Virus record (IMG/VR): IMGVR_UViG_3300024502_000002
Span: 1 to 63,641 of that record
Origin: a virus
Direction: 5' to 3' (one strand)
Length of the DNA: 63,641 nucleotides
The notes under the pieces were generated by a model. It made no database searches and was not told where the DNA came from. It worked only from the letters and a program-made list of their open reading frames with translations. Shown one piece after another: positions 1 through 63,641 of the stretch (position 1 is its first letter; every line of letters begins with the position of its first letter). Made by a program: the position numbers and the translations under genes.

Positions 1-46
1 GGGTGATTTCAAATGGATCAATCAGCCAGCCACGGAGACGAAGTAA
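1..46 (+). CDS. 3' end of the 92-residue protein at 63282-63560 (circle junction)
   Basis: Codons from base 2 to the TAA at 44-46 repeat the last residues of the gene at 63282-63560. It is the same gene seen again through the circular overlap, not a separate gene. Confidence 0.9.
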   Translation, partial: GDFKWINQPATETK

Positions 47-127
47 CTTATGACCTACGAAGAACAAACCCTAGAGGACGCCATCATCGAAGGACTCCAC
101 GAATCCGTGTTCAACCCTGAGAGGGCC
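1..127. repeat. Terminal direct repeat, left copy (circular assembly overlap)
   Basis: These bases are identical to 63515-63641. The sequence runs through the end of one gene and the start of the next in both copies, so joining the ends restores two intact reading frames. A length of exactly 127 matches a common assembler k-mer size. I read it as the overlap of a circular contig (a circular or circularly permuted genome), not as a biological terminal repeat. Confidence 0.95.
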
Positions 128-277
128 GCACGTTTGATCCGGCGCAATCTTGACCAAGGCATCGCCTGCAAATACGTCGTGGACTTTTACAAGACTGAGG
201 CCGGAATGATCGTCATGGAGACGAACCTGCACACCAAGGTTGAGCCTAAGAAGCTGGGGAGGAGGGTTGTGGTGTGA
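50..277 (+). CDS. Small hypothetical protein, 75 aa
   Basis: A complete 75-residue protein, acidic at the N-terminus and basic at the C-terminus (GRRVVV end), with no family I recognise. The ATG lies three bases after the stop of the upstream gene, so it is the last gene of the plus-strand operon that starts near 62.0 kb across the circle junction. Its TGA directly abuts the stop codon of the convergent minus-strand gene at 278, leaving no room for a terminator. Confidence 0.75.
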   Translation: MTYEEQTLEDAIIEGLHESVFNPERAARLIRRNLDQGIACKYVVDFYKTEAGMIVMETNLHTKVEPKKLGRRVVV

Positions 278-469
278 TTACCTCATCTCCTCCACCCACC
301 GAACCATGATCGGCGTGACGCCCGGATTGTCGCCATCGTGCATTGAGCAGCCTTTCGGGCACTCGATGAACCACACGCCGTCAAAGCCAATGTGAGGCCG
401 CTCCTTGTGCTGGCGGCAGACAGGGGCGGTTTTGTTGAAGTCCTGCATGAGGTGTTCGATTGGGGTCAT
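278..469 (-). CDS. Small hypothetical protein with Cys/His residues, 63 aa
   Basis: Sixty-three residues with a C...H...C...C...H pattern (CRQH, ECPKGC, MH) that could bind a metal. Its start overlaps the endolysin stop in an ATGA arrangement, suggesting translational coupling as the last gene of the lysis operon. It ends exactly where the plus-strand gene at 50-277 ends. Function unknown. Confidence 0.65.
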   Translation of the reverse strand: MTPIEHLMQDFNKTAPVCRQHKERPHIGFDGVWFIECPKGCSMHDGDNPGVTPIMVRWVEEMR

Positions 470-1029
470 TGTGTAGCTTGGAAGTGCATACTATCGCGAC
501 TCCAGAAAGCTCCTGCTGGCATCCACCCATCCTTGGCAAAGATTTCCATCACCTCAAGGGGCATGGTGGCTCGCGTAGGCCAAGGAACCAGATTGCCATT
601 GTCATCAGGATCAAGGTCAACAGCGGCTCCACGGGCATGCAAGCTAGGCAGGCTTCCTCCACGCATTTTGCGGTTGTTGAAGCATCCAGCATACTTTTCC
701 AAGATGCGCTTGTGTGGCGAGGCAGCAATGGCCTCCAGAATGCGCCTTAAACTCGCCGCCACCTTCTTGTGGCATCGGATGATCTTGACGGGCTTGCCAT
801 CGTAAAAAATGCCCAAATCAGCAACAGCGAGCGGCGTCAGTTGAGACTCATCACCCGGTTCGCCATAGAACTTGGTAAGGCTGGCTTGATCCGTCTTGGG
901 CCAAGGATTCGTTTTCGGCATCAGCTTACGCAAGTAGGCTTGGCAGGCGGCGATGCTTTTCGGACCCCAAAAACCATCTGGTTCGACGCCGATTTTGCTC
1001 TGGATTTTCTTGATGTCGTTCTGGTTCAT
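466..1029 (-). CDS. Endolysin, M15-family D,D-/L,D-peptidase
   Basis: A 187-residue cell-wall hydrolase. Residues 1-45 resemble a short peptidoglycan-binding helical repeat (IGVEPDGFWGPKS). The catalytic part has the M15 (VanY/L-alanyl-D-glutamate peptidase) zinc signature: S...H131-A-R-G-A-A-V-D138 and H182 in the terminal MHFQ. The family cleaves peptide cross-links of peptidoglycan. There is no signal peptide, so export by a holin is expected. ATGA overlaps on both sides couple it to the small membrane protein upstream and the 63-residue gene downstream. Confidence 0.85.
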   Translation of the reverse strand: MNQNDIKKIQSKIGVEPDGFWGPKSIAACQAYLRKLMPKTNPWPKTDQASLTKFYGEPGDESQLTPLAVADLGIFYDGKPVKIIRCHKKVAASLRRILEAIAASPHKRILEKYAGCFNNRKMRGGSLPSLHARGAAVDLDPDDNGNLVPWPTRATMPLEVMEIFAKDGWMPAGAFWSRDSMHFQATQ

Positions 1030-1127
1030 ACGTCTTGATTAAAAATGATGATAAGACCCCAAATGGTAAGCGCAACCGCCGTGAAGAGTAGGCCGCAAAA
1101 CATAGCTGGTGGAAATTCTGCAATCAT
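1026..1127 (-). CDS. Mini membrane protein, 33 aa, holin-like
   Basis: A 33-residue protein that is almost one hydrophobic segment (about residues 8-28, rich in L, I, F, A). The ATG at 1127 overlaps the stop of the gene upstream and its TGA overlaps the endolysin ATG, so the gene sits tightly inside the lysis operon. Size and position suggest a holin or lysis accessory protein; this is inferred from context only. Confidence 0.6.
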   Translation of the reverse strand: MIAEFPPAMFCGLLFTAVALTIWGLIIIFNQDV

Positions 1128-1381
1128 GGCTCCATGTCCTCCTCGATCATTCGTGCTTTGTGCTTGTGAAGGAACTCTGCCATATCGGTGCTTAGTTTGT
1201 CCACCACTTCCTCGGGAAGTGCCCATTCCCATTCGTGAAGGAACTCATGGATGAGAATGCGGAGGTGGGGCTTCCCACGAAGGCGGTCGTCAATCTCAAT
1301 TCGTCCGTTTCCATGAGCAAGCCCGAGAGCACGATGTCTCCCGAGCTTGCGACGTAGAACGGTAATGGAGCTTGGTTTCAC
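1124..1381 (-). CDS. Mini HExxH zinc-metallopeptidase-like protein, 85 aa
   Basis: Eighty-five residues containing ILIHEFLHEWEW (about residues 43-54), which holds the zincin signature HEFLH with further acidic residues after it. The N-terminal part is basic and followed by a short beta-like stretch. It is far shorter than normal zincins, comparable with minimal SprT or small phage peptidase-like proteins. The substrate is unknown. It lies between a helix-turn-helix gene and the lysis genes, overlapping both by ATGA. Confidence 0.6.
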   Translation of the reverse strand: MKPSSITVLRRKLGRHRALGLAHGNGRIEIDDRLRGKPHLRILIHEFLHEWEWALPEEVVDKLSTDMAEFLHKHKARMIEEDMEP

Positions 1382-1779
1382 TTACTTCTCAGCTTGGCAA
1401 CCATTGTTGCATTTGCGCCGTTGACACGTTTGGCGATGTAGCTGTTGTTTTTACCCTTATGGCGTTCAATGGCTGCCAAAATGCGATCTTCGAGGGACAT
1501 TCCCTGAAACCGGGCCGCTTCGCCTTGCTTGGGGGCTTCTTTGCTTTCATCGGATTTCTGACGGTAGCAACGCACCCGGACCGTCATCCGGCGCTTCATG
1601 TCCCAAACTGGAAACTCTTGCGTCTCGAAAGCTCCTGATGTCAGACCACCCTTGAGCAGATCGTGAACGCGCTCTGGAGAGCATTGAAGCTCGGCTGCGA
1701 TCTTGTCTTTGGTGTCCCAACCTGCTGGAATGCTGAACTTCTGGACGTTGATTTTATCGACTGCTTTTTGCCAATTCAT
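1378..1779 (-). CDS. Putative DNA-binding protein, 133 aa
   Basis: The start at 1779 (MNWQKAVD) is preferred over a longer frame because upstream codons are unconvincing. Two helix-turn-helix-like stretches are visible: KDKIAAELQCSPERVHDLL near residues 25-43, and IAAIERHKGKNNSYIAKRV near the C-terminus. The central part is rich in charged residues. It is probably a small regulator; no known family is assigned. Confidence 0.65.
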   Translation of the reverse strand: MNWQKAVDKINVQKFSIPAGWDTKDKIAAELQCSPERVHDLLKGGLTSGAFETQEFPVWDMKRRMTVRVRCYRQKSDESKEAPKQGEAARFQGMSLEDRILAAIERHKGKNNSYIAKRVNGANATMVAKLRSK

Positions 1780-1796
1780 AGTGTGGTTTGCGTGGT

Positions 1797-1943
1797 TTAT
1801 GGTCTTGTTATTGCGTTGTAGATTGACACCGAGATAAAAATCAACGGTGTCAAAATTAGTAGAACTTCCCACCATTCGAGAGGCTCTTGTGGCTCCTCGT
1901 CAGGATCGTAATCGTTGGGGGAATTTGGAAATCCTTCAAACAT
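1797..1943 (-). CDS. Small membrane protein, 48 aa
   Basis: Starts at the ATG at 1943, two bases after the phosphoesterase stop. The N-terminal half is acidic and proline-rich (NDYDPDEEPQEP). Residues about 26-45 form one transmembrane helix (WWEVLLILTPLIFISVSIY). Topology and position in the lysis region allow a holin or antiholin role, but nothing proves it. Confidence 0.6.
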   Translation of the reverse strand: MFEGFPNSPNDYDPDEEPQEPLEWWEVLLILTPLIFISVSIYNAITRP

Positions 1944-1945
1944 TG

Positions 1946-2941
1946 TTATACGAAGATCGGGAAGGTGACTGTTCTTCCGTAGCGTTTGTCGAAGATGAAT
2001 CCCGTTTGGGATGGTGGCTCGTATGGGGCTTTGATGACAACCGAGTAGGCGTTGTATCCAATCAAACTCCCATTGCAAATCCACTTCGGGTTCTGCTGGC
2101 TCTGATGCCAATGACCAAAGATGTCGAGGTCTGCCTGAACACCCTTATTCCAAGACGCGATGGCTTTCTCAACTGGGATGGTCAAGCCACCAACGCCACC
2201 TTGATATTGCAAGCCGTCTCCGTGGTGAATACGGAGAGTCTTGCCGTAGAGGTCAAGAAGCAGGTGGTAGCCATCGGAAACGTGCCATTCGGCCTTGCTG
2301 CCCATGTGCTTCGCCATCGTTTTGTAGAGCATCCACTCGTAGGAATTGGCGGCACCTGTGGCATGTCGTGGTTTGCGCGTGTTGCGACCATGATTTCCAT
2401 AGACACATGGAATTACTATCTCTCCGAAGTGTTTTGACAAAAGCTCAACCCCACTAGCAATCTGATCTTGAAGCCACAGAACCGTCTGTGTGGGCGACAG
2501 GGCGTTGTTCTCCATCAGTTCCTCATGGATATAACCCGTCATCAAATCGCCTCCCAAAACGAGCACAAGGCGGTCAATTTTGGCTCCGTGACGCTGAATC
2601 TCAGCCATTCGGACAATGGATTGCCAGAAACGATTGATGCGCTGCTCGGCGATGTCCAGATTGAACTCGTTTAGATTGTTGATTGTCTTGCCCTCAACTG
2701 TCTCTTCAACGTGCCAGTCGGACGCCACGGCTACAAAAGTGGCCTCGCCGTCTGCTAATGGAGAAACCTTGATCTTAGATGGCCTTGGCTTTTCCGAACA
2801 AATACCAAGAGCTGTATTAAGCTGCTGGTCTTTTTCCGAGATGATGGCTAAGAGGTTTTTACGCTCGGTTTCAAAGTCAGCCACGGTCTTTTTGTGGCGA
2901 ATTTCCTGTGTTTCGTGAACGGCGGTTGACCAGTTTTTCAT
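1946..2941 (-). CDS. Calcineurin-like metallophosphoesterase, 331 aa
   Basis: A two-metal phosphoesterase with the expected motifs in order: D75-W-H77, GGD132, G-N183-H184, H240 and G-H277-W-H279. The first ~60 residues are a charged coiled-coil-like extension. Phage members often act on nucleic acids or nucleotides; the substrate here cannot be read from sequence. It lies between the Rz1-like lipoprotein gene and small lysis-region genes in one minus-strand operon. Confidence 0.85.
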   Translation of the reverse strand: MKNWSTAVHETQEIRHKKTVADFETERKNLLAIISEKDQQLNTALGICSEKPRPSKIKVSPLADGEATFVAVASDWHVEETVEGKTINNLNEFNLDIAEQRINRFWQSIVRMAEIQRHGAKIDRLVLVLGGDLMTGYIHEELMENNALSPTQTVLWLQDQIASGVELLSKHFGEIVIPCVYGNHGRNTRKPRHATGAANSYEWMLYKTMAKHMGSKAEWHVSDGYHLLLDLYGKTLRIHHGDGLQYQGGVGGLTIPVEKAIASWNKGVQADLDIFGHWHQSQQNPKWICNGSLIGYNAYSVVIKAPYEPPSQTGFIFDKRYGRTVTFPIFV

Positions 2942-2942
2942 A

Positions 2943-3170
2943 TTATTTTTGGTTAAGGGCTTCTTGAACGCGCTTCATGTAAAGGTCAGCCGAATACCAA
3001 CGCTCGTTCACCTGAGCCTTGTAAAGGCCGTTCTTGGTCTGGATGGTCGTTCCAGCCTCAATCTCCAGTGTGTCGGGACTGAAGAGTTGCATTGAGTTGG
3101 CGACGGTAGGCGAGGTTTGAGCGCAGCCTGTCAGCAATACTGCGATCAAGAGGAGTGCCTTTGTTTTCAT
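2943..3170 (-). CDS. Rz1-like outer-membrane lipoprotein (o-spanin candidate), 75 aa
   Basis: Begins with a lipoprotein signal (MKTKALLLIAVLLTGCAQ) with a lipobox at about residues 13-16, so the mature protein would be lipid-anchored at Cys16. Its 5' part overlaps the 3' half of the gene at 3058-3297 in another frame, the classic nested spanin layout. It would span the periplasm with its partner and fuse the envelope membranes at lysis, which implies a Gram-negative host. Confidence 0.7.
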   Translation of the reverse strand: MKTKALLLIAVLLTGCAQTSPTVANSMQLFSPDTLEIEAGTTIQTKNGLYKAQVNERWYSADLYMKRVQEALNQK

Positions 3171-3297
3171 GGTCGATGATCTTTTCAGTGAGGTTCTCGC
3201 ATTCCTTTGTCACCTGCCATTGGAGCCACAAAGGAAAAGCCTTCGCGAGGGACGCAAAGGCTTCGAAAGCGGCAGTAATGGCGGCTAAGATGGTCAT
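3058..3297 (-). CDS. Rz-like inner-membrane protein (i-spanin candidate), 79 aa
   Basis: The N-terminal 30 residues are moderately hydrophobic (MTILAAITAAFEAFASLAKA), followed by a charged helical domain. The start overlaps the stop of the next upstream gene. The o-spanin-like lipoprotein gene begins inside this gene in another frame. The pair is called from layout and topology, not from sequence similarity. Confidence 0.6.
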   Translation of the reverse strand: MTILAAITAAFEAFASLAKAFPLWLQWQVTKECENLTEKIIDHENKGTPLDRSIADRLRSNLAYRRQLNATLQSRHTGD

Positions 3298-3479
3298 TCC
3301 GGCTTCTTGTCGGTGACGTTGAGGCCAACGTGGCGAAGCAGACCAACGATCTTTTCGAGGATCGTGTCATCCTTCGGAGTCGGCGTGAGCTTCACAATGA
3401 TGCGAGCGCCACCCATAATGAGGCCGATTGCAGCGCCGATTTCAACCCAGTGAGAGGAGATGTAGGTGATAATACTCAT
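3294..3479 (-). CDS. Holin-like single-span membrane protein, 61 aa
   Basis: Residues 9-30 are a glycine-rich hydrophobic span (VEIGAAIGLIMGGARIIV), followed by a charged tail. It sits directly above the Rz-like gene and beneath a second membrane protein. A clear promoter (TTGACA-N17-TAAGGT) ends only nine bases before its ATG, so the lysis genes can be transcribed separately from the tail genes with almost no leader. Confidence 0.65.
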   Translation of the reverse strand: MSIITYISSHWVEIGAAIGLIMGGARIIVKLTPTPKDDTILEKIVGLLRHVGLNVTDKKPE

Positions 3480-3934
3480 GGTGAGGTAACCTTACGTTTA
3501 TGATTTTGATGTGTCAAGTCGTCGTTTTTGGAAGCCTTGGAAGCTCCTTTGAGGGCATCAAGAGACAGGTTTTGGAAATCCCTGAGAGAGTTCTTTTGAT
3601 CCTCCTGAAGGTCTTTAATCCCCTTTTCAATATCCTTGAGCAGCTTCGTAAGCTCATCCAAACAATCAGCAAACCTGTTCATTGTGGACAGCCCCTTTCC
3701 CCACACCGCCCGGAGAATGAGGGCGATGAACGTAGCAAGGGCAACAATGAAGAGAATCAACACGACATGCAGAGGTTGAAGGGCTAGTTCTTCCGGCGAA
3801 ATCACGGCGATTTTAGCATAACATCCGTATGCTGTCGTGGCGATTATTCCTAACCCAGAGATGAAAGCTCCGGTGATCTGGTATGCCAAGGCCACAGGTA
3901 GGTCAAAATGATGGGGGTCAATGGGTATCCTCAT
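3476..3934 (-). CDS. Two-span membrane protein, 152 aa (holin-like)
   Basis: The ATG at 3934 (MRIPID) is chosen; the frame extends upstream without good support. There are two hydrophobic segments, about residues 17-37 and 58-80, then a long charged helical tail with coiled-coil character (LTKLLKDIEKGIKDLQEDQ). The last codons (KRKVTSP) contain the -10 box of the promoter for the next gene. The role is probably in lysis. Confidence 0.6.
   Translation of the reverse strand: MRIPIDPHHFDLPVALAYQITGAFISGLGIIATTAYGCYAKIAVISPEELALQPLHVVLILFIVALATFIALILRAVWGKGLSTMNRFADCLDELTKLLKDIEKGIKDLQEDQKNSLRDFQNLSLDALKGASKASKNDDLTHQNHKRKVTSP
3489..3517 (-). promoter_or_regulatory. Promoter for holin/spanin genes, TTGACA-N17-TAAGGT
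   Basis: On the minus strand TTGACA (3517-3512) is followed after exactly 17 bases by TAAGGT (3494-3489), then nine bases to the ATG at 3479. The same CGTAAGGTT core occurs in five other places, four of them with a matching -35 box. It lies inside the end of the upstream coding sequence. Confidence 0.7.
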
Positions 3935-3986
3935 GGTATTTTTGACTATTGTTGGGTTAACCTTTCCGTGTGAAAAAAGGGGATTT

Positions 3987-4373
3987 TCATGGGGTGGATG
4001 TGATTTCGGTTTTTCGTTGCTCTGAAATAATGCCAAGCTCGACAAGTTTGCTGAGTCCCATGACGACGCGGGGATCATCGGCATGGACGGCGGAAAGCCA
4101 AGTGGTTAGCTCAAAACGAAGGGTTGCGATGGTTGGGTCTTCCGATAGGGCAATTTGAGCCTTTTCTGGCATCGTGAACTCCGCCATGAAATCCTCCACA
4201 TTGAGCCACTTTTTAACCTGTTGCTCGAATTCAGCGTCCACCCATTCATTAAGGGTCCGAAGCCTTTCATCATCACTCATGGCAACAGGCTCGCCGTTCA
4301 CCATCTTAATCATGGTGGAGTAACGGGGATCGGCCAAAAGGTCCGCTAGAATCTGTTCTTTAGTTTTCATCAT
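3987..4373 (-). CDS. Hypothetical protein after the tail fibre, 128 aa
   Basis: An acidic, mostly helical 128-residue protein (KEQILADLLADPRYS at the start). Its ATG overlaps the stop of the tail-fibre gene, so it is translated with it. The position suggests a fibre-assembly chaperone or a tail accessory protein, but no motif confirms this. Either of the first two Met codons could be used. Confidence 0.65.
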   Translation of the reverse strand: MMKTKEQILADLLADPRYSTMIKMVNGEPVAMSDDERLRTLNEWVDAEFEQQVKKWLNVEDFMAEFTMPEKAQIALSEDPTIATLRFELTTWLSAVHADDPRVVMGLSKLVELGIISEQRKTEITSTP

Positions 4374-7303
4374 TCAGTCCACCCAAATAGGCGAATTTTG
4401 CCAGAAGTGAAAGTTCCAACGCTCCAAAAGAGACGAATAGCATTGACTACCGCTGCCGAATCACGAACACCACTTCCGATGATGATGTTGGATGCTGCGG
4501 ATGACCAAACCTGACCTAGCAAGTTCCATTTACAAAAAGTCTTCTTTGTAGAGGCCAGCGGGTCGTAAAACTCGACCTCTCCCCACAGTCCGACAGTGCT
4601 TTTACCAACGGTGGCGGATGCTTGAAACTGAATGTAAGTCCCGGTGGTTTGAACCGGCCCATACGTCCCCAGCGGACCGTAGGCGTAACCGTAGTTTGCC
4701 GAGCCGCTGTCAAACGAACTACCGCCGTTTGAAGAGGTCTGCATTCGGAGAATGAAATTTAGATCAGATGAGCCAATAACGTCCTCAAATTGGAGCATGT
4801 AGTTCCGGTAGCTGCCGCTAAATGAGAAGTCGATATTGGTTGGACTACCACTGATGGTTGTGGTGGAGATGAGAACCCAATTACCGCCACCGCTGCCACT
4901 GGCACTGAGTGTCGTTCCACTCATGGAAAGGCCAGAGCCAAGGGTGATTTCCTCAAAGTCTCCCCCGCCAGATGCCGAGCCACGCCCAAGGAGCTTGGAT
5001 GCTGCGGAGGCCTGCGCCAGATTCGAGAGAGGCAAATCGCCCGTCACATCGGTTGTCAGGTCAATCAGGCCGCGAGTGATCGTCTGCCCGCTGATGGTGA
5101 TGTAGTCTGGAGTGCCGGAAAGGCTTACGTCGCCAGAGTTGCTTCCAGAAAGAGTTCCACTTGCTCCATCCGCAATGGTGATTCCGCTGTTTTGTATCAG
5201 TTTACCAGTTGTGGAATCAAACCGGACAATCGCATTGTCGGTGGCGGATGCAGGACCAACCACATCGCCAGAACCACTAGCTGTTGAGTTGATCGTGATG
5301 GAATCTGTGGATGCGTCGGTAGTGATGGTAATGTTGCTGCCAGCCACCAAGGTCAAAGTGTCGCTGGTTGAGTCTGCAACCACATTGCTTTGGCCACTTA
5401 CCGCAAAGGTAGAAAAGACATTTTGGTCGCCCGAGTTTGTCCCGCTCAAATCAAGCGTGGTCTTCATCGTGGCGGCATCGACTCCTAGCTGAATGGTGCC
5501 GCTGCTGGTTATCGGAGAGCCTGAATCGACTTGGATACCATCGGTTCCGCTGATTGCCACGCTGGTAACACCGGGAGATGGCAAGTAGGCTCCAAGGGTG
5601 TTGCCGGTCAGATACAACCCGGTGCCCACAGTGATTTCCGTAACGGCTGCGCTGGAATCATTTGAGCCAAGCAGGATGGCCGATCCTGACAGGTCCTCAA
5701 GATTCGAGATCGGGAGCTGACCAGTCACATCGGTTGACAGGTCAATTTGCTGCATCTCAATTTGTTGGTCCGTAATGGAGAGATAATCGTAACCCACCGA
5801 AAACAATGTTACATCGCCACTATTTGTGCCAGCGAGGTCGAGCGTCGTTTTCATCGTCGCCGCATCCACGCCAAGCTGAATCGTGCCAGAGGTCGTGATG
5901 GGTGAACCAGAGTCCACCTGAATGCCGTCTGTGCCCGAGATGGCAACGCTGGTGACTGTGCCGGAGCCTCCGCCGCCAGAACCGTTTGCAGCGGCAGTGA
6001 TGCGACCTTTTGAATCCACCGTGATATTGGCAGATGTGTAGCTGCCGGGGGTTACGGCGGTATTTGCCAGCGTCAAAGCCCCAGTATTTGCCAAGGTGGC
6101 ATCACCAGAGATAGACTTGTTCTCGAAGACCGTTCCTGCCGCGTTTGCGACAAGAATTTGGCCGGAAGAAAGGCTGGTGATTGTAACACCTTCGTCGTCC
6201 TTGATATTGCTGCCAAGAGTGGGTCGGATGAAAAAAGTCCCGTTGCTCGCGTGGGCGCTGACAACAGCCAGAACTTGAATGTGCGGATTGGGTGCCGCTG
6301 GCTGAGTCTTGGTCAGGTATCCAGTCGTTGTGGAGGCATAGATGATCTGTCCGTCAGCCCAAGACTCGCCGTAGTTGCCTCCGTTGGTTTGAATGCCACG
6401 GAGCTTGCCAAAAGCGATGACAAAGCCTTCCTCGCCGTTGCTGAGTTCTTCAGCGGTCAGGCCCATGAAGTAGGTGGATGGACCCGTGCCATTCCAAGGC
6501 TGGATAAGCAGCTTGCCGCTGTTGCCATCCGTCCCGCTGAACATGACGGGGACACCTTTGGCAATCGTGGAGCCAGTGCTGTTTTTGACGTGGTAAACGA
6601 CATGCTCGCCAACATGGAGGGCAAATCCGTTAAGCTGAATATCCAGCGTTTCCTCGCCGTTGTTCCACATCATCTGTCCTTGCGTGGACAGCGATCCAGA
6701 TGGCGTCGTGTCCATTGCGATGCTGTTCACGTTCGCAAGGTCGCCAGTGTCAGATTCGGTGATTTGGCCGTTTTGAACCAGTTTCCCAGTCGTTCCGTCG
6801 AAGCGGACCAGAGCATTGTCTGTCGAGGATGCCGGACCAACGACATCGCCACTTCCGGTCGCAGTAATGGTGGTGCCAGTAATCGACAGGCCACTACCAA
6901 CTGTAAGCGAGGTAAGTTTGCTTTGAGATTCGTCCCAAAACACCAGTTTGTCTGAACCTTGATCGTCTGCCGAGATAGCCTGACCAGTGATGGTGAGAAT
7001 GTCTGTAACCGTTGAGTCCAGCGTCACATCGCCTGTATTCGTGCCAGAAAGCGTGCCAGACGCGCCATCGGCAATCGTGATGCCGCTGTTTTGGATGACC
7101 TTGCCGCTCGTCCCATCAAAACGGACAATCTGGTTGTCGAGGGACAGGCTGGAAGAGGTGACATCGCCTGTTCCGCTTACAGGAGTTGAGACATCCACGG
7201 TGATGCTTGGAGCGGCCTCGCCAATGTTCACGATCACATCGCCCGTATCCGTAACCTGCACAGTTGGGGATGTGTCTCCGGTGACGGTGATATTCGGCGT
7301 CAT
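4370..7303 (-). CDS. Repetitive tail fibre/spike protein, 977 aa
   Basis: A glycine/serine/threonine-rich beta-repeat protein. One module (VRFDGTSGKVIQNSG-type, then a SGTNTGDVTL tail) occurs three times, near the N-terminus, near residue 155 and near residue 700. A second module (VAISGTDGIQVDSGSPI through TMKTTLDL) occurs twice about 130 residues apart. The middle has a domain with aromatic and glycine-rich stretches. The last ~150 residues (from GGGNWVLIST) are non-repetitive and probably form the receptor-contact domain. The ATG overlaps the stop of the upstream tail gene. Confidence 0.85.
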   Translation of the reverse strand: MTPNITVTGDTSPTVQVTDTGDVIVNIGEAAPSITVDVSTPVSGTGDVTSSSLSLDNQIVRFDGTSGKVIQNSGITIADGASGTLSGTNTGDVTLDSTVTDILTITGQAISADDQGSDKLVFWDESQSKLTSLTVGSGLSITGTTITATGSGDVVGPASSTDNALVRFDGTTGKLVQNGQITESDTGDLANVNSIAMDTTPSGSLSTQGQMMWNNGEETLDIQLNGFALHVGEHVVYHVKNSTGSTIAKGVPVMFSGTDGNSGKLLIQPWNGTGPSTYFMGLTAEELSNGEEGFVIAFGKLRGIQTNGGNYGESWADGQIIYASTTTGYLTKTQPAAPNPHIQVLAVVSAHASNGTFFIRPTLGSNIKDDEGVTITSLSSGQILVANAAGTVFENKSISGDATLANTGALTLANTAVTPGSYTSANITVDSKGRITAAANGSGGGGSGTVTSVAISGTDGIQVDSGSPITTSGTIQLGVDAATMKTTLDLAGTNSGDVTLFSVGYDYLSITDQQIEMQQIDLSTDVTGQLPISNLEDLSGSAILLGSNDSSAAVTEITVGTGLYLTGNTLGAYLPSPGVTSVAISGTDGIQVDSGSPITSSGTIQLGVDAATMKTTLDLSGTNSGDQNVFSTFAVSGQSNVVADSTSDTLTLVAGSNITITTDASTDSITINSTASGSGDVVGPASATDNAIVRFDSTTGKLIQNSGITIADGASGTLSGSNSGDVSLSGTPDYITISGQTITRGLIDLTTDVTGDLPLSNLAQASAASKLLGRGSASGGGDFEEITLGSGLSMSGTTLSASGSGGGNWVLISTTTISGSPTNIDFSFSGSYRNYMLQFEDVIGSSDLNFILRMQTSSNGGSSFDSGSANYGYAYGPLGTYGPVQTTGTYIQFQASATVGKSTVGLWGEVEFYDPLASTKKTFCKWNLLGQVWSSAASNIIIGSGVRDSAAVVNAIRLFWSVGTFTSGKIRLFGWTE

Positions 7304-7668
7304 GTCGTGGTCGTGTAGTTGTTGAGGACTTCTGCGGTTCCTTCGAGGTAGGTCTGAACGTAAGCCGGAGATGAATCATCGGAAGCCTCAATCTGCCAGA
7401 TGTATTTGCCGACAGGAAGTGAATACCGCCCCGGATTGATGGTAAACGTCCAGTTTGCGGCATCTGTGATGGTGATGTCAGCATTGTCCGTCGTAAGCTC
7501 CAAGGCGGGGACGGTGTTTGTGGGGCTCACTTTGAAGCCCATCTTTACCGACGCCAAATCACCCGGAGCAAGGGGGTTTTGGATAACAATGCTCGAAAAG
7601 CCGTTCCAAGTGTCGCCCGACACCCAGACAACCATTGCGTTGACATCTGGTGATACTCCGGGGCGCAT
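7300..7668 (-). CDS. Tail/baseplate structural protein, 122 aa
   Basis: A beta-rich protein with a pattern common in phage tail proteins placed before fibres (DITITDAANWTFTI, then LPVGKYIWQIEASD). Neighbouring fibre and collar genes, with ATGA coupling to the fibre, support a structural role. The exact place in the tail is unknown. Confidence 0.7.
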   Translation of the reverse strand: MRPGVSPDVNAMVVWVSGDTWNGFSSIVIQNPLAPGDLASVKMGFKVSPTNTVPALELTTDNADITITDAANWTFTINPGRYSLPVGKYIWQIEASDDSSPAYVQTYLEGTAEVLNNYTTTT

Positions 7669-7677
7669 AATAACTGA

Positions 7678-8214
7678 TTAGGTTTTGATGATGAAGTTTA
7701 TAACCAGAGAAGGCTGAATGTTGCCGGGATTGGCAGTTGGCGCGTAGTTAACGCCGGTCAACGCGTTGAAATCTGATCCAGATGTCGCTCCGCTTGAGTT
7801 TGTTTCCAAAGTATTTGGGTTCTCGTCGCCAATAGCCTCGGCAAGGGTGTCAAATGTTCCTGATGAGGATTTGCCAACTGGCGCTCTCCCTTGAAAGTCG
7901 GGCAGATTGAAAGTAGTGGATGAATCTCCAGCGCCGTAAGTTGTTCCAATAACTGCAAAGAGGTCTGCGTAGGTTGTTCGACTTACAGCAGCGCCATCAC
8001 AAATCAGCCAGCCACTAGGGGCGGTATTGGTAAACCACAGCTTACCTTCGCCAGTTGTGGCTGATGCGGAACCTCCAGTGGAGATGTTGCCAAGAGCTAC
8101 AACAAGCTGCTGAAGCAGTGGAACGATGTCGTAGGCGATGAAACCGTTGGGAGTGCCAAGGTTATTGAGCGCCGTCTGAATCTTTTCGGCTGAAGCAACA
8201 GGGGAAACAGTCAT
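7678..8214 (-). CDS. Phage tail collar-domain protein, 178 aa
   Basis: Residues about 55-115 match the tail-collar fold: GEGKLWFTNTAPSGWLICDG, then TYADLFAVIGTTYG and FNLPDFQGRAPVG. This family forms short-fibre or collar knobs. The first 45 residues are nearly repeated by the separate small gene just upstream (8218-8355), pointing to duplication of an attachment module. Confidence 0.85.
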   Translation of the reverse strand: MTVSPVASAEKIQTALNNLGTPNGFIAYDIVPLLQQLVVALGNISTGGSASATTGEGKLWFTNTAPSGWLICDGAAVSRTTYADLFAVIGTTYGAGDSSTTFNLPDFQGRAPVGKSSSGTFDTLAEAIGDENPNTLETNSSGATSGSDFNALTGVNYAPTANPGNIQPSLVINFIIKT

Positions 8215-8217
8215 GGG

Positions 8218-8355
8218 TTAAATGAGGTTGGCCGCCAGAACGACAGCTTGTTGAAGAAGAGGCACGATGTCATACGCAACAAAGCCGTTCGGCGTGCCGA
8301 GGGCGTTCATCGCGTTTTGAATCGCAGTAGTTGAACCAACAGGTGAGACAGTCAT
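8218..8355 (-). CDS. 45-aa partial duplicate of the collar protein N-terminus
   Basis: Starts at 8355 (MTVSPVGSTTAIQ) and ends in TAA at 8218-8220. The 45 residues align over their whole length with the first 45 of the collar protein next door (both contain LGTPNGF[VI]AYDIVPLLQQ). The stop falls where the collar domain would begin. It is therefore either a stand-alone oligomerisation/attachment peptide or a relic of a collar gene whose distal part was lost. The start overlaps the stop of the gene at 8352-8750. Confidence 0.75.
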   Translation of the reverse strand: MTVSPVGSTTAIQNAMNALGTPNGFVAYDIVPLLQQAVVLAANLI

Positions 8356-8750
8356 GCGTGCATTTTTTGGCGGAATTTGCGAATCGAGGCCATCAGTCCT
8401 TCGCCTTCGTCATCTTCCTCGCCGCCTGTTTCGCGGAAGGTTTCGTTGGCGTCCTCGTCAGATTCTTCATCGGCGTAGGTCTTTCCAGACTCCTCGCCGG
8501 TTTCCTCCTCAGTTTCCATTGCCTGTTCCGGCTCTTCGGTTTCCATCGCGGGTTCAGGTTCGGAGGCAAATTCAAACCCGTCAGCCGAGTGAAGATGAAG
8601 CTGGTCGCCAACTTTCTTGGCCTTGACCATGATTTCAAATTCTTCGCCGTCCTTTTTGTTTTCGGGGACTTTGAAGCCGTTCGGGACGGGGATCAGAACT
8701 CCACCCATTTCGGAGGGTTCGTCAGAGAGGGAAAGGGAGGGGAGTTTCAT
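8352..8750 (-). CDS. Acidic virion-associated protein, 132 aa
   Basis: Residues 1-60 are mixed beta-like; residues 62-120 are strongly acidic (EPEPAMETEEPEQAMETEEE and more); the end is basic (IRKFRQKMHA). It is the first gene after the capsid-gene terminator and has its own promoter six bases before the ATG. It may be a head decoration or a scaffold-like helper; no family is assigned. Confidence 0.65.
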   Translation of the reverse strand: MKLPSLSLSDEPSEMGGVLIPVPNGFKVPENKKDGEEFEIMVKAKKVGDQLHLHSADGFEFASEPEPAMETEEPEQAMETEEETGEESGKTYADEESDEDANETFRETGGEEDDEGEGLMASIRKFRQKMHA

Positions 8751-8756
8751 AAAATT

Positions 8757-8784
8757 GAGTTAAGCGTTTGCAGTGAATTTGCAA
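8757..8784 (-). promoter_or_regulatory. Promoter after the capsid terminator, TTGCAA-N16-TAACTC
   Basis: On the minus strand TTGCAA (8784-8779) is followed after 16 bases by TAACTC (8762-8757), then AATTTT and the ATG at 8750. The predicted start of transcription falls at or next to the ATG, so the message would be leaderless or nearly so. Confidence 0.5.
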
Positions 8785-8785
8785 G

Positions 8786-8823
8786 GAAAACCGGCCCCAC
8801 CTCGACTTGAGGCAGGGCCGGTA
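8786..8823 (-). terminator. Rho-independent terminator after the major capsid gene
   Basis: An eight-pair GC-rich stem (ACCGGCCC with GGGCCGGT), with an inner CCTC/GAGG pair around the loop, is followed on the minus strand by TTTTCCTT. It lies 11 bases after the capsid stop, separating the abundant capsid message from the tail genes. Confidence 0.8.
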
Positions 8824-8833
8824 TGAGAGCTAA

Positions 8834-10009
8834 TTAGTAGCTCGGGCAAACCGTGCCGGTCACAGCGGTGCAACGCTTGACCATCAATGCGTATGCGTAT
8901 TTTCGCTTTACCGTCGGTTTCCAGCCAGCGACCATCCAAGCCCACCAGCGACCGTTGTTCTCAAGCGGGTTGAGAGTTTCGTTCGCGATGTTGCGCCAGA
9001 CGATTTCACCGTTGTAGTTCGGAGCGAGGAACTTGGTGTCCTCACCGACCGTGGAACGGGAAGGCGGAGTCTGACGGATGACGGCCTCGGGGTGCCACAG
9101 GTAGATGACTTCGTAGCCAGCGGTCAGGTAGTCCGGGTTCACGATGCTCTGCGTGCCGATGGTAGCAGAAGCGGTCGTGTAGTAGGGGACTGCGACGTAA
9201 GCGCCGTTCACGAAGTTGTAGCGGGGCATACGATAGTCGATGCAGTGCATGAAACCACCGTAGGGTTTATCCACGCCCCAAGCCTGAAGGAGCTGAGCGC
9301 CTTCGTAGCCCTTGCCCATCTGAGCGAAGCGGAAGTCCTCACGGACCGAGCTAGAACCCTTGATGATCTGGCGGTGAGCCTCGGGGGACATGATGGCCGT
9401 GATGAGCGCAGCACCATTGGACATGGCGTAAGGCTCTTCACCACCACCATCCTGCATGATACGGTCCCAAAGAGGATCAAGCTGATCCTGAGAGGCCATA
9501 TACTCGGCAGGGACGTTCGGGAAAGTCGAGCTTGTCCCTTCGGTCTGCGAGGTGTTGTTGACGATCTTGGTGCCAGCGTAATACTGGAACCAATACTTCG
9601 AGCGGTCCTCCCAAGTATCAACGATGGTGTCGCTGAAGTTGGCGCGGATGTTCTTGACCTGCTCCTCGAAGAGGTAGCCGAACTGGGCATCTGTAAGACA
9701 GATGGTGTCCGATTTGGTCATGTTCTGCTCGATGGTGTAAGCCTCCGTGCTGAGAGCAGGAGAGACAACAGAGGGTTCCGGTGTGCAGTTGTTGTTGCTG
9801 CCGTCCGGTTGGGTAACTTGGACCCAGCCATCACCGCCAGAAGGATTCGAGCGGAGAGTGTTGACGGTTACCGGAGAAAAACCTATACCCAATGGGAAAT
9901 TTTCCTTCTGGATAAGGGCTGCGACGCGGCCTTTGGCACGCATCAAACGACGGACGCGTCCTTCAAGACGGGATGCGTCATAAGCAAAGGCTTGTGAGAG
10001 GTTGGCCAT
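8834..10009 (-). CDS. Major capsid protein, 391 aa
   Basis: Called from size, position and composition: it lies below portal and scaffold genes, has its own terminator, and is aromatic- and glycine-rich with a mixed alpha/beta pattern typical of HK97-type shells. An early helix with basic residues (SRLEGRVRRLMRAKGRV) resembles a capsid N-arm. No signature was matched by tool. A 336-base gap and an inserted HNH gene separate it from the scaffold gene. Confidence 0.75.
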   Translation of the reverse strand: MANLSQAFAYDASRLEGRVRRLMRAKGRVAALIQKENFPLGIGFSPVTVNTLRSNPSGGDGWVQVTQPDGSNNNCTPEPSVVSPALSTEAYTIEQNMTKSDTICLTDAQFGYLFEEQVKNIRANFSDTIVDTWEDRSKYWFQYYAGTKIVNNTSQTEGTSSTFPNVPAEYMASQDQLDPLWDRIMQDGGGEEPYAMSNGAALITAIMSPEAHRQIIKGSSSVREDFRFAQMGKGYEGAQLLQAWGVDKPYGGFMHCIDYRMPRYNFVNGAYVAVPYYTTASATIGTQSIVNPDYLTAGYEVIYLWHPEAVIRQTPPSRSTVGEDTKFLAPNYNGEIVWRNIANETLNPLENNGRWWAWMVAGWKPTVKRKYAYALMVKRCTAVTGTVCPSY

Positions 10010-10264
10010 AAGTATTTTTTCTAGTTTGTGTGTTGTTGTTTAACGGAGGAGTTTGGTTTTGGCTCACCAACACGACACAATTCGACGGCAAGAAATGCAG
10101 TCGCCGGACGTGCGGCGAATTTCTTAACCGGCGAGCTACCGATTCACCATTGCTGGTGCTTTAGGCTCAATCTCCTCTTTAGTGTTGAGCACACACTCCC
10201 GAGGAAGGGTTTTTATGCTCTTTGCGTGATAACTATATGGAAGTTAGAATCTTGCAAGGAAAAT
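10010..10264. other. Gene-free stretch upstream of the capsid gene
   Basis: There is no convincing coding sequence here. On the minus strand it must hold the 5' leader, and possibly a promoter, of the capsid gene, but I could not fix a clear -35/-10 pair. An open frame on the plus strand has no protein-like features. The stretch also lies where an HNH gene was inserted. Confidence 0.5.
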
Positions 10265-10339
10265 TTGCATATCGCCTCTAAATGGGCGAAAATAGCAAAG
10301 CCGCAAAGAGCTGGAACTCCGTGCGGCTTCTAACCTCAA
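10265..10339 (+). promoter_or_regulatory. Leader cassette copy 1: promoter, 5' hairpin, CTAACCTCAA
   Basis: TTGCAT (10265-10270), 17 bases, then GAAAAT (10288-10293). A seven-pair hairpin (AAGCCGC 10298-10304 with GCGGCTT 10323-10329) begins where transcription should start, followed by CTAACCTCAA and the ATG at 10346. The same order of elements, with similar sequence (AAAATAGC[AG]AAGCCGC, GGAACTC), precedes 62007; a related copy precedes 41251. Confidence 0.65.
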
Positions 10340-10345
10340 ACACCC

Positions 10346-11287
10346 ATGTCAATGTCTGAAGCTGATTCTAGTATCGCATCCCAACCTGCTCGACTCAAGT
10401 ATGGATTTGTCCGTGAAGATGGAAAAATCTTTGTAAACTATCGGGCAAAAGGCCCTCCATACTGGGTTAGCCCTCAAAAGTTCGAGGAGTTGAGGCAAAA
10501 GGGCAGAGACAGGCGGAAAAACAGAACCCCCGAACAGAAGAAAATTCTCGCTAAAAAGTGCAAGGAGTGGCGCGCTAAAAATCCAGAAAAGAACGCTGAA
10601 TTGAAAAAGGCATGGAGGGCCGCCAACAGGGGTAAAGAGCTGCTTTATGCCAAGTCATGGCGACAAAACAATCCAGATAAGGTGGCTCAACACGAAAGAA
10701 CCAAATATCTTAGACATAAAGAAAGCATCTTGGCTAAGAACAGGGTTTACCGTCAGAAAAACAAAGATGTCATCTCTGCCCAAAAGAGGGAATATATCGC
10801 TCGGCGCAGAAGGGGCTTTTCTCCATATGCAATACAAATGAGAGTTCGTGCTCGTTTTGCTAACGCCATGAACCGCAAGGGCTGGTCAAAAGACGCACCT
10901 ATGCAGGCAATCGTTGGCTGCTCTTGGGAGGAATTGAAATCTCACTTGGAGTCGAGATTTTTACCCGGCATGACATGGGAGAATCGTTCTGAGTGGCACA
11001 TTGACCATATTATCCCATGCTCCACCGCTTCCACTGAGGAGGAGATGAAGAAGTTATTTCACTTCTCCAACCTCCAACCCCTCTGGAAAGAAGACAACCT
11101 CAAGAAAGGCGCGAAACTACTCAATACCTCCCCTGATGCGCCCGAATCGACTGGAACAGCCCATCGTCGTCATCATCAGATTCCGCTTTCTTCGTCTCCG
11201 CCTGTCGCCCATTTGAGCTTGGTGATGCCGCAGAAAGCGCCTTATTGGCCTTCTTTAGCTCCGCCATCTCTTTCTTCATGGAGTTAA
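10346..11287 (+). CDS. HNH homing-type endonuclease inserted between scaffold and capsid genes
   Basis: A basic protein with repeated R/K-rich blocks (KSWRQNNPDKVAQHER type) in residues 50-165, then an HNH core: EWHIDHIIPCS near residues 217-227 and FSNLQPLWKEDNLKKGAK near 240-257. It is on the strand opposite to the capsid operon. The last ~50 residues run antisense through the end of the scaffold gene and look unlike protein, as expected for a gene that landed beside the scaffold and reads into it. It has its own leader cassette. A second start codon lies six bases in. Confidence 0.8.
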   Translation: MSMSEADSSIASQPARLKYGFVREDGKIFVNYRAKGPPYWVSPQKFEELRQKGRDRRKNRTPEQKKILAKKCKEWRAKNPEKNAELKKAWRAANRGKELLYAKSWRQNNPDKVAQHERTKYLRHKESILAKNRVYRQKNKDVISAQKREYIARRRRGFSPYAIQMRVRARFANAMNRKGWSKDAPMQAIVGCSWEELKSHLESRFLPGMTWENRSEWHIDHIIPCSTASTEEEMKKLFHFSNLQPLWKEDNLKKGAKLLNTSPDAPESTGTAHRRHHQIPLSSSPPVAHLSLVMPQKAPYWPSLAPPSLSSWS

Positions 11288-12344
11288 GCTGCTCGATGAG
11301 AACAGCCGCCAAATGCGGTGCCTGAGCCTGTAAGGCGCGATCTTCCGGCGTGTCGGCGATCTTGGCCTCCTTCAGCGCCCCCATAAGCTCGTCACGCTGC
11401 TCTTTGGGCAGGTTTTTGAGCAACGGAGCCATCTGCGACTCGATCATCTTGGTGGAGCTTTCCAGCGCGTCATTCCATGCCTTTTGCTCCTCAAGAGTCT
11501 GCTTCGTCACCTTCTGTTTGTGCTCATGCTCGTAGGCGGCACGATGTTTTCCGGCATCCTCTTCAAGTTCCGCTTCGCGCTTCCACAGCTTGTGAAGCTC
11601 GCCAGCCTTGTCGAGAATGGTCTTGGCAATGGCGGAAGGCACGGTTTCATCGGAGTTTTCGAGCACCTTCTCAATGGCGAGGTTGCGCTTCCATTCCGTT
11701 GTCTCCATGAAAGCCTTTGCCAGCCCATCCTTGTCGATCTTGAACTCCGTAACCATCTCGCTGATGTCGGAGTCAATAGACTGCATCGGAGCGGCGATTT
11801 CCTTCTGGTAGGTTTCAGACAGCTTAAAATCCGTGATGTCGCGGAAACGGCGAAGCTCCTCAAGCTCCTTTGTCACCTCGTCATCAAAGACAGGCTTCTT
11901 CTTGAACTCCTCATACTCGGCTTTGAGCTTCTCGTATTCGGGCTTCAACTTATCGAACTCCGCCTTGGTTTGCTTCAAGCCCTTCCAAGTGGCCTTTTCC
12001 TTGTCGGTCGGAACACGGTCCTTGTAGGTCGGGATGTCCTCCTCGTCACCATCTTGCTTAACTTCCTCGGTAGGTTCTTCCTCGACAGGCTCATCCTCCA
12101 CCTTCAGCTTGTCCTTGAGAGACTTGGGCTGCTCTTTTGCGCCCTCCTCTTTCTCAATGGGCTTCTGCTCTTGCTTGGGAGCCTTTTCGGCAGGCTTGGG
12201 CTTAACCGAATCCATCACGGGATCGGGTTGCTTTTTCGCCTCCGGTGCCTGCTGAATGGCGGAACGAAGGGCGCTGAAATCATCGTCTCCTCCAACGTCG
12301 ATTGAAGGTTGAACGTCTCCTTGGGGTGCTGCTGCGGGGTCCAT
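11121..12344 (-). CDS. Capsid scaffolding protein, 407 aa
   Basis: A highly charged helical protein. Residues 30-115 are Lys/Glu/Pro-rich and residues 115-170 are strongly coiled-coil (KAEFDKLKPEYEKLKAEYEE). A second coiled-coil part ends with a basic/acidic tail (ESDDDDDG). This composition and its place between portal-side genes and the capsid gene are typical of scaffolds that shape the procapsid and then leave. Its last 167 bases are overlapped antisense by the HNH gene. Confidence 0.75.
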   Translation of the reverse strand: MDPAAAPQGDVQPSIDVGGDDDFSALRSAIQQAPEAKKQPDPVMDSVKPKPAEKAPKQEQKPIEKEEGAKEQPKSLKDKLKVEDEPVEEEPTEEVKQDGDEEDIPTYKDRVPTDKEKATWKGLKQTKAEFDKLKPEYEKLKAEYEEFKKKPVFDDEVTKELEELRRFRDITDFKLSETYQKEIAAPMQSIDSDISEMVTEFKIDKDGLAKAFMETTEWKRNLAIEKVLENSDETVPSAIAKTILDKAGELHKLWKREAELEEDAGKHRAAYEHEHKQKVTKQTLEEQKAWNDALESSTKMIESQMAPLLKNLPKEQRDELMGALKEAKIADTPEDRALQAQAPHLAAVLIEQLNSMKKEMAELKKANKALSAASPSSNGRQAETKKAESDDDDDGLFQSIRAHQGRY

Positions 12345-12353
12345 AGTGGGTGT

Positions 12354-12707
12354 TTATTTCAGGTTGTCTCGGATTTCTTTGGGGAGGTTTTCCAGCCGAA
12401 GCTCGGGCGGAAGATTGTGCTCAAATGGCTTTTCTTCAGCCTGCTCATCGGGGGCGGCATTCAGGGGGAACGTCATCGCAATCAAGGCACTCAAAACCTC
12501 GTTGATGCCCACCTTCTTGTAGTAGTCATGGGCGATGATCGTGTCTGGATGCACGCCAGCGTAAATCTCCGGCATAGACTTCGGAATCCCGGCTTCACGA
12601 ATAGCGTCAAGGGCGCTTTTCATCACCGGATGATTGAGAAGCTCCTGAAGTTGCGCCCGGTTGGTGGCTACCTTCCGAAACGCGAGGGTTTTGGTATTGT
12701 TAATCAT
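12354..12707 (-). CDS. Hypothetical morphogenesis protein, 117 aa
   Basis: The start at 12707 (MINNTK) is chosen because it overlaps the end of the upstream gene and precedes sequence with normal protein character. The protein is helical with an acidic C-terminal half. Lying between portal and scaffold genes, it may be a head-assembly accessory. No family recognised. Confidence 0.65.
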   Translation of the reverse strand: MINNTKTLAFRKVATNRAQLQELLNHPVMKSALDAIREAGIPKSMPEIYAGVHPDTIIAHDYYKKVGINEVLSALIAMTFPLNAAPDEQAEEKPFEHNLPPELRLENLPKEIRDNLK

Positions 12708-13023
12708 GTGGTTTATGTGGTCCTGAGACGCAAACGAAGCGTGCGACATGGAAAGCACCCGGCTCTTTTTCGATAAAGAACGTCGGGTTTTTCGTGTGAC
12801 CGTCCATGAGACAGTCAAAATGAAAATCAGTCAGAGTGTCCGAAACGGACTTCCAGAACTTCGCTCCAAAACAGATGTCGGCGGTGCAAATGGGCCGCGA
12901 TTCAGTTCTAGCGCCTTCTCCCCATTTGGCGTGCGGAGAATCAATCGGAAATGCGCTCATCTGCGCCATCAAGGAAAGGGCGTCCAAGATGGAATCGGGG
13001 TGTAGTTGGTATTCGTGGATCAT
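12700..13023 (-). CDS. Hypothetical protein, 107 aa, between portal and scaffold genes
   Basis: A soluble protein with scattered Cys and His (CTADICFG, HFDCLMDGH) and a FFIEKEPG stretch. The start is one base past the portal stop, and it overlaps the next gene by eight bases. Context suggests a role tied to head assembly; nothing in the sequence shows a reaction. Confidence 0.6.
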   Translation of the reverse strand: MIHEYQLHPDSILDALSLMAQMSAFPIDSPHAKWGEGARTESRPICTADICFGAKFWKSVSDTLTDFHFDCLMDGHTKNPTFFIEKEPGAFHVARFVCVSGPHKPHD

Positions 13024-13024
13024 A

Positions 13025-15292
13025 TCACTGTTTTCTTTGCATCTGATTGGCCTGCATCCGCAATTTCAGAGCATTCTGAGCGGTCTGCTGGGCGAACTTG
13101 GCGTCATTCTGAGCAAGCTGTTGAGCATTCTTTTTGGCGGCAAAATCCAGTTCAAGAGCCTTCTTTTGCACATCAAGAGTGGCGAGTCGTGCCGCCGCAT
13201 CCACGGCCTGACGGTCGGTGGAGAGCATCGGGGCTTCACCCTCCTGTCCAGCTGCCTCTGCCGCTTTACGCTGCTCGGCTTCGAGATGTTTCGCACCGTT
13301 GATGACTGTTTCTCCAAGCTGTTGAAGAGCTTCTTTGTAGATTGGGAAGAGGGGATTGTTTTGCGACACAAACTGCATGTGCTCACCGGCATGAGTCCAT
13401 ATCATTTGCATTTGTGGAATAGAATCCTCAAGCTCAACCTGAAGTTGCTTAATCTGTTCGTTAATCTGCTCAAGAAGATTTAAATGTGCCCCAACATGGA
13501 TGACGTGGTTCTGGTTCGGCTCAATGACGGCTGGCTGACCAAGGCCCATCAGGGCGTTCTCCATGTTCGCAATCTGGAGGTCCATCGGAGGACGCTGACC
13601 GGGCTGCTTCGGAACAAGCATGTTCGCGTAGGCGACATCTGTGTAGGAGGCAAGATAGGTGCGAAGGGCGAGTTGCTGACCATCGGTGTCCAGACGGTCC
13701 ATGACGCTCATTACGGCACCAGCGGCGGTCCTGCGCTCCTGAACACTGCCCTTCCCAAGCCCCTGATTGATTTCGATACCGTCGATGTCCACGGCGTAAA
13801 TCGCTTCCATCGGGACTCCGCGATTCTTGCAGCGTTTGCGGAACTGAAGCACTTCCTTCCAGCCCCCGTGTCCAGCCGGGTAATCCTTGTTGCAGGCGCG
13901 GCGAACAATCTCCTTGAAGTCGTTCTTCCAGCTATCGAAGAAAAGGTCAATACCACCCGTAGCGAGGCGACCCTGAACGGCATTCGCACTCTGGATTTCC
14001 TCGGCGGTCTTAGGCGTCTTGCCGTCCTGACTCATTCCCACACGGAACGAACTGGTCCGCATGTTGAAGATGTTGGTCAGCGAGCCAATGGCTGGAATCA
14101 GGCTTTGCTGAAACGGAACATGTGGCATTTCAAGGAAAGTTGTTCCCTGAGTCACCACATTGTAAGGCCCACGAGGCTGAATCATCTGGTCGATCACCGC
14201 ATCTTCAGACGAAGATTGCAGGGTTGGTGTCGATGCAACAATCGTCTGATCCATGAACTTACAAGTCAGAAGATTCAGCATCACCGAGCCGTTGTGGCCG
14301 TTCCACGCATTGCCGCGAAGGGCGTAGAAGTCACCATTGCTGCCCACGCCGTAGGTGTAGGCCGTGATGAGTTCGCTCATGTGGTTGTAAACGCCCTCAC
14401 AACGATAAAGCCAGTCGCCCTGACCGTCATAACGCCCAATGACATGAGTAATGGTGCCGTCCACTTCAGCCACCCATCCGTGGATTAGCTGGACCGTCGT
14501 GGCGGAAAGACCGCTGAAATAGTCCTGATCCTTGTAGGTTTCCTGCGTTTCCTGCGGATTCGAGGTGTCAGGCGAACGCTGCTGGGCGGTCTTGATTGCC
14601 TCAAGCACGGCATCGGGATTCCAGCCAGCCTTGATAGCTGCATCCCGGTTCTCAATCTTGCGATAAAGCTCGGACGGAAGCATGTCCACCTTGCAAACAA
14701 CGAGGTCCACATCGTTGATGGTCGCCCGAGTGCGGCGAGGGAGTTTCAGGTATTGCAGGTCGTAAACCTTCCAGCGCCAGTCGTATTTGTCCTCACGGAA
14801 CGTAAACGACACACCGAACATGGTGAATTGGTGGACGCAAAGCTGAATGTTGAAGTTGAAGTCACTCCAATTCTTGACCATTCGGGAGATTTCCTCCGAG
14901 ATGATCTGCCCCCATTCGAGGCGCTGTTGCTCGTCCCCGTAGGTGGTCGGAACGCTACCAAACTGGTCAATCGCGTGGAAAAGCTGGATGTAAGGCTCCT
15001 CAACCTCCTTTTGGCTCTGAGTCAGGTAGCCAAAGTTGACGTTGGTGCGACCCGCCATTCCGTGAATGCGGTCCCGGTTGTCGGAAAAAGGCGGATTTCC
15101 GTCCACCTCGGACTGAACGAGCGCCCTTGCTCGCATGGCTTGGAAATCAGCGATAAACAGGCCGTTCCAGACGCTTTGGAGTGCAGACGGGTTCTTAACT
15201 CGATTCCGAAGGATGATTTCGCCGTCCTCTGCATCAACGATGGGCGGAAGAGTCGATGGATTGTTCGGCTGATTAGAAAGCTGCAAGGACAT
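13025..15292 (-). CDS. Portal protein, 755 aa
   Basis: A large portal of the podovirus-like type. The ATG at 15292 (MSLQLSN) is preferred to an upstream start. The order is N-terminal wing, a clip/stem-like middle (residues 330-450), and a long Gln/Ala/Lys-rich helical C-terminus (LDFAAKKNAQQLAQNDAKFA) expected for the barrel inside the head. Portals form the DNA-entry ring and bind terminase and neck proteins. Called from length, composition and head-module position. Confidence 0.75.
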   Translation of the reverse strand: MSLQLSNQPNNPSTLPPIVDAEDGEIILRNRVKNPSALQSVWNGLFIADFQAMRARALVQSEVDGNPPFSDNRDRIHGMAGRTNVNFGYLTQSQKEVEEPYIQLFHAIDQFGSVPTTYGDEQQRLEWGQIISEEISRMVKNWSDFNFNIQLCVHQFTMFGVSFTFREDKYDWRWKVYDLQYLKLPRRTRATINDVDLVVCKVDMLPSELYRKIENRDAAIKAGWNPDAVLEAIKTAQQRSPDTSNPQETQETYKDQDYFSGLSATTVQLIHGWVAEVDGTITHVIGRYDGQGDWLYRCEGVYNHMSELITAYTYGVGSNGDFYALRGNAWNGHNGSVMLNLLTCKFMDQTIVASTPTLQSSSEDAVIDQMIQPRGPYNVVTQGTTFLEMPHVPFQQSLIPAIGSLTNIFNMRTSSFRVGMSQDGKTPKTAEEIQSANAVQGRLATGGIDLFFDSWKNDFKEIVRRACNKDYPAGHGGWKEVLQFRKRCKNRGVPMEAIYAVDIDGIEINQGLGKGSVQERRTAAGAVMSVMDRLDTDGQQLALRTYLASYTDVAYANMLVPKQPGQRPPMDLQIANMENALMGLGQPAVIEPNQNHVIHVGAHLNLLEQINEQIKQLQVELEDSIPQMQMIWTHAGEHMQFVSQNNPLFPIYKEALQQLGETVINGAKHLEAEQRKAAEAAGQEGEAPMLSTDRQAVDAAARLATLDVQKKALELDFAAKKNAQQLAQNDAKFAQQTAQNALKLRMQANQMQRKQ

Positions 15293-15349
15293 TCGGCAGA
15301 GTATTCCCAAAGTTGGGCATCACAAGCCGATTATTTCGTTGACTAACTC

Positions 15350-15682
15350 ATGGCGTCAAGCACTCTTTTCACGGAAATGGCAGAAAAACCCTCAAGCAGG
15401 CAGCGAAAATGGCAACTCAAACAGCGAGATGCGGGACTGTGCTCAATCTGCCCAAATCCCATCGAGAAGTGGGGATTATGCCAGACTCATGCTGAGATTG
15501 CCACAGAGCGAAGGCGTAGATCAAAAGGAGTTTCGCGTCCTTACCTGCCAAAATGGGTATGGCAGGCTGTCGATTGGAGCATGGGACACAAAAAAATTGC
15601 CTCCATGATGGGCGTCACGGAGGCAACTGTCAGGTATCACTGGAAGAAGACTACTGTTTCTCCACCCAAGCCTCAATCTTAG
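15350..15682 (+). CDS. Zinc/helix-turn-helix protein on the opposite strand, 110 aa
   Basis: Residues 25-50 hold a CSICPNPIEKWGLCQTH cluster (Cys2-Cys-His type metal site). Residues 78-100 are a helix-turn-helix (KKIASMMGVTEATVRYHWKK). It is a lone plus-strand gene among minus-strand ones and overlaps the end of the next gene by 32 bases. Probably a regulator, or a relic of a mobile endonuclease's DNA-binding half. Confidence 0.7.
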   Translation: MASSTLFTEMAEKPSSRQRKWQLKQRDAGLCSICPNPIEKWGLCQTHAEIATERRRRSKGVSRPYLPKWVWQAVDWSMGHKKIASMMGVTEATVRYHWKKTTVSPPKPQS

Positions 15683-15959
15683 CAAGATATTTGTCGCCGA
15701 TGTTGTAAAGGCCGTTGGCAAGCAGTGATAGAACAGCCTCAGAGATACCAATCTCTGCCGCAAGCTGGTAGTTTTTCATACGACGATCTTTGCCAGACTG
15801 CCGGATGAGCTTGCCAAGCTGAATTACCGTGGCCTTCATCGCCTTGTTGTGATCGCGGAAAGTCTTCCTTGCTTTGGCCTCAAGCTCCGCCACCTCACGG
15901 TCACGGGTTTTTATTTTGGTTTTGAGTTCGCGGAGGTGTATTTTGAGTTCTCGGTTCAT
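15651..15959 (-). CDS. Coiled-coil plus helix-turn-helix protein, 102 aa
   Basis: The first 50 residues form a charged coiled coil (RELKTKIKTRDREVAELEAKA). Residues 60-85 resemble a helix-turn-helix (MKNYQLAAEIGISEAVLSLL). Probably a dimeric DNA-binding regulator. The 131 bases between it and the next gene contain no further gene that I can support. Confidence 0.65.
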   Translation of the reverse strand: MNRELKIHLRELKTKIKTRDREVAELEAKARKTFRDHNKAMKATVIQLGKLIRQSGKDRRMKNYQLAAEIGISEAVLSLLANGLYNIGDKYLAKIEAWVEKQ

Positions 15960-16090
15960 ATAGGTGGGAAACTATGCCTCGTTTATTCAACAACTGGCTC
16001 CGACGAGGCTCGCGGAAGTTGCGTGTCTGATTCTTTTTGCTAGGTCCATCATCACGCACGAGGCGTCCATAGGTCCATCGTCAAAATTAC

Positions 16091-16333
16091 TTAACAACCC
16101 CAACGCTTGCGGGCTGCTTTGCCGCGCTCACCAGTCCATGAAGCAGAGCGGGCACAGAAACTGGCCTTTCGAGCTTTGTCGGCCTCAGTTTTAGGGTGTG
16201 GAGCTGGGGCTTTAAGATTACTGCCAGTAGCAGCGTTATACTTTGCGCGGCCCTTAGCGGTCAAACCCGCGCCCTTCGACACAGGAAGTTTCTCGCCTCG
16301 ACCGACTGATAGTGATGGGGATTTCTTTGCCAT
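16091..16333 (-). CDS. DUF6321-like small basic phage protein, 80 aa
   Basis: Contains the block GLTAKGRAKYNAATGSNLK followed by a KASFCARS...W..GERGKAARKRW-C end, which I recognise as the pattern of the phage family DUF6321. It is strongly basic, with two Cys residues near the C-terminus. The function of the family is unknown. Confidence 0.75.
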   Translation of the reverse strand: MAKKSPSLSVGRGEKLPVSKGAGLTAKGRAKYNAATGSNLKAPAPHPKTEADKARKASFCARSASWTGERGKAARKRWGC

Positions 16334-16363
16334 GAGTAAATGTGCTTTCTATTCCCGTAAACT

Positions 16364-16771
16364 TCAAGCGGAAAGACGCTGTTTCAACTGGTATTGGCGC
16401 ATCTCACTTTGATCGCAGATTCCTTGAAGCAAGTTCTGCGTGCCCTGCGAAGCCTTCTTCACCGCCTCATCAATCATGCCACAAAGGTCTTTTTCCCCTT
16501 TAAGAATGGCGCGGAAGAAAGGCTCGGGCTTTGTCTCGTCAGGCAGGATGTCGGACATCTTGGACGCCGCGATGTTGATCTTGGCGAGGCTCAACTTCTC
16601 AGTCCCAAGGCCAATCACACGCTCCACGGCGCTGTCGTAGGCCGCTTCATAATCCGGGTAAAGTTTGCCAAGGAACTTATGGTCCTCGAAAAAAGTCGGT
16701 CCTTTGATGACGTTGTGCGCCCGATGAGCAAGGAATTGAAGGGCGCGAAGCTGGGTGATGAGTGAGTCCAT
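16364..16771 (-). CDS. Dps/ferritin-like protein, 135 aa
   Basis: Residues 5-55 match the Dps start: a helix with LQFLAHRAHNVIKGPTFFEDH, then GKLYPDYEAAYDSAVERVIGLG. The spacing of H16/H19, D30/H31 and the acidic pair near 47-51 resembles ferroxidase-site residues of Dps dimers. A further helical half completes a four-helix length. Dps proteins store iron and protect DNA. The gene sits in an accessory region beside unknown small genes. It could also be a ferritin-like protein with another role. Confidence 0.6.
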   Translation of the reverse strand: MDSLITQLRALQFLAHRAHNVIKGPTFFEDHKFLGKLYPDYEAAYDSAVERVIGLGTEKLSLAKINIAASKMSDILPDETKPEPFFRAILKGEKDLCGMIDEAVKKASQGTQNLLQGICDQSEMRQYQLKQRLSA

Positions 16772-16783
16772 GAGGGAGGATAC

Positions 16784-16954
16784 TCAAGTTTGCCGGATCG
16801 CAACTCGTTCATTCACGGGCCGTGGTTCCTTTTCAGGCAGCATCGACAGTCCAGTCATCAGCCGAAAACGATTGCCGGGGTGAATCTGCTGGAAACTACG
16901 ACGCTCCTCGCGGCGTTCCGACTCGGATTTAGGGGTGGCAAGTTGGTGGTTCAT
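16784..16954 (-). CDS. Short basic hypothetical protein, 56 aa
   Basis: Starts at 16954 in an ATGA overlap with the stop of the zinc-module gene and ends in TGA at 16784-16786. The protein is rich in Arg, Glu and Gln (ESERREERRSFQQ) with no known family. The tight coupling and the filled gap support it as a real gene. Confidence 0.6.
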   Translation of the reverse strand: MNHQLATPKSESERREERRSFQQIHPGNRFRLMTGLSMLPEKEPRPVNERVAIRQT

Positions 16955-17169
16955 TTCTTCTTCGGTTTAACCCCTCGCTTCACCAGACCGCATTTCCCGC
17001 ACGACTTCTTTTCGCCACGGGTGAGGTGTTGGTAGTAAGCCTCGGTTTCCTTGCCGCAGTCGCAGCGACAAAGCCATTTGGAGTTTGAGTGTTCATTGCG
17101 TTCAAGGAAGCTGACTACTTTCAGACGGCCAAAGCGACGGTTTACGAGGTTTTTGGGAGGGTATGCCAT
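16951..17169 (-). CDS. Stand-alone zinc-module protein, 72 aa
   Basis: Carries NRRFGRLKVVSFLERNE, then WLCRCDCGKETEAY, then LTRGEKKSCGKCG: four cysteines in C-C-C...C-C layout after a short beta strand. The same module occurs alone at 22202-22414 and as the N-terminal part of larger proteins at 23687-24187 and 41251-41943. Probably a nucleic-acid-binding zinc domain. Confidence 0.75.
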   Translation of the reverse strand: MAYPPKNLVNRRFGRLKVVSFLERNEHSNSKWLCRCDCGKETEAYYQHLTRGEKKSCGKCGLVKRGVKPKKK

Positions 17170-17177
17170 TTAGGCGA

Positions 17178-17205
17178 TACTTACGGTAATTTGAGGGGAT
17201 GGCAA
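17178..17205 (-). promoter_or_regulatory. Promoter, TTGCCA-N16-TAAGTA
   Basis: On the minus strand TTGCCA (17205-17200) and TAAGTA (17183-17178) are 16 bases apart, eight bases before the ATG at 17169. The spacer and -10 (TTACCGTAAGTAT) resemble the CGTAAGGTT promoters. Confidence 0.5.
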
Positions 17206-17221
17206 GAAGAGAACCGTGTCG

Positions 17222-17965
17222 CTACTCCGAACGCTGCGCGTCGGAGAGCTGGGTGTTATGCAGAACGGAAAGAACAGCCCGCCCAAGGTATTCGGTGTAA
17301 GCGGGCGGGATGCACTCTTTCAGCCCCTCGCATGTCATCCAGTCGATGCCGTAGGCGAGCGGGGCGTTTTTCACGCTCTTCGGTTTCATCCCGAGGGCGA
17401 AGCGTTTGGCGCGGCTCGCCTTGCTGGCGGTCGTCACCAGAAGCGGGATTTGCGAGTGGTCGCAGGCGCACGGTGCCGCAATCGGAAAGCTCGTCTCGAA
17501 ATAGCGGTGCCTTTGCGTCCGCAGCCCGAACATCGAGCCGCAGAGCATCACAGGGTTTTCCAGTTCGTGCCGCGCCCCAGCTACGTTCTCGATGATGTAG
17601 GGCTTGCCCAGTTCGCGGAGCATCGCCCGCAGTTGCGGAATCAGCTTCGGATAGTTGGCGCGGTGAGCTTCCGGCGTCAGGTGAGAGTAGCCCTGGCACG
17701 GTGGCGAGGCGTGGATTGCGTCGTATTCGTGGCCATGATCGCGCAGGTATTCTAGGGCATCGGCCAGTATGAAGCGGTGTGGGTTGCGCGGTTGCGGTTC
17801 GATGTCCACGCCTGTTATATCGAAGCCCGCCCGAGCGTATCCGGCCCCCGCGCCGCCTTCGCAGCAGAAAAGGTCGAGCAAACGGAAAGACGGAGCATAA
17901 CAAGTCGCCAGAGGCAACGAGCCGCAGCCGTCCGTTTTCGATGGGTTCTCAGCGAGATTTATCAT
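17222..17965 (-). CDS. DNA (cytosine-5) methyltransferase, 247 aa
   Basis: Motif I (LLDLFCCEGGAGAGYARAG, residues 29-47), motif IV with the catalytic Cys (ASPPCQGYS, C90), motif VI (ENVAGA, 126-131) and motif VIII (QRHRYFE, 151-157) are all present. It ends in the G..ECIPPAYTEYLG pattern typical of compact phage enzymes. The target-recognition region is very short. It transfers a methyl group from S-adenosylmethionine to carbon 5 of cytosine, probably to hide phage DNA from restriction. No partner nuclease is seen. Confidence 0.9.
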   Translation of the reverse strand: MINLAENPSKTDGCGSLPLATCYAPSFRLLDLFCCEGGAGAGYARAGFDITGVDIEPQPRNPHRFILADALEYLRDHGHEYDAIHASPPCQGYSHLTPEAHRANYPKLIPQLRAMLRELGKPYIIENVAGARHELENPVMLCGSMFGLRTQRHRYFETSFPIAAPCACDHSQIPLLVTTASKASRAKRFALGMKPKSVKNAPLAYGIDWMTCEGLKECIPPAYTEYLGRAVLSVLHNTQLSDAQRSE

Positions 17966-18007
17966 GGTTAGTATTCTGTGCGGCTCGCGCCTCAGCTTGG
18001 GTGTTCA

Positions 18008-18075
18008 GGGCACTCACGAAAGTCTTTCGGCCTGCGTGAGTGCCCGTCACAGTGCGTTCACAGTGCGTTCACAGT
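18008..18075 (-). repeat. Strong hairpin and 11-base tandem repeats
   Basis: An 11-pair stem (GGGCACTCACG 18008-18018 with CGTGAGTGCCC 18035-18045) is followed by 2.6 copies of the 11-mer TCACAGTGCGT (18047-18075), the last of which includes the stop codon of the gene at 18069. The stem could end or protect the upstream message, but no T-run follows, so it is not a typical terminator. It lies upstream of the methyltransferase start. Confidence 0.6.
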
Positions 18076-18467
18076 TTCAGGCCGTCGGCGGTGGGTTCGA
18101 TCTTCGTGTTGCTCGGGTCTTTGGAGTTCGGATACGGGTTTTCCTGTGCTCCTGGGTTTTCTTCGTTGATGGCTTTTAGGTCCATCCCGAGCCACATCAC
18201 TGCCTCTTGCAGCTTAGTGACGCAGATGGAGCGTTCACGGCTTGCACGAGGGTTATCATCAGACGTGAGCCTTTCGCGCTTCGTGTCAGATGCGAGTTTG
18301 AGGCGTTGGATGATGGCGTCGATGTCGCGGCGCAGTTCTTTGTCTTGGATGATGGCGGTTTCGATTGCTGTCATGTTGTCGTTTGCGTTTTGGTTTTTAC
18401 TTCGGCAGCCTGGGGTGCCGTGCCCTGAACCATCGGCTGATGCCAACGGCTCGAAAGTATCTGTCAT
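18069..18467 (-). CDS. Acb2/Tad1 hairpin-domain protein (candidate signal-nucleotide sponge)
   Basis: The core ASRERSICVTKLQEAVMWLG (about residues 79-98) on two helices, and the tail NPYPNSKDPSNTKIEPTADG, match the pattern I associate with the Acb2/Tad1 hairpin family. Members bind cyclic di-/trinucleotides or gcADPR and so disarm CBASS or Thoeris defence. I infer the same role. The start at 18467 is in an ATGA overlap with the upstream repressor-like gene; a shorter start at 18374 is possible. Neighbours are a cytosine methyltransferase and a Cro/XRE-like protein, consistent with a defence-evasion and regulation block. Confidence 0.65.
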   Translation of the reverse strand: MTDTFEPLASADGSGHGTPGCRSKNQNANDNMTAIETAIIQDKELRRDIDAIIQRLKLASDTKRERLTSDDNPRASRERSICVTKLQEAVMWLGMDLKAINEENPGAQENPYPNSKDPSNTKIEPTADGLKL

Positions 18468-18778
18468 GTAAGCGGAGGTCTATCGCTCGCCGTCGGCATA
18501 GCCGGGTCGTTCAACCTCGCATCCACCTTTTCCAAGTAGCACTCCTTCATCGGATACTTGCCCTGAAGAATGCGGAAGATGAACTGGGGTTGAAAACCAA
18601 TCACCTTGGCGAGGTGGCTTTTTGACCAGCCTTGGCGCATGCGGAGCTGTTCAATGGCGTTGATGCGCGTTTGATTGGCTTTTTTTAGCAGTTCGGCAGC
18701 TTGGCTCTCAAGATTGGAGGCGCAAACAAACTCAGTGTGAATGAACGGGTGTTGGGACTGGATGTTGGGGAGGTTCAT
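18464..18778 (-). CDS. XRE/Cro-type helix-turn-helix regulator, 104 aa
   Basis: Residues 43-75 contain a five-helix XRE-like pattern (LRMRQGWSKSHLAKVIGFQPQFIFRILQG). The N-terminal 40 residues are probably for oligomerisation. The gene may repress a local promoter. No integrase accompanies it, so it does not by itself imply lysogeny. Confidence 0.75.
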   Translation of the reverse strand: MNLPNIQSQHPFIHTEFVCASNLESQAAELLKKANQTRINAIEQLRMRQGWSKSHLAKVIGFQPQFIFRILQGKYPMKECYLEKVDARLNDPAMPTASDRPPLT

Positions 18779-18790
18779 ATTGTGTTGCGA

Positions 18791-19516
18791 TTAACTATAT
18801 GGTGGTAAATCAGCTTGGTCAAGAACCCATCTAGGACTTTTTAGAATCATTTCGTTGTCACCTTCCAACAAGAAGCGGTCCCTGTGTCTTCCAAGAAAGA
18901 CTCTTTTCCTTTTGGCTAAAACGTCGATAATTTCATCGTCTATAAGAGATGAGTTATATTCAGCTACAGCATGTATGAAAATTTCATCAATAGATGCCTG
19001 AAGAGCAAGCAATCTACGGTCCGATATAATCTTGTCCAAAACCACATCGGCATTATCTACACTTTTATGAATCTCCCAAAAAATATCAATAAATCCCTTC
19101 ATCGCTTTTTCAGACCTTGATGCCAAGGTTGCCATCAAAGTATCGAATGAACGCTTCTTCTTACCCCTTTTGCCTTTGCATAGACCCCTAGCGTGAGCGT
19201 CCTTAATGTTTTGAACATTGGTTCCTAATTCAAGATGGTCTGGATTTGTGCAGACCTTATTGTCGCAGCGGTGCATTACGACCATACCATTAGGTATGTC
19301 TCCTTTATGGATCATATAGGACAACCTGTGGGCCAATACGTTTCTATTCTCCACCTTGAGTGTGCCATACCCATTTACCAACGACCCCTTCCAGCCCCAG
19401 CATTGACCTAATCCGGCATAATGATGATTAGACTGATCTGGCATGACGCCAGAGTCCCTATCAAGGTTGTAAAAATACAATTCACTACCATGCTCGATGA
19501 TTTTGTTTTTATCCAT
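18791..19516 (-). CDS. HNH homing endonuclease, 241 aa
   Basis: Shows the pattern CWGWKGSLVNGYGTLKV, then LAHRLSYMIHKGDIPNG, VMHRCDNKVCTNPDHLELGT and N..DAHARG, the classic freestanding phage HNH endonuclease with H-N-H residues in the MHRCD...CTNPDHL segment. The C-terminal ~110 residues are helical and carry no known motif. A/T content is higher than in neighbours, a sign of recent transfer. The start overlaps the end of the next upstream gene. Confidence 0.85.
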   Translation of the reverse strand: MDKNKIIEHGSELYFYNLDRDSGVMPDQSNHHYAGLGQCWGWKGSLVNGYGTLKVENRNVLAHRLSYMIHKGDIPNGMVVMHRCDNKVCTNPDHLELGTNVQNIKDAHARGLCKGKRGKKKRSFDTLMATLASRSEKAMKGFIDIFWEIHKSVDNADVVLDKIISDRRLLALQASIDEIFIHAVAEYNSSLIDDEIIDVLAKRKRVFLGRHRDRFLLEGDNEMILKSPRWVLDQADLPPYS

Positions 19517-19703
19517 TGTGGTATTTTTGGTTAAATTTGATCCGCATTCCGCTCATCCACGCTTTCCATTCAATTCTGTCTCGTTCCCACTCCTCCTCGG
19601 CGATTTGATTGATGATTCGATTCCGCCTCAATTCATCCACAACGCCATTCAAAAGCCTTTCAGCCTTTTCCTTGGCTTTTGGTCTGAAATAGTCCGGTAT
19701 CAT
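19509..19703 (-). CDS. Small charged helical protein, 64 aa
   Basis: Helical and rich in Arg/Glu/Trp (KAKEKAERLLNGVVDELRRN, EEEWERDRIEWKAW). It overlaps the gene upstream by four bases and the HNH gene downstream by eight. It may be the original next gene of the replication-associated protein at 19700, with the HNH gene inserted after it. Function unknown. Confidence 0.6.
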   Translation of the reverse strand: MIPDYFRPKAKEKAERLLNGVVDELRRNRIINQIAEEEWERDRIEWKAWMSGMRIKFNQKYHNG

Positions 19704-20371
19704 TTAAAAATGGAGGTAAAGTGGGGTGAGCGGTATCCGGCAATCGCCGCCGACCTTAGTTTGGAAGCAACCTCTTGTGGAGTTTGAGTGGTCAAAGCAG
19801 CCTCAGTGTCTTGAAATAGCGCCTTGACCATCGCAGCGGAAAATCGAACTCGATCTTGTTTTCTCTTTGGCTCAGTCGCCTTTGCGTATCGGACGTTGAT
19901 AAAATTGATTAAGCCTTCTTCGACATCTGGACCGAAATGAGCAGGTATGGGCAACGTCATTGCATCATCTGCCTCGTTTTTGTATGATTCTTGCCATGTC
20001 AGGCCGTTTTTACGATCCTCACGATACCGTTTCATGTAGTCTCGCATGTATTTGTTCTTCTGCTCAGGCGTGCGAATGTCTCGATACTTGAAGTAATTCA
20101 GCAGCTTGAAGCCACCACTAACTCTCTCAATTCTGCGACCGTCGTAATCTGGCGTTCTGGATTTAGGGTCTGGTGAGGTAAAGGCTCGGATGGCGTCATC
20201 GGCCTCCTCTTTTGTGATATTTGCCACCCGATAGAGAGAGGCTTCCGTAACCGGACTGATTCCATCAGTTCCGCAAGTAACCATGAGGGCGGTCCAAGCG
20301 ATACGGTGATGATACGGACCCTCCCAAACTGAAGATGAAACTAGCTCGCAATGAGCTTTGATGAACGACAT
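19700..20371 (-). CDS. Phage replication-associated winged-helix protein, 223 aa
   Basis: The N-terminal 120 residues show a pattern common to phage proteins near replication genes: HRIAWTALMVTCGTDGISP, SLYRVANITKEEADDAIRAF, SPDPKSRTPDYDGRRIE, GGFKLLNYFKYRD. This reads as a winged helix followed by a conserved beta part. The C-terminal 80 residues are helical. Perhaps a replisome-organiser or regulator. Its own promoter lies just upstream, with an inverted repeat in the spacer. Confidence 0.7.
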   Translation of the reverse strand: MSFIKAHCELVSSSVWEGPYHHRIAWTALMVTCGTDGISPVTEASLYRVANITKEEADDAIRAFTSPDPKSRTPDYDGRRIERVSGGFKLLNYFKYRDIRTPEQKNKYMRDYMKRYREDRKNGLTWQESYKNEADDAMTLPIPAHFGPDVEEGLINFINVRYAKATEPKRKQDRVRFSAAMVKALFQDTEAALTTQTPQEVASKLRSAAIAGYRSPHFTSIFK

Positions 20372-20376
20372 TTCAT

Positions 20377-20405
20377 CATGTAGCGTTAATTGTGTTAATC
20401 GTCAA
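20377..20405 (-). promoter_or_regulatory. Promoter with possible operator, TTGACG-N17-TACATG
   Basis: On the minus strand TTGACG (20405-20400) and TACATG (20382-20377) are 17 bases apart, five bases before the ATG at 20371. The spacer holds TTAACACAATTAA, a near-palindrome that could be a repressor site. Confidence 0.55.
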
Positions 20406-20430
20406 CTGTATTTTACAAATAAATCAGTGA

Positions 20431-20457
20431 ACCCCTAGCTTGGTGAAAACTAGGGGT
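20431..20457 (-). terminator. Hairpin terminator between 20556 and 20371 genes
   Basis: ACCCCTAG (20431-20438) pairs with CTAGGGGT (20450-20457) around an 11-base loop, and the minus-strand side leads into an A/T-rich run (TCACTGATTTATTTG). It would end transcription of the gene at 20556-21215. Upstream lies a diverged inverted repeat, TTAACGCGTGTAAA (20482-20495) and TTTACACGTTAA (20543-20554). Confidence 0.6.
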
Positions 20458-20555
20458 CCTCATCTTATATATTATGTTAGATTAACGCGTGTAAATCCTT
20501 GGCCATCAAGGAAATACCCCATGTTTTTGACTAACTTTGACTTTTACACGTTAAG

Positions 20556-21215
20556 CTACGAAAAGTCCTCCCCATACTCCAGCTTCAGGATCAGCCTCAA
20601 CTCATGCATGGCCTTGCGGATGTCCTCGGCCTTGTTCTTCGCTCGGTGACGGCAGACGCGCTTTACTACACAGCCCTCCAGAAACGACAGCTTGTTGGCA
20701 TGGATGAACTCGACCGGCTGGATGGCGAGGCCCTTGTAGTGGTCGCCGCCTTCTTGTTGGGAGAGTGGGTTGCAGGACTCGATGGCCTCAACGTGCAGTT
20801 TTTGATGAACTTTGGCGTCATCGGCTTTGATGGCGAACCAGACATCTTCGGGTGTAAATGCACTCAATTTTTTAGCAGTGGATACATACCACTCGGAACA
20901 AGTAGCAGGCCAAGACATATAGTTATTTGGCAACTCCTCCGGCATCTCGCTCCGATGCCTCAAAACGTAGCCCTTGGGAGGCTGCGGTCCTACTTCGGGA
21001 ATGACGGACTCAGGTTTTGTTTCCGGGATGGCGTAGAGGGATTTTACCTCAAAGCCATAAAGCTGACCGCCAATGCGACCGGAAGGAACCCATTCAGGCT
21101 CATCCTCAAGACATTGCGAAGACGACCAGATTAGCGCCCCTTCCGGCACGCAGTCCTTGATGTCCTCTCCTTTGACGAGCTTGTATCCTGCGGGTGGTGT
21201 GGGTGTGTTGCTCAT
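20556..21215 (-). CDS. Two-part protein with a DUF3310 C-terminus, 219 aa
   Basis: Residues 145-215 match DUF3310 (GGDHYKGLAIQPVEFIHANK, then CVVKRVCRHRAKNKAEDIRKA), a phage domain sometimes called a nucleotide-kinase-like protein. The first 130 residues contain two repeats of a module starting PP.GY.L with an aspartate- and tryptophan-rich body. The two parts appear fused. The biochemical role is unknown. Confidence 0.75.
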   Translation of the reverse strand: MSNTPTPPAGYKLVKGEDIKDCVPEGALIWSSSQCLEDEPEWVPSGRIGGQLYGFEVKSLYAIPETKPESVIPEVGPQPPKGYVLRHRSEMPEELPNNYMSWPATCSEWYVSTAKKLSAFTPEDVWFAIKADDAKVHQKLHVEAIESCNPLSQQEGGDHYKGLAIQPVEFIHANKLSFLEGCVVKRVCRHRAKNKAEDIRKAMHELRLILKLEYGEDFS

Positions 21216-21478
21216 GGCTTAATCCGGTAAATGTTGCGTTTTGCTCCGTGGAATCCCTCTGATCCTTTCTCAACAGTGAGAAATCCAGCCCCAACAAGGG
21301 CTTTGAGGGTGTTGTTTGCCGTCTCCCGTGAGAGCTTCAGCCTGTCTGCCACGTCGTAAATGGTGGCTTGGCCCATTTCGGCAATCACTGCCAAGGCAGC
21401 GACTGTTGATGCGGAGCGGATGTTGTTCTCCATTGCGAAGAACAGGTCAATGATGGTCGTGGTCTGGATGTGTGTCAT
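21212..21478 (-). CDS. MarR/winged-helix regulator, 88 aa
   Basis: The start at 21478 (MTHIQTT) is chosen. Residues 25-80 form a winged helix (LAVIAEMGQATIYDVADRLK, SRETANNTLKALVGAGFL, then a YRI strand). The start lies inside the end of the small lipoprotein gene, and the stop overlaps the DUF3310 gene start. Likely a local transcription regulator. Confidence 0.75.
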   Translation of the reverse strand: MTHIQTTTIIDLFFAMENNIRSASTVAALAVIAEMGQATIYDVADRLKLSRETANNTLKALVGAGFLTVEKGSEGFHGAKRNIYRIKP

Positions 21479-21596
21479 GGGGCTTAAAAGGATTCTCAGG
21501 CACGACAAACCACAGGTCGAGGTAGTCGCGGAAGGTCGGTCGCTCCCTACTCTGGCATGAGGCCAGCAAGAGGCAGAGGGCTAGGAGTGGTTTCAT
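21447..21596 (-). CDS. Small lipoprotein, 49 aa
   Basis: MKPLLALCLLLASCQSRE gives a lipoprotein signal with Cys14 as the lipid-anchor site. The rest is short and ends in His/Asp-rich residues (HDTHPDHDHH) that could bind metal. It is coupled by ATGA to the gene upstream. A superinfection-exclusion or spanin-like role is possible but unproved. Confidence 0.65.
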   Translation of the reverse strand: MKPLLALCLLLASCQSRERPTFRDYLDLWFVVPENPFKPHDTHPDHDHH

Positions 21597-21790
21597 CGCT
21601 TGAGTTGCTGAAGAAGGTCGTAGCAGGCGGCTTCGTAGGAGGGGCCTTTGCCAGCATGAAGCAAATCCATGCCAAGCGGGTCTTTGTAGATTTCCGCATA
21701 CCAGCGACGGCATAACTGGTCTTTGAAGACAACCAATGCGTAATCGGAGTCATCAACTAATTGAAGAAGGGATGCGTGGGCTGAGTTCAT
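21593..21790 (-). CDS. Hypothetical protein, 65 aa
   Basis: A soluble acidic protein (LQLVDDSDYALVVFKDQLC, AACYDLLQQLKR) whose ends overlap both neighbours by ATGA. No family recognised; the operon context supports it as real. Confidence 0.6.
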   Translation of the reverse strand: MNSAHASLLQLVDDSDYALVVFKDQLCRRWYAEIYKDPLGMDLLHAGKGPSYEAACYDLLQQLKR

Positions 21791-22164
21791 TTGAGGAAGG
21801 GTTGGAGTTTGGCGAGGGCATGATGGGCGTCGTCCATTGTTTCACATTCTAAGTCTAGATTGCAAACTGACACGCCGAGCATGTATTTTAGACATCCATC
21901 AAGAGCTGCATGCGCCTCCCGGATCGCCTCGCGCATGGCGGCAATCTCCTTCGCCGGATCAGCCATTTTGGAGCAGGCGTTGACGCAGGCAATGATTCGC
22001 CCTGCTTTAGCCCATGCAACAGAACTATCCTCACCAACAAGCTCATGGATGTCGGCAAAGTAAGCTCCTTTGCCATCAAACAGGCTTGTGGAAAAATGGC
22101 CTTCTTGAATAGTCCACGGCTCGCCGTAGTCGGATGTTGAGGTATTCATATCGTGGTGTGTCAT
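21787..22164 (-). CDS. Conserved phage hypothetical protein, 125 aa
   Basis: Contains WTIQEGHFSTSLFDGKG, then AGRIIACVNACSKMADPAKEI and a helical end, a pattern shared with phage proteins that have a GPW/ARLIAAAP-type body. A shorter relative, without this Cys pair, is at 26597-26875. Two starts are possible (22164 or 22149); the first is closer to the promoter's predicted transcription start. Confidence 0.7.
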   Translation of the reverse strand: MTHHDMNTSTSDYGEPWTIQEGHFSTSLFDGKGAYFADIHELVGEDSSVAWAKAGRIIACVNACSKMADPAKEIAAMREAIREAHAALDGCLKYMLGVSVCNLDLECETMDDAHHALAKLQPFLK

Positions 22165-22176
22165 ATCGAGGTGGTA

Positions 22177-22205
22177 ACGCTACTCGCTTAATTGATAAGA
22201 TTCAA
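22177..22205 (-). promoter_or_regulatory. Promoter, TTGAAT-N17-TAGCGT
   Basis: On the minus strand TTGAAT (22205-22200) and TAGCGT (22182-22177) are 17 bases apart, 12 bases before the ATG at 22164. The spacer starts with CTTATCA; an ATCTTATCA element also lies at the -35 end of two other promoters (near 23674 and 24226). Confidence 0.6.
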
Positions 22206-22414
22206 GTGGAAGGAGGTTCTTTTTTCTTCCGTGGCATGCACCCACAGGAGCGAACATGTCCTCGCGTGAGGTTCTGGTAGTAGGCTGAAATCTTCGTGCC
22301 GCATTTACACTCGCAGGTCCATCGGGAGTTGCCGAATCGGTTGCGGCTTTCGTAGGCGATGACGGTCAGAAGGCCGAAGGTCTGCTTGAGAAGGGATTTG
22401 GAGGCGCGGCCCAT
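22202..22414 (-). CDS. Stand-alone zinc-module protein, 70 aa
   Basis: LLKQTFGLLTVIAYESRN, then WTCECKCGTKISAYYQNL and HVRSCGCMPRKKK: the same Cys pattern as at 16951-17169, with a basic tail. It ends immediately before the promoter of the next gene. Probably a small DNA- or RNA-binding protein. Confidence 0.75.
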   Translation of the reverse strand: MGRASKSLLKQTFGLLTVIAYESRNRFGNSRWTCECKCGTKISAYYQNLTRGHVRSCGCMPRKKKEPPST

Positions 22415-22419
22415 TTGGT

Positions 22420-22917
22420 TTAGTCCTTCACAAGTTGACGCGCCTGTTCCACCTGTTCCTCGGTGATGTGGCCTGCCGCGATGAGGATGGCGAGGATGCG
22501 GTCGGTGGTGGGAGATTCGGTCTTCATGGGGGCGGATTCGTGGGGGCGGTAGAAGAGGATGTCGAGATCACCTCTGGTAGTTACTTTCCATTCTGGAGAA
22601 AGTTGACTAGAAAAAACCAATCCATTTCGACACACAATATCCACATTCACTTCGTCCCCCACAGGCGCAGGATCACCCGGCTTGTGAGCATGCCAAGGCT
22701 GGCCATTGCCGGGTAGGTCGGGGGTGATGTAGGTGAAAAGTAGGCAATCAGCCATTAGTTTTATGGAGTCAGAAAACGATGCTTGGCTGCATTTAACTCT
22801 CCCTTCATTCCACACTCGGACTGGAATCATCTTTCCATACTCCTCATTACATACCATCCTCCAGCCAGCGGGGATTTTATCGAGAGGGGCGTTTTCGGGG
22901 TTTGCGGGTGTTTTCAT
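22420..22917 (-). CDS. Hypothetical protein with W...PGDPAPV...D[IL]YR module, 165 aa
   Basis: Starts at 22917 (MKTPANPEN) in an ATGA overlap with the gene upstream. Residues 80-130 contain WHAHKPGDPAPVGDEVNVDI, an NGLVF strand, and DLDILFYRP, resembling the WIEWHGGECPL...DDIYKAYR module of the protein at 38211-38741. The C-terminus is helical. The module appears to be a small beta domain seen in phage accessory proteins; the ligand is unknown. Confidence 0.6.
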   Translation of the reverse strand: MKTPANPENAPLDKIPAGWRMVCNEEYGKMIPVRVWNEGRVKCSQASFSDSIKLMADCLLFTYITPDLPGNGQPWHAHKPGDPAPVGDEVNVDIVCRNGLVFSSQLSPEWKVTTRGDLDILFYRPHESAPMKTESPTTDRILAILIAAGHITEEQVEQARQLVKD

Positions 22918-23213
22918 GGGCGCTTGTAGCGAGGGAACAAATGGCAGATTAAAGGGATGTAGGACATCAAGGTGCGACGGCCTTTGCCGAGATATGATGG
23001 TTGTTTCTCCCAAAACTCTTGGAGTGACATCCAGACGCCACTGCTAGAAAGCCAGTTTGGTCTGGTGAAATAAACGACTTCAGGAGTGGATTCTGTGATG
23101 TAGAAAAGATCGCGGTTGAATTCCCATTTGAGGACATACCACTCGCCGGGTAGTGGCTGCTTGGGCGAACCGATGAGAATGACTTCGGGGTAAGATGGTT
23201 GGTGTGTTTTCAT
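22914..23213 (-). CDS. Hypothetical protein, 99 aa
   Basis: Starts at 23213 (MKTHQPSYP), giving a beta-rich, aromatic protein (GEWYVLKWEFNRDLFYITES) with a basic end. No family recognised. Coupled to the gene downstream by overlap. Confidence 0.6.
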   Translation of the reverse strand: MKTHQPSYPEVILIGSPKQPLPGEWYVLKWEFNRDLFYITESTPEVVYFTRPNWLSSSGVWMSLQEFWEKQPSYLGKGRRTLMSYIPLICHLFPRYKRP

Positions 23214-23264
23214 GCGTTTTGATCGGTGTATTTGGCCTTCCATTCACGGGCTAGGGTGACGGCA

Positions 23265-23627
23265 TCATTGAGTGCTCCTGAGCCACGAATAATAGGCGCT
23301 GACAGAACTGAATCCTAGATCGGATGCCTTCTTTTCATTCTTCTCGTAGGCTAGGAACTGCCGGAAGTTGTCGAATGCGCCGTCACTTTCCCGGTAGCGT
23401 TGCCACCGTAGCTGGCTGCGGGTGAGTTTTGGCACCTCACCCATACCAAGGTAGGTGATTCCATCGGTGGGGTGGAAAGGCCCGGATGGCTTCTTGTCAC
23501 CGTCGAAGTGAATCTCAATGTATTGGTTGCGGGAGCGGGTAATGACGCCCTCTTTGTCCTTGTAGCGGACGCGACGGCCTGTTTCTGCCGGAATTTTGTA
23601 GTATTGCTGGATGTAGTCGAAGCTCAT
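23265..23627 (-). CDS. Conserved phage protein with SH3-like part, 120 aa
   Basis: Residues 1-60 resemble a small beta-barrel seen in phage proteins (YKIPAETGRRVRYKDKEGVI, then IEIHFDGDKKPSGPFHP). The C-terminal half is helical and basic (LTRSQLRWQRYRESDGAF). In the next frame an open stretch continues to 23215 with normal protein composition (ALNDAVTLAREWKAKYTDQ) but lacks a start codon, which could mean a frameshifted longer product. Confidence 0.65.
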   Translation of the reverse strand: MSFDYIQQYYKIPAETGRRVRYKDKEGVITRSRNQYIEIHFDGDKKPSGPFHPTDGITYLGMGEVPKLTRSQLRWQRYRESDGAFDNFRQFLAYEKNEKKASDLGFSSVSAYYSWLRSTQ

Positions 23628-23636
23628 ATTCTGGTA

Positions 23637-23665
23637 ACTCTACTCTGCCGGTGGATGGATGGCAA
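23637..23665 (-). promoter_or_regulatory. Promoter, TTGCCA-N17-TAGAGT
   Basis: On the minus strand TTGCCA (23665-23660) and TAGAGT (23642-23637) are 17 bases apart, nine bases before the ATG at 23627. ATCTTATCATTTACC lies directly upstream of the -35 box, as in the promoter at 24196. Confidence 0.65.
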
Positions 23666-23686
23666 GAGGTAAATGATAAGATATAT

Positions 23687-24187
23687 TCAGGGGATGGGTG
23701 GATTCCGCCAGAAGCAGTTGTCGGGGGTGAAGTCGATGGAAGGGTTGAGGCGGGCTAGGCGGGTGCCTGCCGGGTATGGCCCCATGTCATCCACAAAGGC
23801 GTCAAAGCTGTCCCTCCACCTCTGGCAGACCCTGATCCCCTTCGCCCCGTAGTTGCGGTAGCCGGGATTGCGCTCGTTGTAGCAGCGGGTGAGCATCGAG
23901 TAGTAGATGCGGCAAAGAGGGTTCTTGTTCGTGCGCTGATGGCCTTCTGGACGCTCACGACGCTTGGCATGGACTTCTGCACGGTAGCAGCCACAGGACG
24001 TTGTGGAGCCTCGCATGAGGCCGGAGTAGCGGACCTTCTTTTCCTTCCCACAGGAGCACCGGCACAGCCAGAGGGAGTCGTGGGAAGCCCGCCCTTCGTA
24101 GGACAGGACCGTCAGGCGGGAAAAGACTTGGCCTGTCAGGTCGTGGTAGCGAGGAAGGGGTGGGTCTTCGAGTTGATCTTCGGTCAT
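23687..24187 (-). CDS. Zinc-module plus HNH/AP2-type phage protein, 166 aa
   Basis: The start at 24187 (MTEDQLEDPP) lies 8 bases below a promoter. Residues 12-65 are the zinc module (LTGQVFSRLTVLSYEGRA, WLCRCSCGKEKKVRY, TTSCGCYRAE). Residues 85-160 carry the common phage pattern LCRIYYSMLTRCYNERNPGY, NYGAKGIRVCQRW, FDAFVDDMGPYP and DNCFWR. It resembles 41251-41943 but is shorter at the end. Likely a mobile-endonuclease relative. Confidence 0.75.
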   Translation of the reverse strand: MTEDQLEDPPLPRYHDLTGQVFSRLTVLSYEGRASHDSLWLCRCSCGKEKKVRYSGLMRGSTTSCGCYRAEVHAKRRERPEGHQRTNKNPLCRIYYSMLTRCYNERNPGYRNYGAKGIRVCQRWRDSFDAFVDDMGPYPAGTRLARLNPSIDFTPDNCFWRNPPIP

Positions 24188-24195
24188 ATAAAACA

Positions 24196-24224
24196 ACTCT
24201 AACGCGGAAGGAGAGAGGTGGCAA
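24196..24224 (-). promoter_or_regulatory. Promoter, TTGCCA-N17-TAGAGT
   Basis: On the minus strand TTGCCA (24224-24219) and TAGAGT (24201-24196) are 17 bases apart, eight bases before the ATG at 24187. ATCTTATCATTT lies directly upstream. The remaining 24225-24410 stretch holds no gene that I can support. Confidence 0.65.
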
Positions 24225-24410
24225 ATGATAAGATTGAAGGAGGGGAGATTTGTTGGATGGGGCTGATACGCATACCAAGGGCCACGTTTTACCCCCGCCA
24301 CACCCCCGGCGCGGTCGTCTCCCGCTCAGACTGGACGCACTAACAAAAGAGCACTAACACGGCAGTTCCCAACAAGATCACTAAGCCAGACTTTCTCGGT
24401 GTTCACCCGA

Positions 24411-24983
24411 TCAGCTCTCAGCCTCGTTTCCGCTCAAATTGAAAGCGTCTCCATAGTTTCCAGCGTCCTCGATGATTACCGTCTCACATTCCAGAATTGA
24501 ATCGTCGGCTTGCCCGCCTCCAAACGCGAAAGCCTGCTGGACGTTGACCTGCGGTTGCGCCCATTTTCCAGCAATTGCGGCCATTTTGAAAATTCGTTCA
24601 ATGTCGGCAATGTTTTCGAGCGGCAGGTGGTCAATTTCACCGGCGGCACGCTTGAGGCCTTTCTGTGCGATCTGCGAGGCTAAAAGGAGGTTTGAGCTGC
24701 TCAGACTCTCCGCGTTTTCGGAAATCGTGGCGGCCACTTTTTTCGCTAAAAAAGCCGAATCAGGCCCCTTCGTTAAACTTTCCGTTAAACCTACCGGATT
24801 AGTCGACAATTCCTCTCGCTTAGCTTGCACTGCCGCTTTCCATACAGGATCAAGAAAACGCCTTTGCCTGATAGCGTTCCCGTTAATACCGAAGGACTCG
24901 GCTAGTTGGCTATCTGGCACGCCTTTGATGCTGGCAGCTTTTACGGCGTCCCATTGTTCAGGACTCAAGATAGGATCGGGCAT
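24411..24983 (-). CDS. Helix-turn-helix protein, putative small terminase subunit, 190 aa
   Basis: The start at 24983 (MPDPILSPEQW, in an ATATATG context) is preferred; 24995 is possible. Residues 10-40 form a helix-turn-helix (WDAVKAASIKGVPDSQLAES, FGINGNAIRQRRF). A long central helical region and an acidic C-terminus follow. This order (DNA-binding, oligomerisation, acidic tail) fits a small terminase subunit that would select DNA for the large subunit at 38778. It is unusually far from that gene, so a transcription regulator is the main alternative. It diverges from the plus-strand cluster. Confidence 0.5.
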   Translation of the reverse strand: MPDPILSPEQWDAVKAASIKGVPDSQLAESFGINGNAIRQRRFLDPVWKAAVQAKREELSTNPVGLTESLTKGPDSAFLAKKVAATISENAESLSSSNLLLASQIAQKGLKRAAGEIDHLPLENIADIERIFKMAAIAGKWAQPQVNVQQAFAFGGGQADDSILECETVIIEDAGNYGDAFNLSGNEAES

Positions 24984-25084
24984 ATATCCCGCCATCCTTA
25001 CGCCTATTCGCTCAAAAACAAAACAAAACTTTCGCTTGCTTCTATGCCGCAATCTACTACACTATAAGCCCACACCTCCTTTAT

Positions 25085-25264
25085 ATGACATTCCAAGAAT
25101 TCAAAGACATGATCGAAGATGCGGCAGCTATCAAGCAAGCTGAAAGCCTCGCAGACTTCCGCGCCTTGCACCGTGCAAATGGTAATTGGGGCGAGGAGGA
25201 CGACGATAATTCATGGCGTAACGATCAAGCCGTTAATGAGGACGGCACCCCGGTAAATCTTTAA
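25085..25264 (+). CDS. Small acidic protein, 59 aa
   Basis: First gene of the plus-strand cluster. Acidic, helical then polar (MTFQEFKDMIEDAAAI, WGEEDDDNSW). The start has the TATATG context common here. Function unknown. Confidence 0.6.
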   Translation: MTFQEFKDMIEDAAAIKQAESLADFRALHRANGNWGEEDDDNSWRNDQAVNEDGTPVNL

Positions 25265-25301
25265 TCCCCTAACTCTCCCCACGCCAAACGGCTCCCACTA
25301 T

Positions 25302-25457
25302 ATGCACTCCTACGATCAACTTCTCCAAGCCGTCATTCGTTACATCGACAAGCACGGCCAAAATCAGGCCACCCTAGACAAGGTGGAAACAATGCTTCCG
25401 GGCGCTTGGTCTGCTAACCTAATTGCAGATGCTCTCGACATTATCGCGGCTCGCTAA
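25302..25457 (+). CDS. Small helical protein, 51 aa
   Basis: A helical soluble protein (YDQLLQAVIRYIDKHGQ, LIADALDIIAAR). The TATATG start and the flanking short genes support it. No family recognised. Confidence 0.55.
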   Translation: MHSYDQLLQAVIRYIDKHGQNQATLDKVETMLPGAWSANLIADALDIIAAR

Positions 25458-25475
25458 CCCTTCACCTTTCCACAC

Positions 25476-25598
25476 ATGACACGCTCCCAAAAACGCGCCC
25501 TCCGCACATCCCTCCTAGAACTCGCCCGACTCATCACGGGCACGCTCCTAATCGCTGCCGCCATCGCCTCTCTTCCGTTCCTTTTTGCCATCCTATGA
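25476..25598 (+). CDS. Small membrane protein, 40 aa
   Basis: A basic N-terminus (MTRSQKRALR) followed by one hydrophobic helix to the end (LITGTLLIAAAIASLPFLF). The stop overlaps the next start (ATGA). Perhaps a membrane-acting takeover peptide; unknown. Confidence 0.55.
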   Translation: MTRSQKRALRTSLLELARLITGTLLIAAAIASLPFLFAIL

Positions 25599-25792
25599 AA
25601 CCCCAGGAACCAACCCACGAAACAAAGTCGGACCTTGGATTGACTCAATACAATGTTTCAACCTGCCCCGAATGCGGCCTTGCACTCGTCAAGCAGGTCC
25701 AGGTCTATTTCGGCAAGCGTCACGTTCAAACGCTCCCAAGTCTGCCCCGCTTCCAGGCGCATGAATTGTGCGATGGCGACTGCGCGGCCTGA
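25595..25792 (+). CDS. Zinc-ribbon-like protein, 65 aa
   Basis: CPECGLALVKQ near residue 24 and ELCDGDC near the end give two Cys pairs, suitable for a zinc ribbon. Coupled by ATGA to the membrane peptide upstream. Confidence 0.6.
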   Translation: MKPQEPTHETKSDLGLTQYNVSTCPECGLALVKQVQVYFGKRHVQTLPSLPRFQAHELCDGDCAA

Positions 25793-25833
25793 CCTTTCCT
25801 TTTGCCATTCGCTAACCTCAATCTCGCCAAAAT

Positions 25834-26127
25834 ATGAACTCACGCAAATCTGCCCTCGCTAAACTTCAGCCCGTTCTACCCTCTGCCGCCGTTGACTATT
25901 GGGGAGACATAACGGCCACCGAGAACGAATGCCGCGTGATGATCTTCGCGCGAGGCCCGCGCCGTTCCCCGTCCTGTGCTCAGGTTTACTCAACGGCCAA
26001 GTGCCCTTCCGGGGAGCGTCTGACGCGGCCCTTTAAGCTCGCCAAGCTCATCTCCGCCACCCTCAAGATGCCCGTCACATTCTCCGGCGCTGGCCGCTGG
26101 CTTTCGGCAGAGATTAAGCCCCGCTAA
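25834..26127 (+). CDS. Hypothetical protein, 97 aa
   Basis: A basic beta-rich protein (VDYWGDITATENECRVMIFA, GERLTRPFKLAKL). The leader contains CTAACCTCAA as in the three leader cassettes, here after a weak hairpin. No family recognised. Confidence 0.6.
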   Translation: MNSRKSALAKLQPVLPSAAVDYWGDITATENECRVMIFARGPRRSPSCAQVYSTAKCPSGERLTRPFKLAKLISATLKMPVTFSGAGRWLSAEIKPR

Positions 26128-26128
26128 A

Positions 26129-26302
26129 ATGACACCCGCACAAGAGCAAACCCGACTAGAATCCGCCCTCGCTCGCATCTTCGCAATCTGCGATGCAAAC
26201 CGCGCCGCGATGCTCAAAGCCCGCGAAGATCAGAAACTTTCCCGCCGCCGCTTCTGGTGGCAGGACAACGACAACGACAACGAAACACAAAACAAACGCT
26301 AA
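26129..26302 (+). CDS. Small charged protein, 57 aa
   Basis: Helical N-terminus, Arg/Trp-rich middle (KLSRRRFWWQ) and an Asp/Asn repeat end (DNDNDNE). The start follows the upstream stop by one base. Function unknown. Confidence 0.55.
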   Translation: MTPAQEQTRLESALARIFAICDANRAAMLKAREDQKLSRRRFWWQDNDNDNETQNKR

Positions 26303-26304
26303 AT

Positions 26305-26568
26305 ATGAAGCAACTCAACAATATGCCGATCACTGAAAACCACGCGCCCGACACGCGTGTTAAGCACTCCGGTTATGCCTTGCAGCGCCAGCGGGATTAT
26401 TGGCTCAGTTTGGGCCGTGAACCTGCCAAAACCTACGCCCGCCAAGCATACGAGGAAAAAGCCGCCATGCGTGGCACTTTGACCGAGAATAACGAAAAAG
26501 GCTGCCGCGTGCGCTGGGAGGATGGCAGTGAAAGTAGCTGCCTCTCTTACATGATTGTCACGGCTTAA
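26305..26568 (+). CDS. Hypothetical protein, 87 aa
   Basis: The start at 26305 follows the CGCTAAATATG pattern. The sequence ends in a small beta part (CRVRWEDGSESSCLSYMIV) and has a QRQRDYWLSLGREPAKTYAR helix. Conserved-looking but unassigned. Confidence 0.6.
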   Translation: MKQLNNMPITENHAPDTRVKHSGYALQRQRDYWLSLGREPAKTYARQAYEEKAAMRGTLTENNEKGCRVRWEDGSESSCLSYMIVTA

Positions 26569-26596
26569 ACAGCACCAAAACACAAAACACGCTAAT

Positions 26597-26875
26597 ATGA
26601 AACGCCCACAAATCACACCCGGCCCTTGGACGCAAAACGCCGACACCGTTTGGCGTAAAATCGGAAGCGCAAATCAACCCATTATTATTCACCCTAATTA
26701 TTCCGCGATGGCTCAAAATGACGCCCGCGCCATCGCCGCCCTTCCCGCCTTGCTTGAGGCTTTGGAGCTGGCAGAGGCAACCATTCAGCGCCTAGCGCCG
26801 GACGGCTCGAGAGCCACGCAAGGCACGCGTGATGTGATAGCGAACGCCCTCCGCCTCGCCGGTTACGAATTTTGA
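26597..26875 (+). CDS. Conserved phage hypothetical protein (GPW...AIAALPALLEALE), 92 aa
   Basis: Starts ITPGPWTQNADTVWRK and continues NDARAIAALPALLEALELAE, a widespread small phage pattern. It shares the GPW/GEPW opening and the A...IA..NA/ALP part with 21787-22164. Function unknown. Confidence 0.65.
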   Translation: MKRPQITPGPWTQNADTVWRKIGSANQPIIIHPNYSAMAQNDARAIAALPALLEALELAEATIQRLAPDGSRATQGTRDVIANALRLAGYEF

Positions 26876-26901
26876 ACCCTTTCACCATCACTAAATACGC
26901 C

Positions 26902-27333
26902 ATGAAACTATCAAGCATCAATCAAGAGCAACGTCTTTACGTTCAAGAATGCGGCCCCGGCTTCACCTGCCTCGGCTTTGAATACGCCCACAAGCAAACA
27001 GTAGCCGTTGCTAAATGGCTAAACCGTCCCGACCTCATGCCGCCGGATGAAACAGGCACGGAAACCGCATTTAACGCCTACCATGCCGCCATGAAAGCGG
27101 GAGCCGAGCACCACGCCAAAACGGGCCAGCGGTGCAATGCAAACCTCACGCCGCAACTTTTCGGTTTTGAGGGGTGCCGCGTTGAAGTCATTTCAACCGA
27201 TGGCGACAAACGCCGCTTCCAAGTCGGGAAATCAACGGGCTGGATGCCTTGCCACCTTGAGCTTGCAAACCGTCGCTCTAGTGGCGGCATTTCCGCTTAT
27301 GTCCTGCCATCCGATAAAGTCCGCCTTGTTTAA
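26902..27333 (+). CDS. Conserved hypothetical protein, 143 aa
   Basis: RLYVQECGPGFTCLGFEYA, a helical middle, then GCRVEVISTDGDKRRFQVGK and STGWMPCHLELANRRS. This full pattern is known to me from mobile-element proteins of unknown function. The start at 26902 is chosen; 26872 is an in-frame alternative. Confidence 0.7.
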   Translation: MKLSSINQEQRLYVQECGPGFTCLGFEYAHKQTVAVAKWLNRPDLMPPDETGTETAFNAYHAAMKAGAEHHAKTGQRCNANLTPQLFGFEGCRVEVISTDGDKRRFQVGKSTGWMPCHLELANRRSSGGISAYVLPSDKVRLV

Positions 27334-27359
27334 TCCACCCACAACCAAACCACGCCACA

Positions 27360-27509
27360 ATGCACGATCCAAACCAAACCCGCTCTCATTATCGACGCAC
27401 GTCAGAACGCCTCGCGAGGGAAAAGCGCCTTCGCCAGACCTTCAACGGCTTCTGTCTCACTACCGGAGCCGTCCTTCTAGCCGTTATTATCGCTCTACTT
27501 CACTCGTAA
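27360..27509 (+). CDS. Small membrane protein, 49 aa
   Basis: A basic N-terminal half (HYRRTSERLAREKRLRQ) is followed by one hydrophobic helix (CLTTGAVLLAVIIALL). It resembles 25476-25598 in layout, perhaps anchoring a basic tail to the inner membrane. Confidence 0.55.
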   Translation: MHDPNQTRSHYRRTSERLAREKRLRQTFNGFCLTTGAVLLAVIIALLHS

Positions 27510-27535
27510 CCCCAACTCCACATCACTGAAACGCT

Positions 27536-27991
27536 ATGAATACACAAGATACCGCCACCGAATACGCCGCCGAAGTTCTCGCCCTCGCCCAATACCTCGA
27601 TTGCGACCCCTCAGAACTCAGCGAGGAAAGCCACGACTATTACGGCCTGCCTGTTTACTCGCTAGGCTCGCAAGAATACGCCATCGGCGACGACTCACAG
27701 GCCGACGATGCCGCCCGCGCCTATGTCGAAAGCTCACTCTGGGCATTTAATGCTGATTTCATCCTGTCAGAATGCGAGCTTCCCTCAGAGCTTGAGGATG
27801 GCATTCGCGCCATGCAAGAAAAGCAGTGTGAGAGCTGCAATGATGCAATCCTCTCCCTTGTGGAAAAGACATGCGGCCTCAATTCGTTCGTCCAGTCCGC
27901 CATTTCAGCCGATGGGCGCGGGCATTTCCTCGCCTCCTATGACGGCGACGAATGCGAAACGGGCGAGTTCTACGCCTACCGAATCAACTAG
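27536..27991 (+). CDS. Conserved acidic protein, 151 aa
   Basis: A long acidic protein with a middle helix around FNADFILSECELPSEL and an ending SADGRGHFLASYDGDECETG then FYAYRIN, typical of an antirestriction-region or plasmid hypothetical family. Its acidity could suit DNA mimicry, but this is a guess. The 118 bases after it hold no clear gene. Confidence 0.65.
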   Translation: MNTQDTATEYAAEVLALAQYLDCDPSELSEESHDYYGLPVYSLGSQEYAIGDDSQADDAARAYVESSLWAFNADFILSECELPSELEDGIRAMQEKQCESCNDAILSLVEKTCGLNSFVQSAISADGRGHFLASYDGDECETGEFYAYRIN

Positions 27992-28109
27992 TGACCCCAT
28001 ACACGGCGCATGCCTCGTGCGTGCGTCGTCATGGCTTCACCGCCTCGCGATGGCCTGCCCTGCCAGCGCGAACATCCACGGGCAAACCAAACCACAAAAC
28101 ACACGCAAT

Positions 28110-28436
28110 ATGATCCACATACCACAAAACCCCGCCGCCTATATCGCAGCAAACCACGTCATAGGCCTCTCCCTTGACCGCCTCCCTTCCGGGCAAGTGC
28201 TCGCCTGCGAGATTCGAGAGGACGAGGCCGGGCAGCTACGCGTCCCGCTCGGCTCCATGACCACGCAGGACTTTTACACGCTCGCCGCTCGCTTGCGTGT
28301 GGACATTCTGCCCTCTCAATTCGCCACGGCTCAAGAGCGCATGGCCCACCGCCAACAAATCGCCCGCAACGAGGAACGCGCCGCGATGGCTGCCGATCTT
28401 CGCGCCACGCGCAAAGATGGAAAGGGGGAGGTTTGA
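28110..28436 (+). CDS. Hypothetical protein, 108 aa
   Basis: A soluble protein with a short beta part (LSLDRLPSGQVLACEIRED) and a long basic helical tail (QERMAHRQQIARNEERA). The start at 28110 has an AATATG context; longer upstream reading in this frame belongs to the antisense shadow of the previous gene. Confidence 0.6.
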   Translation: MIHIPQNPAAYIAANHVIGLSLDRLPSGQVLACEIREDEAGQLRVPLGSMTTQDFYTLAARLRVDILPSQFATAQERMAHRQQIARNEERAAMAADLRATRKDGKGEV

Positions 28437-28438
28437 TC

Positions 28439-28633
28439 ATGGCGCCTTCTCACGTTTTCACCGCTGGCGAGGCTGAAATGATGCTGGCCGCTTCTCAGCG
28501 GGCAAAAGATCATCAAGGCGCCTTGTTTTTCCAAGGTGTCCTTGAGTCCATCTCAAAAGGCTCGCCATGCTCTCAACAATCCCGCCTTAAGGCTAGTGGC
28601 GGTCAATCCCTCAAACGTCACCGCCATGAATAA
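28439..28633 (+). CDS. Small hypothetical protein, 64 aa
   Basis: Starts two bases after the previous stop. Helical first half (FTAGEAEMMLAASQRAKDHQG), polar and basic second half. Weak evidence; supported mainly by position in the operon. Confidence 0.45.
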   Translation: MAPSHVFTAGEAEMMLAASQRAKDHQGALFFQGVLESISKGSPCSQQSRLKASGGQSLKRHRHE

Positions 28634-28736
28634 CCCCGACTTTGACCCTAACGAAGGGATGGCCCTCGCCGCCTTTTGCTTCGCTGGCCTGCTCATCCTC
28701 GCCGCCCTCGCCGCTTTTGTGGCGTGCTGGCGTTAA
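28626..28736 (+). CDS. Small membrane protein, 36 aa
   Basis: MNNPDFDPNEGMALAAF then one Leu/Ala-rich span to the end. It overlaps the previous gene by eight bases. The third small single-span protein in this cluster. Confidence 0.55.
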   Translation: MNNPDFDPNEGMALAAFCFAGLLILAALAAFVACWR

Positions 28737-28787
28737 ACCTAAACCCCCTCGCCGCTCCCTTCACCGGGGAGCGGCTTCTTTCTCCCC

Positions 28788-28997
28788 ATGTTCTCCCGCC
28801 CTCGTTCCCCTGCTCGTTTCCTTGTCTCCTACGCCATCGGCCCGCGTTCCTACTCGATCACGATTCCCGGCCAGTCTGCCGCCGCCGTTCGCCAGAGCTG
28901 GAACCGCCCCGGCTCGCGCCTGCTCTCGGTTGTTGAATGCGATCACAACGGAATGCCGGTCGAAGAGCCGCGAAATAAAGAGCCGCAAACCTCTTGA
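28788..28997 (+). CDS. Small basic protein, 69 aa
   Basis: An Arg/Ser/Pro-rich protein with a short beta part (SYSITIPGQSAAAVRQSW). The end overlaps the -35 box of the next promoter. Function unknown. Confidence 0.55.
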   Translation: MFSRPRSPARFLVSYAIGPRSYSITIPGQSAAAVRQSWNRPGSRLLSVVECDHNGMPVEEPRNKEPQTS

Positions 28998-29022
28998 ACT
29001 CCTCGCTGAATTAACGTAAGGT
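28994..29022 (+). promoter_or_regulatory. Promoter, TTGAAC-N17-TAAGGT, leaderless start
   Basis: TTGAAC (28994-28999), exactly 17 bases, then TAAGGT (29017-29022), with the ATG at 29028 only five bases later. Transcription should start at or inside the start codon, so the message would be leaderless. Confidence 0.65.
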
Positions 29023-29027
29023 TACTC

Positions 29028-29216
29028 ATGCGCTTCACCCCATACGGCGAACCATCCGACAAGGAAATTGACGCTTTGAAACAGCCTCCGGCCTGCGAGC
29101 AATGCGGCGAACCTGTTCAAGAATACGGCGACCTATGCGAAGATTGCGAAGATCAAAACGAGGCTGAACGCCGAGCTGACATTCTCATGGACGATCTCAA
29201 ATACCCTGACGACTAA
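29028..29216 (+). CDS. Zinc-ribbon-like acidic protein, 62 aa
   Basis: ACEQCGEPVQEYGDLCEDCE has two CxxC pairs, a good zinc ribbon. The rest is acidic. First gene after a promoter whose start coincides with its ATG. Confidence 0.65.
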   Translation: MRFTPYGEPSDKEIDALKQPPACEQCGEPVQEYGDLCEDCEDQNEAERRADILMDDLKYPDD

Positions 29217-29218
29217 AT

Positions 29219-29398
29219 ATGAAACCCCTACTCAAAGCCCAAGAGCCGCAAAAACCTCAAAACCTCCGCGCAGGCGACCGAATTCGTCATCCTCTTCGCG
29301 GTGAAGGCGAAGTCATCGCCGTGGATAAACAACTCATCCGCGTCTCGTTTGGCGAGACTTGGGGCGTATTGCCGGAAAACTCAGTCAAAAAAATATGA
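29219..29398 (+). CDS. Small SH3/KOW-like protein, 59 aa
   Basis: LRAGDRIRHPLRGEGEVIAV then VSFGETWGVLP reads as a compact beta barrel of the KOW/SH3 type that often binds nucleic acid or protein. The stop overlaps the next start. Confidence 0.6.
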   Translation: MKPLLKAQEPQKPQNLRAGDRIRHPLRGEGEVIAVDKQLIRVSFGETWGVLPENSVKKI

Positions 29399-29700
29399 AA
29401 CCTGAATTACAACAAATCGCCATCGCGGAGGCATGTGGGTGGAAGCCGGACATACGCGGACTTGGTTGGTTGTCCCCAAGCGGGGAATACGCGGTGCTTC
29501 CCGACTACCTCAACAGCCTCGATGCCATGCACGAAGCAGAAAAGGTGCTGATTGAGAAGGGCGTGAATGCGTGGTGGGAATACGTCGGACACATTAACCG
29601 ACACAACCCTGCTCCGCTTGGTGTTGAAACCGCAGTTCACGCCACCGCCGCCCAACGTGCAGAAGCCTTCCTCCGAACCCTTTCACTCTGGCAAGAATGA
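29395..29700 (+). CDS. Conserved phage hypothetical protein, 101 aa
   Basis: The start at 29395 gives a pattern common in phages: IAIAEACGWKPDIRG, YLNSLDAMHEAEKVL, then ATAAQRAEAFLRTLSLW. Function unknown. ATGA overlaps at both ends. Confidence 0.7.
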   Translation: MKPELQQIAIAEACGWKPDIRGLGWLSPSGEYAVLPDYLNSLDAMHEAEKVLIEKGVNAWWEYVGHINRHNPAPLGVETAVHATAAQRAEAFLRTLSLWQE

Positions 29701-29885
29701 CACTACGCCCATCCATCCAGATCGACGCGGCCACTCGCTACTGCCTCGACCGCCAGATCACCTTCGACAAGCCTGTGTGCCTGCTCGATGCCTCGCTTCT
29801 CCGAAAGCTGCGACTCCCCGGCTTTTTCAAGCCACGAAAACGCAAAGTAAAACGCCTCGCCCTACCTGAATGCCGACACCCCTGA
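29697..29885 (+). CDS. Small basic protein, 62 aa
   Basis: A basic C-terminus (FFKPRKRKVKRLALP) after a short helical part. Coupled by ATGA to the gene upstream, overlapping the next. Possibly nucleic-acid binding. Confidence 0.55.
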   Translation: MTLRPSIQIDAATRYCLDRQITFDKPVCLLDASLLRKLRLPGFFKPRKRKVKRLALPECRHP

Positions 29886-30076
29886 AAACAACCTCTCTTT
29901 ACGACGAAGCCGCCGCCGCCCTTGATGCTGTGATTAAAATCCATACCGACAGGCATCCTGACCGTGATCGAATGGCAATCCAAAACGGCGCGATGCGTGC
30001 TATCATCTGCTCATGGGCCGCACAGCCCTCCCGATTCCCCAACTGCCTCGAAACACTCAAGAACCAACTCCAATGA
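29870..30076 (+). CDS. Small helical protein, 68 aa
   Basis: A helical soluble protein (SLYDEAAAALDAVIKIH, NGAMRAIICSWAAQP). It overlaps both neighbours. No family recognised. Confidence 0.55.
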   Translation: MPTPLKTTSLYDEAAAALDAVIKIHTDRHPDRDRMAIQNGAMRAIICSWAAQPSRFPNCLETLKNQLQ

Positions 30077-30291
30077 ACCCCGAACTCGAACTCTTTCTCA
30101 TCGCCTTCGTCTCAGGAGCCGCTACCATGCTGCTGATCCTGTTTCCCATTTGGATTCGATATGACCGCAACGTGAACATTGAGCGCATCAAGAACACCGC
30201 CGAGGCCTTTGATCGCGGCTATGACCTTGCGCGGAAACAAGGCGAATTAAAGCCGTATTCGGTGCTTGCAAACCTCAACCAATTACCGTAA
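30073..30291 (+). CDS. Single-span membrane protein, 72 aa
   Basis: The start at 30073 (MNPELELFL). One transmembrane helix at about residues 7-28, then a basic cytoplasmic helix (RYDRNVNIERIKNTAEAF). Its stop codon forms part of the -10 box of the promoter for the RNA that follows. Confidence 0.6.
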   Translation: MNPELELFLIAFVSGAATMLLILFPIWIRYDRNVNIERIKNTAEAFDRGYDLARKQGELKPYSVLANLNQLP

Positions 30292-30294
30292 GGT
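30266..30294 (+). promoter_or_regulatory. Promoter for the gene-free block, TTGCAA-N17-TAAGGT
   Basis: TTGCAA (30266-30271), 17 bases, TAAGGT (30289-30294). No open frame begins after it; the predicted start near 30301 leads straight into the 630-base gene-free block. Confidence 0.65.
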
Positions 30295-30300
30295 TACTCC

Positions 30301-30930
30301 GTGACCGACACACGCCAAGGTATTAGCGTTACCTAGTGAAGGCTGACCCTCCAGTCTGGAATGTCGGAGAGGGCATTTTGATCTTTGAAAGTTTTTTTCC
30401 AAATGACTCGGCGCATGGTCCGCAAGACCATCCCGCGACACTAAAAGCAGGAAGTAACGCGTTCTTGCCTGTTCAATGAGTGTAGGGAGCTTCTCCGGTG
30501 AAAGCCGAATGAGAGGCCCGAGTCGCCAATTTGCCTGCCGTGCCTGTGCTGGCCTTCTGTGAATCACCCGCGACTTGCCTCGTTGGCATGAGTGAGCAGA
30601 AAGCGCGAAAGAGCACAATGAACTAATGCTGCATGTTGATGATCCCGAGTGTTGCAGTTTCTCGGACTCTCGCGGCGGCAGGCAACCAATTTGAGCGCGT
30701 GGCGGAATTAGACGCAGATGCGGGTATCATCGCACGAAAACCCTCAGTGAAATCAAGCTCGGATACATGGACCGAGTAAACGCTGTGCAATTTGCAGGTA
30801 TCCAGTCCTGCCGCGCTCAACGCTTGCTGGTAGCAGTGCTAAACCAGATAGTGATGCCATCACGAATTCTGCTCGAATAGAGCTATGGCAAGACAACCCG
30901 CTTGTTCACGCAGGCGGGTTGTTCTTTTTC
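30301..30930 (+). ncRNA. Candidate large structured non-coding RNA, ~630 nt
   Basis: Between a promoter and a strong terminator lies a block with no plausible gene on either strand. It is rich in local stems: CCGACA/TGTCGG (30305/30362), TCCA/TGGA, ATGGTC-CGCAA-GACCAT, CGGT-GAAA-GCCG with a GNRA loop, CCGAG/CTCGG twice, and a long-range GAGCGCG (30693) with CGCGCTC (30812). Size and phage setting resemble the large ornate phage RNAs GOLLD and ROOL, but I cannot match their consensus by eye. The GAGCGCG part resembles a tRNA-Leu start, yet the anticodon arm does not fit. Confidence 0.5.
30893..30930 (+). terminator. Rho-independent terminator of the non-coding block
   Basis: A nine-pair stem, ACAACCCGC (30893-30901) with GCGGGTTGT (30914-30922), a 12-base loop and then TCTTTTTC. 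A perfect intrinsic terminator on the plus strand. A sixth CGTAAGGTT copy (30931) follows without a matching -35 box. Confidence 0.9.
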
Positions 30931-31005
30931 CGTAAGGTTGAGGTTGTAAACATTGCGGCCTTGTGTTAAACTTGAAATCTACTCATCAACACCAAACAAA
31001 ATACT

Positions 31006-31034
31006 TTGACAAACCCTAACGGTTGGGATATTCA
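31006..31034 (+). promoter_or_regulatory. Promoter of the recombination operon, TTGACA-N17-TATTCA
   Basis: TTGACA (31006-31011), 17 bases, TATTCA (31029-31034). This is the best consensus match in the window. Two ATGs in different frames follow at 31037 and 31041, on top of the predicted transcription start, so the first product would again be leaderless. An AACC...GGTT inverted repeat lies in the spacer. Confidence 0.7.
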
Positions 31035-31036
31035 TT

Positions 31037-31195
31037 ATGAATGAACTTTCAAAAATCGCATCTCTTCTTGGCAAGATTGGCGGCTCCTCGAAAAGCGAAA
31101 ATAAGAAAAGGGCGGCTCGCGCAAATGGAAAAAAGGGAGGTAGACCGCCAAAAACTAATAAACGATCCAAATCTAAGGCCGATAAAAGGGTATGA
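31037..31195 (+). CDS. Small basic GKKGGRPPK protein, 52 aa
   Basis: MNELSKIASLLGKIGG then a Lys/Arg-rich end with ANGKKGGRPPKTNKRSKSK, the AT-hook-like pattern of a small phage family. Probably binds DNA. It starts at the predicted transcription start and overlaps the HNH gene in another frame. Confidence 0.65.
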   Translation: MNELSKIASLLGKIGGSSKSENKKRAARANGKKGGRPPKTNKRSKSKADKRV

Positions 31196-31658
31196 AGACT
31201 TGTATCGAGCAAGCCTTTGTGGAAATATCATCAGCCTTAGAAGCACAAAAACTCTGATTGGATCAAAAAACGGTTTTGGCTATCTTCATATAACATTATG
31301 CCGCCATAAAAACGATCAAAAGCAGTTTCAAGTTCACCGCTTAATATGCCAAGCGTTTCATGGAAAAGCACCATCCAACCTGCATCAAGTAAACCATAAA
31401 AATGGAATCAAAAATGATAACCGCCCTGACAATCTTGAATGGGTAACAGTAAGTGAAAACCGCCTACACGCTTATCAATTCGGCCTCAATGCTTCCGGCG
31501 AAGCGCATCATTGGTCTGCTTTAACAAAAGACCAAGTTGAAGAAATACGAAAAATAGGAAGATCAATACCTCAACAAAAGATAGCTAACATTTTTGGAGT
31601 CAGTCAAACCTGCATCAGTAAAATACTAAACAACAAACACTGGAGACATCACCAATGA
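31125..31658 (+). CDS. NUMOD4-HNH homing endonuclease with helix-turn-helix tail, 177 aa
   Basis: The start at 31125 (MEKREVD) is preferred; an in-frame ATG at 31041 is possible. The order is NUMOD4-type motif (IKGYEDLYRASLCGNIISL), HNH core (QVHRLICQAFHG, NHKNGIKNDNRPDNLEWVT), and a C-terminal helix-turn-helix (PQQKIANIFGVSQTCISKIL). A/T-rich codons differ from those of neighbours, a sign of recent entry. It overlaps the GKKGGRPPK gene and the next gene by ATGA. Confidence 0.8.
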   Translation: MEKREVDRQKLINDPNLRPIKGYEDLYRASLCGNIISLRSTKTLIGSKNGFGYLHITLCRHKNDQKQFQVHRLICQAFHGKAPSNLHQVNHKNGIKNDNRPDNLEWVTVSENRLHAYQFGLNASGEAHHWSALTKDQVEEIRKIGRSIPQQKIANIFGVSQTCISKILNNKHWRHHQ

Positions 31659-32458
31659 GCGAACACACTGAACTAGAAATCCTAAAACCCGAACGCATCA
31701 CCGCCATCGAGCAAGTCACCCGAGCCGAGGTGGACACACAAATCAGCACGGCCAAAAAGTATCCACGCACGCTGTCCAAGGTGAAGGCCGACATGCTTTC
31801 CTTTGCCACGCTGGATCAAGAAACTGCCGAGAACTGTTTCTACACGTTGCCTCGCGGTGGCAAAAGCATTCAAGGTCCATCCGTTCGATTGGCTGAAATC
31901 GCCGTTTCGTGCTACGGCAACCTGCGTGCTGGCAGTCGCATCATCGACACTGTCTCCAGTGGAGACAGTCCGCACGTTGTTATTCAGGCAGTTTGCCATG
32001 ACCTCGAAAAGAACGTGGCCGTCACGGTTGAGAAACGTCGTCGCATCGTTGGCAAGAAGTCCAAAGGTGGAGCAATCGACGAAGATGACATCAACCTCGC
32101 GGCCAACGCAGGTGCCGCCATCGCTTTCCGTGACGCTGTATTCAAAGTTGTTCCCGGCGCTCTCATCAAGCCCATCTTTGAGCAGGCCAAGCAGGTCGCC
32201 ATCGGTGATGCCAAAACACTCGCAGAACGCCGCCAGCGTGCGGTTGAATCGTTTGGGAAAATGGGCGTGCAGAAGGACAAGATTCTGGCTTTGCTTGGCA
32301 AACGTTCTGTGGACGACATCGACCTCGCTGACCTCGAAACACTTTTTGGTCTTCACACAGCCATCAAGGACGGCCAGACCACCATTGATGAAGCCTTTAC
32401 TAAGGATGCGCCCAAAGCCGATCTGAAACTTCCATCCTCTCAGGAGGCCGCTGAATGA
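31655..32458 (+). CDS. Putative single-strand annealing protein, 267 aa
   Basis: The body contains SIQGPSVRLAEIAVSCYGNL, then DDINLAANAGAAIAFRDAVF and KVVPGALIKPIFEQAKQVA, a pattern of phage proteins encoded beside RecE-like exonucleases. Such partners anneal complementary single strands during phage recombination (RecT, Erf or Rad52-like). The assignment rests on this neighbourhood and on pattern memory; no fold was computed. The C-terminus is low-complexity. It overlaps the exonuclease gene by ATGA. Confidence 0.55.
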   Translation: MSEHTELEILKPERITAIEQVTRAEVDTQISTAKKYPRTLSKVKADMLSFATLDQETAENCFYTLPRGGKSIQGPSVRLAEIAVSCYGNLRAGSRIIDTVSSGDSPHVVIQAVCHDLEKNVAVTVEKRRRIVGKKSKGGAIDEDDINLAANAGAAIAFRDAVFKVVPGALIKPIFEQAKQVAIGDAKTLAERRQRAVESFGKMGVQKDKILALLGKRSVDDIDLADLETLFGLHTAIKDGQTTIDEAFTKDAPKADLKLPSSQEAAE

Positions 32459-33249
32459 TCCTTCTCGAAGACGACATCTACCGGCCACATCCGGCGCTCA
32501 ACTACTCGGCAGCCAAGGCGTTGCTGAAGTCTCCCAAGCACTTTCAAGCGGCCATCAATCGCAAGTTTGAGCCATCGCGTGAGATGCAGATTGGCACCTA
32601 CGTCCACGAAATCGTTCTGGAAGGTAAGTCACCGTCCTACATCGTGCGCCCTGCTAACATCGACCTTCGCACCAAAGAGGGTAAGGCATGGCGAGACAAG
32701 AACGCAGGCCGTGAAATCCTGTCGCCAGAAGATGATCTGGCCGTCCGCATGGCCGCTGATGCCGTTCGCAAAAGCGCGGACGCCCAGTATCTTCTTGGTC
32801 GTTGCCCCAATCGTGAGCATGGCATCGTGCAGACATTCGGCGGCGTGGAAATCAAGGGCAAGCTGGATGCCTACGGGACGGATGAGGCTGGCAAACCGAT
32901 CGTTCTGGATTTTAAGACAACATCCAATGCCGATCCTGAAGAGTGGGGCCGCAAAGCCTTTGGCCTTCGTTACCCGATGCAGACTGCATGGTATCAATCT
33001 CTACTCGCCTTGGAACTTGGCCTTGATGAACCGCCAGCCTATTTCTGGCTGTGTGTCGAGACGCAAGAGCCTTACGACGTTGTGATCTACCAACCTCCCG
33101 AGGAGGCTCTTGATATTGGTCGCGCTCAAATGAAGCATTGCATTGAGCTTTACAAGACTTGCAAGGAGTCTGGCAAATGGCCCGGATACTCTCGCGGCAT
33201 CATTGAACTCGAAGTTCCTGCATGGGAACGCAAACGCTGGATCAAATAA
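32455..33249 (+). CDS. RecE-like PD-(D/E)XK exonuclease, 264 aa
   Basis: Contains the nuclease core GKLDAYGTDEAGKPIVLDFKTT (about residues 136-157: D139, D152-F-K154) and then YPMQTAWYQSLLALEL with the helix Gln/Tyr expected of the YqaJ/Cas4/RecE group. N-terminal LNYSAAKALLKSPKHFQAAI and GTYVHEIVLEG fit exodeoxyribonuclease VIII-like proteins. It would resect double-strand ends for the annealing protein encoded just upstream. Confidence 0.8.
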   Translation: MILLEDDIYRPHPALNYSAAKALLKSPKHFQAAINRKFEPSREMQIGTYVHEIVLEGKSPSYIVRPANIDLRTKEGKAWRDKNAGREILSPEDDLAVRMAADAVRKSADAQYLLGRCPNREHGIVQTFGGVEIKGKLDAYGTDEAGKPIVLDFKTTSNADPEEWGRKAFGLRYPMQTAWYQSLLALELGLDEPPAYFWLCVETQEPYDVVIYQPPEEALDIGRAQMKHCIELYKTCKESGKWPGYSRGIIELEVPAWERKRWIK

Positions 33250-33265
33250 TCACCCACCCAAACAC

Positions 33266-33658
33266 ATGCCTAATAACAACATCAACATCAGCTTTGACAT
33301 CCTCAAAGTTCAAGGAGCCAAGAAAATTACCGGCAAGGACGGCAAGGAATACGTTGCCATCTGCATCCCGGAAAGTCGCATCAAGCGTTTTCAGCGCAAA
33401 GATGGAACCGAAAGCCTGTTCTTTGAATTGGATGTGAAATCCAATCGAGACGGTGAGGACAAGTTTGGCAAGACTCATTTTGTTGCCGAAGCCGCTTCCA
33501 AAGAAGAGCGCATGGCTAAAACGCGTCTGCCAATCATCGGAAACGCCAAGGAGTTCGTCTTTGGTGGATCGTCTGGTGGCAATCGTCCAACTCCGGCTCG
33601 TCAGCAAATCGCGCAGGCTCAAGATGACAGCCTTGAACAGGACTCGATCCCCTTCTGA
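33266..33658 (+). CDS. SSB-like single-stranded-DNA-binding protein, 130 aa
   Basis: The start at 33266 (MPNNNINISFD) is chosen over a longer frame. A beta-rich body (GKDGKEYVAICIPESRIKRF, SLFFELDVKSNRDGE) fits an OB fold. The end, a Gln-rich linker plus DSLEQDSIPF, mimics the acidic DDDIPF tail by which bacterial SSBs recruit partners. Position after exonuclease and annealing protein supports the call. Confidence 0.7.
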   Translation: MPNNNINISFDILKVQGAKKITGKDGKEYVAICIPESRIKRFQRKDGTESLFFELDVKSNRDGEDKFGKTHFVAEAASKEERMAKTRLPIIGNAKEFVFGGSSGGNRPTPARQQIAQAQDDSLEQDSIPF

Positions 33659-33728
33659 TGTAAAATACTACACAACAACCGAGGGGCGCGACTCGACAAC
33701 GCGCAAAACTCAGCTTACAGTTACCTAT

Positions 33729-34085
33729 ATGACCTCCGACGAAATCAACCTCATCAACAAAATTGCCTCCGAGTGCTACCAGAACGCCAAACGTAAAGGC
33801 TTTCACGACAGCGATGGAGACAAAGACAACGTGGAACTCATGGCTGCATGGACGGCCAACCTCCACGGCGAAATCTCCGAGCTTTGGGAAGCAGCTCGCA
33901 AAGGCCAGCTTAACCAGCCTTGCGACAAAGAAGTTCCCCTCACTTGCGCCGAAGAAGAGTTCGCCGACATCGCCATCCGCTGCATGGATTCCAGTCGTGC
34001 TTTTGGCATCGACCTTGGCCGAGCCATCCACATCAAGATGCAATACAACGCCAGCCGTCCGCACATGCACGGTAAACTTGCCTGA
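33729..34085 (+). CDS. MazG-like nucleotide pyrophosphohydrolase, 118 aa
   Basis: The start at 33729 follows a TATATG context. ANLHGEISELWEAARKG (E52, E55 region) and CAEEEFADIAIRCMDSSRAF provide the EExxE...ExxD metal site of the MazG/all-alpha NTP hydrolases. These enzymes hydrolyse NTPs or ppGpp-related signals, tuning the host nucleotide pool during infection. Confidence 0.8.
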   Translation: MTSDEINLINKIASECYQNAKRKGFHDSDGDKDNVELMAAWTANLHGEISELWEAARKGQLNQPCDKEVPLTCAEEEFADIAIRCMDSSRAFGIDLGRAIHIKMQYNASRPHMHGKLA

Positions 34086-34087
34086 AT

Positions 34088-34270
34088 ATGCCAATCTCCG
34101 AACTAATCTCACAGCTTCAAGCCATCCAAGCCACGCACGGCGACGTTCCTGTTGAAATCAAACTCCAGTTCCTCGGCTCTCACGCCTGCGGTCTGGTGAT
34201 TGACCTCCGCTATCGCTCGACTGGCATTGGCAAACCTTTCGTTCAAATCATAGCACAAGAAAAAGCATGA
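34088..34270 (+). CDS. Small hypothetical protein, 60 aa
   Basis: A helical start (ELISQLQAIQATHGDVPVEI) then beta strands (GLVIDLRYRS, FVQIIAQE), a pattern of small phage proteins of unknown function. It overlaps the next gene. Confidence 0.6.
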   Translation: MPISELISQLQAIQATHGDVPVEIKLQFLGSHACGLVIDLRYRSTGIGKPFVQIIAQEKA

Positions 34271-34377
34271 ATACTTTTATTTTAGCCTGCGAATCTTCTG
34301 GAAACTGGCCCGCCGCTTTGGTTATCAGCGTGGCTATTATTTGCGGAACAATCTTTTTACTCAAAGTTTTGAAATGA
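34267..34377 (+). CDS. Small membrane protein, 36 aa
   Basis: One hydrophobic helix (WPAALVISVAIICGTIF) after a short polar start. ATGA overlaps on both sides join it to its neighbours. Confidence 0.55.
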   Translation: MNTFILACESSGNWPAALVISVAIICGTIFLLKVLK

Positions 34378-34754
34378 AACCCGGCTATCATGGCATCCTC
34401 AGACTCTTCCCAAACGCCAGTCCTGATCTTCTCGCTCGAAATACCGGGACGTCTGCCGTCGTGGAACGAAGTTCTGTCGATGAACCATTGGCGCAGGAAG
34501 AAGTTCAAAGACCAACTGGCGGCAGAGTTCTTGTCCGCGTTGAAAGCGTCCGCAAACGACTCCTCGATGAAGATAATCTGTGCGAGAAGTATCATGTTGA
34601 CCTACTGCGCTACGCTGGAGTCATATCTGGCGACGAAGCGGACAAAACAAAAATTGAGACAAGCCAGCGCAAGGCTCAAAAAGGCGAAGAAGAAAAAATC
34701 ATCATAACCGTGGAATCATGCCCAACACCAAAGCCTCGCCAGCCCATCGCCTAG
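34374..34754 (+). CDS. RusA-like resolvase, catalytic C-terminal part (frame B), 126 aa
   Basis: Residues 45-110 match the RusA catalytic half: VRVESVRKRLLDEDNLCEKY with LDEDN for the two catalytic Asp, K in CEKY for the lysine, then LRYAGVISGDEADKTKI with the third Asp, and an IIITVE strand. The first ~45 residues look random and lack the RusA N-terminal fold. That fold appears, one frame away, in the gene at 34390-34707. It starts by ATGA overlap with the preceding membrane gene. Confidence 0.65.
   Translation: MKPGYHGILRLFPNASPDLLARNTGTSAVVERSSVDEPLAQEEVQRPTGGRVLVRVESVRKRLLDEDNLCEKYHVDLLRYAGVISGDEADKTKIETSQRKAQKGEEEKIIITVESCPTPKPRQPIA
34390..34707 (+). CDS. RusA-like resolvase, N-terminal part (frame A), 105 aa
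   Basis: Residues 10-50 match the RusA start (LIFSLEIPGRLPSWNEVLSM, NHWRRKKFKDQLAAEFLSAL), the strand and helix that precede the catalytic half. After about residue 55 the frame turns into Lys/Arg-rich, non-RusA sequence, while the matching continuation lies in frame B (34374-34754). A -1 shift near 34540-34560 would restore a whole enzyme of about 120 residues. No canonical slippery heptamer is evident. Confidence 0.6.
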   Translation: MASSDSSQTPVLIFSLEIPGRLPSWNEVLSMNHWRRKKFKDQLAAEFLSALKASANDSSMKIICARSIMLTYCATLESYLATKRTKQKLRQASARLKKAKKKKSS

Positions 34755-34957
34755 CGCACCGTCTGGCGTCCACGCTGTCAGCCACCAAAGCCGACAAGGA
34801 GGAGGTGACAAAAATCCTCATCGACCTGCTGGCGCATCAAATTTCAAGCTACCACCCCATCCACCGGGACTGCATTTGGGACGCCGCCGTTGACGAACTC
34901 GATGAGATGGTGGAGATTTTCTCAACCATAGGAGACAAGCAATATGAACGAAACTGA
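34718..34957 (+). CDS. Hypothetical helical protein, 79 aa
   Basis: Helical and acidic in its second half (KADKEEVTKILIDLLAHQ, WDAAVDELDEMVEIFSTI). It overlaps frame B of RusA and the membrane gene after it. No family recognised. Confidence 0.6.
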   Translation: MPNTKASPAHRLAHRLASTLSATKADKEEVTKILIDLLAHQISSYHPIHRDCIWDAAVDELDEMVEIFSTIGDKQYERN

Positions 34958-35105
34958 ATCCAACTACCCCGAACAACCACCCGTCGATAAAACCGAAAAG
35001 GCCATCATGGCAGGAAGCTGCCTCGTCGTAGGCGCGATGGCCCTTGGATGGCTGGCGCTTGGCCTGCTAGTCGTTGTGGCGCTGATTAAGTTTGTGGCGG
35101 GATGA
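34944..35105 (+). CDS. Small membrane protein, 53 aa
   Basis: A polar start (TESNYPEQPPVDKTEK) and one or two hydrophobic helices (CLVVGAMALGWLALGLLVVV). The start overlaps the end of the upstream gene. Confidence 0.55.
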   Translation: MNETESNYPEQPPVDKTEKAIMAGSCLVVGAMALGWLALGLLVVVALIKFVAG

Positions 35106-35110
35106 ATTAT

Positions 35111-35257
35111 ATGAAAACCCTAGCCTTTTGGCATGAATATCCGGGTAGCCAACCGGAACCTGATAAGCCCGTGGAGGTTGATGCCACGGTTATCTTGTGG
35201 GCCATCTACTTCTTTTTGATTACAATGGTCGCGACGGGAGGCTTTAGCAGGCGATGA
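35111..35257 (+). CDS. Small membrane protein, 48 aa
   Basis: A polar N-terminus and one aromatic hydrophobic helix (VILWAIYFFLITMVATG) close to the C-terminus. The end is part of an eight-pair hairpin, GGAGGCTT/AAGCCTCC (35237-35264), that may reduce read-through into the promoter region downstream. Confidence 0.55.
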   Translation: MKTLAFWHEYPGSQPEPDKPVEVDATVILWAIYFFLITMVATGGFSRR

Positions 35258-35267
35258 AGCCTCCGGT

Positions 35268-35295
35268 TTGACAGCGATTTGCGTTGTGGTATAGG
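35268..35295 (+). promoter_or_regulatory. Promoter, TTGACA-N16-TATAGG
   Basis: TTGACA (35268-35273), 16 bases, TATAGG (35290-35295). It is followed after ~60 bases by a large hairpin and terminator, so its product may be a short RNA rather than a message. Confidence 0.55.
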
Positions 35296-35301
35296 CGGTC
35301 A

Positions 35302-35418
35302 AAGCTGTGTGGAAACAGCAAGCCTAGAAGACCTTGAAATCTAAACTTACATCCTCCCCACCTAACAGGGCCGCCGTCTTCCGGTTTCCACCCCTGTTTG
35401 CGTGGGGAGGGCCTTTTT
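35302..35418 (+). ncRNA. Candidate small RNA or attenuated leader before the initiator gene, ~117 nt
   Basis: The segment from the predicted start of the TTGACA-N16-TATAGG promoter to the terminator's U-run has no open frame. Its 3' half forms a two-part stem: CCTCCCCAC (35353-35361) with GTGGGGAGG (35402-35410) and, inside, AACAGGG with CCCTGTT. The gene for the replication initiator starts seven bases after the U-run. It may be an antisense/trans RNA or an attenuator controlling initiator supply. Confidence 0.4.
35353..35418 (+). terminator. Terminator/attenuator before the initiator gene
   Basis: A nine-pair outer stem and a seven-pair inner stem end in GCCTTTTT. Strong intrinsic-terminator geometry on the plus strand, immediately before the ATG at 35425. 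Confidence 0.75.
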
Positions 35419-35424
35419 AGAGTC

Positions 35425-36237
35425 ATGCAAATCCTCCAAGATCAGAATGAGTTCAACGTCATCTTCGTTCACTCTAAGCTCGATGACGCAGGTTTAACCC
35501 CATACGCTTTTCGCGTTTACTGCCACATCGCCAGACGTGCGAATCGAGCTAAATCCGCTTGGCCCGGAATCGGCAGTATTGCCAAGATATGCGAGATGTC
35601 TGAAAGCACCGCTCGCAGAGCCATTCAGGAGCTTGAAGATCGAGACATGCTGATGGTCCAGAGGTGCGCTGGTATCAACTACACCAATCTCTACACTCTA
35701 ACATCCACAGATCAATGGAAGGAGAAAAAGGAAAATACCCCTGTCTCACAGACACCACCCCCCTTTCCCACAGACACCCCTCCCCTGTCTGTGGGACACC
35801 CTAAGGTAATCCAAGAAGGTAATCCATATATTCCCGAATTAAAAAATTCGGGCCACGCGCCCCTTGAGTTATTCTCTTTTTCCAATCCAGTCGAGAAGGA
35901 AGCAATTCTAGCACCACAGACCAAACGACGCGGCAGACCACCGAATACCAGCAAACCGGCTGATCCTCGCCACAAGGAAGCGATAGACATGTGGACGACC
36001 CTCTGGAATCAGCGATTCTCGACCACCTACTCATTTCACCCCAAGGATGCCAAGCACCTCCAGACTTTTTTGGCCGCAAATCCATCCATAACAGTCGCAA
36101 AAATGAGAGAAGCCTTGGAGGGAATTTGGTCGCTCGAAGTCGAAAAGGGCGCTTTTGCCCCTAATTCCATCCGAATCCTCAACCTCTGCGACCTTTGCCT
36201 TCGCTGGAACACCATCATCGGGAACCTTGAAAAATGA
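35425..36237 (+). CDS. Replication initiator/helicase-loader-like protein, 270 aa
   Basis: The start at 35425 (MQILQDQN) lies just after the terminator. Residues 20-95 are a winged helix of the phage O/DnaD type (LTPYAFRVYCHIARRANRAK, GSIAKICEMSESTARRAIQE, DRDMLMVQR). A proline-rich linker (TPPPFPTDTPPLS) and a C-terminal helical domain that could bind helicase follow. The stop overlaps the DnaB gene by ATGA, as for initiator-helicase pairs. Confidence 0.75.
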   Translation: MQILQDQNEFNVIFVHSKLDDAGLTPYAFRVYCHIARRANRAKSAWPGIGSIAKICEMSESTARRAIQELEDRDMLMVQRCAGINYTNLYTLTSTDQWKEKKENTPVSQTPPPFPTDTPPLSVGHPKVIQEGNPYIPELKNSGHAPLELFSFSNPVEKEAILAPQTKRRGRPPNTSKPADPRHKEAIDMWTTLWNQRFSTTYSFHPKDAKHLQTFLAANPSITVAKMREALEGIWSLEVEKGAFAPNSIRILNLCDLCLRWNTIIGNLEK

Positions 36238-37598
36238 CAAACCTCACCACCGAAGAACTCCTCGCCACGCTAAACGCCCCTCTTCCTGCCTCAAAGGAAG
36301 CCGAGGAGGGCATGATTTCGTGCCTGTTCTTCAACCCCAACTGGTGCGAACAAGCTCCTCCGGCTGAGCAGTTCTACCATCCCTCGCGCCGTCTGATCTA
36401 CTCCACGATCATCAACCAGTTCAACAAAGGACTCCCGGTGGACGTGATGGCAATTACGCACGTTTTCCGAGAGATGGGCAAGCTGGACGAAGTTGGCGGA
36501 CCTCATTACATCTCCGACCTTTACTCGTTCGCCATCCTCCAATCTCATTTTTCATACTATTCAGAGATTCTGAAAAGGAACTACCAGTTTCGTTGCATGA
36601 TTCATGCCTGTGCCGCTGGAATCCACGCTATAAGGCGATTTAACGAGTCGGAGGACGTTTCCGCTATGGACATACTCGGAGGGGTCCAAAAGGCTGTAAA
36701 TGAGGCTATTCTGGACGACGGAAGCCCCGATGTAGAATTTCGGCCACTCCCCGACATCATTCACGCGGTTGTTGACCAAATGGAGGACCGGGCAAAGAAC
36801 CCCGGAAGGATTCCCGGCGTCTCGACTGGTTTTCTCAAACTTGACGAGTATTCCGGCGGCTTGGAGGACGGAACTCTTACTGTCATCGCCGCCAAGCCAT
36901 CGGAGGGTAAATCGGCCCTTTGTCGCCAGATTGTCGAGAATGCCTGCCTCAGCAACCATCTTTGCGACATCTTTACCGTGGAAATGACGGATATTCAGGA
37001 GGTGACGCGTCTTTTGTGCTCTCAGGCAGGGGTTGACGCCCAAAACATGAAGCTGGGAATGCTTACCCGAGGCGAGCAACTGAGCCTAACCGCCAAGATG
37101 GCAAAGGTGGCGCAGTGGAATCTGCGGGTAATTGATTCGGCAAACCTAACCATTGAGAAGATTTGCCGCGCCGTGATCCGACGCTCGAAACAGCGGAAAC
37201 CGGGCCAGAAATACATTGTCGTAATCGACTACATCCAGATTTGCTCGACGGCTGAAAACACCGCGAACCGGGAACGTGAGGTGGCTCACATCACCAAAAC
37301 GGCCAAACAATGTGCCAAGGCCACCGGGGCTTGTTTCTTGATGCCCTCACAGCTTAATGACGCCAACGAGGCCCGAGAATCCCGCGCCATCGAGCAGGAC
37401 GCAGACAACTTCTGGATGATTGTCGATGTTGAGGACAAGGAACCAAAGAAGCCGTGGCAGAAAAAGAAGGAAGATGAACCAACCGATGATCGCGACCTGT
37501 TCCTGAAAAAGACCCGCAACGGCCAGCGGCGAAAGAGGGTTCCGCTTCGTGCCAACATGCGCTACTTCCGATTTGAACCGAGAGGGACTGAAGAATGA
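36234..37598 (+). CDS. DnaB-like replicative helicase, 454 aa
   Basis: The N-terminal DnaB domain (KEAEEGMISCLFFNP, RRLIYSTIINQFNKG, DVMAITHVFREMGKLDEVGG) covers residues 15-110. The RecA-like core has Walker A (AAKPSEGKSAL, ~219-228), the H2-like EMTDIQEVTRLL and Walker B (YIVVIDYIQI, ~328-337), then an arginine-rich C-terminus. It unwinds DNA ahead of the host or phage replisome. The phage has no polymerase gene that I can see, so it must recruit the host enzyme. Confidence 0.9.
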   Translation: MTNLTTEELLATLNAPLPASKEAEEGMISCLFFNPNWCEQAPPAEQFYHPSRRLIYSTIINQFNKGLPVDVMAITHVFREMGKLDEVGGPHYISDLYSFAILQSHFSYYSEILKRNYQFRCMIHACAAGIHAIRRFNESEDVSAMDILGGVQKAVNEAILDDGSPDVEFRPLPDIIHAVVDQMEDRAKNPGRIPGVSTGFLKLDEYSGGLEDGTLTVIAAKPSEGKSALCRQIVENACLSNHLCDIFTVEMTDIQEVTRLLCSQAGVDAQNMKLGMLTRGEQLSLTAKMAKVAQWNLRVIDSANLTIEKICRAVIRRSKQRKPGQKYIVVIDYIQICSTAENTANREREVAHITKTAKQCAKATGACFLMPSQLNDANEARESRAIEQDADNFWMIVDVEDKEPKKPWQKKKEDEPTDDRDLFLKKTRNGQRRKRVPLRANMRYFRFEPRGTEE

Positions 37599-38197
37599 AA
37601 AAGCCATTTTACACACCAAACCGAAACGAAAAATTAGCCGCCGATTGGGGTTACACCGTATCAAATGACGGCTCTGTAATTACTGGTCCAAACGGTAATA
37701 TTTACGCACAGAGTCGCAACTCATCCGGCCATCTGGTGTTTTCTTTTGGTCCCAAAAAGGACAGGAAGAAATGCCAAGTTCATCGCTTTGTGGCGTGGTT
37801 TAAGTTTGGTGAAGCGATTTACGAACCAAACATTGTGTGTCGGCATCTGGACGGAAATCCGGGTAACAATCATCCAGACAACATTGCTTTAGGTAGCCAA
37901 TCAGACAACATGATGGACAGGCCCGCGAAAGATCGCCACTCTCACGCTTGGAATACTTCAAGGCATACTCTAAAACACGACCATGAGGCAGTGATTGAGT
38001 TCTATAAACAAAATGGGTTCAAAAAGACGATGGTTCAATTCGGCATATCAAGCAAAGGAACCTTGTCATTCATTATAAACAAAACACAGACCGCAAAGCC
38101 AGTTTTACCAAGCGAGAGGCCGAAGAGGAAGACTAATACGACCCCATCCGCCGAACCTACTCCAAACTCGTTTGACACACTCCACCAATTAACGTAA
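37595..38197 (+). CDS. HNH homing endonuclease, 200 aa
   Basis: SNDGSVITGPNGNIYAQSRN and VHRFVAWFKFGE, then VCRHLDGNPGNNHPDNIALG: the H-N-H core. The C-terminal part has a helix-turn-helix-like stretch (EFYKQNGFKKTMVQFGISSK). It overlaps the helicase stop by ATGA, so it rides on the replication operon. It ends inside the next promoter. Confidence 0.8.
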   Translation: MKKPFYTPNRNEKLAADWGYTVSNDGSVITGPNGNIYAQSRNSSGHLVFSFGPKKDRKKCQVHRFVAWFKFGEAIYEPNIVCRHLDGNPGNNHPDNIALGSQSDNMMDRPAKDRHSHAWNTSRHTLKHDHEAVIEFYKQNGFKKTMVQFGISSKGTLSFIINKTQTAKPVLPSERPKRKTNTTPSAEPTPNSFDTLHQLT

Positions 38198-38200
38198 GGT
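38172..38200 (+). promoter_or_regulatory. Promoter, TTGACA-N17-TAAGGT
   Basis: TTGACA (38172-38177), 17 bases, TAAGGT (38195-38200), ten bases before the ATG at 38211. It lies within the 3' end of the HNH gene, giving the packaging genes their own transcription. Confidence 0.7.
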
Positions 38201-38210
38201 TGGATTCGAT

Positions 38211-38741
38211 ATGACACCCGCCGAAACCGCCGCACAACTCCGCCTCGCTGCTGACTGGCTTGAGAAAAATATGCTTGATCAGCAAAAGCCCTTTACCCTT
38301 CCAACGCCACCCCCGTGGATCGAGTGGCACGGCGGCGAGTGCCCGTTGAATGATGAGGAGGTGGAGGAGTGGGAAGTTCGTTACAGCAACAATGGCACTG
38401 CAATTTTTTATATGCCTCCATCGCTCGGCGCAGGCTGGATTGGTGACGATATATACAAAGCCTACCGCGTCCTTAAATGGCGCGAGAAGAAGCCGAAGGT
38501 GCCGCTTGGACCGGAGGATGTCACCCCGTTTACTAGGCTTCGTGTAAAGGTGCAATCGCCTGATTACAGGTTTATTTCTTGGATTGCGCCTCTTTCTGTA
38601 AATCAGGATGGCATCCTCGTGGCTGCTCGATCAAATGTTGTGGAAATTAGCTGGGAAACACTCAAGTTAGATTACGAACGCAACGACTCTCTTGAAACCG
38701 GCAAATGGGACGCAAACGCTTGGCAGGCTTGCGAGAAGTAA
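38211..38741 (+). CDS. Hypothetical protein with W...GG..P...D[IL]Y module, 176 aa
   Basis: Residues 40-95 carry WIEWHGGECPLNDEEVEEWE, a NNGTAIF strand and DDIYKAYRVLKWR, resembling the module in 22420-22917. The N-terminus is helical (TAAQLRLAADWLEKN). The second half has a similar beta pattern. It lies just before the large terminase; its role is unknown. Confidence 0.6.
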   Translation: MTPAETAAQLRLAADWLEKNMLDQQKPFTLPTPPPWIEWHGGECPLNDEEVEEWEVRYSNNGTAIFYMPPSLGAGWIGDDIYKAYRVLKWREKKPKVPLGPEDVTPFTRLRVKVQSPDYRFISWIAPLSVNQDGILVAARSNVVEISWETLKLDYERNDSLETGKWDANAWQACEK

Positions 38742-38777
38742 TTTGCAAATCTCACCTTGACGCCTAATCTGCCTTGA

Positions 38778-40649
38778 ATGGCAGGCAAAACAGCAGACAA
38801 CCGCGTCATCAAGTATGGGCGCGTCTGGCCCAATAAACCTTGGGGACCAAAGAACAGGATCATCCCCTGTCCCGATTGGTATATCGAGCTTTGCATTCTT
38901 CGTGATTACGAGCGGATGAAGTCCCTGCCGGGAAACAAGCTGGTTAGCTGGCAGCAGCATTTTGTGAACTTCACAAAGATCATCTTTGGTGATCCAAGGG
39001 GGATTTTTTACTTTGAGTGGAATCCGAACGCCATGCGGATTCTGGACAACTTTTACAGACACAACATACTTGCGATTGCTGGTCACAAAAGTTCAGGAAA
39101 AACTGAAAGTTTGGCCCTCATTGGTGCCATGTGGTTTTTCCTCTTCCCAAAAGACACCAAGGTAATCGTCACCTCAACTACGGTAGCCGCCGCCAAAGAC
39201 AAGGTATGGGGTAAAATCAAGCTCATTTGGATTCACCTCGAAAAGTTCTTCGGTCCCAACGTCATGCCGGGGAAGCTGGTGGATTCGCAAAACCGCATTC
39301 GCTACGAGTTCCAAGGTGTCAAATCCGAAACGCGAGGCATCGTTCTCTTGGCCTCCGAAAGCTCCTCTGAGAAAGAGTCTGCCGACAAACTCCAAGGAAC
39401 GAAGGCTGAACGCATGATCGTGATGGGGGATGAGTTCGCCACACTGAAGCATTCCCTGCTCAACACGGTTCTGAACAACCTCACGGCCAACAAGCAATGT
39501 AAGCTGGCGGGCGCATTCAACCCGAATAGTTACTACGATCCGGGTGGCATCATCTCCCGACCCAAAGGGGGCTGGTCAACTGTAACAGAGGATGACATTG
39601 AATGGGAGACGGAGATCGAACCATTTGGCCTCAAAGGATACTGCATCCGTTTTGACGGTGAAAAATCCCCCAACGTCGTCCTTGGCGAGGAAAGGTGGAA
39701 GGGGCTGCTCACACTCGAAAAGCTGCAACAGATCGGCCCCATTGGAACCAAGACCAAGGGCTACTACGAGCAGATTCGTGGCTACTGGAGTCCGGCTGGC
39801 GACCTCGATTCCATCTACACCGAGACGGAAATCGTCAAGTATGGGGCAGACCGCCCGGTTACGACATGGGTTGAGCCTCCCGTGATGGTGGCCGCTCTTG
39901 ACCCCGGCTTCGTGCATGGTGGCGACCGTGCTGCTCTCGCCATCGGGAAATCTGGTGTGGCTGTTAACGTGGACACACAAACTCGGCAAAAGGTGTTTGA
40001 ACTGACGCACATCTACGTTCTTGATGACGACATCACGAACAAGACCATTTCCAAGGTTGAATGGGTGGTGAAGCTGACCAAGGAGAAGCTCAAAGAACAT
40101 GGTGTGGACATCCGAAACTTCGCCATTGACGCAACAGGCGGCGGCGAGCCTTTCAGCGCCCTCATTGCCCGCGACATTGGCATGGGATTCATCAACGTAT
40201 GCTTCTCGGGTAGGGCCTCTGACATGCCAGTTTCCCGCAATGACAATCGCAAAGGAAGCGAGCGGTTCTTCAACATGGCCTCCGAGCTTTGGTATGTGGG
40301 CCGGGAACTCGTCAGAACAGGCCAGCTTCGAGGATTGAAGCCAGACGTGGTGGCGGAGCTTTGCGCCCGAACCTACAAGGAGAAAGCCAACGTGGTTCAG
40401 ATCGAGTCGAAGAAGGACATGAGGCTAAGGACTAAGAAAAGTCCCGACATCGGAGATTGCACACTTATGGCACTTTTTGTCGCCCGTGTCCGCCACGGTC
40501 TGTCCTCCAACGAGAAAGCCGCTGTTGTGATCCGGCCTCGCAAAATGGCGGAGTTTGACCTTGCCTTCTTGACCAAGAAACCAACGCAGAGTATGCTTCC
40601 TGACAGCCGACTCATCTCATTCGGAGGTGGGTGGGCGAAACAGATATGA
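38778..40649 (+). CDS. Terminase large subunit (ATPase and nuclease), 623 aa
   Basis: Walker A is AGHKSSGKTE (101-110). Walker B is RMIVMGDEF (212-220). The coupling motif lies in the following TLKHSLLN region. The C-terminal nuclease has VAALDPGFVHGGDRAALAIG (around residue 372) and NFAIDATGGGEPF (around 451) as acidic metal ligands. It powers DNA packaging into the procapsid through the portal and cuts the concatemer. The next gene overlaps its stop. Confidence 0.9.
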   Translation: MAGKTADNRVIKYGRVWPNKPWGPKNRIIPCPDWYIELCILRDYERMKSLPGNKLVSWQQHFVNFTKIIFGDPRGIFYFEWNPNAMRILDNFYRHNILAIAGHKSSGKTESLALIGAMWFFLFPKDTKVIVTSTTVAAAKDKVWGKIKLIWIHLEKFFGPNVMPGKLVDSQNRIRYEFQGVKSETRGIVLLASESSSEKESADKLQGTKAERMIVMGDEFATLKHSLLNTVLNNLTANKQCKLAGAFNPNSYYDPGGIISRPKGGWSTVTEDDIEWETEIEPFGLKGYCIRFDGEKSPNVVLGEERWKGLLTLEKLQQIGPIGTKTKGYYEQIRGYWSPAGDLDSIYTETEIVKYGADRPVTTWVEPPVMVAALDPGFVHGGDRAALAIGKSGVAVNVDTQTRQKVFELTHIYVLDDDITNKTISKVEWVVKLTKEKLKEHGVDIRNFAIDATGGGEPFSALIARDIGMGFINVCFSGRASDMPVSRNDNRKGSERFFNMASELWYVGRELVRTGQLRGLKPDVVAELCARTYKEKANVVQIESKKDMRLRTKKSPDIGDCTLMALFVARVRHGLSSNEKAAVVIRPRKMAEFDLAFLTKKPTQSMLPDSRLISFGGGWAKQI

Positions 40650-40834
40650 ACATCAAAAAACTTTTCAGTCCATCATCTCATTCCGATCCTGACGGAGTGC
40701 CCACTGAGCCTAAATCAGGTTGGGCGTCTATCAACACAGAGGAAGGCACTCCGAGCGCCGATCATCAAATCGCAGAAAAGGTCAAAATACACCGCGAGGA
40801 ACAACTGAAAGCTCACATTTTAAGCAAGCTCTGA
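40646..40834 (+). CDS. Small charged protein, 62 aa
   Basis: Starts at 40646 in an ATGA overlap with the terminase. Polar first half (SSHSDPDGVPTEPKSGW), helical second half (HQIAEKVKIHREEQLKAHIL). Possibly a packaging accessory; no evidence beyond position. Confidence 0.6.
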   Translation: MNIKKLFSPSSHSDPDGVPTEPKSGWASINTEEGTPSADHQIAEKVKIHREEQLKAHILSKL

Positions 40835-41169
40835 TGAACCGCCGCTCTATTTTCAAGACTACTGCTGGTGCTCTTTGCGCTTCTGCTATTGAGGTTTGCG
40901 GCGTTGAGCCTACAATGCCCAAAGTAGGAAAGGTTGTCGCTAATCCAGAGTGGATGACTGCTGAATATGAAGACTTTTTACTCGCCTGCATTGATCCTCG
41001 AAATTCAAATTATACGTTTGTCCGGGTAAAAAGAGAGATGGGGACAACATCGTCTGCTATCACGCTTGATGATCCCATGAAAGGCATTTACGCCACTCAA
41101 ATTGGTAGATCAAATCTCATCGACGGCCAGTATGTTGAAGTTTACCCTTACATTGTTGAACAAATTTGA
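40834..41169 (+). CDS. Secreted-type protein with twin-arginine-like N-terminus, 111 aa
   Basis: MNRRSIFKTTAGALCASAIEV has two arginines before a short hydrophobic segment, similar to a Tat or lipoprotein leader, though the match is imperfect. The rest is a beta-rich body. It begins by ATGA overlap and ends in the -35 box of the leader cassette. Confidence 0.55.
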   Translation: MNRRSIFKTTAGALCASAIEVCGVEPTMPKVGKVVANPEWMTAEYEDFLLACIDPRNSNYTFVRVKREMGTTSSAITLDDPMKGIYATQIGRSNLIDGQYVEVYPYIVEQI

Positions 41170-41236
41170 CATCTGCCATCAAATAGCATAAATGGCGCTG
41201 GCCTGATCGCGTCAACAATCAGGCCAGCTAACCTCA
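41166..41236 (+). promoter_or_regulatory. Leader cassette copy 2: promoter, 5' hairpin, CTAACCTCAA
   Basis: TTGACA (41166-41171), 16-17 bases, then ATAAAT/TAAATG near 41188-41194. A ten-pair hairpin, CTGGCCTGAT (41198-41207) with ATCAGGCCAG (41218-41227), starts at or next to the predicted first base, followed by CTAACCTCAA. A four-codon ORF (ATG at 41240, stop overlapping the next ATG at 41251) intervenes. Confidence 0.65.
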
Positions 41237-41250
41237 ACCATGAAAACACC

Positions 41251-41943
41251 ATGAATGAAGCGTCCAATAACGAACAGTCCATTGCCCTACCAGTCAAGTT
41301 TAGAAAACCTGAAAAGAACATTGTTGGAAGAAGATTTGGCAAATTACAGATCGTCAACTTTAGCCACATTGGTAAGCATTACGTTAAATTTTGGGACTGT
41401 ATTTGCGACTGCGGGGCTTCAAAGAAAATCTCAGGAGACAATTTGATTAAAGGGCGCACCAAAAGTTGCGGCTGCCTTAACAGGGAACTAAAGCCAACAT
41501 TTAAGCATGGGCACCATCCTAGAACTGGAGCTAGCCCCGAGTATGCAGTTTGGCGGTCAATGAAAAGACGGGTTTTGAACCCAAAATGCGAACATTTTGA
41601 CCGGTATGGAGGTCGTGGTATCAAATGCTGTGATAGATGGCTCAACAGTTTTGAGGATTTCTTTGCTGATATGGGTAAAAGGCCATCATTATTACATTCC
41701 ATAGACAGAATTAACAATGATGGTGATTACGAGCCTAATAATTGCAGGTGGGCAACAAAGAAGCAACAGGCCAGATCGCGTTGCAGTAGTAGATATATTG
41801 AATACAACGGAGAAACAAAAACTCTGGCCGAATGGGCCGAAGGGGCTAATATGGATTTACGAGCCTTGTGGCAAAGATTAAAGCGCGGATGGAGCATGGA
41901 AAAATCACTAACAACATCACTGGATAGGAAAAAGCAGCCATGA
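41251..41943 (+). CDS. Zinc-module plus HNH/AP2-type phage endonuclease relative, 230 aa
   Basis: Residues 25-85 are the zinc module (VGRRFGKLQIVNFSHIG, WDCICDCGASKKIS, TKSCGCLNRE). Residues 95-190 follow the common pattern: EYAVWRSMKRRVLNPKC, RYGGRGIKCCDRW, DFFADMGKRP, SIDRINNDGDYEPNNCRWAT. The C-terminal ~40 residues are helix-turn-helix-like (TLAEWAEGANMDLRALWQRL). Codons are A/T-rich. It is probably a homing endonuclease with its own leader cassette, downstream of terminase. Confidence 0.8.
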   Translation: MNEASNNEQSIALPVKFRKPEKNIVGRRFGKLQIVNFSHIGKHYVKFWDCICDCGASKKISGDNLIKGRTKSCGCLNRELKPTFKHGHHPRTGASPEYAVWRSMKRRVLNPKCEHFDRYGGRGIKCCDRWLNSFEDFFADMGKRPSLLHSIDRINNDGDYEPNNCRWATKKQQARSRCSSRYIEYNGETKTLAEWAEGANMDLRALWQRLKRGWSMEKSLTTSLDRKKQP

Positions 41944-44330
41944 TTATAAGCCTGATACATGCAACGAGGAGGCAGGCGGAAGCAAAAGCCTGTCAAAAAC
42001 TGTGGATGGATCGCTGCGAACACGATCCTAATGTCGAAATCATAACTGCTGTCGATCACGATGATGTTGAATCACAGAAGGCATTTCCTGATGCGGTTGT
42101 GGCTTATGGTCAGGAAGGTGTGTGCAAGGCATGGAATGCTGCCGCAGAGAAGGCCACTGGAGACATTTTGGTTGTAGTAGATGACGATTTTGAGCCCTGT
42201 TTTGGTTGGAATGAAGTCATTCGATCATATATGGCGAACGGAGCTGATGTCCTGCATGTTGGAGACAAGCATCGCAAAGATCAGCTCCTTTGTCACCCGA
42301 TTGTATCTAGACGCTTTTACGAATCGGTTGGCTACATTTTTCACAAAAGTTTCCGTAGCGTGTATTCCGACAACTGGTTTACCGAAGTAGCAAAACGCTG
42401 GGGCTACGTTGATGCCACACAGGGCGGTAAGGTTGACCTTGGCTTTGTTCACAAGAATCCCTCACAAGGATATGGCACCGAGGACGAAGTAGCCCGCAAA
42501 TCCAACTCCAAGGAACGCTACGCGCACGGCAAAGCGGTTTTCGACAAGCTCCAGAACCAAACCATTCTTGCGTTCACCTGCGCTGATCGTCCGCAATACC
42601 TCAAGCCTACGCTGGATTCATGGCTTGGCACCGATCTAAACCTCGCCTCATCCGTCCATTTCTTCATCGAGCCAACGGACAAGCGTGATGAATGCGTGGC
42701 GGTTATTGACGAGTTCGCCGCCAAGTCTCCTGTTCCGATTATCAAGCACTTCAACAAGGAGAAGCTCGGAGTTCTTCGCAATCCTTGGCATCTGTTTGAC
42801 CACTGTTTCCGCATCGAAGGCGCGAAGTATGTGATCCTTGGCGAGGACGACTTTTTGGTTTCGCCGGATGTGCTAGACTTTTTCACTTACTCCAAACTTG
42901 AGTTTAGCACAAAAACGATGGCCGTTTGCGCCAAATGGGTAGGAAAGAATGCAGACAACAACCCGGCAACGTGGCATCGCACGACCGAGTTCACGGGAAA
43001 CATCTGGATGGTTGACGACATTAGCTGGAGTCGTCACCTCCGTGACACTTGGGACTTCGACTATTCGAGCGGTGCTGCTGATGAATCCCCTAGCGGATGG
43101 GACTGGAATATCCAGCTTCGCGTCATGCCGAAGAACGATCTTCACTGCATCGTTCCGACCGCCTCTCGATCAAAGCACATCGGTATTTCCGGCGTCCATT
43201 GCACCGATGAGGTTTTTAAGGACACTGTGGCGTGGAACTTCGTAGAGAAGCCTTACAAGGGCGAGTATCGAGCCTTCGAGAAAGTTGAAATCAAGGATGT
43301 GGCAGGTCGGGATTACCCCATCAGCGGTGATCCTGTCGTTGTCTCATCATCGGGCGACTTGGGGGATTGCGTCGTCTCCCTCGCCACGCTGGTTCACAAG
43401 GGCAATCCAGCCATCTACCACCTTTGGGACGATGGACTCACCAAGGGTATTGTTGCCCGCGAGAAATTTATCCGCCCGTTCCTTGAAAGCCAGCCGATCA
43501 TCAAGGAGGTCAAGATCGGTCGCCCCGAGCAATGCGATTGGCGTTCGGAGGACTTCCGCAACCGTCGAATCCATGATGGCACCTCGAATCTGGCCTCAGT
43601 TCATGCCATACACGCCAAGATGTTTGGCTTCATTGATGAAGTTCCGGTTTTCGACAAGCCTTGGCTGGTGATTTCTGACTTCGAGAAGCATGGGCGCATC
43701 GTGGTGAATCGCAGCCCACGTTATCATAATGACAGTTTCCCGTGGATGAAAGTCGTCCAGCACTACGGAAGTCGCCTGCTTTTTGTTGGTCTTGACGAGG
43801 AATACGCCGCCTTCAGCCAGTTCGGAAACGTGGAAAGGGCGAAAATTGGCTCCATGCTAGAACTCGCCAAGCTCATCGCCGGAAGCTCGCTATTCATTGG
43901 CAATCAGTCCGTTGCCATGACGATTGCCGAGGGCTTGAAGCATCCTCGCATCCAAGAAGCCTGCCTGACACTGCCAGACTGCATCTATCCGCCTTCCAAT
44001 GCTCAATATGTGGGCAATGGCAAGGTGACGCTGCCAGACATCAACGGCTCTGGCGTGCTCGAAATCACCCCTCCTGTGGCGCTTCCTGATGGAACGGAAA
44101 CCCCTCCCGGTGGATGGCAGTTCCGAGGCCTGCCGAAGGGCTTGATGCACCCGAACGCGGCGATTGCGCTGATGAAACAGCAGATGCCGCATTTGCCCAA
44201 ATACGAGCTAATCACGATGCTCATGGAGTTCAACCGTGATCGCTGCCCGGACTTCTTCGATAAAAGTGCGCTTGACAGAGGGCAGGCTAAGTTTAGGCTC
44301 GCCATGCGAAACGCCGGACATCAAATATGA
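41940..44330 (+). CDS. Three-domain glycosyltransferase, 796 aa
   Basis: Domain 1 (residues 1-205) is GT-A-like with a D-D-D near 81-83 (DILVVVDDDFEP) and a VCKAWNAAAEKATG approach typical of family-2 enzymes. Domain 2 (about 207-430) is a second GT-A with YVILGEDDFLVSPDVLDFF. Domain 3 (about 455-796) looks GT-B/heptosyltransferase-like, with SSSGDLGDCVVSLATL and a C-terminal AGSSLFIGNQSVAMTIAEGL. It would modify a sugar, perhaps on capsid, fibre or host surface. Its start overlaps the HNH gene. Confidence 0.75.
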   Translation: MIISLIHATRRQAEAKACQKLWMDRCEHDPNVEIITAVDHDDVESQKAFPDAVVAYGQEGVCKAWNAAAEKATGDILVVVDDDFEPCFGWNEVIRSYMANGADVLHVGDKHRKDQLLCHPIVSRRFYESVGYIFHKSFRSVYSDNWFTEVAKRWGYVDATQGGKVDLGFVHKNPSQGYGTEDEVARKSNSKERYAHGKAVFDKLQNQTILAFTCADRPQYLKPTLDSWLGTDLNLASSVHFFIEPTDKRDECVAVIDEFAAKSPVPIIKHFNKEKLGVLRNPWHLFDHCFRIEGAKYVILGEDDFLVSPDVLDFFTYSKLEFSTKTMAVCAKWVGKNADNNPATWHRTTEFTGNIWMVDDISWSRHLRDTWDFDYSSGAADESPSGWDWNIQLRVMPKNDLHCIVPTASRSKHIGISGVHCTDEVFKDTVAWNFVEKPYKGEYRAFEKVEIKDVAGRDYPISGDPVVVSSSGDLGDCVVSLATLVHKGNPAIYHLWDDGLTKGIVAREKFIRPFLESQPIIKEVKIGRPEQCDWRSEDFRNRRIHDGTSNLASVHAIHAKMFGFIDEVPVFDKPWLVISDFEKHGRIVVNRSPRYHNDSFPWMKVVQHYGSRLLFVGLDEEYAAFSQFGNVERAKIGSMLELAKLIAGSSLFIGNQSVAMTIAEGLKHPRIQEACLTLPDCIYPPSNAQYVGNGKVTLPDINGSGVLEITPPVALPDGTETPPGGWQFRGLPKGLMHPNAAIALMKQQMPHLPKYELITMLMEFNRDRCPDFFDKSALDRGQAKFRLAMRNAGHQI

Positions 44331-44349
44331 ATTTCCAGCACACACACCA

Positions 44350-45438
44350 ATGAACCTAGTCCTCCCAGTTATCACAAACGACGCCGAACGCTTCAAGCTC
44401 CGCAATGATCTTCTGATCCAGTTTGGAGGTCTTCTTGACCACACAGCGACCATTATTCACGCTCCTAGCGTAAAAAAGGTGGCTCAATCTGAATACGACC
44501 GCCTTCGTGGTGTGTTTGGCGATGTCCAGATCGTGCAAATCACCGCCGAACTGAGCGATCCCAAGCCTGTCGTGAACCAGAATGTCATGTTCTACCATGC
44601 TGTGATGGCCCTCGGACGCCTGCGGAACAACCAGCCTTGGATTTACCTCGAAGCCGATGCAGCGCCTACCCAAAAGGACTGGGCAAATCGCCTCCAAAAC
44701 GCCTACCGGGCCAGTGGAGCGCACTACTTCGGGAACATCGTCCAGATGCCGGTTATCATCAACGGGCAGCTTGAAATCGAGTCCGGCGAAGAAATGATGA
44801 TGGGCGTTGGTGTTTACCCGCCTGACATGCTCAACCTCGACAATGGCATCCGTCCTCTGGTGATTGACCTTGGCAAGCAAGTCGGCAATCCCGGCGTTCC
44901 TTTTGACATCTACCTGCGTGGTGAGATGCGCCTGAAGGGCTGGGCCAACACGGACCTGATTGCTGACCAGTGGAACACGCACAAATACCGCGCCGTTCAG
45001 GGTGGTTTTGAGTGTGAAGCCGTCCCAACGGATCGTCTGGTTCGCAATCGTGGGGGCTTTGTGTCCTCCAAGGCGCTCGTCATTCACGGGTGCAAGGATG
45101 ACAGCCTTTACCAAATCCTGAAAGGCAACACCTTGTATGGGTGGACAGTGGAACGTGTGAATGGCGGATTTTCGCACAATATCGAAAATGTGGATGCGCC
45201 AGAACCCGCCAAAACCTCGGAAAAAGTGAGTGAAAAGGCTGTGGAAGCCGAAGCTCCCGCCCTCACCGAGGAGGAACTCGACATCCAGCGCCAAGTTGAG
45301 GAACGACTGGCCCGTGGCTCCTTGCGCCTGAACGTGTTTGCTGACGAGCTCGGGAAGACCACCAAGGAGGTGTCAGACATCCTCGCCAAGGTCGGTTTTG
45401 CCGTCCAGAAGCCTAGCGGTTGGGTTAAGAAAGCGTAA
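44350..45438 (+). CDS. Glycosyltransferase with IF2-N-like tail, 362 aa
   Basis: The start at 44350 (MNLVLPV) follows a short gap; upstream in-frame codons are out of character. Residues 1-270 are GT-A-like (FYHAVMALGRLRNNQPWIYL, then EADAAPTQKDWANRL). After an acidic Ala/Glu linker, residues ~318-362 (LRLNVFADELGKTTKEVSDI) resemble the N-terminal helical domain of initiation factor 2, which binds nucleic acid or protein. Its function here is unclear. Confidence 0.7.
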   Translation: MNLVLPVITNDAERFKLRNDLLIQFGGLLDHTATIIHAPSVKKVAQSEYDRLRGVFGDVQIVQITAELSDPKPVVNQNVMFYHAVMALGRLRNNQPWIYLEADAAPTQKDWANRLQNAYRASGAHYFGNIVQMPVIINGQLEIESGEEMMMGVGVYPPDMLNLDNGIRPLVIDLGKQVGNPGVPFDIYLRGEMRLKGWANTDLIADQWNTHKYRAVQGGFECEAVPTDRLVRNRGGFVSSKALVIHGCKDDSLYQILKGNTLYGWTVERVNGGFSHNIENVDAPEPAKTSEKVSEKAVEAEAPALTEEELDIQRQVEERLARGSLRLNVFADELGKTTKEVSDILAKVGFAVQKPSGWVKKA

Positions 45439-45440
45439 TT

Positions 45441-45812
45441 ATGAAACTCTATACTCTCGCACGCACACGGTCGGAATGCTTCGGACAAGGAGATTTCCGT
45501 GATGTCCAGTCGATCAGCCGGTTTAAGGACCAGTTTCCGCCTGTTTTCCTAAGTGAGGACGCCGCGAAGGAATGGCGGGAGCAGATCACCAACCCCCTGA
45601 CCAACGACGACCTTTTGGAGCGTTTTCATTGGTGTGAGTGTCAAGTGATTGAACTTGATCTTCAACGCGGCTCGTTCATCACTGAGGTAGAGAAGGCTGC
45701 TATCGCGTTTGCGAATGCCTTTACCGCCGAAAACGAGGACGCTGCGGAGGTTGAAAAGACCGTCCATGCCTTGATTGGGAGTCTGGAAGCAAATGGATGG
45801 AAGGCCGCTTAG
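45441..45812 (+). CDS. Hypothetical acidic protein, 123 aa
   Basis: An acidic helical protein (WREQITNPLTNDDLLERFH, IAFANAFTAENEDAAEVEK). It ends the plus-strand block, overlapping the last four bases of the convergent minus-strand gene. No family recognised. Confidence 0.65.
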   Translation: MKLYTLARTRSECFGQGDFRDVQSISRFKDQFPPVFLSEDAAKEWREQITNPLTNDDLLERFHWCECQVIELDLQRGSFITEVEKAAIAFANAFTAENEDAAEVEKTVHALIGSLEANGWKAA

Positions 45813-46381
45813 GCTTTCTGCCAGCAATGGTCGGGGAATTTTTTAGCCCCGGTATTGTCAATTGCATCCAAAGGCAACTGCACCTTCAGCTTTAAAACAC
45901 ATTTGCACCGAGTGCAGCCTCTTAGCTCATGGTCCCGGCTAGTTTCAGGCCATCCTGTGCGCTCGCCCATCCATTTGAGCAGGCTGTGGCAGTTCCAGCA
46001 GATGCCAACGGGTTTGTTGTAGTGACATGAGGCACAAATAGCGGCCCTTCGCTCTGCCTCTTCGTTGCTGACAAATTGAGCGCCGCCAGCAATCCACTTG
46101 GTCACGCTTGCCCCAAAACGGTAGGCATCCGCCAGCGTCATGTGCTCTTCCGCCTCTCCCTCTTCGCGACACTCGATATGCGGGTTTTGCTCGCACATCT
46201 CATGGATCACGACGGCCTTCCAGTTCTCAGGAGGCTCGATACCATTTGCCTCCCAAGACTTCGCCACCTTTGGAAAGATCGCAAATAGCGACAAGTCCTT
46301 GTGGACGATGCCAGTCCGGCTGTCGGTAAAGACAAATCCCGGCTGCGGAGGTGTGGTATTCTTGTTTACGATGTCTTTCAT
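45809..46381 (-). CDS. Zinc-cluster hypothetical protein, 190 aa
   Basis: Residues 115-180 carry several Cys pairs: CASCHYNKPVGICWNCHSL, then CTRCKC and a later HCW. This resembles a double zinc ribbon used in small host-takeover or virion proteins. The first 100 residues are mixed and carry no signal. ATGA overlap with the giant virion gene. Confidence 0.7.
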   Translation of the reverse strand: MKDIVNKNTTPPQPGFVFTDSRTGIVHKDLSLFAIFPKVAKSWEANGIEPPENWKAVVIHEMCEQNPHIECREEGEAEEHMTLADAYRFGASVTKWIAGGAQFVSNEEAERRAAICASCHYNKPVGICWNCHSLLKWMGERTGWPETSRDHELRGCTRCKCVLKLKVQLPLDAIDNTGAKKFPDHCWQKA

Positions 46382-49300
46382 CGGACGATCTTCTTCAGCG
46401 CACGGTCACGCACTTCATCCGCCTTGTCCATCAGGAAGGCTCGGGCGCGTTCTGTCGGCATCTGTTCAAGCCTGCTACCATAGCGAAGGAGCATCTGCCT
46501 GTATCCTTTGCCAGTTTCCAGCGAGTAGGCATCAGCCTCTTCCTGCGTCAGCTTGCGCTTGTTGCGTCCTTTACCCACCATGCGGTGCTCGGCATTGGCG
46601 GGAGTAAGCCAGATTCCACGGCTGTTCAGCTTGCCAAGGGTGCGGTATTCAGGTTCGGTTTCAAGCTCCATGAACTCACGCGATCCGGGCCAGACCTTGC
46701 GCTCAATCTGCTTGCCAAGGATGTCGTAGTATTCCTTACCTGAGTAGCGGCGGTAAACCGGGATATGAGACGCCGTTTGCTCCCAAAGTGACTCGTATTT
46801 ACGCAGCCCCGGATCAGTCATAAAGTCGATGTCCTTTAGGATGCGAGGAACAAAGCCACCGCCCCATCCGGCCATCACCTTAGCGAAACGGTCAAGACGT
46901 TTCTCGTTCGGGTCTTTGGAGGAAAGGTTGTTGCCAAAGAGGGTCTGGAAGCCGGAGAGAGCGGGAATTTCACCGGCAGAAAACACGCCAGATGCAGCAG
47001 CAGAAACCAATCGGTCAGTAATAGACTTCTCGTTCCATTGCTCGGGCGAGTGGCGAACAAGGTCGGACAGACTTCCAATGGCGGCAAATACCGATGACGG
47101 GGGCCAGTTTTGGTAGTTGAATGCAACCACGCCGGGGATGCCAATAGTGTATTCCTTCTGACCGGATGCGAGTTTTTGCTGCTTTTGATCTGGCGTTAGA
47201 TTTGCCCATCCGCCATTCCAGAAAAATCCACGCTTCTCATCATCTGGCTCGTCCATGATGGCTTTAATTGCCATTCCACCGATTATAGCAAAGAGAAGGC
47301 CAGCCGTCTGATTACGCAGAATCATGTCGGTGAAGGCTTCTTTGGCCTCAATCTTGGAGTCTTTGACCGTCGCCTCATACATGCGGAACATGCCAATACC
47401 CGGAATGAAGCTCAGACCTTGGTTGAACTTGTTTCCAGCGAAGCGGGCAAAGCGAAGGCCAGCCAAATTCGCGCTGTTGTAGGCTATAAACTGACGAATG
47501 TAAGCGAATGCAAGCTGAAGACCTTTGGCTGTCTTGTCTGCGCCATCAACCTGATTCCACTCGCGTTGAGCATCTGCGAGGAATTTGTCTGCCTTGGTGG
47601 TGGCACCTCCTGTGAAGTATTTTATGCCCGAGTAGATCGCTCCACCAACGCCAGTCGGATCAAGCGTCATGGCTCCGTTTTGAGCGATGAAATCGGCATT
47701 CTCGCTGAATTTTCCGAACTCTTGCAAATCGGCCATCATTCGAGCCTTGGCGTAGGAGTCAACAAGCGCCTTTTCATGCTGATTGGTTGGCTGCTTATTG
47801 TTGAAATCCTCTTGGATAGCCTTCTCGCGGTAGAGCTTGAGGTTATACTTCTCGGCTGCTCGCTGCAAATCCTCGCCGCTCAGGTTAAGTTGGCGGAAAA
47901 CGATTGGCAAAGCTCCAGCCTTTGTGACTCCAGTGTTGAAGTTGTCGAGGGCGCTAAGCAAACGGCTCACGGAACGCATCCAGATACCCATTACCTTCTC
48001 CAACACCTTGTCCGACTTTGCCATCTTTTCAGCGAGTGAAACGGTCTTGCCGATGCTTTCGTAGTTCAGGTCGTTTCTGAAATTATGAAGCGATGGGTCA
48101 AGCAACGCCCTGTCTCCAGTAACAAGATACTGCCACGCCAGACGACCTTCACGACCGAAGGCCTTCAAGAACTCATACATCGCCTTGAACGAGGCCTCAA
48201 TTTCAGCCGGAACCTCCTTCGGATTGGTGAATCCAGCTCGGAGGACGCGGAATACTCCGACGGTAAGCTCGAAGCCACCGTTCGCCACAGCCATCGCAAT
48301 AGATGCTGCGGTGTTTAAACCTGAAAGAACAGCAGTAACCCATAGATCGGCGAGCCATTTTACAAAAGGAATCTTCGTTGATGCGCTCAGAGCCTCAAGA
48401 AGTTCATAGCCAGCCTTGTTGCGCTTCACCTCGTTGAGCTTGTCGTCCTGAAGGATGTCGAGCAGGCGGTCGATGTTGGCCCGCTCGGCTTCGGTGAACT
48501 CGGACTTGATGCCAAACTTGTCCGCGAGGTGCTTCATCAGGCGGTCTTCATCAAGGATGCCAAGGTTGATGTCCTCGACCAGCTTTTGACGCTGTGAACG
48601 GAGGGCATCTGCGCCTTCTTTGGTGAGGCGTCCAGCGGCTTGTTCCTGATTGATGGCGTTATCCACCATGCGGTCCAAGATCGCCTTCCGCTTGGATTCC
48701 CATGCCTGCGTGAACAGGTCTGCGAGTTTGTTTCTCTGAGCGTCATCAAGGTTAGCCAAAGATTCCTCGGAGGAAATTGCGTCAAAGATGCGCTGGCGGT
48801 AAATCTCGACGGTGGAGGCTTTTTGAGAGAGCAGCTTGCGCCAAGGGATTTGCTTTTTAAGCGGAGCTTTCTCGCCGGGACGCGCTTGATTGATGGCGCG
48901 AATCATCTCAGCCAATGCGGATTCTCCTTCGAGCTTGGAAACATCCAGAGACTTGCCCTGTTCCGCACGTTTCTTGGCCGTGGCGACCATCTTTTCGCGC
49001 TTCTTGCGGGTGGCTGGAGTCTTGGTGAACTCGTCAAAAACACCAGCCATTTCCTTGTCGATGCCAGCGATGAACTTAACCAGCTCTTCCTCCGACATTT
49101 GCGAGATGGCATTCCGCTCCTCGCTGGAAATGGAGGCTTTTGCCTTATTGCCAGCACGCAAGGCATTTAAAGCCCTCATGGCAATGCCACGCTTACGAAT
49201 CAGGTCTTTGAATTTCTCCCAAAGGGTTTTGCCCTTTTGATCCAGAGTTGCCTCACCTTCGGCAAGATCAATCGCGTCCTGATTATCTTCCAAATCATCC

Positions 49301-52300
49301 GCCACCTGCTCACCAGCATCTTCGCCAGCCTTAGCGTCGGTCTTTTGCAAGGTTTCGGCAGTCTGTGGCAGATCGGAGGCAACTCGGGTGGCTGCCAGCT
49401 TGCCTTCCTTCTCTAGGTTTTCGTTCGCCCTGTCGAAGATGAACATCCAGCTAAACTCGGGGCTTTTAGTGATGTAGCTGCGAATACCTTGAGCACGGCC
49501 TGAGTTGGTCCCCAAGTTCTGCCAGTAACCAGCCAGCTTGCGATCCAGCTTTTGAAGTTTGACTTGGCGAGCGCCAGTTGTGCCCCTGTCTCGGGACTGT
49601 TTAGAAACGCGATCCTTGACCACGGCAACAAGCATGACCAAGGCTGGCATGTTGTTTTTGATGCCAATTTTCTGAAGGAAGTCTTCCGAAAATAGAGATT
49701 CGCCGATGCTCTCAATCGAGTTCCCTTCGTCTATGAGCTTGTTGACGAAATCATTGGCGACCTGTTTGTAGAATTTGCTGGGCTTAACGGTGTAGATTTC
49801 AGCGTCAGCGCCTTCCATTGGCCTAGCCTTGGAGAATGCGTTGAGAGAGTTGCTCTCAATCGCCTCAATCCCTTCTTGGAAGTTCTTTACAGCCTCACCT
49901 TCCGTCTCAACCCGCGAGGCCACAGCACGCTTCGGCATGATGACGGCGAATCCAGCGCGACGGCCTTCGGGGGTGAAGACGTCGAAAGCAGACTCACCCT
50001 CCTGCAACACTGCCCCATTGTCCTCGTAAAGGTCTTGAAGGATGTTGCCGAACTCGTTCTCAGTCATGTCAGGCGCAAGCTCCTTGGCCTTCGCGTAAAG
50101 ATCATCCAAAGGCATCGCCACGCCAGCCTCGGTGTTTGACTGCTCATAGGCACGCCGGATGGCATCGCGCATCTCGATGATGCGGTCGTCGTAAACGGTG
50201 TCTCGTGCAAGCTGTGCGCCTGCGCTGGATGCGGCGGAGTAGTCGGAGGCGTATTCTACTCGGGAGAAACCAGCATTAGATGATATTACTTTTTTGATTT
50301 TACCAGCCAACGATCTAGCCGCTTTTCGGGCTTTTGTTACATCTGATGAACTAGCGCCATTGCTCTTATAGTCATCTATCATGTCCTCCATCTGCTCGGA
50401 TAAGCGATAGTAAGCATCTTCAGCAAAATCATCACCAATGATAATGAGTTCATTCCCCTGAATAAACGGCAATTCAACTTCCGAAACCTCACGATCCAAA
50501 ACTTCAGACATTGCATAAGTGTCACTCATTGGGCCGCCAATAAGCCATGCAGCAAAATCTATCTCGGATGGAGACAAGCTAACAACATACCTTTTGTCAT
50601 CGGAAAGGCTCAACTTCACCTCGCCACCATCCTTCGTCGTGAAGCTAGGAACAGTAGTCCGGCGCATGGCGTTTCGCAGCAGGCGAACCACGTCCTTCAT
50701 GTCTTGAAGCGTAGGATCACCTTTGCGTCCGGTCAGACGACGCCAGACGCGCTTCAGGAATTGAACGATGTCGTCCCAAATGCCCCCGGTGGGTATTTTT
50801 ACAAGACGCTCGAACTTCTTCTGGAAAATCTCCTCCAAGGCTTCATTGCGGCTGACTGGGTTGGTTCTCCAATCGGCAAATTCAGTGTAGAGGCGAACGA
50901 GGTTGTCGATTTCCTCGGTGGTGTAGGTGCGATTAACGAAGCTGCGGAACTCGCGCAATTCCCAAGGCTCAAACAAATCAACTCCGCGATGACCGTTTTC
51001 ATGGGCAATGACGCGACGTGCTGCGGCTTGCTCTGCGGAAATGCCGCGAGCTTCTGCAATACCTCGGTCCAAGTCAGAAACGCCAACATTGCTGGCGAAA
51101 ACAAAGGTGGTCTTGTCGGCATACAATCCCTCTACATTCGGCTCAGCCATGATGCGTGCATAGGCGGCTGGAAAATAACGCTGATTTGAGCGGTCAGCCA
51201 AGAACGCTTCCGGTGAGGCATAGATTCGAGTCAGGATGGCATTCGGAATCTCGCCGGAGTTTTGCAACTGGCGACGTGCGGACTCGACAATGGCTGTGGT
51301 AACTTTGTCGTATTCGATGTTTGTCTTTGCTGGATCAATGACAGACTTCCTAGCTCGCCTTACTTTTTGACCATCCTTGATTTCCTCAGCCTCACGATCC
51401 CTGTCCTCCTTGGTAATAGCGTCATTTTCCTTAGTTGACGGCTGCGTTTCTTGTGTTTCACTTGGCGTAACCTCGGGAATCGACCCTCCCGAGGGCTGAC
51501 GTTCAGTAACACCGGCTGCCCCAGCCCCTTTTCGCGAGGGGGCTGGGGTTTGTTTTTCGGCTGCTGTGGTTTGTTGGGAAGATGGATATGCCGCGTCGAG
51601 GAAGTCTTTGAAGGCTTTTTGAGATGCCTTGAGTCCAACTGGAAGTGCTTTGCCGGTCCACTCTTTCCAGACTTTGCGAGAAACCTTGTTGTCGGGATGA
51701 AGAAGATCGGTCCACTGCTTATTCTGAATGGCAGACATCAGAGCCTCGCCATTTTTTGCGGCTATCTCGGGGCGAATATCCTCACCCTCGTAAATTTGGG
51801 CAAACCTTTCGGCCTTGGGTGCCCAGTTGGGCTTAACGCCGCGTGCCTGCTCAAGCTCTTGCCTTGCAAGGTCGAGAGTAGTTGGCTTTTCCCCCGAAAC
51901 AGGTCCGGGGGCGGTCGCTTTCACGGCCTGTGCAGCGGGAGGTGCTGCCTGAACTGGTTCGTCAGTTGCCCCCGGTTGAAATACATAGAGGTCGCCAGCT
52001 TCATTTAAAACATATCCAGCTGGTAATCCCAATGCTGACCGTTGAAGGTTTTTTAATTTTTCCTTCGCCTTGGATAGTCTGGCGCTTTTACGACTGCCGG
52101 GAGATTCTGGCTCATTCTCAATGCTAGAAATTTCATTCTGAACATCAGAAATCTTTTCGTAATGGTTGCGAACCTCGGCTTCAAAAAGAGAAACCGAAAC
52201 GGGTTCATTTTTTGAAAATGCCGCCGAGATAACATCTCGCTTTCCAGCACGCATTGGAGCTGGTTTTCCAGTTCTGAGATACTCTTCTCGTCCAGATTCA

Positions 52301-54462
52301 AATACAAACTTATCAAACTCATCCGGCGTCATCTGCTCCGGCTTCGTAGCATCCCGCTCGGTGCCCACGTCTCGCGACGTTGGCGTGCCTTCGGTAGCGA
52401 GCGTCGGCGTCCCGGATGGGGTGATTACTTCTTCTTCGCGGCCTTCTGCGGCAACTTCTTCAGGCTGGGCGTTTCCTTCGCCCATTCCCGGCAGTTCCAT
52501 TTCGGGTCTTTCTTCGCGAAGCAGGCTTTGACTTGGGATTTGCTTTTGAACGGCATTTTCTTGTGGGGTTTGTTGTGGAATCGCGGCTTGAAGGCCGGGG
52601 GAAATTCGCCCCCCACCGCTCAGTTTGGCGGCGGCTTCGGCGGCCATAGCGGTGATACCGGGGAATTGATTTGAAATAGTTGCTGCCTGAACTGGCGTCC
52701 CAGCGGGGGCTTCTTGATCCACGACGGACTGCATTTCCGTCTCAGGCAGCGAAGGTGTTACTGAGGAGATTTGCGACAAGGAAGTCGGAACATAATCAAT
52801 GATTGGATAGTTTTTGACTCCAGATTTCTTCCATCGTTGAAGATCGCCAATGGGATTGTTAATATCTACATCCTTTCCAATCCTTCTTAGAGCTTGCCTG
52901 TAAGCTGCAAACCTCCCCAGCACAAGATTGCCATTCTCATCAAGAAAACCGCCAAAGAACGGTCTATTTTCATTGACTGCTTGTTGTGCGTTTTTCGCAA
53001 TAGATTCAGCCATCCCTTTCGGTTGAGTTGACAACCAAGTATCCGCCACCTCGTCCACATCATAGTCGGAAATGGATGATGTTGGCTCAATGCCGGTTAC
53101 TTCCGGTTCAACCGCTTCAGCCGTTTTGACAGGCGAAACTGCTGGCTCGGTTGATTTAACGATTCCCTCGACGACTTTGGTAAACTTATCTTCGGCTTCG
53201 GCTGCGAGTGGGCTGTCGGCATTGTTGAGGTCATTGGCGGCTGCGCTGGACAATTTAACAGCCACTTCTTCCGGTCGAAACATGTATTGAGCACCTTCGA
53301 CCGTTTTGGTGGCAGCAGCCATTGGCAGAGAGAGCGCTGCATCACCAAGCATTTCCATGAATGCTTCCTTGGTGCTGATGTCCTGACCAGCGGCAGCTTG
53401 AGCGGCGATTTCACCGACACCGGCAGAACCCGTGTCAATAGCAGCCGCGCCAGTCAAACGGGCAATGTTCCCTGCGGAAGAGAACTGGCTTTTGGCGGCT
53501 TCGGCAGCGGCCTTTGTGGTGGCTTTCAAAGCAGGGTCAAGCAACGCCTGATCCACAGCTTCCTTGGAGGCGACATCCACGCCAGCGGCAACCAGTTCCT
53601 TTTGAACAGCACGGGCTGCGGCACGCTCAGGCATGGTCAGCAGACGACCAGAACCCTTGACCCCAAGAGCCTCAATCGCTCCGATGACAGAGCCTCGAAT
53701 GGCTCCGGTCTTCATGCCCTCGTCAACAACATCGGGATTCTGTTGAAGGTAAGCGGAAATCTCATCCGCCGTCATGTTGGATGCGGCCCCTTGGGTGCGC
53801 TCGTTCAGCACGTCAAAGATGGCAGGACCAGCCTCCATGAGGGTATTTGACACCGCTCCGCCAGCCATAGCACCAGCGATGCCTGTCAGAATGGCTCCGG
53901 GGCCGGTTTCGATGCCAGCCGCGCCACCAACAAGACCACCAAGGCCGTAACCAGCCAGAGAGGTAGCGCCACTGATGAGAGCGTTTGGCGCGGATTGAAC
54001 AGCGGTTTTGAATGCCGCTCCCGGTTGAGCCAAGACGGCAGCCGGGTATTCAGCCAGAGCGCCAATGGTTTCCAGCGGGCCGCTGGCCTTGTCGAAACTC
54101 TTTTCGGCCTCATCAAGACCGCGCATAAATGCCACGTCCTCGGGGGTTTGCAGAGCTTGCTGCTCACGTTGCAGCTTGGACATTTCCGCCATTTCAGCGG
54201 CCACATCCGGCATATCTCCGGTCAACGCATTGAAGGTAGCGCCCACACCGGATTTCATCTGCCGGTAGCCAAGACCCAAAGCGGAACCAAGTTGAGACAG
54301 GTATCCGGGCGTCTCTTGTTCCGGTGCTGGAGCGGCCTGCGCTTTCTGGCTCAGAATTTGCTGAACGGCATCGTCGTAATCCTGTTGGCTAGGCTCACCT
54401 TCCGTGTTGAAGGTCACGGGGTATTCAAGACCGTCAACGGTGATGGGGACTTGCCAAGGCAT
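46378..54462 (-). CDS. Giant polyvalent virion protein with HExxH peptidase site, 2,694 aa
   Basis: The order is a small N-terminal domain (MPWQVPITVDGLEYPVTF), glycine/alanine-rich hydrophobic segments near residues 165-215 that could cross a membrane, a long disordered linker (about 640-730), helical domains, and a zincin-like site RRVIAHENGHRGVD near residue 1155 with a downstream NEALEEIF. More helical and coiled-coil domains follow to the end. Large injected virion proteins of this kind carry several enzyme domains into the host. A second gene is printed inside at 52425-52556. Confidence 0.75.
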   Translation of the reverse strand: MPWQVPITVDGLEYPVTFNTEGEPSQQDYDDAVQQILSQKAQAAPAPEQETPGYLSQLGSALGLGYRQMKSGVGATFNALTGDMPDVAAEMAEMSKLQREQQALQTPEDVAFMRGLDEAEKSFDKASGPLETIGALAEYPAAVLAQPGAAFKTAVQSAPNALISGATSLAGYGLGGLVGGAAGIETGPGAILTGIAGAMAGGAVSNTLMEAGPAIFDVLNERTQGAASNMTADEISAYLQQNPDVVDEGMKTGAIRGSVIGAIEALGVKGSGRLLTMPERAAARAVQKELVAAGVDVASKEAVDQALLDPALKATTKAAAEAAKSQFSSAGNIARLTGAAAIDTGSAGVGEIAAQAAAGQDISTKEAFMEMLGDAALSLPMAAATKTVEGAQYMFRPEEVAVKLSSAAANDLNNADSPLAAEAEDKFTKVVEGIVKSTEPAVSPVKTAEAVEPEVTGIEPTSSISDYDVDEVADTWLSTQPKGMAESIAKNAQQAVNENRPFFGGFLDENGNLVLGRFAAYRQALRRIGKDVDINNPIGDLQRWKKSGVKNYPIIDYVPTSLSQISSVTPSLPETEMQSVVDQEAPAGTPVQAATISNQFPGITAMAAEAAAKLSGGGRISPGLQAAIPQQTPQENAVQKQIPSQSLLREERPEMELPGMGEGNAQPEEVAAEGREEEVITPSGTPTLATEGTPTSRDVGTERDATKPEQMTPDEFDKFVFESGREEYLRTGKPAPMRAGKRDVISAAFSKNEPVSVSLFEAEVRNHYEKISDVQNEISSIENEPESPGSRKSARLSKAKEKLKNLQRSALGLPAGYVLNEAGDLYVFQPGATDEPVQAAPPAAQAVKATAPGPVSGEKPTTLDLARQELEQARGVKPNWAPKAERFAQIYEGEDIRPEIAAKNGEALMSAIQNKQWTDLLHPDNKVSRKVWKEWTGKALPVGLKASQKAFKDFLDAAYPSSQQTTAAEKQTPAPSRKGAGAAGVTERQPSGGSIPEVTPSETQETQPSTKENDAITKEDRDREAEEIKDGQKVRRARKSVIDPAKTNIEYDKVTTAIVESARRQLQNSGEIPNAILTRIYASPEAFLADRSNQRYFPAAYARIMAEPNVEGLYADKTTFVFASNVGVSDLDRGIAEARGISAEQAAARRVIAHENGHRGVDLFEPWELREFRSFVNRTYTTEEIDNLVRLYTEFADWRTNPVSRNEALEEIFQKKFERLVKIPTGGIWDDIVQFLKRVWRRLTGRKGDPTLQDMKDVVRLLRNAMRRTTVPSFTTKDGGEVKLSLSDDKRYVVSLSPSEIDFAAWLIGGPMSDTYAMSEVLDREVSEVELPFIQGNELIIIGDDFAEDAYYRLSEQMEDMIDDYKSNGASSSDVTKARKAARSLAGKIKKVISSNAGFSRVEYASDYSAASSAGAQLARDTVYDDRIIEMRDAIRRAYEQSNTEAGVAMPLDDLYAKAKELAPDMTENEFGNILQDLYEDNGAVLQEGESAFDVFTPEGRRAGFAVIMPKRAVASRVETEGEAVKNFQEGIEAIESNSLNAFSKARPMEGADAEIYTVKPSKFYKQVANDFVNKLIDEGNSIESIGESLFSEDFLQKIGIKNNMPALVMLVAVVKDRVSKQSRDRGTTGARQVKLQKLDRKLAGYWQNLGTNSGRAQGIRSYITKSPEFSWMFIFDRANENLEKEGKLAATRVASDLPQTAETLQKTDAKAGEDAGEQVADDLEDNQDAIDLAEGEATLDQKGKTLWEKFKDLIRKRGIAMRALNALRAGNKAKASISSEERNAISQMSEEELVKFIAGIDKEMAGVFDEFTKTPATRKKREKMVATAKKRAEQGKSLDVSKLEGESALAEMIRAINQARPGEKAPLKKQIPWRKLLSQKASTVEIYRQRIFDAISSEESLANLDDAQRNKLADLFTQAWESKRKAILDRMVDNAINQEQAAGRLTKEGADALRSQRQKLVEDINLGILDEDRLMKHLADKFGIKSEFTEAERANIDRLLDILQDDKLNEVKRNKAGYELLEALSASTKIPFVKWLADLWVTAVLSGLNTAASIAMAVANGGFELTVGVFRVLRAGFTNPKEVPAEIEASFKAMYEFLKAFGREGRLAWQYLVTGDRALLDPSLHNFRNDLNYESIGKTVSLAEKMAKSDKVLEKVMGIWMRSVSRLLSALDNFNTGVTKAGALPIVFRQLNLSGEDLQRAAEKYNLKLYREKAIQEDFNNKQPTNQHEKALVDSYAKARMMADLQEFGKFSENADFIAQNGAMTLDPTGVGGAIYSGIKYFTGGATTKADKFLADAQREWNQVDGADKTAKGLQLAFAYIRQFIAYNSANLAGLRFARFAGNKFNQGLSFIPGIGMFRMYEATVKDSKIEAKEAFTDMILRNQTAGLLFAIIGGMAIKAIMDEPDDEKRGFFWNGGWANLTPDQKQQKLASGQKEYTIGIPGVVAFNYQNWPPSSVFAAIGSLSDLVRHSPEQWNEKSITDRLVSAAASGVFSAGEIPALSGFQTLFGNNLSSKDPNEKRLDRFAKVMAGWGGGFVPRILKDIDFMTDPGLRKYESLWEQTASHIPVYRRYSGKEYYDILGKQIERKVWPGSREFMELETEPEYRTLGKLNSRGIWLTPANAEHRMVGKGRNKRKLTQEEADAYSLETGKGYRQMLLRYGSRLEQMPTERARAFLMDKADEVRDRALKKIVR
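52425..52556 (-). CDS. Small basic protein printed inside the giant gene, 43 aa
   Basis: MPFKSKSQVKACFAKKDPKW then REWAKETPSLKKLPQKA: the KSKxQ...W...ETPxxKxLP pattern of a known small phage protein family. It lies in a different frame from the giant protein, on the same strand, at a low-complexity linker of that protein. Either a truly overprinted gene or a captured one whose other frame reads through as linker. Confidence 0.6.
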   Translation of the reverse strand: MPFKSKSQVKACFAKKDPKWNCREWAKETPSLKKLPQKAAKKK

Positions 54463-54465
54463 GGT

Positions 54466-55377
54466 TTACTGCGGAATTTGAATTGGGGTGCCGATGATGA
54501 TTTTCGGCTTCTTTTCAAAGCTAGCATCTGCCGGAATTGGAGCAACTGGCTTTTGAATTGGGATGCTTGGTTGTGCTAAATTAGGTGCCTGTCCACCGCC
54601 AAATCGCTGCAAAATGTTCTGGCGGATGAGGTTTTTCTTTTCGGCGACATCCATCGCTATTTCAATAGGGTCAATAACCCCATCGGGAGGCATGTAGTTT
54701 TCATCAAAACCAGACCAAGCCTGCTGAACCAGCTTGTCCGTGAAGTCGTCGCCCGTCAGAGGCTTTTTATGTTGCAAAACCATTTCCTCAAACTCAATGG
54801 GCGAATAGCTCTTGGAGCGGTCGATCTTGGCAAGAGGAATGCCAGCCTTGACGAGTTCGCCATGCTGTTTCTCGCGTTCTTCATCTAGTTGCACCTGCGT
54901 CATTGCGCCAAGGGGATCGTTGGCAAATTGAGGCGTCTGGATGAGGCTGAAGAACTTCTCCCGGCTTTGTGGGGCAAGGCTTTTTGCCAAGCTGGGAGCA
55001 AGAGTGGAAGTGGCTTTCGACGGCTGAACCATCTGTGCCATGTTCGCAAACTGGTTGAAATTGCGGCTCAAGACCAGCCCGGGGCGCTGTTTGAACACAT
55101 TTCCGATGTCAGCACCAGCTTCAATGTCGGCAATCGCGGCATCTTCGGCCTCCATCACACGGCGCTGACGGTCCATCTGCGCCTGCTGATCGGCTAAGGC
55201 TTGCTCCTGCATCAGCGTCTCTTGTTCGGAAACGGCATTTTGACGCACCATTGGGTTCAGATTGCGACGTTCTTCATAGATCGGAGTCTCGAAAAAGGTC
55301 GCTGGTGGCAGGCTGCTACGACGTGGAAGTCCCATGCCGAAAACGCGAGAAGCAGGTGTTTGTTTGAAGTCAGCCAT
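54466..55377 (-). CDS. Virion structural protein, 303 aa
   Basis: The start at 55377 (MADFKQTPASR) is chosen, one base after the previous stop. It is Gln/Ala-rich with a helical middle (EQETLMQEQALADQQAQM) and a proline-rich end (IPIQKPVAPIPADASFEK). Position above the giant virion gene suggests an internal or neck protein. Confidence 0.65.
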   Translation of the reverse strand: MADFKQTPASRVFGMGLPRRSSLPPATFFETPIYEERRNLNPMVRQNAVSEQETLMQEQALADQQAQMDRQRRVMEAEDAAIADIEAGADIGNVFKQRPGLVLSRNFNQFANMAQMVQPSKATSTLAPSLAKSLAPQSREKFFSLIQTPQFANDPLGAMTQVQLDEEREKQHGELVKAGIPLAKIDRSKSYSPIEFEEMVLQHKKPLTGDDFTDKLVQQAWSGFDENYMPPDGVIDPIEIAMDVAEKKNLIRQNILQRFGGGQAPNLAQPSIPIQKPVAPIPADASFEKKPKIIIGTPIQIPQ

Positions 55378-55378
55378 A

Positions 55379-56332
55379 TCAGAGAGAAACGAGTCCGGGT
55401 TGTGTCCATCCTGTGCCGAAGCATCCACCCATCACACCCCAGTTGATGAACGAGGTGGAAGGAATACCGCCTCCACGGGAGTATTTAGCCTCTTGATTCA
55501 GGAGATTCAGGCATCGCGCCCAGTTTTCCTCGGCTTTCTGGCTGTCGGAACCGTCCTCAAACTTCCACGCCCAAAAACCGGCACGGAGAGCGGGGATGTT
55601 GCCGGGAATCACCCAATCCGTCTCATTCCGCATACGGATGAACCTGCGTTGACAGATGAGTCGGATGGCGTTTTCAGCCTGACCCGTGCGGTAGCGGCGG
55701 TAACAAGGACGGCTTTCACCGGGGTAGTAGGCTCCAATCAAGGCGTTTCCAGCATCGTAGAGCGACCACGACCGCTGCATCACCGTGGATGGGTCTGGCG
55801 TTGCCTGAATGCCCGTCACCTTGCTAAAGCTGTTGGTGGTATTAACGAATGGAGCTGCGCAAGTCACCAACTCGCCGGGGAGGCCATCGTTGTCGAAAAC
55901 CTCCACGCCGTTGTATTCGCCGAAGATGCGAATCTGCTTGCCGTCATCGGCTGCGTTTGTGGCAACCTTGAGGACGCCATCGGTGGAAATATCCGACTGC
56001 GTGGCGAATCCATCACCCATGTCAATGAGCACGCCGGGCCAGTTTAGCGTATCTTGAATCTCGCCGGGTCCATTGATGGTATAGGTGTGGAACTGCGTGT
56101 AGGTCAACGCAGGCATCCGGTTGTAAGTCATGGCGAGCACCGACTCAAACTCGTAGGGCAGTGTGATGAATCCATCCGATGAGGGGAAATCCACCTCCAA
56201 GATGGCCCCGTTCCATTTGCCGGACTTGGTGATACGCTCGCACACCTCGTTGAGGATTTGAAGGAAACTTGCTTCGCCAAACTGCGGCTCAAGCTGCTGC
56301 CGAACGTCGGCTACTGTGAGTTGGGTGTTCAT
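55379..56332 (-). CDS. Neck/head-tail connector-like protein, 317 aa
   Basis: MNTQLTVADVRQQLEPQFGE then a helical and beta-rich body with aromatic residues, a pattern of connector or tail-tube-A-like proteins encoded beside internal virion genes. Its Arg/Tyr-rich middle (YYPGESRPCYRRYRTGQAE) may contact DNA. The exact family is not confirmed. Confidence 0.6.
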   Translation of the reverse strand: MNTQLTVADVRQQLEPQFGEASFLQILNEVCERITKSGKWNGAILEVDFPSSDGFITLPYEFESVLAMTYNRMPALTYTQFHTYTINGPGEIQDTLNWPGVLIDMGDGFATQSDISTDGVLKVATNAADDGKQIRIFGEYNGVEVFDNDGLPGELVTCAAPFVNTTNSFSKVTGIQATPDPSTVMQRSWSLYDAGNALIGAYYPGESRPCYRRYRTGQAENAIRLICQRRFIRMRNETDWVIPGNIPALRAGFWAWKFEDGSDSQKAEENWARCLNLLNQEAKYSRGGGIPSTSFINWGVMGGCFGTGWTQPGLVSL

Positions 56333-56346
56333 CTCGGGTTTGTGAA

Positions 56347-57804
56347 TTAACGGACACCTGCCCGGCTGCTAAGTTCAAGCCACTCCTTCATGGCTTCTTC
56401 TGGAATCTTACGCTTGTTTCCAAGCTCCTGAGATTTGGCTTGGTTTTCTTTAATCATTCGAGTAATTTCTTCAGCCTTGCTGGCTCTGGCTGCCAATTCT
56501 TGTGGCGTAAGTGGGCGAGAAACAGTTTTTGAGGTTTGTGGGCGACCAAACATGAATCCAGACGGGTCCTGACCACCAGCAGGTTGCATAGTCTGCTGAC
56601 CTGATGCAATTTCATCCTGAAGATTTTTCAAGATTTGATAAAGAGAAGATCGCTCGGCATCCATCTCGCGCATCTCATCGGAGGCGAGTCCTTGCGCCCC
56701 ATACTTGGCTTCCAAGAGGGTGAGTTTGCGTTGCTCGTTGGCAGTGAGCGGCTTCTGATTGACAGCAGCCTTACCACCTGCGGCCTTCGCCACTTTCTTG
56801 ACGGCGGTTTTGGCAGCTTCCACCGGCTTGCTTTCTGCCACTTTGACAGCGGGAGCTTCCCTCACAGCAGCTTTTTGAGACGGAAGTGGATTCGGCGGCA
56901 AAATGCTCGTTCTGGCTGGGGCATTGCCACCCAAAACGGATGAGCCACCCGTCATGCCTTGAGTGCCTTGAACGTAGTTTTTGCGCTCAAGGAACGGACG
57001 CATTGGGACCATTTTGCCAAAGTCATCACGAACCATGCTTTGAGGTTTTTGAGAGGGGTCTGCAAACGTGGTCACGCTGCCACGCCCATAAGGCGACGTA
57101 AACGAACTGACGCCATCGCGGCTAGAACGCTGAATGCCACGATTGAAATCGCTCATCATCGCCTTCTCTTCAGCGAGATTCTTGGCGGCAATGGTAGGAT
57201 CGCGGGAGATATTGCCCTCTTTGTCCATCACCATACCAGTTGCTTCATTCCGCTTGTTGTAGTCAGCACGAACCTTGCCGAACTCACCAGCCGCCTTGGC
57301 GTTGGCGATGTTTTGCTGACGGGCGCTCATGTAGGGATTTGGGGCTGGGGCCACTTGAGCTTGAAGGGACGGCTGTTTGGATGGAAAATTGTAGCCAGCG
57401 CGGTATGGTCCAACCGCCGCCATTTTCTCGCCCATTTTGCCCAACGCGCCAGCGCCAGTCTGCTTTTCTTGAGCTTTCCGCGCCCATTCCATCTGAGGTT
57501 CAGTCATGGCGGGGGCTTGAGGCTGTCCCATCCCTGCGTAAGGGTTCTGATACCCCATGCCAGAGCGGTTATACATGGAGTCGTTGAGGTAGCCACCAAG
57601 ATTGGGGTTGTAAAGCAAGCCCAACTGATTGCCGATGGACGCCTCACGATTGATGTCAGCCATTGAGCGGGTTTTATCCCGTTGAGCCAGATAGAAGGCA
57701 TTTAGGCCGGTTGGCGCGTCTCCCTGCCTGCGAGCAAGAAGCCCAGTTCCCGGACCGGTTCCGGGGATATAACTTACATTTCGGGGGCGTGCATCAATAG
57801 CCAT
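56347..57804 (-). CDS. Virion-associated protein, 485 aa
   Basis: Low-complexity and Gly/Asn/Gln/Pro-rich in residues 1-330 (MGYQNPYAGMGQPQAPAMTE), then a Lys/Ala segment and a helical C-terminus (EARASKAEEITRMIKENQAK type). Composition fits an internal or minor head protein. No enzyme motif seen. Confidence 0.6.
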   Translation of the reverse strand: MAIDARPRNVSYIPGTGPGTGLLARRQGDAPTGLNAFYLAQRDKTRSMADINREASIGNQLGLLYNPNLGGYLNDSMYNRSGMGYQNPYAGMGQPQAPAMTEPQMEWARKAQEKQTGAGALGKMGEKMAAVGPYRAGYNFPSKQPSLQAQVAPAPNPYMSARQQNIANAKAAGEFGKVRADYNKRNEATGMVMDKEGNISRDPTIAAKNLAEEKAMMSDFNRGIQRSSRDGVSSFTSPYGRGSVTTFADPSQKPQSMVRDDFGKMVPMRPFLERKNYVQGTQGMTGGSSVLGGNAPARTSILPPNPLPSQKAAVREAPAVKVAESKPVEAAKTAVKKVAKAAGGKAAVNQKPLTANEQRKLTLLEAKYGAQGLASDEMREMDAERSSLYQILKNLQDEIASGQQTMQPAGGQDPSGFMFGRPQTSKTVSRPLTPQELAARASKAEEITRMIKENQAKSQELGNKRKIPEEAMKEWLELSSRAGVR

Positions 57805-57861
57805 AATACCCGCAGATTATTCCCCTAATCCGAGGGTTGGCAATGGGGATTTTAGGCGGTT

Positions 57862-58713
57862 TTAGGACTGATAAGGCACTCCTAATCGAGAAAGAGCGGA
57901 CTCAATACCGATCCTCAAATCTTCCAACGTCACATTCTCCTTCCAATATCTCGTCATCTCGACGCATTTTGGATGCATCAGGTCGCCGTAAAGTTCGAGA
58001 AATGCCACATAGTAGTTGGTTATCTTGTCTCGAAGATTAACGGGAAACGTGCGCTTGGGCCAGTCGAAGCGGTGATTCCACTTCATGTCGGGGTGGCAAA
58101 TTACCTTGCCTCCTTGTTGGCGCGTTTTCTCCGCCATATACCACTCCTCGCCACCAAAGCCTAAGAAGTGCGGGCTGACTCTAGGTGCATGCTTTTTCAG
58201 GAACGAGAAGCACCCCATGCCTTGCGCTGGAATCTCAAATGGTTCCAATGGCATTTTGCCGTTCTCATCCTTGCGGTTTCCCCAAATGCCGTAGTCGTGA
58301 CCTCGCCAGACAGGCTCAATGAGTTCGCTGGTATGCTTGAGGTCGTCATACCAAAGGGGTCCGGTGAGCATGTTTGGAGCATCGTTCTTCACCCAGTAAT
58401 CCATCATCGCTTTAATGAATCCCGGCTGAAGCAGGACGTGACAATCGAGGCCGAGGATCACATCGCCTTTGGCCTCATCGAAGGCCCGATATTTGACGAA
58501 GCTGCTGGTCTTATCCGTCACGTCCACCACTCGCATGCTTGGAGCTGACTTGGCGAAGTGCTTAATCTGCCTGCCGTGGTCGGAATCTGGATTGTTGTCG
58601 AGAATCAAAAACTCGGTGTCAGGCGGGAGTTCTTGGTAGATGCGAAGAGATTGAATGGAAAAAAACACCCCATCATAGTCCGAATGGGTTGCCATTGAAA
58701 TAGTAAGATTCAT
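57862..58713 (-). CDS. Glycosyltransferase family 2-like protein, 283 aa
   Basis: A GT-A enzyme: MNLTISMATHSDYDGVFFSI, FLILDNNPDSDHG, then the metal/nucleotide site GDVILGLDCHVLLQPGFI (D90, H92) and GFGGEEWYMAEKTRQQG with the acidic catalytic region. First of the four-gene cluster beside the mucin-like protein. The donor sugar cannot be read from sequence. Confidence 0.8.
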   Translation of the reverse strand: MNLTISMATHSDYDGVFFSIQSLRIYQELPPDTEFLILDNNPDSDHGRQIKHFAKSAPSMRVVDVTDKTSSFVKYRAFDEAKGDVILGLDCHVLLQPGFIKAMMDYWVKNDAPNMLTGPLWYDDLKHTSELIEPVWRGHDYGIWGNRKDENGKMPLEPFEIPAQGMGCFSFLKKHAPRVSPHFLGFGGEEWYMAEKTRQQGGKVICHPDMKWNHRFDWPKRTFPVNLRDKITNYYVAFLELYGDLMHPKCVEMTRYWKENVTLEDLRIGIESALSRLGVPYQS

Positions 58714-59303
58714 GCAAATCGAATCAATACTTGTTGGTGATTGAGGTTTGTTGCCTCCACAGAAAAATCCATTCCGGTTCGATTCGCAAATTCGATGAAT
58801 GCCCTGAACTCGCCATCAAGAAATTCCTTGTAGTTGAAGAACTCATCGAAGAGAATCAATGGTTTTGAGTTACTGATGACCCCTTCAAGCTCGGTGAGGA
58901 TTGTTTGGGTTGACGAAAACAAATCGCAATCAACATGAATTCCGGCGATGGTTGGTGGCATTGCCTGTTTCCATTGTGGAATTGTCACATCAAACCAACC
59001 CTTCCTAATAGACACATTTGATTTAAATGTGAGCTTTGTGAGGTCTGTTGAGAAGTGCCCCTTTGGATGGCTTGGTGTCCACTTTTCAGGCAGCCCTTCA
59101 AAAGAGTCAAACCCGTGAAACCAACAGTCCGGCCTTACATCTGCCATGTAATTGATTGATCTGCCATTCCAAACGCCAAACTCCAAAAAAGAACCACTGG
59201 AGGGAGCTTCTTTGAGATAGTGGTGCCAAATGTGCGGCCTGCTAAGGCATCGAACCTTTGGGCTTAATACCATGTGATACAGTTCATCTTTTGTGAGATT
59301 CAT
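58710..59303 (-). CDS. SAM-dependent methyltransferase (TylF-like), 197 aa
   Basis: Motif I is SGSFLEFGVWNGRSINYMAD (36-55). A metal-binding-like IHVDCDLFSSTQTILTEL follows near 122-139, then PLILFDEFFNY. This layout matches the TylF/MycF sugar O-methyltransferases. It could cap or decorate the glycan built by its neighbours. Overlaps both genes beside it. Confidence 0.8.
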   Translation of the reverse strand: MNLTKDELYHMVLSPKVRCLSRPHIWHHYLKEAPSSGSFLEFGVWNGRSINYMADVRPDCWFHGFDSFEGLPEKWTPSHPKGHFSTDLTKLTFKSNVSIRKGWFDVTIPQWKQAMPPTIAGIHVDCDLFSSTQTILTELEGVISNSKPLILFDEFFNYKEFLDGEFRAFIEFANRTGMDFSVEATNLNHQQVLIRFA

Positions 59304-59925
59304 ATTGTGGAAATGAGTTTAATCCATTCATTACACCAGAGGCATTAAAGCATTCACAGTTAAGACGTGCTAGAGTTTCCTTCGCCCTGTCGAACAATTC
59401 CATCAAATACTCCACCTTTAGTCTTAGTGGGTCTGGAGTGCCATGACCGTAAAAAGCATCGGGCTTGTATTCTGAAAACACCTCATTAGCCGACTTTCCG
59501 CAAAAGCCCTTAAATTGATCCTGTGGGTTTGGCCTTCCAATCTCCTCCCACTTTGCCACCTTTTCCTGATTGTAATCGTGGTCAAATCCAAGAAGAAGAA
59601 TGCGGCACGGTCGAAAGTTCCATGCAATCCAGTTCAAACCTTGGAAGAATATAGTGTATCCAACATAATGCTCTGGAGATGCGGTTTTGATGGAAAGGTG
59701 CTTGCAGGTTTTTCTTGCCGCATCAGAGTATTCTGGATGTGAGATGGATAATGATTTGGGTATCTCAAAATCGGGTTTAACCGGGAAGTCTCCGGAGCGA
59801 ATCCAAGTGTCACCATCCCTCCAAAGCCTCCATGCGTTGTTAGCCACAACCGTTTGCCTACCATCCCTTAAATCATCTATCTTCAAAGCGGATATACCGC
59901 TCCCAACGTATAGAACTTCTTTCAT
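59284..59925 (-). CDS. Putative sialyltransferase/DUF115-like sugar enzyme, 213 aa
   Basis: MKEVLYVGSGISALKIDDLR then VANNAWRLWRDGDTWIRSGD resembles nucleotide-sugar transferases with a GSGxS loop and an N-terminal Rossmann-like fold. CRILLLGFDHDYNQEK is a further conserved-looking part. Neighbours are a glycosyltransferase, a methyltransferase and a Ser/Thr-repeat protein, consistent with protein glycosylation. Confidence 0.55.
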   Translation of the reverse strand: MKEVLYVGSGISALKIDDLRDGRQTVVANNAWRLWRDGDTWIRSGDFPVKPDFEIPKSLSISHPEYSDAARKTCKHLSIKTASPEHYVGYTIFFQGLNWIAWNFRPCRILLLGFDHDYNQEKVAKWEEIGRPNPQDQFKGFCGKSANEVFSEYKPDAFYGHGTPDPLRLKVEYLMELFDRAKETLARLNCECFNASGVMNGLNSFPQYESHKR

Positions 59926-60341
59926 TATGGGGCCGGGGTTGTCGTCGTTGTCGGCGACGGCGTAGTAGTTGTAGTGCTACTTGTTGTAGTTGTTGAACTC
60001 GTTGTCGTCGTGGAGCTGGTTGTAGTCGTGCTACTCGTTGTTGTAGTCGAACTTGTGCTTGTTGTAGAAGAAGTGGTTGTTGGCGCGGCAGTTGTTGATG
60101 ATGATGTCGATGGGCTGCTGCCAACATACGTTACCACCCCGCCAACGATAGACAGGTATGTTCCGACCTGAATCGGAACAGGCTGAACCGGGCTAGGAAT
60201 GGACGAAGCATTGCTCGTCACCCTTGGCCGATCCAACTGCGAAATCATCACGCCATTTGATCCTTGGTAGGCGGTAATTCCATCATTCCCCCACACCCAA
60301 GGCCTGTTGGTGATGCTCGAATTGCCTAGATACTCGCTCAT
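59925..60341 (-). CDS. Mucin-like Ser/Thr-repeat virion protein, 138 aa
   Basis: Residues 1-74 are a folded-looking part (WGNDGITAYQGSNGVMISQL, VPIQVGTYLSIVGGVV). Residues 75-138 are almost only Ser, Thr and Pro, mainly SSTTTT repeats ending TTTTTPAP. Such tails are natural O-glycosylation sites. The gene lies between two structural genes and the sugar-enzyme cluster, so it is the obvious target of those enzymes. Confidence 0.75.
   Translation of the reverse strand: MSEYLGNSSITNRPWVWGNDGITAYQGSNGVMISQLDRPRVTSNASSIPSPVQPVPIQVGTYLSIVGGVVTYVGSSPSTSSSTTAAPTTTSSTTSTSSTTTTSSTTTTSSTTTTSSTTTTSSTTTTTPSPTTTTTPAP
59928..60119 (-). repeat. Tandem coding repeat for the Ser/Thr tail
   Basis: Degenerate 18-base units reading SSTTTT recur five times with synonymous changes, flanked by shorter TTTTT runs. 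The codons differ between copies, so the protein repeat is kept while the DNA varies. Confidence 0.75.
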
Positions 60342-61132
60342 TGTATGACTCGTTTAGGTGAAACAGGCGGGTAAATCGTGATCTTGCGCCGATAATACTG
60401 ACCGTTCACCAACTGGACATCATCTTCAATGACAAATGGTGCCCAATCGAGGAAATTGGTCGCCGGGAAAATCTGCTTGTTCGGGTTCCAGCTCCCTGTT
60501 TCATCCACGGTGCCTTGCCCAAAGACCTTTTGCGCTCCCGGCACGTTGTTGTCGAAGATCACCTTCGGATGCAGACAGCGGGGGAAGTTGATTTCTTTTC
60601 CAAGAAAGTCTCCGTTGATGTCAGTCGGAATCGGCTGGACGTGGGTAATCTCGGACTGCGAGAACGGCTTGTCGCTCAGATACTCCTCAATCTTGACCAC
60701 CGAGGACACGTTCGGCGTAGGCTTGTAAACATACTTGGCGAAGTAACGAGGGGCTGTGTCGGTCGTGGTGCCATTGTAAACGGCCTGCGGGAAGTCCGTG
60801 GTCTTGTAGATGTCCAGCGAGTAGAGCACGCCGGGCCAAGGATACTGGCGCGTGGCAAAGGACGTGCGAAAGGGCGTTTGGCGTTGCTCTGGCGTCTTTG
60901 ACTTGGCGTAGTAGAACCAGATATCATCCCCTTCCTTGGAGCTATCACAATAGACGTAGGAGGCGAAATCCTGACGCCGTGGCAGGGTCGGGATGCTCGA
61001 CTTGGAGTAAAGCTCGCCAAGCGTCGGCGTGGCGTCCAGCTTCATCTGGTTCGCATCCTGCCAAACCCGGACGCTAAACTCGTCTGGATTCGGCGTCGGA
61101 ATGACTTCGAGCTTGATTTCAGGGGAGGCCAT
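60338..61132 (-). CDS. Virion structural protein, 264 aa
   Basis: A beta-rich, aromatic protein (PNPDEFSVRVWQDANQMKL, YVYCDSSKEGDDIWFYYAKS). It overlaps the repeat-protein gene by ATGA and shares its last base with the gene upstream. Position suggests a tail or decoration role. Confidence 0.65.
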   Translation of the reverse strand: MASPEIKLEVIPTPNPDEFSVRVWQDANQMKLDATPTLGELYSKSSIPTLPRRQDFASYVYCDSSKEGDDIWFYYAKSKTPEQRQTPFRTSFATRQYPWPGVLYSLDIYKTTDFPQAVYNGTTTDTAPRYFAKYVYKPTPNVSSVVKIEEYLSDKPFSQSEITHVQPIPTDINGDFLGKEINFPRCLHPKVIFDNNVPGAQKVFGQGTVDETGSWNPNKQIFPATNFLDWAPFVIEDDVQLVNGQYYRRKITIYPPVSPKRVIQ

Positions 61133-61860
61133 TAGGGAACTTGTGGCGGACTGGTGGCGATAATGTCGCCTTCTTGGTATTCAGCCGGGAGGTAGCGAGG
61201 CTGTGCGCTGGCACCCATGTCAAACAGCCAGAAGGTCTTTTGCAGGAGGGTTTGACGCAGCGGGAAATGGTTGATTTCGTCCGACACACTGGCGGTAAAG
61301 GCGTCTGCCGTGAGACGCCATATCGTCGCTTCTGCCTGAACTCCGGTGATATTGACAACGCTATCGTAGTTCTTGAGTCCAGTGGGTAGGGCCGCGACGG
61401 GGGATGTGACTTCCTGACCCCCATACCAATTTCCAGATGGTTCAATCTCTTCAAGATTGGTCTGGATTGGCGTGCTGGCGGTGAAGATGTCCCGGAACTC
61501 ACTCGACCAAGCCCGCATGGCATCCGTTGAGACAACCGCCGTTCCATCGGTGATGTCCGTTCCGAGTCCAACAACACTGCCTCCGGGCGTTTGGGCCAAT
61601 TTGCAGGTCGAACCACTGGAATTAACTGTGTAGTAAGGCACGCCAGCAGAAATTCCTGAGCCGCCTGTCAGCGTCGGGAAAACGACCACCATTCCGTCAA
61701 CCAGCGTTGCGCCAGTGATTGTCACCACATTTGTTGAGGACACGCCAGCCACGGAAGCGTAAGGCGTCTCCTTCGTGGAGAGGAAAACATCGACCACGCC
61801 GGAGTATTTCGCCCACGTCAGGTTGTTGTTACGGATGAGGTAAAGATTGGTCCCGGCCAT
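61132..61860 (-). CDS. Virion structural protein, 242 aa
   Basis: The start at 61860 (MAGTNLYLIRNNN) is chosen because it follows a promoter by eight bases and the longer frame needs a TTG start. A beta-rich sequence with a Gly/Thr-rich region (VVTITGATLVDGMVVVFPTL). First gene of the 16-kb minus-strand virion operon. Confidence 0.65.
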   Translation of the reverse strand: MAGTNLYLIRNNNLTWAKYSGVVDVFLSTKETPYASVAGVSSTNVVTITGATLVDGMVVVFPTLTGGSGISAGVPYYTVNSSGSTCKLAQTPGGSVVGLGTDITDGTAVVSTDAMRAWSSEFRDIFTASTPIQTNLEEIEPSGNWYGGQEVTSPVAALPTGLKNYDSVVNITGVQAEATIWRLTADAFTASVSDEINHFPLRQTLLQKTFWLFDMGASAQPRYLPAEYQEGDIIATSPPQVP

Positions 61861-61868
61861 AATTTCGG

Positions 61869-61896
61869 AGAATATCACTTGCGCGGGTGAGGGCAA
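61869..61896 (-). promoter_or_regulatory. Promoter of the virion operon, TTGCCC-N16-TATTCT
   Basis: On the minus strand TTGCCC (61896-61891) and TATTCT (61874-61869) are 16 bases apart, eight bases before the ATG at 61860. It drives the long operon of structural genes and is divergent from the cassette at 61919. Confidence 0.6.
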
Positions 61897-61918
61897 GCCG
61901 AGATTTGACCGTTACCTG

Positions 61919-61992
61919 TTGCTTTTGAGGATGTGGCGTCTAAAATAGCGAAGCCGCTGGAACTCGTAATTCCCAGCGGCCTCTAACCTCAA
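61919..61992 (+). promoter_or_regulatory. Leader cassette copy 3: promoter, 5' hairpin, CTAACCTCAA
   Basis: TTGCTT (61919-61924), 16 bases, TAAAAT (61941-61946). An eight-pair hairpin, GCCGCTGG (61953-61960) with CCAGCGGC (61973-61980), starts exactly at the predicted first base (seven after the -10 box), followed by CTCTAACCTCAA and, 15 bases later, the ATG at 62007. Confidence 0.7.
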
Positions 61993-62006
61993 CAAGCTCC
62001 ACGTCC

Positions 62007-62861
62007 ATGAAAAAGCTCATCGAAGCTGGGTCAAATTTATGCCCGGAAGAAGAAGTAATCAATCACACAAATCTACTGATTGATGATGAACCACTCCAAG
62101 TCCTGCCAAAGCTGGCAGTAAGCATGGGGCTGGATGAAGCCATTGTAATCCAACAACTTCATTACTGGCTAAATCCGAGGCGGAAGTCCGGTAAAGTTAT
62201 TGGGGGAAGGAGATGGATTTATAATACCTATAAGGAGTGGCGGGAAACAAACTTCCCATTTTGGAGCGAAATACACATCAAGCGTTTATTCCTCAGCCTA
62301 GAGAAGGCGGGTGTTATTGTCTCCTGTCAGCCCGAAGGAAGGATGAGCCGTCGCAAATACTATCGACTGAGCGACGCTTTCGTTTTGAGGGCAAAAAGAG
62401 GAGAAATTGACAAGCCTGATAGTATCTCAAACGAACCATCATCGTATCAAGTGGATACCATCGTCGTATCCAAACGATCCGTTCCTATTACAGAGACTAC
62501 TAGCAGAGATAACAAGCAGAGAGTCTTAGTCGAAGACACCTCTAGCCGAGGTGCTCACGAATCTGAATCTTTTCCGTCATACAAGCCAGTCTGGAGTCCT
62601 AGAGATGGAACCAAGGAGGAAAAGTTAGACCGAATCAAACCAAGTCCAAACTTCCCATCGGAAGTTGAGTTTGACCGCTTTCTGGAGGACGCTTGCCTAT
62701 ACAACGTCATCAGCAATCGACCGGACCTATATTCTCAACTTTGCGACCATAAATGGCATCAATGGAAAGAACCGCTTAAAAAGTGGATTCCGATCAAAAG
62801 CTGGAAATCCTATGTGACGGCCCTCTCCGAAAAGATGGAGGATGATCTAGCTCATTCTTGA
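62007..62861 (+). CDS. Winged-helix replication-initiator-like protein, 284 aa
   Basis: The pattern PLQVLPKLAVSMGLDEAIVI, QQLHYWLNPRRKSG, RRWIYNTYKEWRETNFPFWS, HIKRLFLSLEKAGVIV is a common phage DNA-binding domain. A polar linker and a C-terminal domain (FDRFLEDACLYNVISNRPDL) follow, like DnaD/replisome organisers. It may be the early initiator, distinct from the one at 35425. The leader cassette upstream suggests dedicated control. Confidence 0.7.
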   Translation: MKKLIEAGSNLCPEEEVINHTNLLIDDEPLQVLPKLAVSMGLDEAIVIQQLHYWLNPRRKSGKVIGGRRWIYNTYKEWRETNFPFWSEIHIKRLFLSLEKAGVIVSCQPEGRMSRRKYYRLSDAFVLRAKRGEIDKPDSISNEPSSYQVDTIVVSKRSVPITETTSRDNKQRVLVEDTSSRGAHESESFPSYKPVWSPRDGTKEEKLDRIKPSPNFPSEVEFDRFLEDACLYNVISNRPDLYSQLCDHKWHQWKEPLKKWIPIKSWKSYVTALSEKMEDDLAHS

Positions 62862-62886
62862 CCACCCCTCCGAATAAGCGTAAGGT
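62858..62886 (+). promoter_or_regulatory. Promoter, TTGACC-N17-TAAGGT, leaderless start
   Basis: TTGACC (62858-62863), 17 bases, TAAGGT (62881-62886), with the ATG at 62894 seven bases later, at or next to the predicted transcription start. The -35 lies at the end of the upstream gene. Confidence 0.7.
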
Positions 62887-62893
62887 TGAGGAT

Positions 62894-63067
62894 ATGACAC
62901 CCTACTCCTGCCCCAAGTGCAAAGCCGATCTAACCGACAAAGAGATACCTGAAAAGTCACGGCATCTGTTTGGTAACTCCACCCACTTCTCGAAAGTAAT
63001 TGGCGAAATTCGCAACGACCGCCATTGGAGTTGGCATTGCCCTTTTTGTAACCATGAATGGAAGTGA
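62894..63067 (+). CDS. Zinc-ribbon protein, 57 aa
   Basis: The start at 62894 (MTPYSCPKCKADLTD) follows the promoter directly. Cys pairs CPKC and CPFC with a His-rich middle (WSWHCPFCNHEWK) form a zinc ribbon. The stop overlaps the next start. Confidence 0.7.
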   Translation: MTPYSCPKCKADLTDKEIPEKSRHLFGNSTHFSKVIGEIRNDRHWSWHCPFCNHEWK

Positions 63068-63285
63068 TGCCTGACCTCTGCCCCACCTGCCACAACGCCG
63101 GACGTTCCTTGTGGAACACATCCTGCCTCTGCACAGGTGATGCCATGCTTCCAACGGCCTTCCATGAATGGTCCGCAAAGAACCGCGTGCCTTACAGCAT
63201 TTCGCAGCCTAAAATTGAGGCTCCAAAAGTGGTTGTCAGCAAGCCGAAGTTGGTGTTTGGTCAGGGTATACCGAAGAAGATATGA
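63067..63285 (+). CDS. Zinc-cluster small protein, 72 aa
   Basis: The start at 63067 (MPDLCPTCHNAGRSLWN) overlaps the previous stop. CPTC and CLC near the N-terminus, then a Lys/Val-rich tail (KVVVSKPKLVFGQGIPKK). Function unknown. Confidence 0.6.
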   Translation: MPDLCPTCHNAGRSLWNTSCLCTGDAMLPTAFHEWSAKNRVPYSISQPKIEAPKVVVSKPKLVFGQGIPKKI

Positions 63286-63560
63286 GTAACGCCAGATATA
63301 TTCCATACCAAAAGCCCATTCCCGTTGAGGAAGCTGAAAAACGTCGCAAGAAGGAAGCTGAGCATCTCCTTGATAGGATTGCAGCTCTTCAAAAAGAGTT
63401 TGTATCGCTAGTAAGTTCCGAGCTTCCGACCACCGAACCAGCCATGCGGGAAGTGTATCCCGGCGATGAGGAGTATGAGGATGCGCCATACACATTCAAC
63501 CACTTTGAATACGCGGGTGATTTCAAATGGATCAATCAGCCAGCCACGGAGACGAAGTAA
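63282..63560 (+). CDS. Small charged protein, 92 aa
   Basis: An acidic helical protein (KRRKKEAEHLLDRIAALQKE) with an acidic end (YPGDEEYEDAPYTFNHFEY). ATGA overlap upstream. Its last codons recur at 1-46 across the circle. Confidence 0.65.
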   Translation: MSNARYIPYQKPIPVEEAEKRRKKEAEHLLDRIAALQKEFVSLVSSELPTTEPAMREVYPGDEEYEDAPYTFNHFEYAGDFKWINQPATETK

Positions 63561-63641
63561 CTTATGACCTACGAAGAACAAACCCTAGAGGACGCCATCA
63601 TCGAAGGACTCCACGAATCCGTGTTCAACCCTGAGAGGGCC
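63515..63641. repeat. Terminal direct repeat, right copy (circular assembly overlap)
   Basis: An exact copy of 1-127; see the left copy. It contains the end of the 92-residue gene and the start of the gene at 50-277. Confidence 0.95.
63564..63641 (+). CDS. 5' part of the gene at 50-277, cut by the contig end
   Basis: Base 63564 corresponds to base 50. The frame is open to the contig end and continues in the left copy, so it is the same gene counted twice. Confidence 0.9.
   Translation, partial: MTYEEQTLEDAIIEGLHESVFNPERA

Follow-up and report, generated by a model that had tools for sequence, protein, structure and literature searches.

Integrons are known for supplying bacteria with resistance genes, and their exchangeable cassettes are the kind of mobile unit by which antibiotic resistance spreads. 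Integrons and CALINs have also been described in phages, where 21 of 10,705 GenBank phage genomes were positive, and the phage integrons of that survey included five methyltransferase cassettes for which a counter-defence role was proposed (Qi et al. 2023, excerpts of PMC9892861). The closest described relatives of the protein considered here are the Acb2 and Tad1 sponges, which form hexamers and bind cyclic nucleotides or gcADPR. In Acb2 a short N-terminal helix precedes two long helices; Tad1 possesses an N-terminal antiparallel β-sheet domain, and its ligand pocket is partly closed by the C-terminal tail of the protomer (excerpts of PMC12043709). RyDEP, a phage glycosidase with anti-Thoeris activity, destroys 2'/3'cADPR and has the ligand residues H75, W78, H100, and D117; its relatives may sequester the signal instead (excerpts of PMC13232231).

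We analyzed a stretch of 63,641 nucleotides (IMG/VR record IMGVR_UViG_3300024502_000002, positions 1 to 63,641; hereafter the window) that was classed as a virus record in the search database. It carries a small hairpin gene. With fair confidence we read this gene as cargo for counter-defence that is borne by an integron gene cassette within the genome of a tailed phage, and its protein as one that probably sequesters a nucleotide immune signal. The computed basis of this reading consists of the family relation, the attC structure with its covariation, the cassette ends, the comparison of an interrupted with an uninterrupted site, and the integrases of relatives; from it we infer the oligomer, its ligand, the sequestration, the role of the tail, the benefit to the phage, and IntI as the cause of movement. 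The cassette setting is both firmer and more interesting than the function of the hairpin protein.

Family relation and start of the hairpin protein

A minus-strand ORF at 18069-18467 had been proposed in a sequence-only reading as a candidate anti-CBASS/anti-Thoeris sponge. This ORF was present, encoded 132 amino acids, and contained both motifs quoted in that reading. Relatives were obtained far above chance, with 145 stretches in IMG/VR (80 kept), 10 genome contigs that were mostly Bacteroidales MAGs, and 6 records of phages, among them crAss-like cr111_1, Bacteroides phage BK735P4, and Tenacibaculum phage Gundel_1. Removal of 95%-identical copies reduced 90 loci to 70 sequences, 48 of which made up the alignment (A2); a relative with an internal stop (L046) was dropped from the set, and L091 is the window itself. 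A relative in L001 (97% identical) differed from the window gene by 19 synonymous codon differences and 4 conservative amino-acid changes.

Comparison with the relatives placed the conserved portion of the ORF at residues 36-132. Residues 1-31 were seldom matched (of 70 sequences, 2 to 9 had letters in the columns of residues 6-26), and the stretch matching them contained an in-frame stop in four relatives (L009, L035, L036, and L037). The first 31 codons of the ORF as listed are attC sequence and leader, partly beyond the cassette; the leader upstream of Met32 is A-rich, and the upstream ATG of the 132-residue ORF is not part of the mobile cassette, whose first position is 18429. Because of the scarcity of counterparts, the stops in four relatives, and the position of the upstream ATG, we take Met32 at 18374 as the probable native start, which would give a protein of 101 amino acids encoded by 18069-18374 on the minus strand.

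The window protein matched the Pfam family Acb2_Tad1_hairpin (PF24729) at 26.3 bits (E 8.4e-06), just under the cut-off of 27, whereas 47 of the 48 aligned family members matched at E ≤ 0.01 (best E 3.1e-09). In two whole-record scans, in which T4 and PaP2 served as positive controls (2/2), PF24729 exceeded its cut-off in 5/5 and 4/5 records of relatives. Solved Tad1 chains were also among the PDB matches of the family profile (best E 1.2e-05). Direct identification as Acb2 or Tad1 by profile comparison was rejected, as T4 Acb2 aligned over only 18 columns (probability 49.9) and PaP2 Acb2 (p26) gave no match to the family profile; Acb2 proteins are themselves mutually distant, T4 Vs.4 reaching PaP2 p26 at E 0.026 only. 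The helix-2 motif T-K-L-x-E-A-x-M-W is common to the window protein and T4 Acb2 (Vs.4), and [SC]RE...TKLQE..MWLG is common to the window protein and Tad1 8kbb, with the sequence match nearer to Tad1 than to Acb2.

The AlphaFold model contained helices at residues 34-59 and 77-103 (132-residue numbering; pLDDT about 76-98 in these parts) and a low-confidence tail, so that the two long antiparallel helices and the helix-2 motif of the PF24729 family are both predicted to be present. A Foldseek search with this model returned nothing at E ≤ 0.001. T4 Vs.4 (7uq2) was ranked 32 (Z 7.8, rmsd 2.0, 62 aligned), tied with unrelated, ordinary hairpins, and the absence of Tad1 chains from the best 50 fold matches listed carries no weight. 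The fold search was non-discriminating because the protein is a two-helix hairpin, as expected. Judged by its sequence matches, membership of the Acb2/Tad1 hairpin superfamily holds. The earlier family assignment thus stood at the superfamily level, through Pfam, the PDB, and the relatives, but not for a typical Acb2 or a typical Tad1, since N-terminal elements were not predicted: the model has no helix before residue 34, where a start at Met32 would leave hardly any space for one, and it contains no strand and no β domain, for which the 101-residue form has no region.

The protein is instead a distinct subfamily, a bare helical hairpin followed by an almost invariant C-terminal tail of 23 residues (110-132, NPYPNSKDPSNTKIEPTADGLKL). 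P111, Y112, and S115 occurred in 70/70 sequences, T126 in 69, L130 in 68, and A127 and D128 in 67. The tail had been taken as a feature of the known family, which was not borne out for T4 Acb2; this protein ends 11 residues past its MW pair and has nothing similar. By analogy with the tail that partly closes the Tad1 pocket, the invariant tail may take part in the ligand pocket, replacing the missing N-terminal elements.

A family-profile search of 298 loci provided 127 distinct ORFs, and in 22 of them more than 45 residues separated the first ATG from the hairpin domain. Eight of these 22 fused an RyR-like N-terminal domain to the hairpin module; RyR exceeded the Pfam cut-off in all six of these that were submitted, and the residues H, W, H, and D were present at the exact spacing of 0, 3, 25, and 42 in 8/8. 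This is the spacing of H75/W78/H100/D117 in RyDEP (excerpts of PMC13232231). The RyR domain, the hairpin, and the tail were seen as single ORFs in L041, L274, L275, L261, L088/L231, L189, and L250. A separate RyR reading frame in L009, read by eye from the sequence, ends just before the hairpin cassette. The RyR domain is thus fused or adjacent in relatives, whereas the window protein itself lacks it. Such fusions are possibly two-signal or enzyme-plus-sponge proteins, and by association they tie the hairpin module to nucleotide immune signals in general rather than to a particular ligand. The literature listings that we searched, mostly of open-access papers, contained no report of an RyR-hairpin fusion, and the terms "hairpin" and "fused" occur 0 times in the RyDEP paper (PMC13232231).

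The small Acb2/Tad1-type hairpin probably assembles into an oligomer that would trap a nucleotide immune signal, which is probably either a cyclic nucleotide of CBASS or an ADP-ribose signal of Thoeris, and we consider signal sequestration by this protein likely. An unlikely alternative, although the strongest that we considered, is that the gene does travel on an integron cassette but does not encode a sponge, the fold serving for oligomerization only and the tail binding a host protein or a nucleic acid. The fold search showed a helical hairpin to be a common arrangement, and the tail, rather than the helices, is the most constant part of the protein and is unknown in characterized families; moreover, the module is also joined to DUF1508 (L067) and to Phage_gp49_66 (L197), domains without a known immune role. 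Against this, the sequence matches the Acb2/Tad1 family and not other hairpins, and the eight RyR fusions retain the complete ligand quartet. We therefore favor the sponge reading. The partner in L197 (N4 gp49 / Sf6 gene 66; PF13876, E 4e-27) belongs to a family without a stated function.

Two cassettes and an uninterrupted site

The edges of the cassettes are long imperfect palindromes, and three attC-type sites on the minus strand, all in one orientation, bound two cassettes that carry the hairpin protein and a cytosine methyltransferase. The first site, attC1 (18424-18512), scored 98.1 bits (E 2.7e-26) with model R2, in whose training set it was included, and its R' box is GTTCAGG at 18424-18430. 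Cassette A (17901-18429, minus strand, 529 bp) contains the hairpin gene, and its start box GTTCAGG is complementary at 7/7 positions to its end box CCTGAAC (18003-18009). An inverted repeat at 18008-18045, 3' of the hairpin gene and within cassette A, was kept in L001, L005, L035, and L009. The second site, attC2 (17895-18006), was outside the training set and scored 30.8 bits (E 1.6e-06), with GTTATGC at 17895-17901 as R' box. Cassette B (17214-17900, minus strand, 687 bp) contains the gene of a C5 cytosine methyltransferase, and here also the ends GTTATGC and GCATAAC (17255-17261) are complementary at 7/7 positions. The third site, attC3 (17208-17258), is short and scored 13.8 bits (window-wide E 0.17), but it lies exactly where the cassette must end and corresponds to the uninterrupted site L048:1022-1072 (20.3 bits). 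An unfiltered model-2 scan of the window ranked attC1, attC2, the reverse strand of attC1, and attC3, in this order.

The methyltransferase ORF as listed (17222-17965, minus strand, 247 amino acids) matched phrog_363 (E 8.5e-38) and reached 20.5 bits with Pfam DNA_methylase (PF00145), just under the cut-off of 22. The opening 21-22 codons of this ORF belong to attC2, which probably places the native start deeper within it. The other neighbor, an XRE-type HTH gene (18464-18778, minus strand), gave weak matches to HTH_31/HTH_3 in Pfam and had its 3' end rewritten by the inserted attC1. Both neighbors named in the sequence-only reading were therefore present. The counter-defence island of 1.5 kb in which that reading had placed them was retained in part: the hairpin gene and the methyltransferase form one block, which measures about 1.25 kb in two cassettes, whereas the XRE gene is resident and outside it, because L048 has the HTH gene without the methyltransferase and hairpin genes before the next gene. 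An HNH endonuclease (18791-19516, minus strand; HNH_3, E 1.4e-12) lies directly upstream of the HTH gene. Searches for terminator or promoter signals yielded none beyond chance, and a tRNA search found none.

The contig L048 provided the uninterrupted counterpart of this site. Its flanking genes were 82-90% identical to those of the window at the nucleotide level and were shared on both sides of the block, and DNA comparison showed the HTH gene to be followed directly by the next resident gene, with the methyltransferase and hairpin genes absent. The L048 site reads GGGATGAAC then GCCCAGCTCTCCGACGCGCAGCGTTCGGAG, whereas the window at the same place reads GAGGTTGAAC, the block, GCATAAC, and then ACCCAGCTCTCCGACGCGCAGCGTTCGGAG. 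The difference of 1,254 bases (18509 to 17255) begins and ends at the AAC core. The residues QLSDAQRSE, which end the L048 HTH protein, now form the last 9 residues of the window methyltransferase ORF, and the window HTH protein has acquired a new C-terminal end read from attC1; this exchange of endings proves the order of parts. An attC-type site at the 3' end of the resident HTH gene would have been the recombination point through which the two-cassette block entered, although the difference may reflect a gain of the block in the window or its loss from L048.

The common bottom-strand integron reaction uses the R' box. The exchange point between the window and L048 is the R'' box, and because the junction lies there rather than in the usual R', a top-strand reaction or an exchange between homologous attC sites possibly lies behind the block. 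The top-strand reaction is reported as rarer (excerpts of PMC9892861). The cassette A unit also occurs elsewhere in L001, with 92% nucleotide identity over 510 bp and flanks that correspond to window positions 45777 and 45803, and L005 has a second copy of the edge of the cassette unit after the hairpin gene. L048 possesses its own hairpin homologue at another location (5974-6279; about 52% identical), just before structural genes.

The window contained a DnaB helicase, an exonuclease, and an ORF resembling a terminase, with 24% identity to that of Akkermansia phage Chambord (E 3e-4). Most structural genes received no name from PHROGs or Pfam, and the large ORF at 13025-15292 had no match among phages. 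In principle, the array-bearing viral contigs could be bacterial integron fragments misfiled as virus, which would render the phage link spurious; some of the records have a length of no more than 12.5 kb (L191) or 5.8 kb (L051), and such arrays occur in bacterial chromosomes. We regard this as very improbable, given the terminase-like ORF, helicase, and exonuclease of the window, the genes that flank the block on both sides and are shared with L048, and the terminase (phrog_2, E 1e-07) of the integrase-bearing contig L443. The contig of L003 gave a match to an internal virion protein. A ferritin-like ORF in the same gene row of the window (16364-16771, minus strand) exceeded the PF00210 cut-off and has a 90% identical protein in L048.

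attC-type sites and integron integrases

A first covariance model, built from six edge copies, detected sites arranged in series and with a common orientation in L005, L191, and L051, together with others in L003, L004, L028, L031, L035, L333, and L321. The alignment of 31 sites contained compensatory changes in 17 of 23 base pairs, and it has the character expected of attC, an imperfect palindrome kept by structure more than by sequence. Its covariation was 0.339, compared to 0.102 for shuffled and at most 0.081 for slid alignments, figures that are favored because the alignment was fitted to the model. Among 31 control loci (435 kb), no score rose above 20.6 bits. A loose collection pattern for attC was too unspecific, as only L333 and L321 of the 80 loci that it covered had real sites by the model. 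By the same model an attC stood beside the hairpin gene in 10 of 90 loci, with the window as one more, and therefore most hairpin relatives are not visibly on cassettes.

The textbook integron box consensus is RYYYAAC / GTTRRRY. The window boxes GTTATGC and GTTCAGG fit it incompletely, GTTAGGC, GTTAGAT, and GTTGGCC are present in L191, and in the present set of sites R boxes of the form GTTCNNN were as frequent as the textbook GTTRRRY. In an integron the start of a cassette is complementary to the 5' box of its own attC, since the two meet in the free circular cassette. End boxes were complementary at 7/7 positions in 38 of 45 neighboring site pairs (less than 1,500 bases apart; a number of weak sites and the overlapping copies of one contig excluded), whereas 20,000 shuffles averaged 4.1 such pairs and never exceeded 13; the 45 pairs are not all independent, because several hairpin cassettes (window, L435, L440, and L001) share one origin.

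The window had 0 matches to PF00589 or TIGR02249 and thus no tyrosine recombinase, so it does not encode the integrase of a complete integron, and the integrase for the block would have been supplied from elsewhere. The hairpin cassette is, however, present in arrays with integron integrases in other viral contigs. Of 16 records examined, four had a TIGR02249 match over the NCBIfam cut-off (G021, G003, and the near-copies G014 and G015; 326-355 bits), and G002 (260 bits) and G017 (251 bits) had one just under it; the match in G020 was trivial (14 bits). The IntI of G003 had 46-48% identity with the enzymes of class 3 and of Gemmatirosa, and that of the L005 contig was 46.4% identical to class 3 IntI3 over 94% of its length, although it sits in a viral contig. 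An ordinary insertion of a moron or operon, with palindromes that are transcription terminators or regulatory hairpins, can hardly explain the block. The sites do occupy intergenic positions and have strong folds, and attC-like hairpins can act as weak terminators, but the cassette-specific end complementarity (on which we dismissed this option) is unexpected of terminators, all sites follow the gene orientation, six of the 16 records have integrases at 251-355 bits with IntI similar to class 3/Gemmatirosa enzymes, and the control loci gave nothing above the stated score.

Cassette cargo in phages

The attC arrays and methyltransferase cassettes are common to our contigs and to those of the published survey, whereas the present set adds metagenomic phages, a recurring hairpin cassette of the sponge family, a Lar-type cassette, and an uninterrupted site (compared with excerpts of Qi et al. 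2023, PMC9892861). A sponge-family integron cassette was not among the reports in the literature listings that we searched, which again were mostly of open-access papers. In the window, the cytosine methyltransferase of cassette B would mask phage DNA from restriction. More generally, some phages might use integrons as interchangeable counter-defence arsenals, swapping anti-immune tools gene by gene, with the sponge, DNA methyltransferases, and Lar-type alleviation circulating as single-gene cassettes via attC and some phages having their own integrase; for us the arguments for and against this proposal are evenly balanced. With the recurring sponge-family cassette, the uninterrupted site, and the integrases of related viral contigs, phage counter-defence would become a mobile, cassette-by-cassette repertoire that could be tested by existing recombination and plaque assays. 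The RyR fusions link two anti-immune families and predict the class of ligand.

We scanned 29 further cassette ORFs, leaving aside five cassettes with the hairpin gene and reading frames shorter than about 50 amino acids, and obtained Pfam matches in four. These were an N6_N4_Mtase cassette in L004, next to the hairpin cassette; an MT-A70 cassette in L191; a Lar-type restriction-alleviation cassette at L437:9996-10494 in the array of L003 (PF14354 over cut-off); and a cassette for a PAPS_reduct-like protein of 288 amino acids at L435:2567-3615 in the array of L005. With the window methyltransferase included and hairpins set aside, DNA modification or restriction alleviation accounts for 4 of 5 recognizable cargo genes, which is a small number. 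A methyltransferase beside the hairpin gene is not a rule, as a homologue of the window enzyme was found in 0/90 loci and the one in L004 is different. In the 12.5-kb viral contig L191, a stretch of about 4.6 kb contained 14 or more attC-type sites, and many of its cassettes had very short ORFs only.

Follow-up and report, generated by a model that had tools for sequence, protein, structure and literature searches.

A modular phage RNA with a putative tRNA-Leu-like module in which an insert substitutes for the anticodon arm

What does a phage do with some 640 nt of DNA that encode no conserved protein? The window analysed here, the whole 63,641-base stretch of an IMG/VR virus record, carries a non-coding, strongly folded block directly downstream of a 92-aa ORF (30013-30291). 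A first-pass annotation had described this block as gene-free from 30301 to 30930. The absence of a conserved protein was borne out, but its limits lie at approx. 30292-30928. Small ORFs do exist in the block, and comparison of five of them with relatives revealed no conserved protein. The largest, a 111-aa frame with a TTG start on the minus strand, differs from each relative by 6-9 non-synonymous versus 2-3 synonymous codon changes, and its matches in the relatives L125 and L128 lie in different frames. Thus, it is not conserved as a protein. The entire block is structured beyond chance, with a minimum free energy of −232.8 kcal/mol (z=−4.47), a value reached by none of 20 shuffled sequences, and the GAAA-capped stem was recovered at approx. 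30489-30515.

On the plus strand, the block ends with an intrinsic terminator (30892-30928) consisting of a stem at 30892-30923 plus CTTTTT. Its presence was predicted correctly, but the stem comprises 14 base pairs instead of nine. Because a simple terminator scan is expected to yield approx. 1.6 terminator-like sites per shuffle, the value of this terminator rests on its strength and on its conservation in relatives. Upstream, the proposed promoter on the same strand (30266-30294) is present as a sequence, with TTGCAA (30266-30271) separated by 17 nt from TAAGGT (30289-30294), but was missed by a consensus scan (0 sites; 1.0 expected by chance). It overlaps the end of the upstream ORF. In L020, L125 and L128, a −35-like TTGATA precedes TAAGGT at the same 17-nt spacing despite a different upstream gene end, and the candidate promoter is possibly real. 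Searches of the block with Rfam and ARAGORN returned no RNA family, no tRNA and no group I intron; weak Rfam matches to ctRNA_pGA1 (on the terminator), OrzO-P and SNORD39 scored far under the gathering scores and were rejected. The initial view of a large structured non-coding phage RNA is upheld: the block folds beyond chance, encodes no conserved protein, has changed in a strongly compensatory way among its homologues and is conserved like a cassette.

This RNA is a chain of separately closed modules on the plus strand in the order M1, M2, M3, M4, M6 and terminator. M1 at the 5′ end (30292-30378) is closed by the stem CCGACA/TGTCGG and contains the hairpins AGGTA-TTAGCGT-TACCT and AGGCTG/CAGTCT. 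M2 (30405-30528) has an acceptor-like stem, GACTCGG/CCGAGTC, followed by GCCA, as well as inner stems and the GAAA-capped arm. M3, also termed module B (30531-30685), is closed by TTGCCTGCCG/CGGCAGGCAA and followed by CCA. The tRNA-like M4 (30693-30818) is followed by the two hairpins of M6 (30819-30891), which is 100% identical in L103. Piece by piece, the fold z-scores are −6.9 for the terminator, −4.0 (−3.99) for 30405-30529, −2.5 for the M6 hairpins (30820-30894), −1.5 for the tRNA-like domain, −1.4 for M3 and −0.7 for M1.

Relatives combine the same modules differently. The order is M1-M5-M2-M3-M4 in L020 and L126, M1-M5-M2 in L125, L127 and L128, M1-CDS-M3-M4-M6 in L103 and M1-CDS-M3 in L098, so that M1 alone precedes a small CDS in the latter two. 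M1 is 93-95% identical in L020, L125, L126 and L128, and M2 is 92-93% identical in relatives. The defining pattern of M3 was found in 16 viral contigs; its second helix has changed on both sides in four pairs in a compensatory manner, and the module carries two hypervariable inserts. A GUGCU/AGCAC pseudoknot in M3 is a proposal, with 84% of the alignment cells paired and no double changes. Directly upstream of M3, a small cysteine-rich ORF (with DDDLNEPLGEPACQLGGECESCQ in one case) is present in L014, L095, L097, L098 and L103.

M4 contains the GAGCGCG/CGCGCTC pairing noticed at the outset. It was confirmed between 30693-30699 and 30812-30818 and closes a tRNA-Leu-like domain as its acceptor stem. 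From 5′ to 3′, the GAGCGCG strand is followed by U8 and G9, a D-arm GCG-GAATTAGA-CGC (GCGGAATTAGACGC, 30702-30715) without G18-G19, a 78-nt insert ending in U48 (30716-30793), a T-arm GCAGG-TATCCAGT-CCTGC with an 8-nt loop (30794-30811) and the CGCGCTC strand of the acceptor stem. Hence the 7-bp acceptor, the T-arm, the D-arm and U8/A14/A15/U48 of tRNA (RF00005) are all in place. The loops, AATTAGA in the D-arm and TATCCAGT in the T-arm, do not show the combination of G18-G19 and TTCRANY that marks a tRNA. An anticodon arm (5 bp, 7-nt loop, U33) is absent from the fold of 30716-30793, and no CCA follows the acceptor. The element was not recognised as a tRNA by Rfam at the gathering score, nor was it called by ARAGORN. 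In contrast to these tools, R1, a covariance model whose training set excluded the rows of the window and of L020, matches the element at 58.5 bits (E=1e-14, model E-values being rough) and nothing else in the window. The window element thus has everything that defines the proposed family, namely an independent covariance-model match, no anticodon arm, and matching D- and T-loop types.

The family was gathered by exact D-arm patterns, and nearly all its sequences are metagenomic. A 20-nt pattern retrieved seven contigs with the same frame and mostly different inserts, and a 17-nt pattern 76 contigs. A second D-loop, AATGTAAAGA, first met in relatives of the window RNA, was scanned for separately. 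Altogether, viral contigs contain 66 distinct elements, 43 with the D-loop AATTAGA and 23 with AATGTAAAGA, that share a 7-bp acceptor, a T-arm, the tRNA core U8/A14/A15/U48 and one of the two fixed D-arms. The D-arm is fixed by the search pattern and shows one compensated pair change among the 43 elements. The acceptor stems vary widely across the family yet are nearly always paired. In the 43 cores, aligned without inserts, 99.5% of the cells are paired (75.9% after shuffling), double changes number 156 (43 after shuffling) and the covariation score is 0.652 (0.159 after shuffling); at six of the seven acceptor pairs, four or five kinds of pair occur and both strands have changed. As these cores were preselected for pairing, controls matter. 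Among shuffled sequences, 12% pass the pairing rule, as compared to 51 of 71 viral matches to the 17-mer and one of 15 cellular matches. The other 14 cellular matches, all in genome contigs, are due to chance or coding sequence, and the single real one is in L118. With a near-miss D-arm pattern and a slightly stricter rule, no element was found in 19 contigs. Judged from these counts, the family is viral and nearly absent from cellular genomes.

Across 296 genomes of the L118 phylum, R1 reached at most 41.8 bits among the matches listed, nearly all of them 81-87 nt long. We infer from this length that they are ordinary tRNA-Leu, and anticodon arms were checked for 12. One family member, L021, passes the Rfam tRNA gathering score (34.0 versus 29 bits) with the anticodon region skipped. 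NCCA follows the acceptor in 8 of 44 elements (p=4e-7). The elements reside in short intergenic gaps, mostly in the orientation of the preceding gene, and some form tandem units with short AATTT-like linkers; in L061, canonical tRNA-Leu genes adjoin the element. Isolate-phage matches to the tRNA-like query of one relative turned out to be ordinary phage tRNA 3′ ends and were discarded.

D- and T-loops are coupled. T-loops starting with TT occur in 4 of the 43 AATTAGA-type elements, whose T-loop is mostly an 8-nt TANNNAAY, versus all 23 of the AATGTAAAGA type, where TTCAAAT prevails (Fisher p=5e-14). The nucleotide preceding the T-stem is T in 66/66 elements, which fits U48 of the A15-U48 core pair. 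Ten viral units have kept G18-G19; all their T-loops start with TT, and eight of them are likewise without a normal anticodon arm. A single fixed test detected an anticodon arm in 3/43 AATTAGA-type and 4/23 AATGTAAAGA-type elements as compared to 12/12 cellular tRNA-Leu. The tRNA core and loop features together with the missing anticodon arm indicate a tRNA-Leu-like lineage from which decoding has been removed. In L094, which looks like a provirus in an isolate genome, a Glu-like tRNA unit whose anticodon arm has been replaced (9102-9188, minus strand; Rfam tRNA 43.7 bits) is arrayed with the Leu-like element. This unit suggests that replacement of the anticodon arm may not be limited to tRNA-Leu. 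A tRNA-Leu-like unit with a hairpin in the D-loop (L065, 7562-7691, minus strand) adjoins a family member that shares its acceptor stem.

In the 66 elements, inserts of 21-223 nt occupy the place of the anticodon arm. Most of them are mutually unrelated, and the window insert has no similarity to other family inserts. Comparison of the window with L103 shows virtually no differences in the frames of M3 and M4 or in the following stretch of more than 100 bases, whereas the inserts are unalignable beyond chance and the type of D- and T-loop switches together with the insert. Inserts have likewise been swapped between L020 and L126 within nearly identical surroundings. Conversely, the inserts of L045 and L047 are 81% identical, although compensated changes distinguish their acceptor stems. 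In several elements, a long helix immediately ahead of the T-arm closes the insert. The payload of the window showed no complementarity to the phage's own genome beyond a best stretch of 14 nt (E=0.014), which we take as chance. The insert is all but missing from L019, L023 and L029, which carry just a tiny capped hairpin of 21-22 nt. Thus, the frame by itself must serve some purpose, and delivery of a payload is not the whole story. Fragments of rRNA are convincing in L022 only. There, a module beside the tRNA-like element contains a near copy (2334-2365) of the L11-binding (GTPase-centre) hairpin of 23S rRNA, which matches positions 1056-1087 of the E. coli 23S rRNA with 90.6% identity across 32 nt (E=2e-6). 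The inserts of L069 (2719-2760) and L072 contain a canonical T-arm and acceptor 3′ half followed by the matching 5′ half, an arrangement like a circularly permuted tRNA nested in the first tRNA-like element.

The RNA block is directly followed by a NUMOD4/HNH_3 homing-endonuclease-like gene (31041-31658, plus strand; Pfam HNH_3 3.8e-16), a setting that we liken to that of SegB beside the tRNA genes of T-even phages. The next gene (31655-32458) has no Pfam match, and its best relative in isolates, with 41% identity, is from Microcystis phage Mae-JY30. A PDDEXK nuclease gene (DUF3799; 32455-33249, plus strand) belongs to the downstream recombination region. The decamer CCGTAAGGTT is found at both block borders, just before the block (approx. 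30286-30296) and just after the terminator (approx. 30930-30940), and YGTAAGGTT is repeated at both borders of the RNA block in relatives. Among isolate phages, no DNA match was found to the 5 kb around the block or, in a sensitive search, to the block itself. According to PHROGs, the genes neighbouring tRNA-like elements include no common protein partner.

From its sequence, the block is a modular, terminator-ended phage RNA, the last module of which belongs to a tRNA-Leu-derived phage family with a variable structured insert instead of the anticodon arm. In this anatomy, a tRNA-like frame with a replaced anticodon arm, we have great confidence. That the frame acts as a chassis and the insert as its payload is a reading to which we incline slightly. 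The frame would stabilise the RNA and let host enzymes treat it as a tRNA, but could not decode, as the anticodon loop is missing and, in most cases, so is a normal G19-C56 elbow. The working, fast-evolving and presumably target-specific part would be the insert. The most likely job would be that of a mimic or decoy for host factors in contact with tRNAs or with further RNAs of translation, tRNA-directed anti-phage defences among them. Some members may undergo tRNA-like maturation, as the NCCA enrichment (8/44) suggests. RNase P and the ribosome contact the tRNA elbow; loss of G18-G19 removes this elbow, so that processing by RNase P would not be assured. A simple tRNA decoy is at odds with the loss of the anticodon and, usually, of the elbow. 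The best overall explanation, a tRNA-shaped chassis with exchangeable payloads that probably mimics tRNA or serves as a decoy against host factors, has about an even chance of being correct. For a mimic or decoy function with a payload as such, the chance is even or slightly less. Our suggestion of a phage-specific class of tRNA-disguised RNAs, stripped of the decoding arm, displaying quickly swapped payloads that capture or block host factors and strung together with other modules in one transcript, is tentative, and a role as a decoy of defence systems, argued by analogy, is rather doubtful.

Several other readings deserve consideration. tRNAs punctuate transcript processing in mitochondria, and the units might similarly mark cleavage by RNase P, RNase Z and related enzymes in polycistronic transcripts, with the insert as filler. 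The short intergenic gaps, the frequent shared orientation with the preceding gene, the tandem units with their linkers and the NCCA enrichment speak for it. We consider this improbable, as the window block has its own terminator, most elements are devoid of the G19-C56 elbow, and some relatives retain the inserts, which are structured and reach 223 nt. No better is the case for a cis-acting leader, in which the modules would control the downstream recombination operon via the terminator in the manner of a tRNA-shaped operator: several relatives have recombination-type genes right behind the block, with the same terminator at its end, and M1 precedes a CDS in L098 and L103, but the downstream genes differ (HNH gene, P-loop ATPase and others) and elsewhere the element is found in unrelated gene contexts. 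The conserved ends with swapped interiors and the adjoining HNH endonuclease and PDDEXK nuclease would also befit a recombination site at the DNA level, such as an integron attC site or a homing target of the HNH enzyme. The tRNA tertiary core, the coupling of D- and T-loops and the kept G-U stem pairs point to RNA, however, and acceptor sequences that differ among phages leave no common recombination core, which makes a DNA site quite unlikely.

The tRNA resemblance itself could be explained in two further ways. A ribosome-rescue mimic related to tmRNA, i.e. a domain binding SmpB or EF-Tu, would share the topology of the tmRNA tRNA-like domain and account for the long helix with which several inserts close before the T-arm. 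It is also quite unlikely, given that tmRNA matches are missing except for an L069 fragment, that 21-nt inserts are very unlikely to hold a tag frame and that CCA is encoded in only 8/44 elements. Cryptic tRNA-Leu genes, spliced from introns or insertions to ordinary phage tRNAs, are suggested by the clearly tRNA-Leu-like frame, the canonical tRNA-Leu genes in L061 and the units retaining G18-G19. The shortest elements, with a total of 69 nt, are too small for an anticodon arm plus a variable arm, two D-loop types are without GG, and Rfam and ARAGORN detect neither a group I intron nor a tRNA in the window; we give this idea hardly any credence.

Decades of work on phage tRNA genes have dealt with tRNAs that decode or that counter defences. 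The replaced anticodon arm recurs in dozens of unrelated phages, and if our reading is true, widespread non-decoding, tRNA-derived RNAs with interchangeable inserts would represent a new use of the tRNA fold. The silence of ARAGORN and Rfam on the window implies that tRNA finders miss such elements, which are probably under-annotated in phage genomes. We found no description of the family in the open-access literature, the scope of our search; the family is apparently undescribed so far, while tRNA-like RNAs as a kind are already known.

Among known systems, GOLLD and ROOL were the relatives proposed initially. They too are ornate RNAs of large size that phages encode close to tRNA genes and whose function is unknown, and GOLLD linkers may hold tRNAs (PMC12286853). 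The window RNA does not resemble them in sequence or structure, without an Rfam match at the gathering score or up to E=10 with permissive filters, and is instead a chain of exchangeable modules; this kinship was therefore abandoned. With tRNA-Leu (RF00005), the family shares the acceptor, the D-arm GGCGGAA..AGACGC, the T-arm and U8/A14/A15/U48, but differs in the missing anticodon arm, the usual lack of G18-G19, the TANNNAAY T-loop of the main subfamily and the insert of 21-223 nt. The tRNA-like domain of tmRNA (RF00023) is likewise a tRNA mimic with an RNA insert at the anticodon position. In contrast, short family members have no plausible tag reading frame, judged by insert length, and CCA is not conserved; the only Rfam tmRNA match in the window or relatives is a 15-bit T-arm fragment in L069. 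The bacterial Y RNA YrlA is likewise built of modules and has arms that resemble the D-, T- and acceptor arms of a tRNA (PMC8394870). In YrlA, the paired RNA ends form a Ro-binding stem, whereas the family has no such stem and both of its ends, 5′ and 3′, are located at the acceptor; Rfam detected no YrlA in the window or relatives. Phage tRNAs directed against retron-Eco7, PrrC, PARIS or Septu are phage-encoded tRNA-shaped RNAs as well; such tRNAs defeat tRNA-cutting defences, and in T6 a homing endonuclease adjoins the tRNA locus (PMC11555353, PMC13096335). Those tRNAs decode, which the family elements cannot. Closest in design is the engineered tRNA scaffold, in which the acceptor, D- and T-arms are kept and an insert replaces the anticodon loop. 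Its stability in E. coli (PMC3753655) indicates that a chassis-insert architecture is viable in bacteria. The scaffold is man-made and the family natural. If our reading holds, phages would provide the natural counterpart of this laboratory tool, along with over 60 sequences in which the binding partners of the inserts could be sought.

Follow-up and report, generated by a model that had tools for sequence, protein, structure and literature searches.

RusA-type resolvases, typified by E. coli RusA (PF05866; PHROG 34 and 1682), consist of one polypeptide chain. This is also the case for single-frame sister genes of the locus described here (Mx8 p24, BcepIL02 gp18, BcepMigl gp66 and loci L129 and L152), in which an N-terminal half with the signature PSLN/GLNA..HW and a C-terminal half with the signature LDxDN..RDAI / DDxP are encoded in one frame, with 138–162 nt between the motifs; an N-terminal extension is present in some of these relatives, and the +1 frame is closed; all 11 single-frame relatives compared have stops in it. 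A paper on programmed frameshifting in phages (PRFect, PMC10885494) remarks that RusA and RuvC are known to be frameshifted; a source for RusA was not found in its reference list, where the only Holliday-junction paper located deals with the RuvC gene product (ref 40). In the open-access papers searched, no description emerged of a RusA that is split, heterodimeric or encoded by overlapping genes.

In the window (the whole stretch of viral DNA analyzed here, 63,641 nucleotides of the IMG/VR record IMGVR_UViG_3300024502_000002), both halves are recognizable but, unlike in RusA and its single-frame relatives, lie in different, overlapping frames: the Asp/Asp/Lys/Asp residues of RusA are in place in ORF B, whereas ORF A aligns to the N-terminal half of RusA and carries an additional basic C-terminal helix (Table 1). 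Both ORFs start with ATG and encode 105 (A) and 126 (B) amino acids; A is in the +1 frame relative to B, and frame B is open further upstream, back to an in-frame TTG at 34341. The motifs are LEIPGRLPSWN..NHWRRKKFKDQ in A and RLLDEDNLCEKY..GVISGDEADK, also given as VRKRLLDEDNLCEKY..GVISGDEADK, in B. The pair is located in a replication/recombination region, between genes for a DUF3799/PDDEXK nuclease (32455–33249) and a DnaB-type helicase (36234–37598), and is flanked by two small ORFs (34088–34270 and 34718–34957) that have no Pfam matches. We consider it likely that A and B are stacked genes, translated separately, whose products assemble into one split RusA-like enzyme.

Table 1. Features of the two-frame locus, in positions of the window
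Feature	Position	Strand	Description	Basis or remark
ORF B	34374..34754	+	N-terminal helical module, disordered linker, RusA-type catalytic half	AF2 model; fold match to E. coli RusA residues 52-118
ORF A	34390..34707	+	RusA N-terminal half, then basic C-terminal helix	AF2 model; hhalign to single-frame RusA
B residues 6-21	34389..34436	+	'HGILRLFPNASPDLLA' module, two short helices	AF2; other modules instead in relatives
A residues 13-26	34426..34467	+	beta1 candidate and PSWN motif	PSxN invariant or almost so
A residues 33-57	34486..34560	+	Predicted unbroken helix (alpha1) across the frame changeover	AF2
B residues 51-60	34524..34553	+	beta2, first strand of the catalytic half	AF2; same nucleotides code part of A's helix
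B active site D65, D67, K72, D87	34566..34634	+	DEDNLCEK .. GDE	Invariant in families I and II
A C-terminal segment T75 L76 x S78 Y79 L80	34606..34645	+		Amino-acid selection despite B in the same bases

The relationship of the two ORFs to RusA was assessed by comparison with a profile of single-frame RusA proteins that included L129, L152, the phages BIM BV-113, Brujita, GAL1, Wigglewiggle, Ruthy, Mx8, BcepIL02 and BcepMigl, two metagenomic records and E. coli RusA. For A, the N-terminal part aligned to columns 7–50 of this profile (hhalign, prob 87.8, E 3.3e-6, score 32.5; the best score among 30 column shuffles was 10.9), whereas frame B of the same DNA produced no alignment (score 5.4); the C-terminal half of B aligned to columns 63–110 (prob 97). 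The N-terminal beta1-alpha1 half of the fold is thus present, in frame A only, and judging from these alignments the two halves are complementary with respect to single-frame RusA. This bears out the central proposal of the first-pass annotation, namely, a RusA-type enzyme spread over two overlapping frames, each holding one half.

All 49 B sequences compared share the catalytic residues D65, D67, K72 and D87, and B matches phrog_34 (E 1.5e-4), as do 18 of 47 B members in total. Neither ORF, nor the fused sequence, had a RusA match in Pfam, PF05866 produced no hit against the window at E<=10, and the Pfam, NCBIfam and PDB sequence profiles were uninformative for all three sequences. Profile search likewise identified no second RusA elsewhere in the window, a negative result that carries little weight given that A and B themselves escape these profiles.

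Structure prediction (AF2) yielded a well-predicted beta-alpha-beta-beta core of B from residue 51, preceded by a low-confidence linker (residues 22–50) without regular structure. In the structural comparison, the top row for B placed residues 49–117 on residues 52–118 of E. coli RusA (66 residues, rmsd 2.7 A, Z 5.3, which is modest in absolute terms), and the top VIA-align rows were 1q8r_B, 2h8e and 2h8c (66–68 residues, rmsd 2.7–2.8, Z about 5); a Foldseek search of the B model against the PDB gave no significant E-value but listed RusA with a probability of 0.91. In the model of A, the helix of residues 33–57 runs straight across the changeover and is followed by a second helix (residues 64–104); A alone matched no family, and Foldseek found nothing in the PDB for its model. 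Because the curated profile does not detect the locus and the halves are not on one chain, here or in any close relative, we did not file it under PF05866; with regard to function, the A/B product most likely works like RusA.

Separate searches of viral contigs with A and with B retrieved largely the same loci, and a search with the B alignment added three loci from Verrucomicrobia genomes, two of these from Verrucomicrobium sp. strains. After clustering, 34 non-redundant loci (separated by more than 12% DNA divergence) comprise family I, with identity as low as about 35–40%; both frames are open in all 34, and the distance from PSWN in frame A to DEDN in frame B is 110 nt in the loci where it was measured directly. 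A distant match, L126, led to family II, which has 15 members (within L131–L148, plus BK063671.1, a Methanomicrobiales virus) with distinct versions of the motifs (LPTWNRxLAMxxWxRKKLRDWIH in A and RVxIHVxSYRKRxxDPDGISAKA in B). Four more diverged loci (L127, L165, L172 and L173) have the same layout; in three of these, A is shorter. Across all these loci, 34 in family I, 15 in family II and the 4 diverged ones, A is always in the +1 frame relative to B, and L062 and L063, from cultured Verrucomicrobium strains, carry the same frame break; BvORR034 and BvORR106 are cultured strains of Verrucomicrobium with the locus. The first-pass annotation had named a single-frame gene in close relatives as a refutation; single-frame genes were seen only in distant relatives.

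The 3' ends of A and B are at most about 30 nt apart in most loci. The A-frame leucine at 34540–34542 is leucine in all 34 family I loci, and nucleotide conservation around beta2 is extreme (TTCTTGTCCGCGTTACGAGC). The N-terminal module of B is variable, with at least three kinds among the loci (FPNAS, GYxxxDGxW and zinc-ribbon-like), all in frame B; in one family II locus, L136 (1298–1711), the N-terminal extension is joined to frame A, whereas in other loci it is joined to frame B. In BK063671.1 (12539–12826), frame A alone is annotated (DBA35050.1, hypothetical protein), and the overlapping frame B, which is the catalytic one, has no annotation. One family I relative (IMGVR_UViG_3300032305_000789, 3195–4908) has the A/B overlap broken just past DEDNLCEK by a 271 aa nuclease-like ORF (3239–4054) followed by a 253 aa HNH/AP2-like ORF; the interruption, which has no Rfam match, resembles a homing element inserted into the resolvase.

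Selection on the two frames was evaluated by resampling synonymous codons with local codon usage and counting stops, with the loci treated as independent, so that the implied probabilities are overstated. In family I (34 loci), frame A downstream of the changeover contained a single stop, the natural end of A, against 37 expected, and frame B upstream of the changeover contained none against 42 expected, whereas the third frame, used as the control, contained 95 stops where 124 were expected and 60 where 39 were expected. Family II behaved in the same manner, with no stops in A downstream (35 expected; 57 against 56 expected in the third frame) and none in B upstream (10 expected). The third frame is thus without protection, and its contrast with A and B is large; one exception to the closed third frame is L118 (1985–2791), where this frame, too, is open throughout the locus (positions -184 to +623 with respect to the core).

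An amino-acid test showed a constrained stretch in A from +85 to +121, with peaks of z = 10.3 at +88 and 15.8 at +97, whereas several other A columns, with z near zero, served as an internal control. Given that conservation of the third frame was also raised in this test (Z 14.5), we set the overall Z aside and consider only the column-specific peaks persuasive. A further indication comes from the rare isoleucine codon ATA, which in B at +93/+96 spells tyrosine in A: family II uses it in all 12 cases (3.7 expected) and family I in 12 of 28 (4.5 expected), and it is not over-used at other isoleucine positions of family I (8 of 99, 15.6 expected). As the neighboring genes differ between loci, the controls for the codon tests were the third frame, the low-z columns and single-frame genes. 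Taken together, these results come close to showing that both frames are functional.

A possible start codon is present in each frame at every locus. In most loci, the starts of B and A are 4–20 nt apart (16 nt in the window, 34374 and 34390); in some (L131, L133, L134 and L136), the B start is found only inside A. In the window, neither start has more than a weak Shine-Dalgarno sequence, and such motifs are inconsistent among the loci.

To account for the two open frames, the first-pass annotation had offered an indel in the assembly, a fusion by -1 frameshifting near 34540–34560, or two proteins that assemble. An indel from assembly or sequencing, or decay into a pseudogene, has only the frame break itself in its favor; the same break, with the same spacing (107–119 nt), recurs in about 50 separately assembled loci, including L062 and L063, with both frames under selection. 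Assembly error is excluded by this shared layout, and we regard the probability of an artifact or a pseudogene as negligible; the first-pass annotation was right that the openness of both frames speaks against an error. Ribosomes could start in A and slip by -1 into B near 34520–34545, producing one fused RusA polypeptide, and several observations are compatible with this scenario: the fused profile matches single-frame RusA better (prob 96, E 2.4e-9) than B alone (prob 80, E 1.5e-5), many family I loci have T TTC TTG at the junction, and L136 has no frame B start codon upstream of A's helix, its sole B start being a TTG inside A. However, about 57 codons of A beyond the slip site, and about 50 codons of B ahead of it, remain open and under constraint; there is no conserved slippery heptamer (any XXXYYYZ in frame A occurs in only 11 of 49 loci, at scattered positions), and the junction in the window reads G TTC TTG. 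Furthermore, the PSxN-DxD distance in the two-frame loci (107–119 nt) is shorter than in the single-frame relatives, so that a -1 fusion would be ~10–18 residues shorter than single-frame RusA, cutting into alpha1. The helix of A is conserved past any slip point that would spare beta2 of B; residues F47, L48 and L51 of A and strand residues 52–58 of B share bases 34527–34547, and because the same bases code both, a single -1 slip must lose either the helix or the strand. We therefore find fusion by programmed frameshifting improbable, although frameshifting may yield a minor additional product.

Another alternative is that B suffices as a resolvase, perhaps a smaller one, and A is an independent protein overprinted on the same DNA, such as a regulator or a DNA-binding partner, in which the likeness to the RusA N-terminal half is a relic. 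B holds every catalytic residue and alone matches RusA PHROG families, and A has a lysine-rich C-terminal helix and matches no family. Nevertheless, B lacks beta1 and alpha1 and has in their place in the AF2 model the low-confidence, irregular stretch of residues 22–50, whereas A retains exactly beta1 and alpha1, which are strongly conserved in divergent families; we consider this scenario unlikely. Two full-length polypeptides forming one split enzyme are favored over programmed frameshifting because A and B are each protected on either side of the changeover, alpha1 and beta2 share nucleotides, a conserved slippery site is lacking and the -1 fusion would be shorter than single-frame RusA. 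Of the options offered by the first-pass annotation, two proteins that would assemble hence fits best.

Under the split-enzyme model, A and B would be a fully overlapping gene pair, each translated from its own start (34390 for A, 34374 for B). A would supply the N-terminal half of the RusA fold (beta1, the PSWN turn and alpha1) along with the basic C-terminal helix, and B the N-terminal module, the flexible linker and the catalytic half, which runs from beta2 to the C-terminus and contains the Asp/Asp/Lys/Asp active site. The two products would fold together, with beta1-alpha1 of A completing the sheet of B, probably as an A2B2 complex analogous to the RusA homodimer, and the complex would cut branched DNA in phage recombination and replication. 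Separate translation, assembly, this stoichiometry and junction cleavage are inferred. The pair could have originated by a frame break that also shortened the alpha1-beta2 loop, after which each frame came to be used independently. It appears, on balance, probable that a compact nuclease domain now exists permanently as two obligate subunits in stacked frames, with alpha1 and beta2 sharing nucleotides, and that this state has been kept in at least two, probably three, families of bacterial and archaeal viruses.

If this is correct, the halves of an enzyme became separate overlapping genes with neither half lost, and a frame break in a loop provides a testable route from one gene to a split protein and an overprinted pair. 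Standard annotation may retain only one frame, as in BK063671.1, where only A is kept; given, in addition, that RusA profiles miss the locus in the window, resolvases in such phages have probably been overlooked. Among known phage systems, the Rz/Rz1 spanins of lambda (PMC5295617) similarly comprise two proteins that are encoded in overlapping frames and act as one complex; those, however, are distinct membrane proteins, whereas A and B would be halves of one enzymatic domain, with secondary-structure elements sharing nucleotides. Phage genes expressed by programmed -1 frameshifting, such as those for tail assembly chaperones (PRFect, PMC10885494), also spread one function over two overlapping frames, but the A/B pair differs in having no conserved slippery site and in that both frames are selected past the putative shift.
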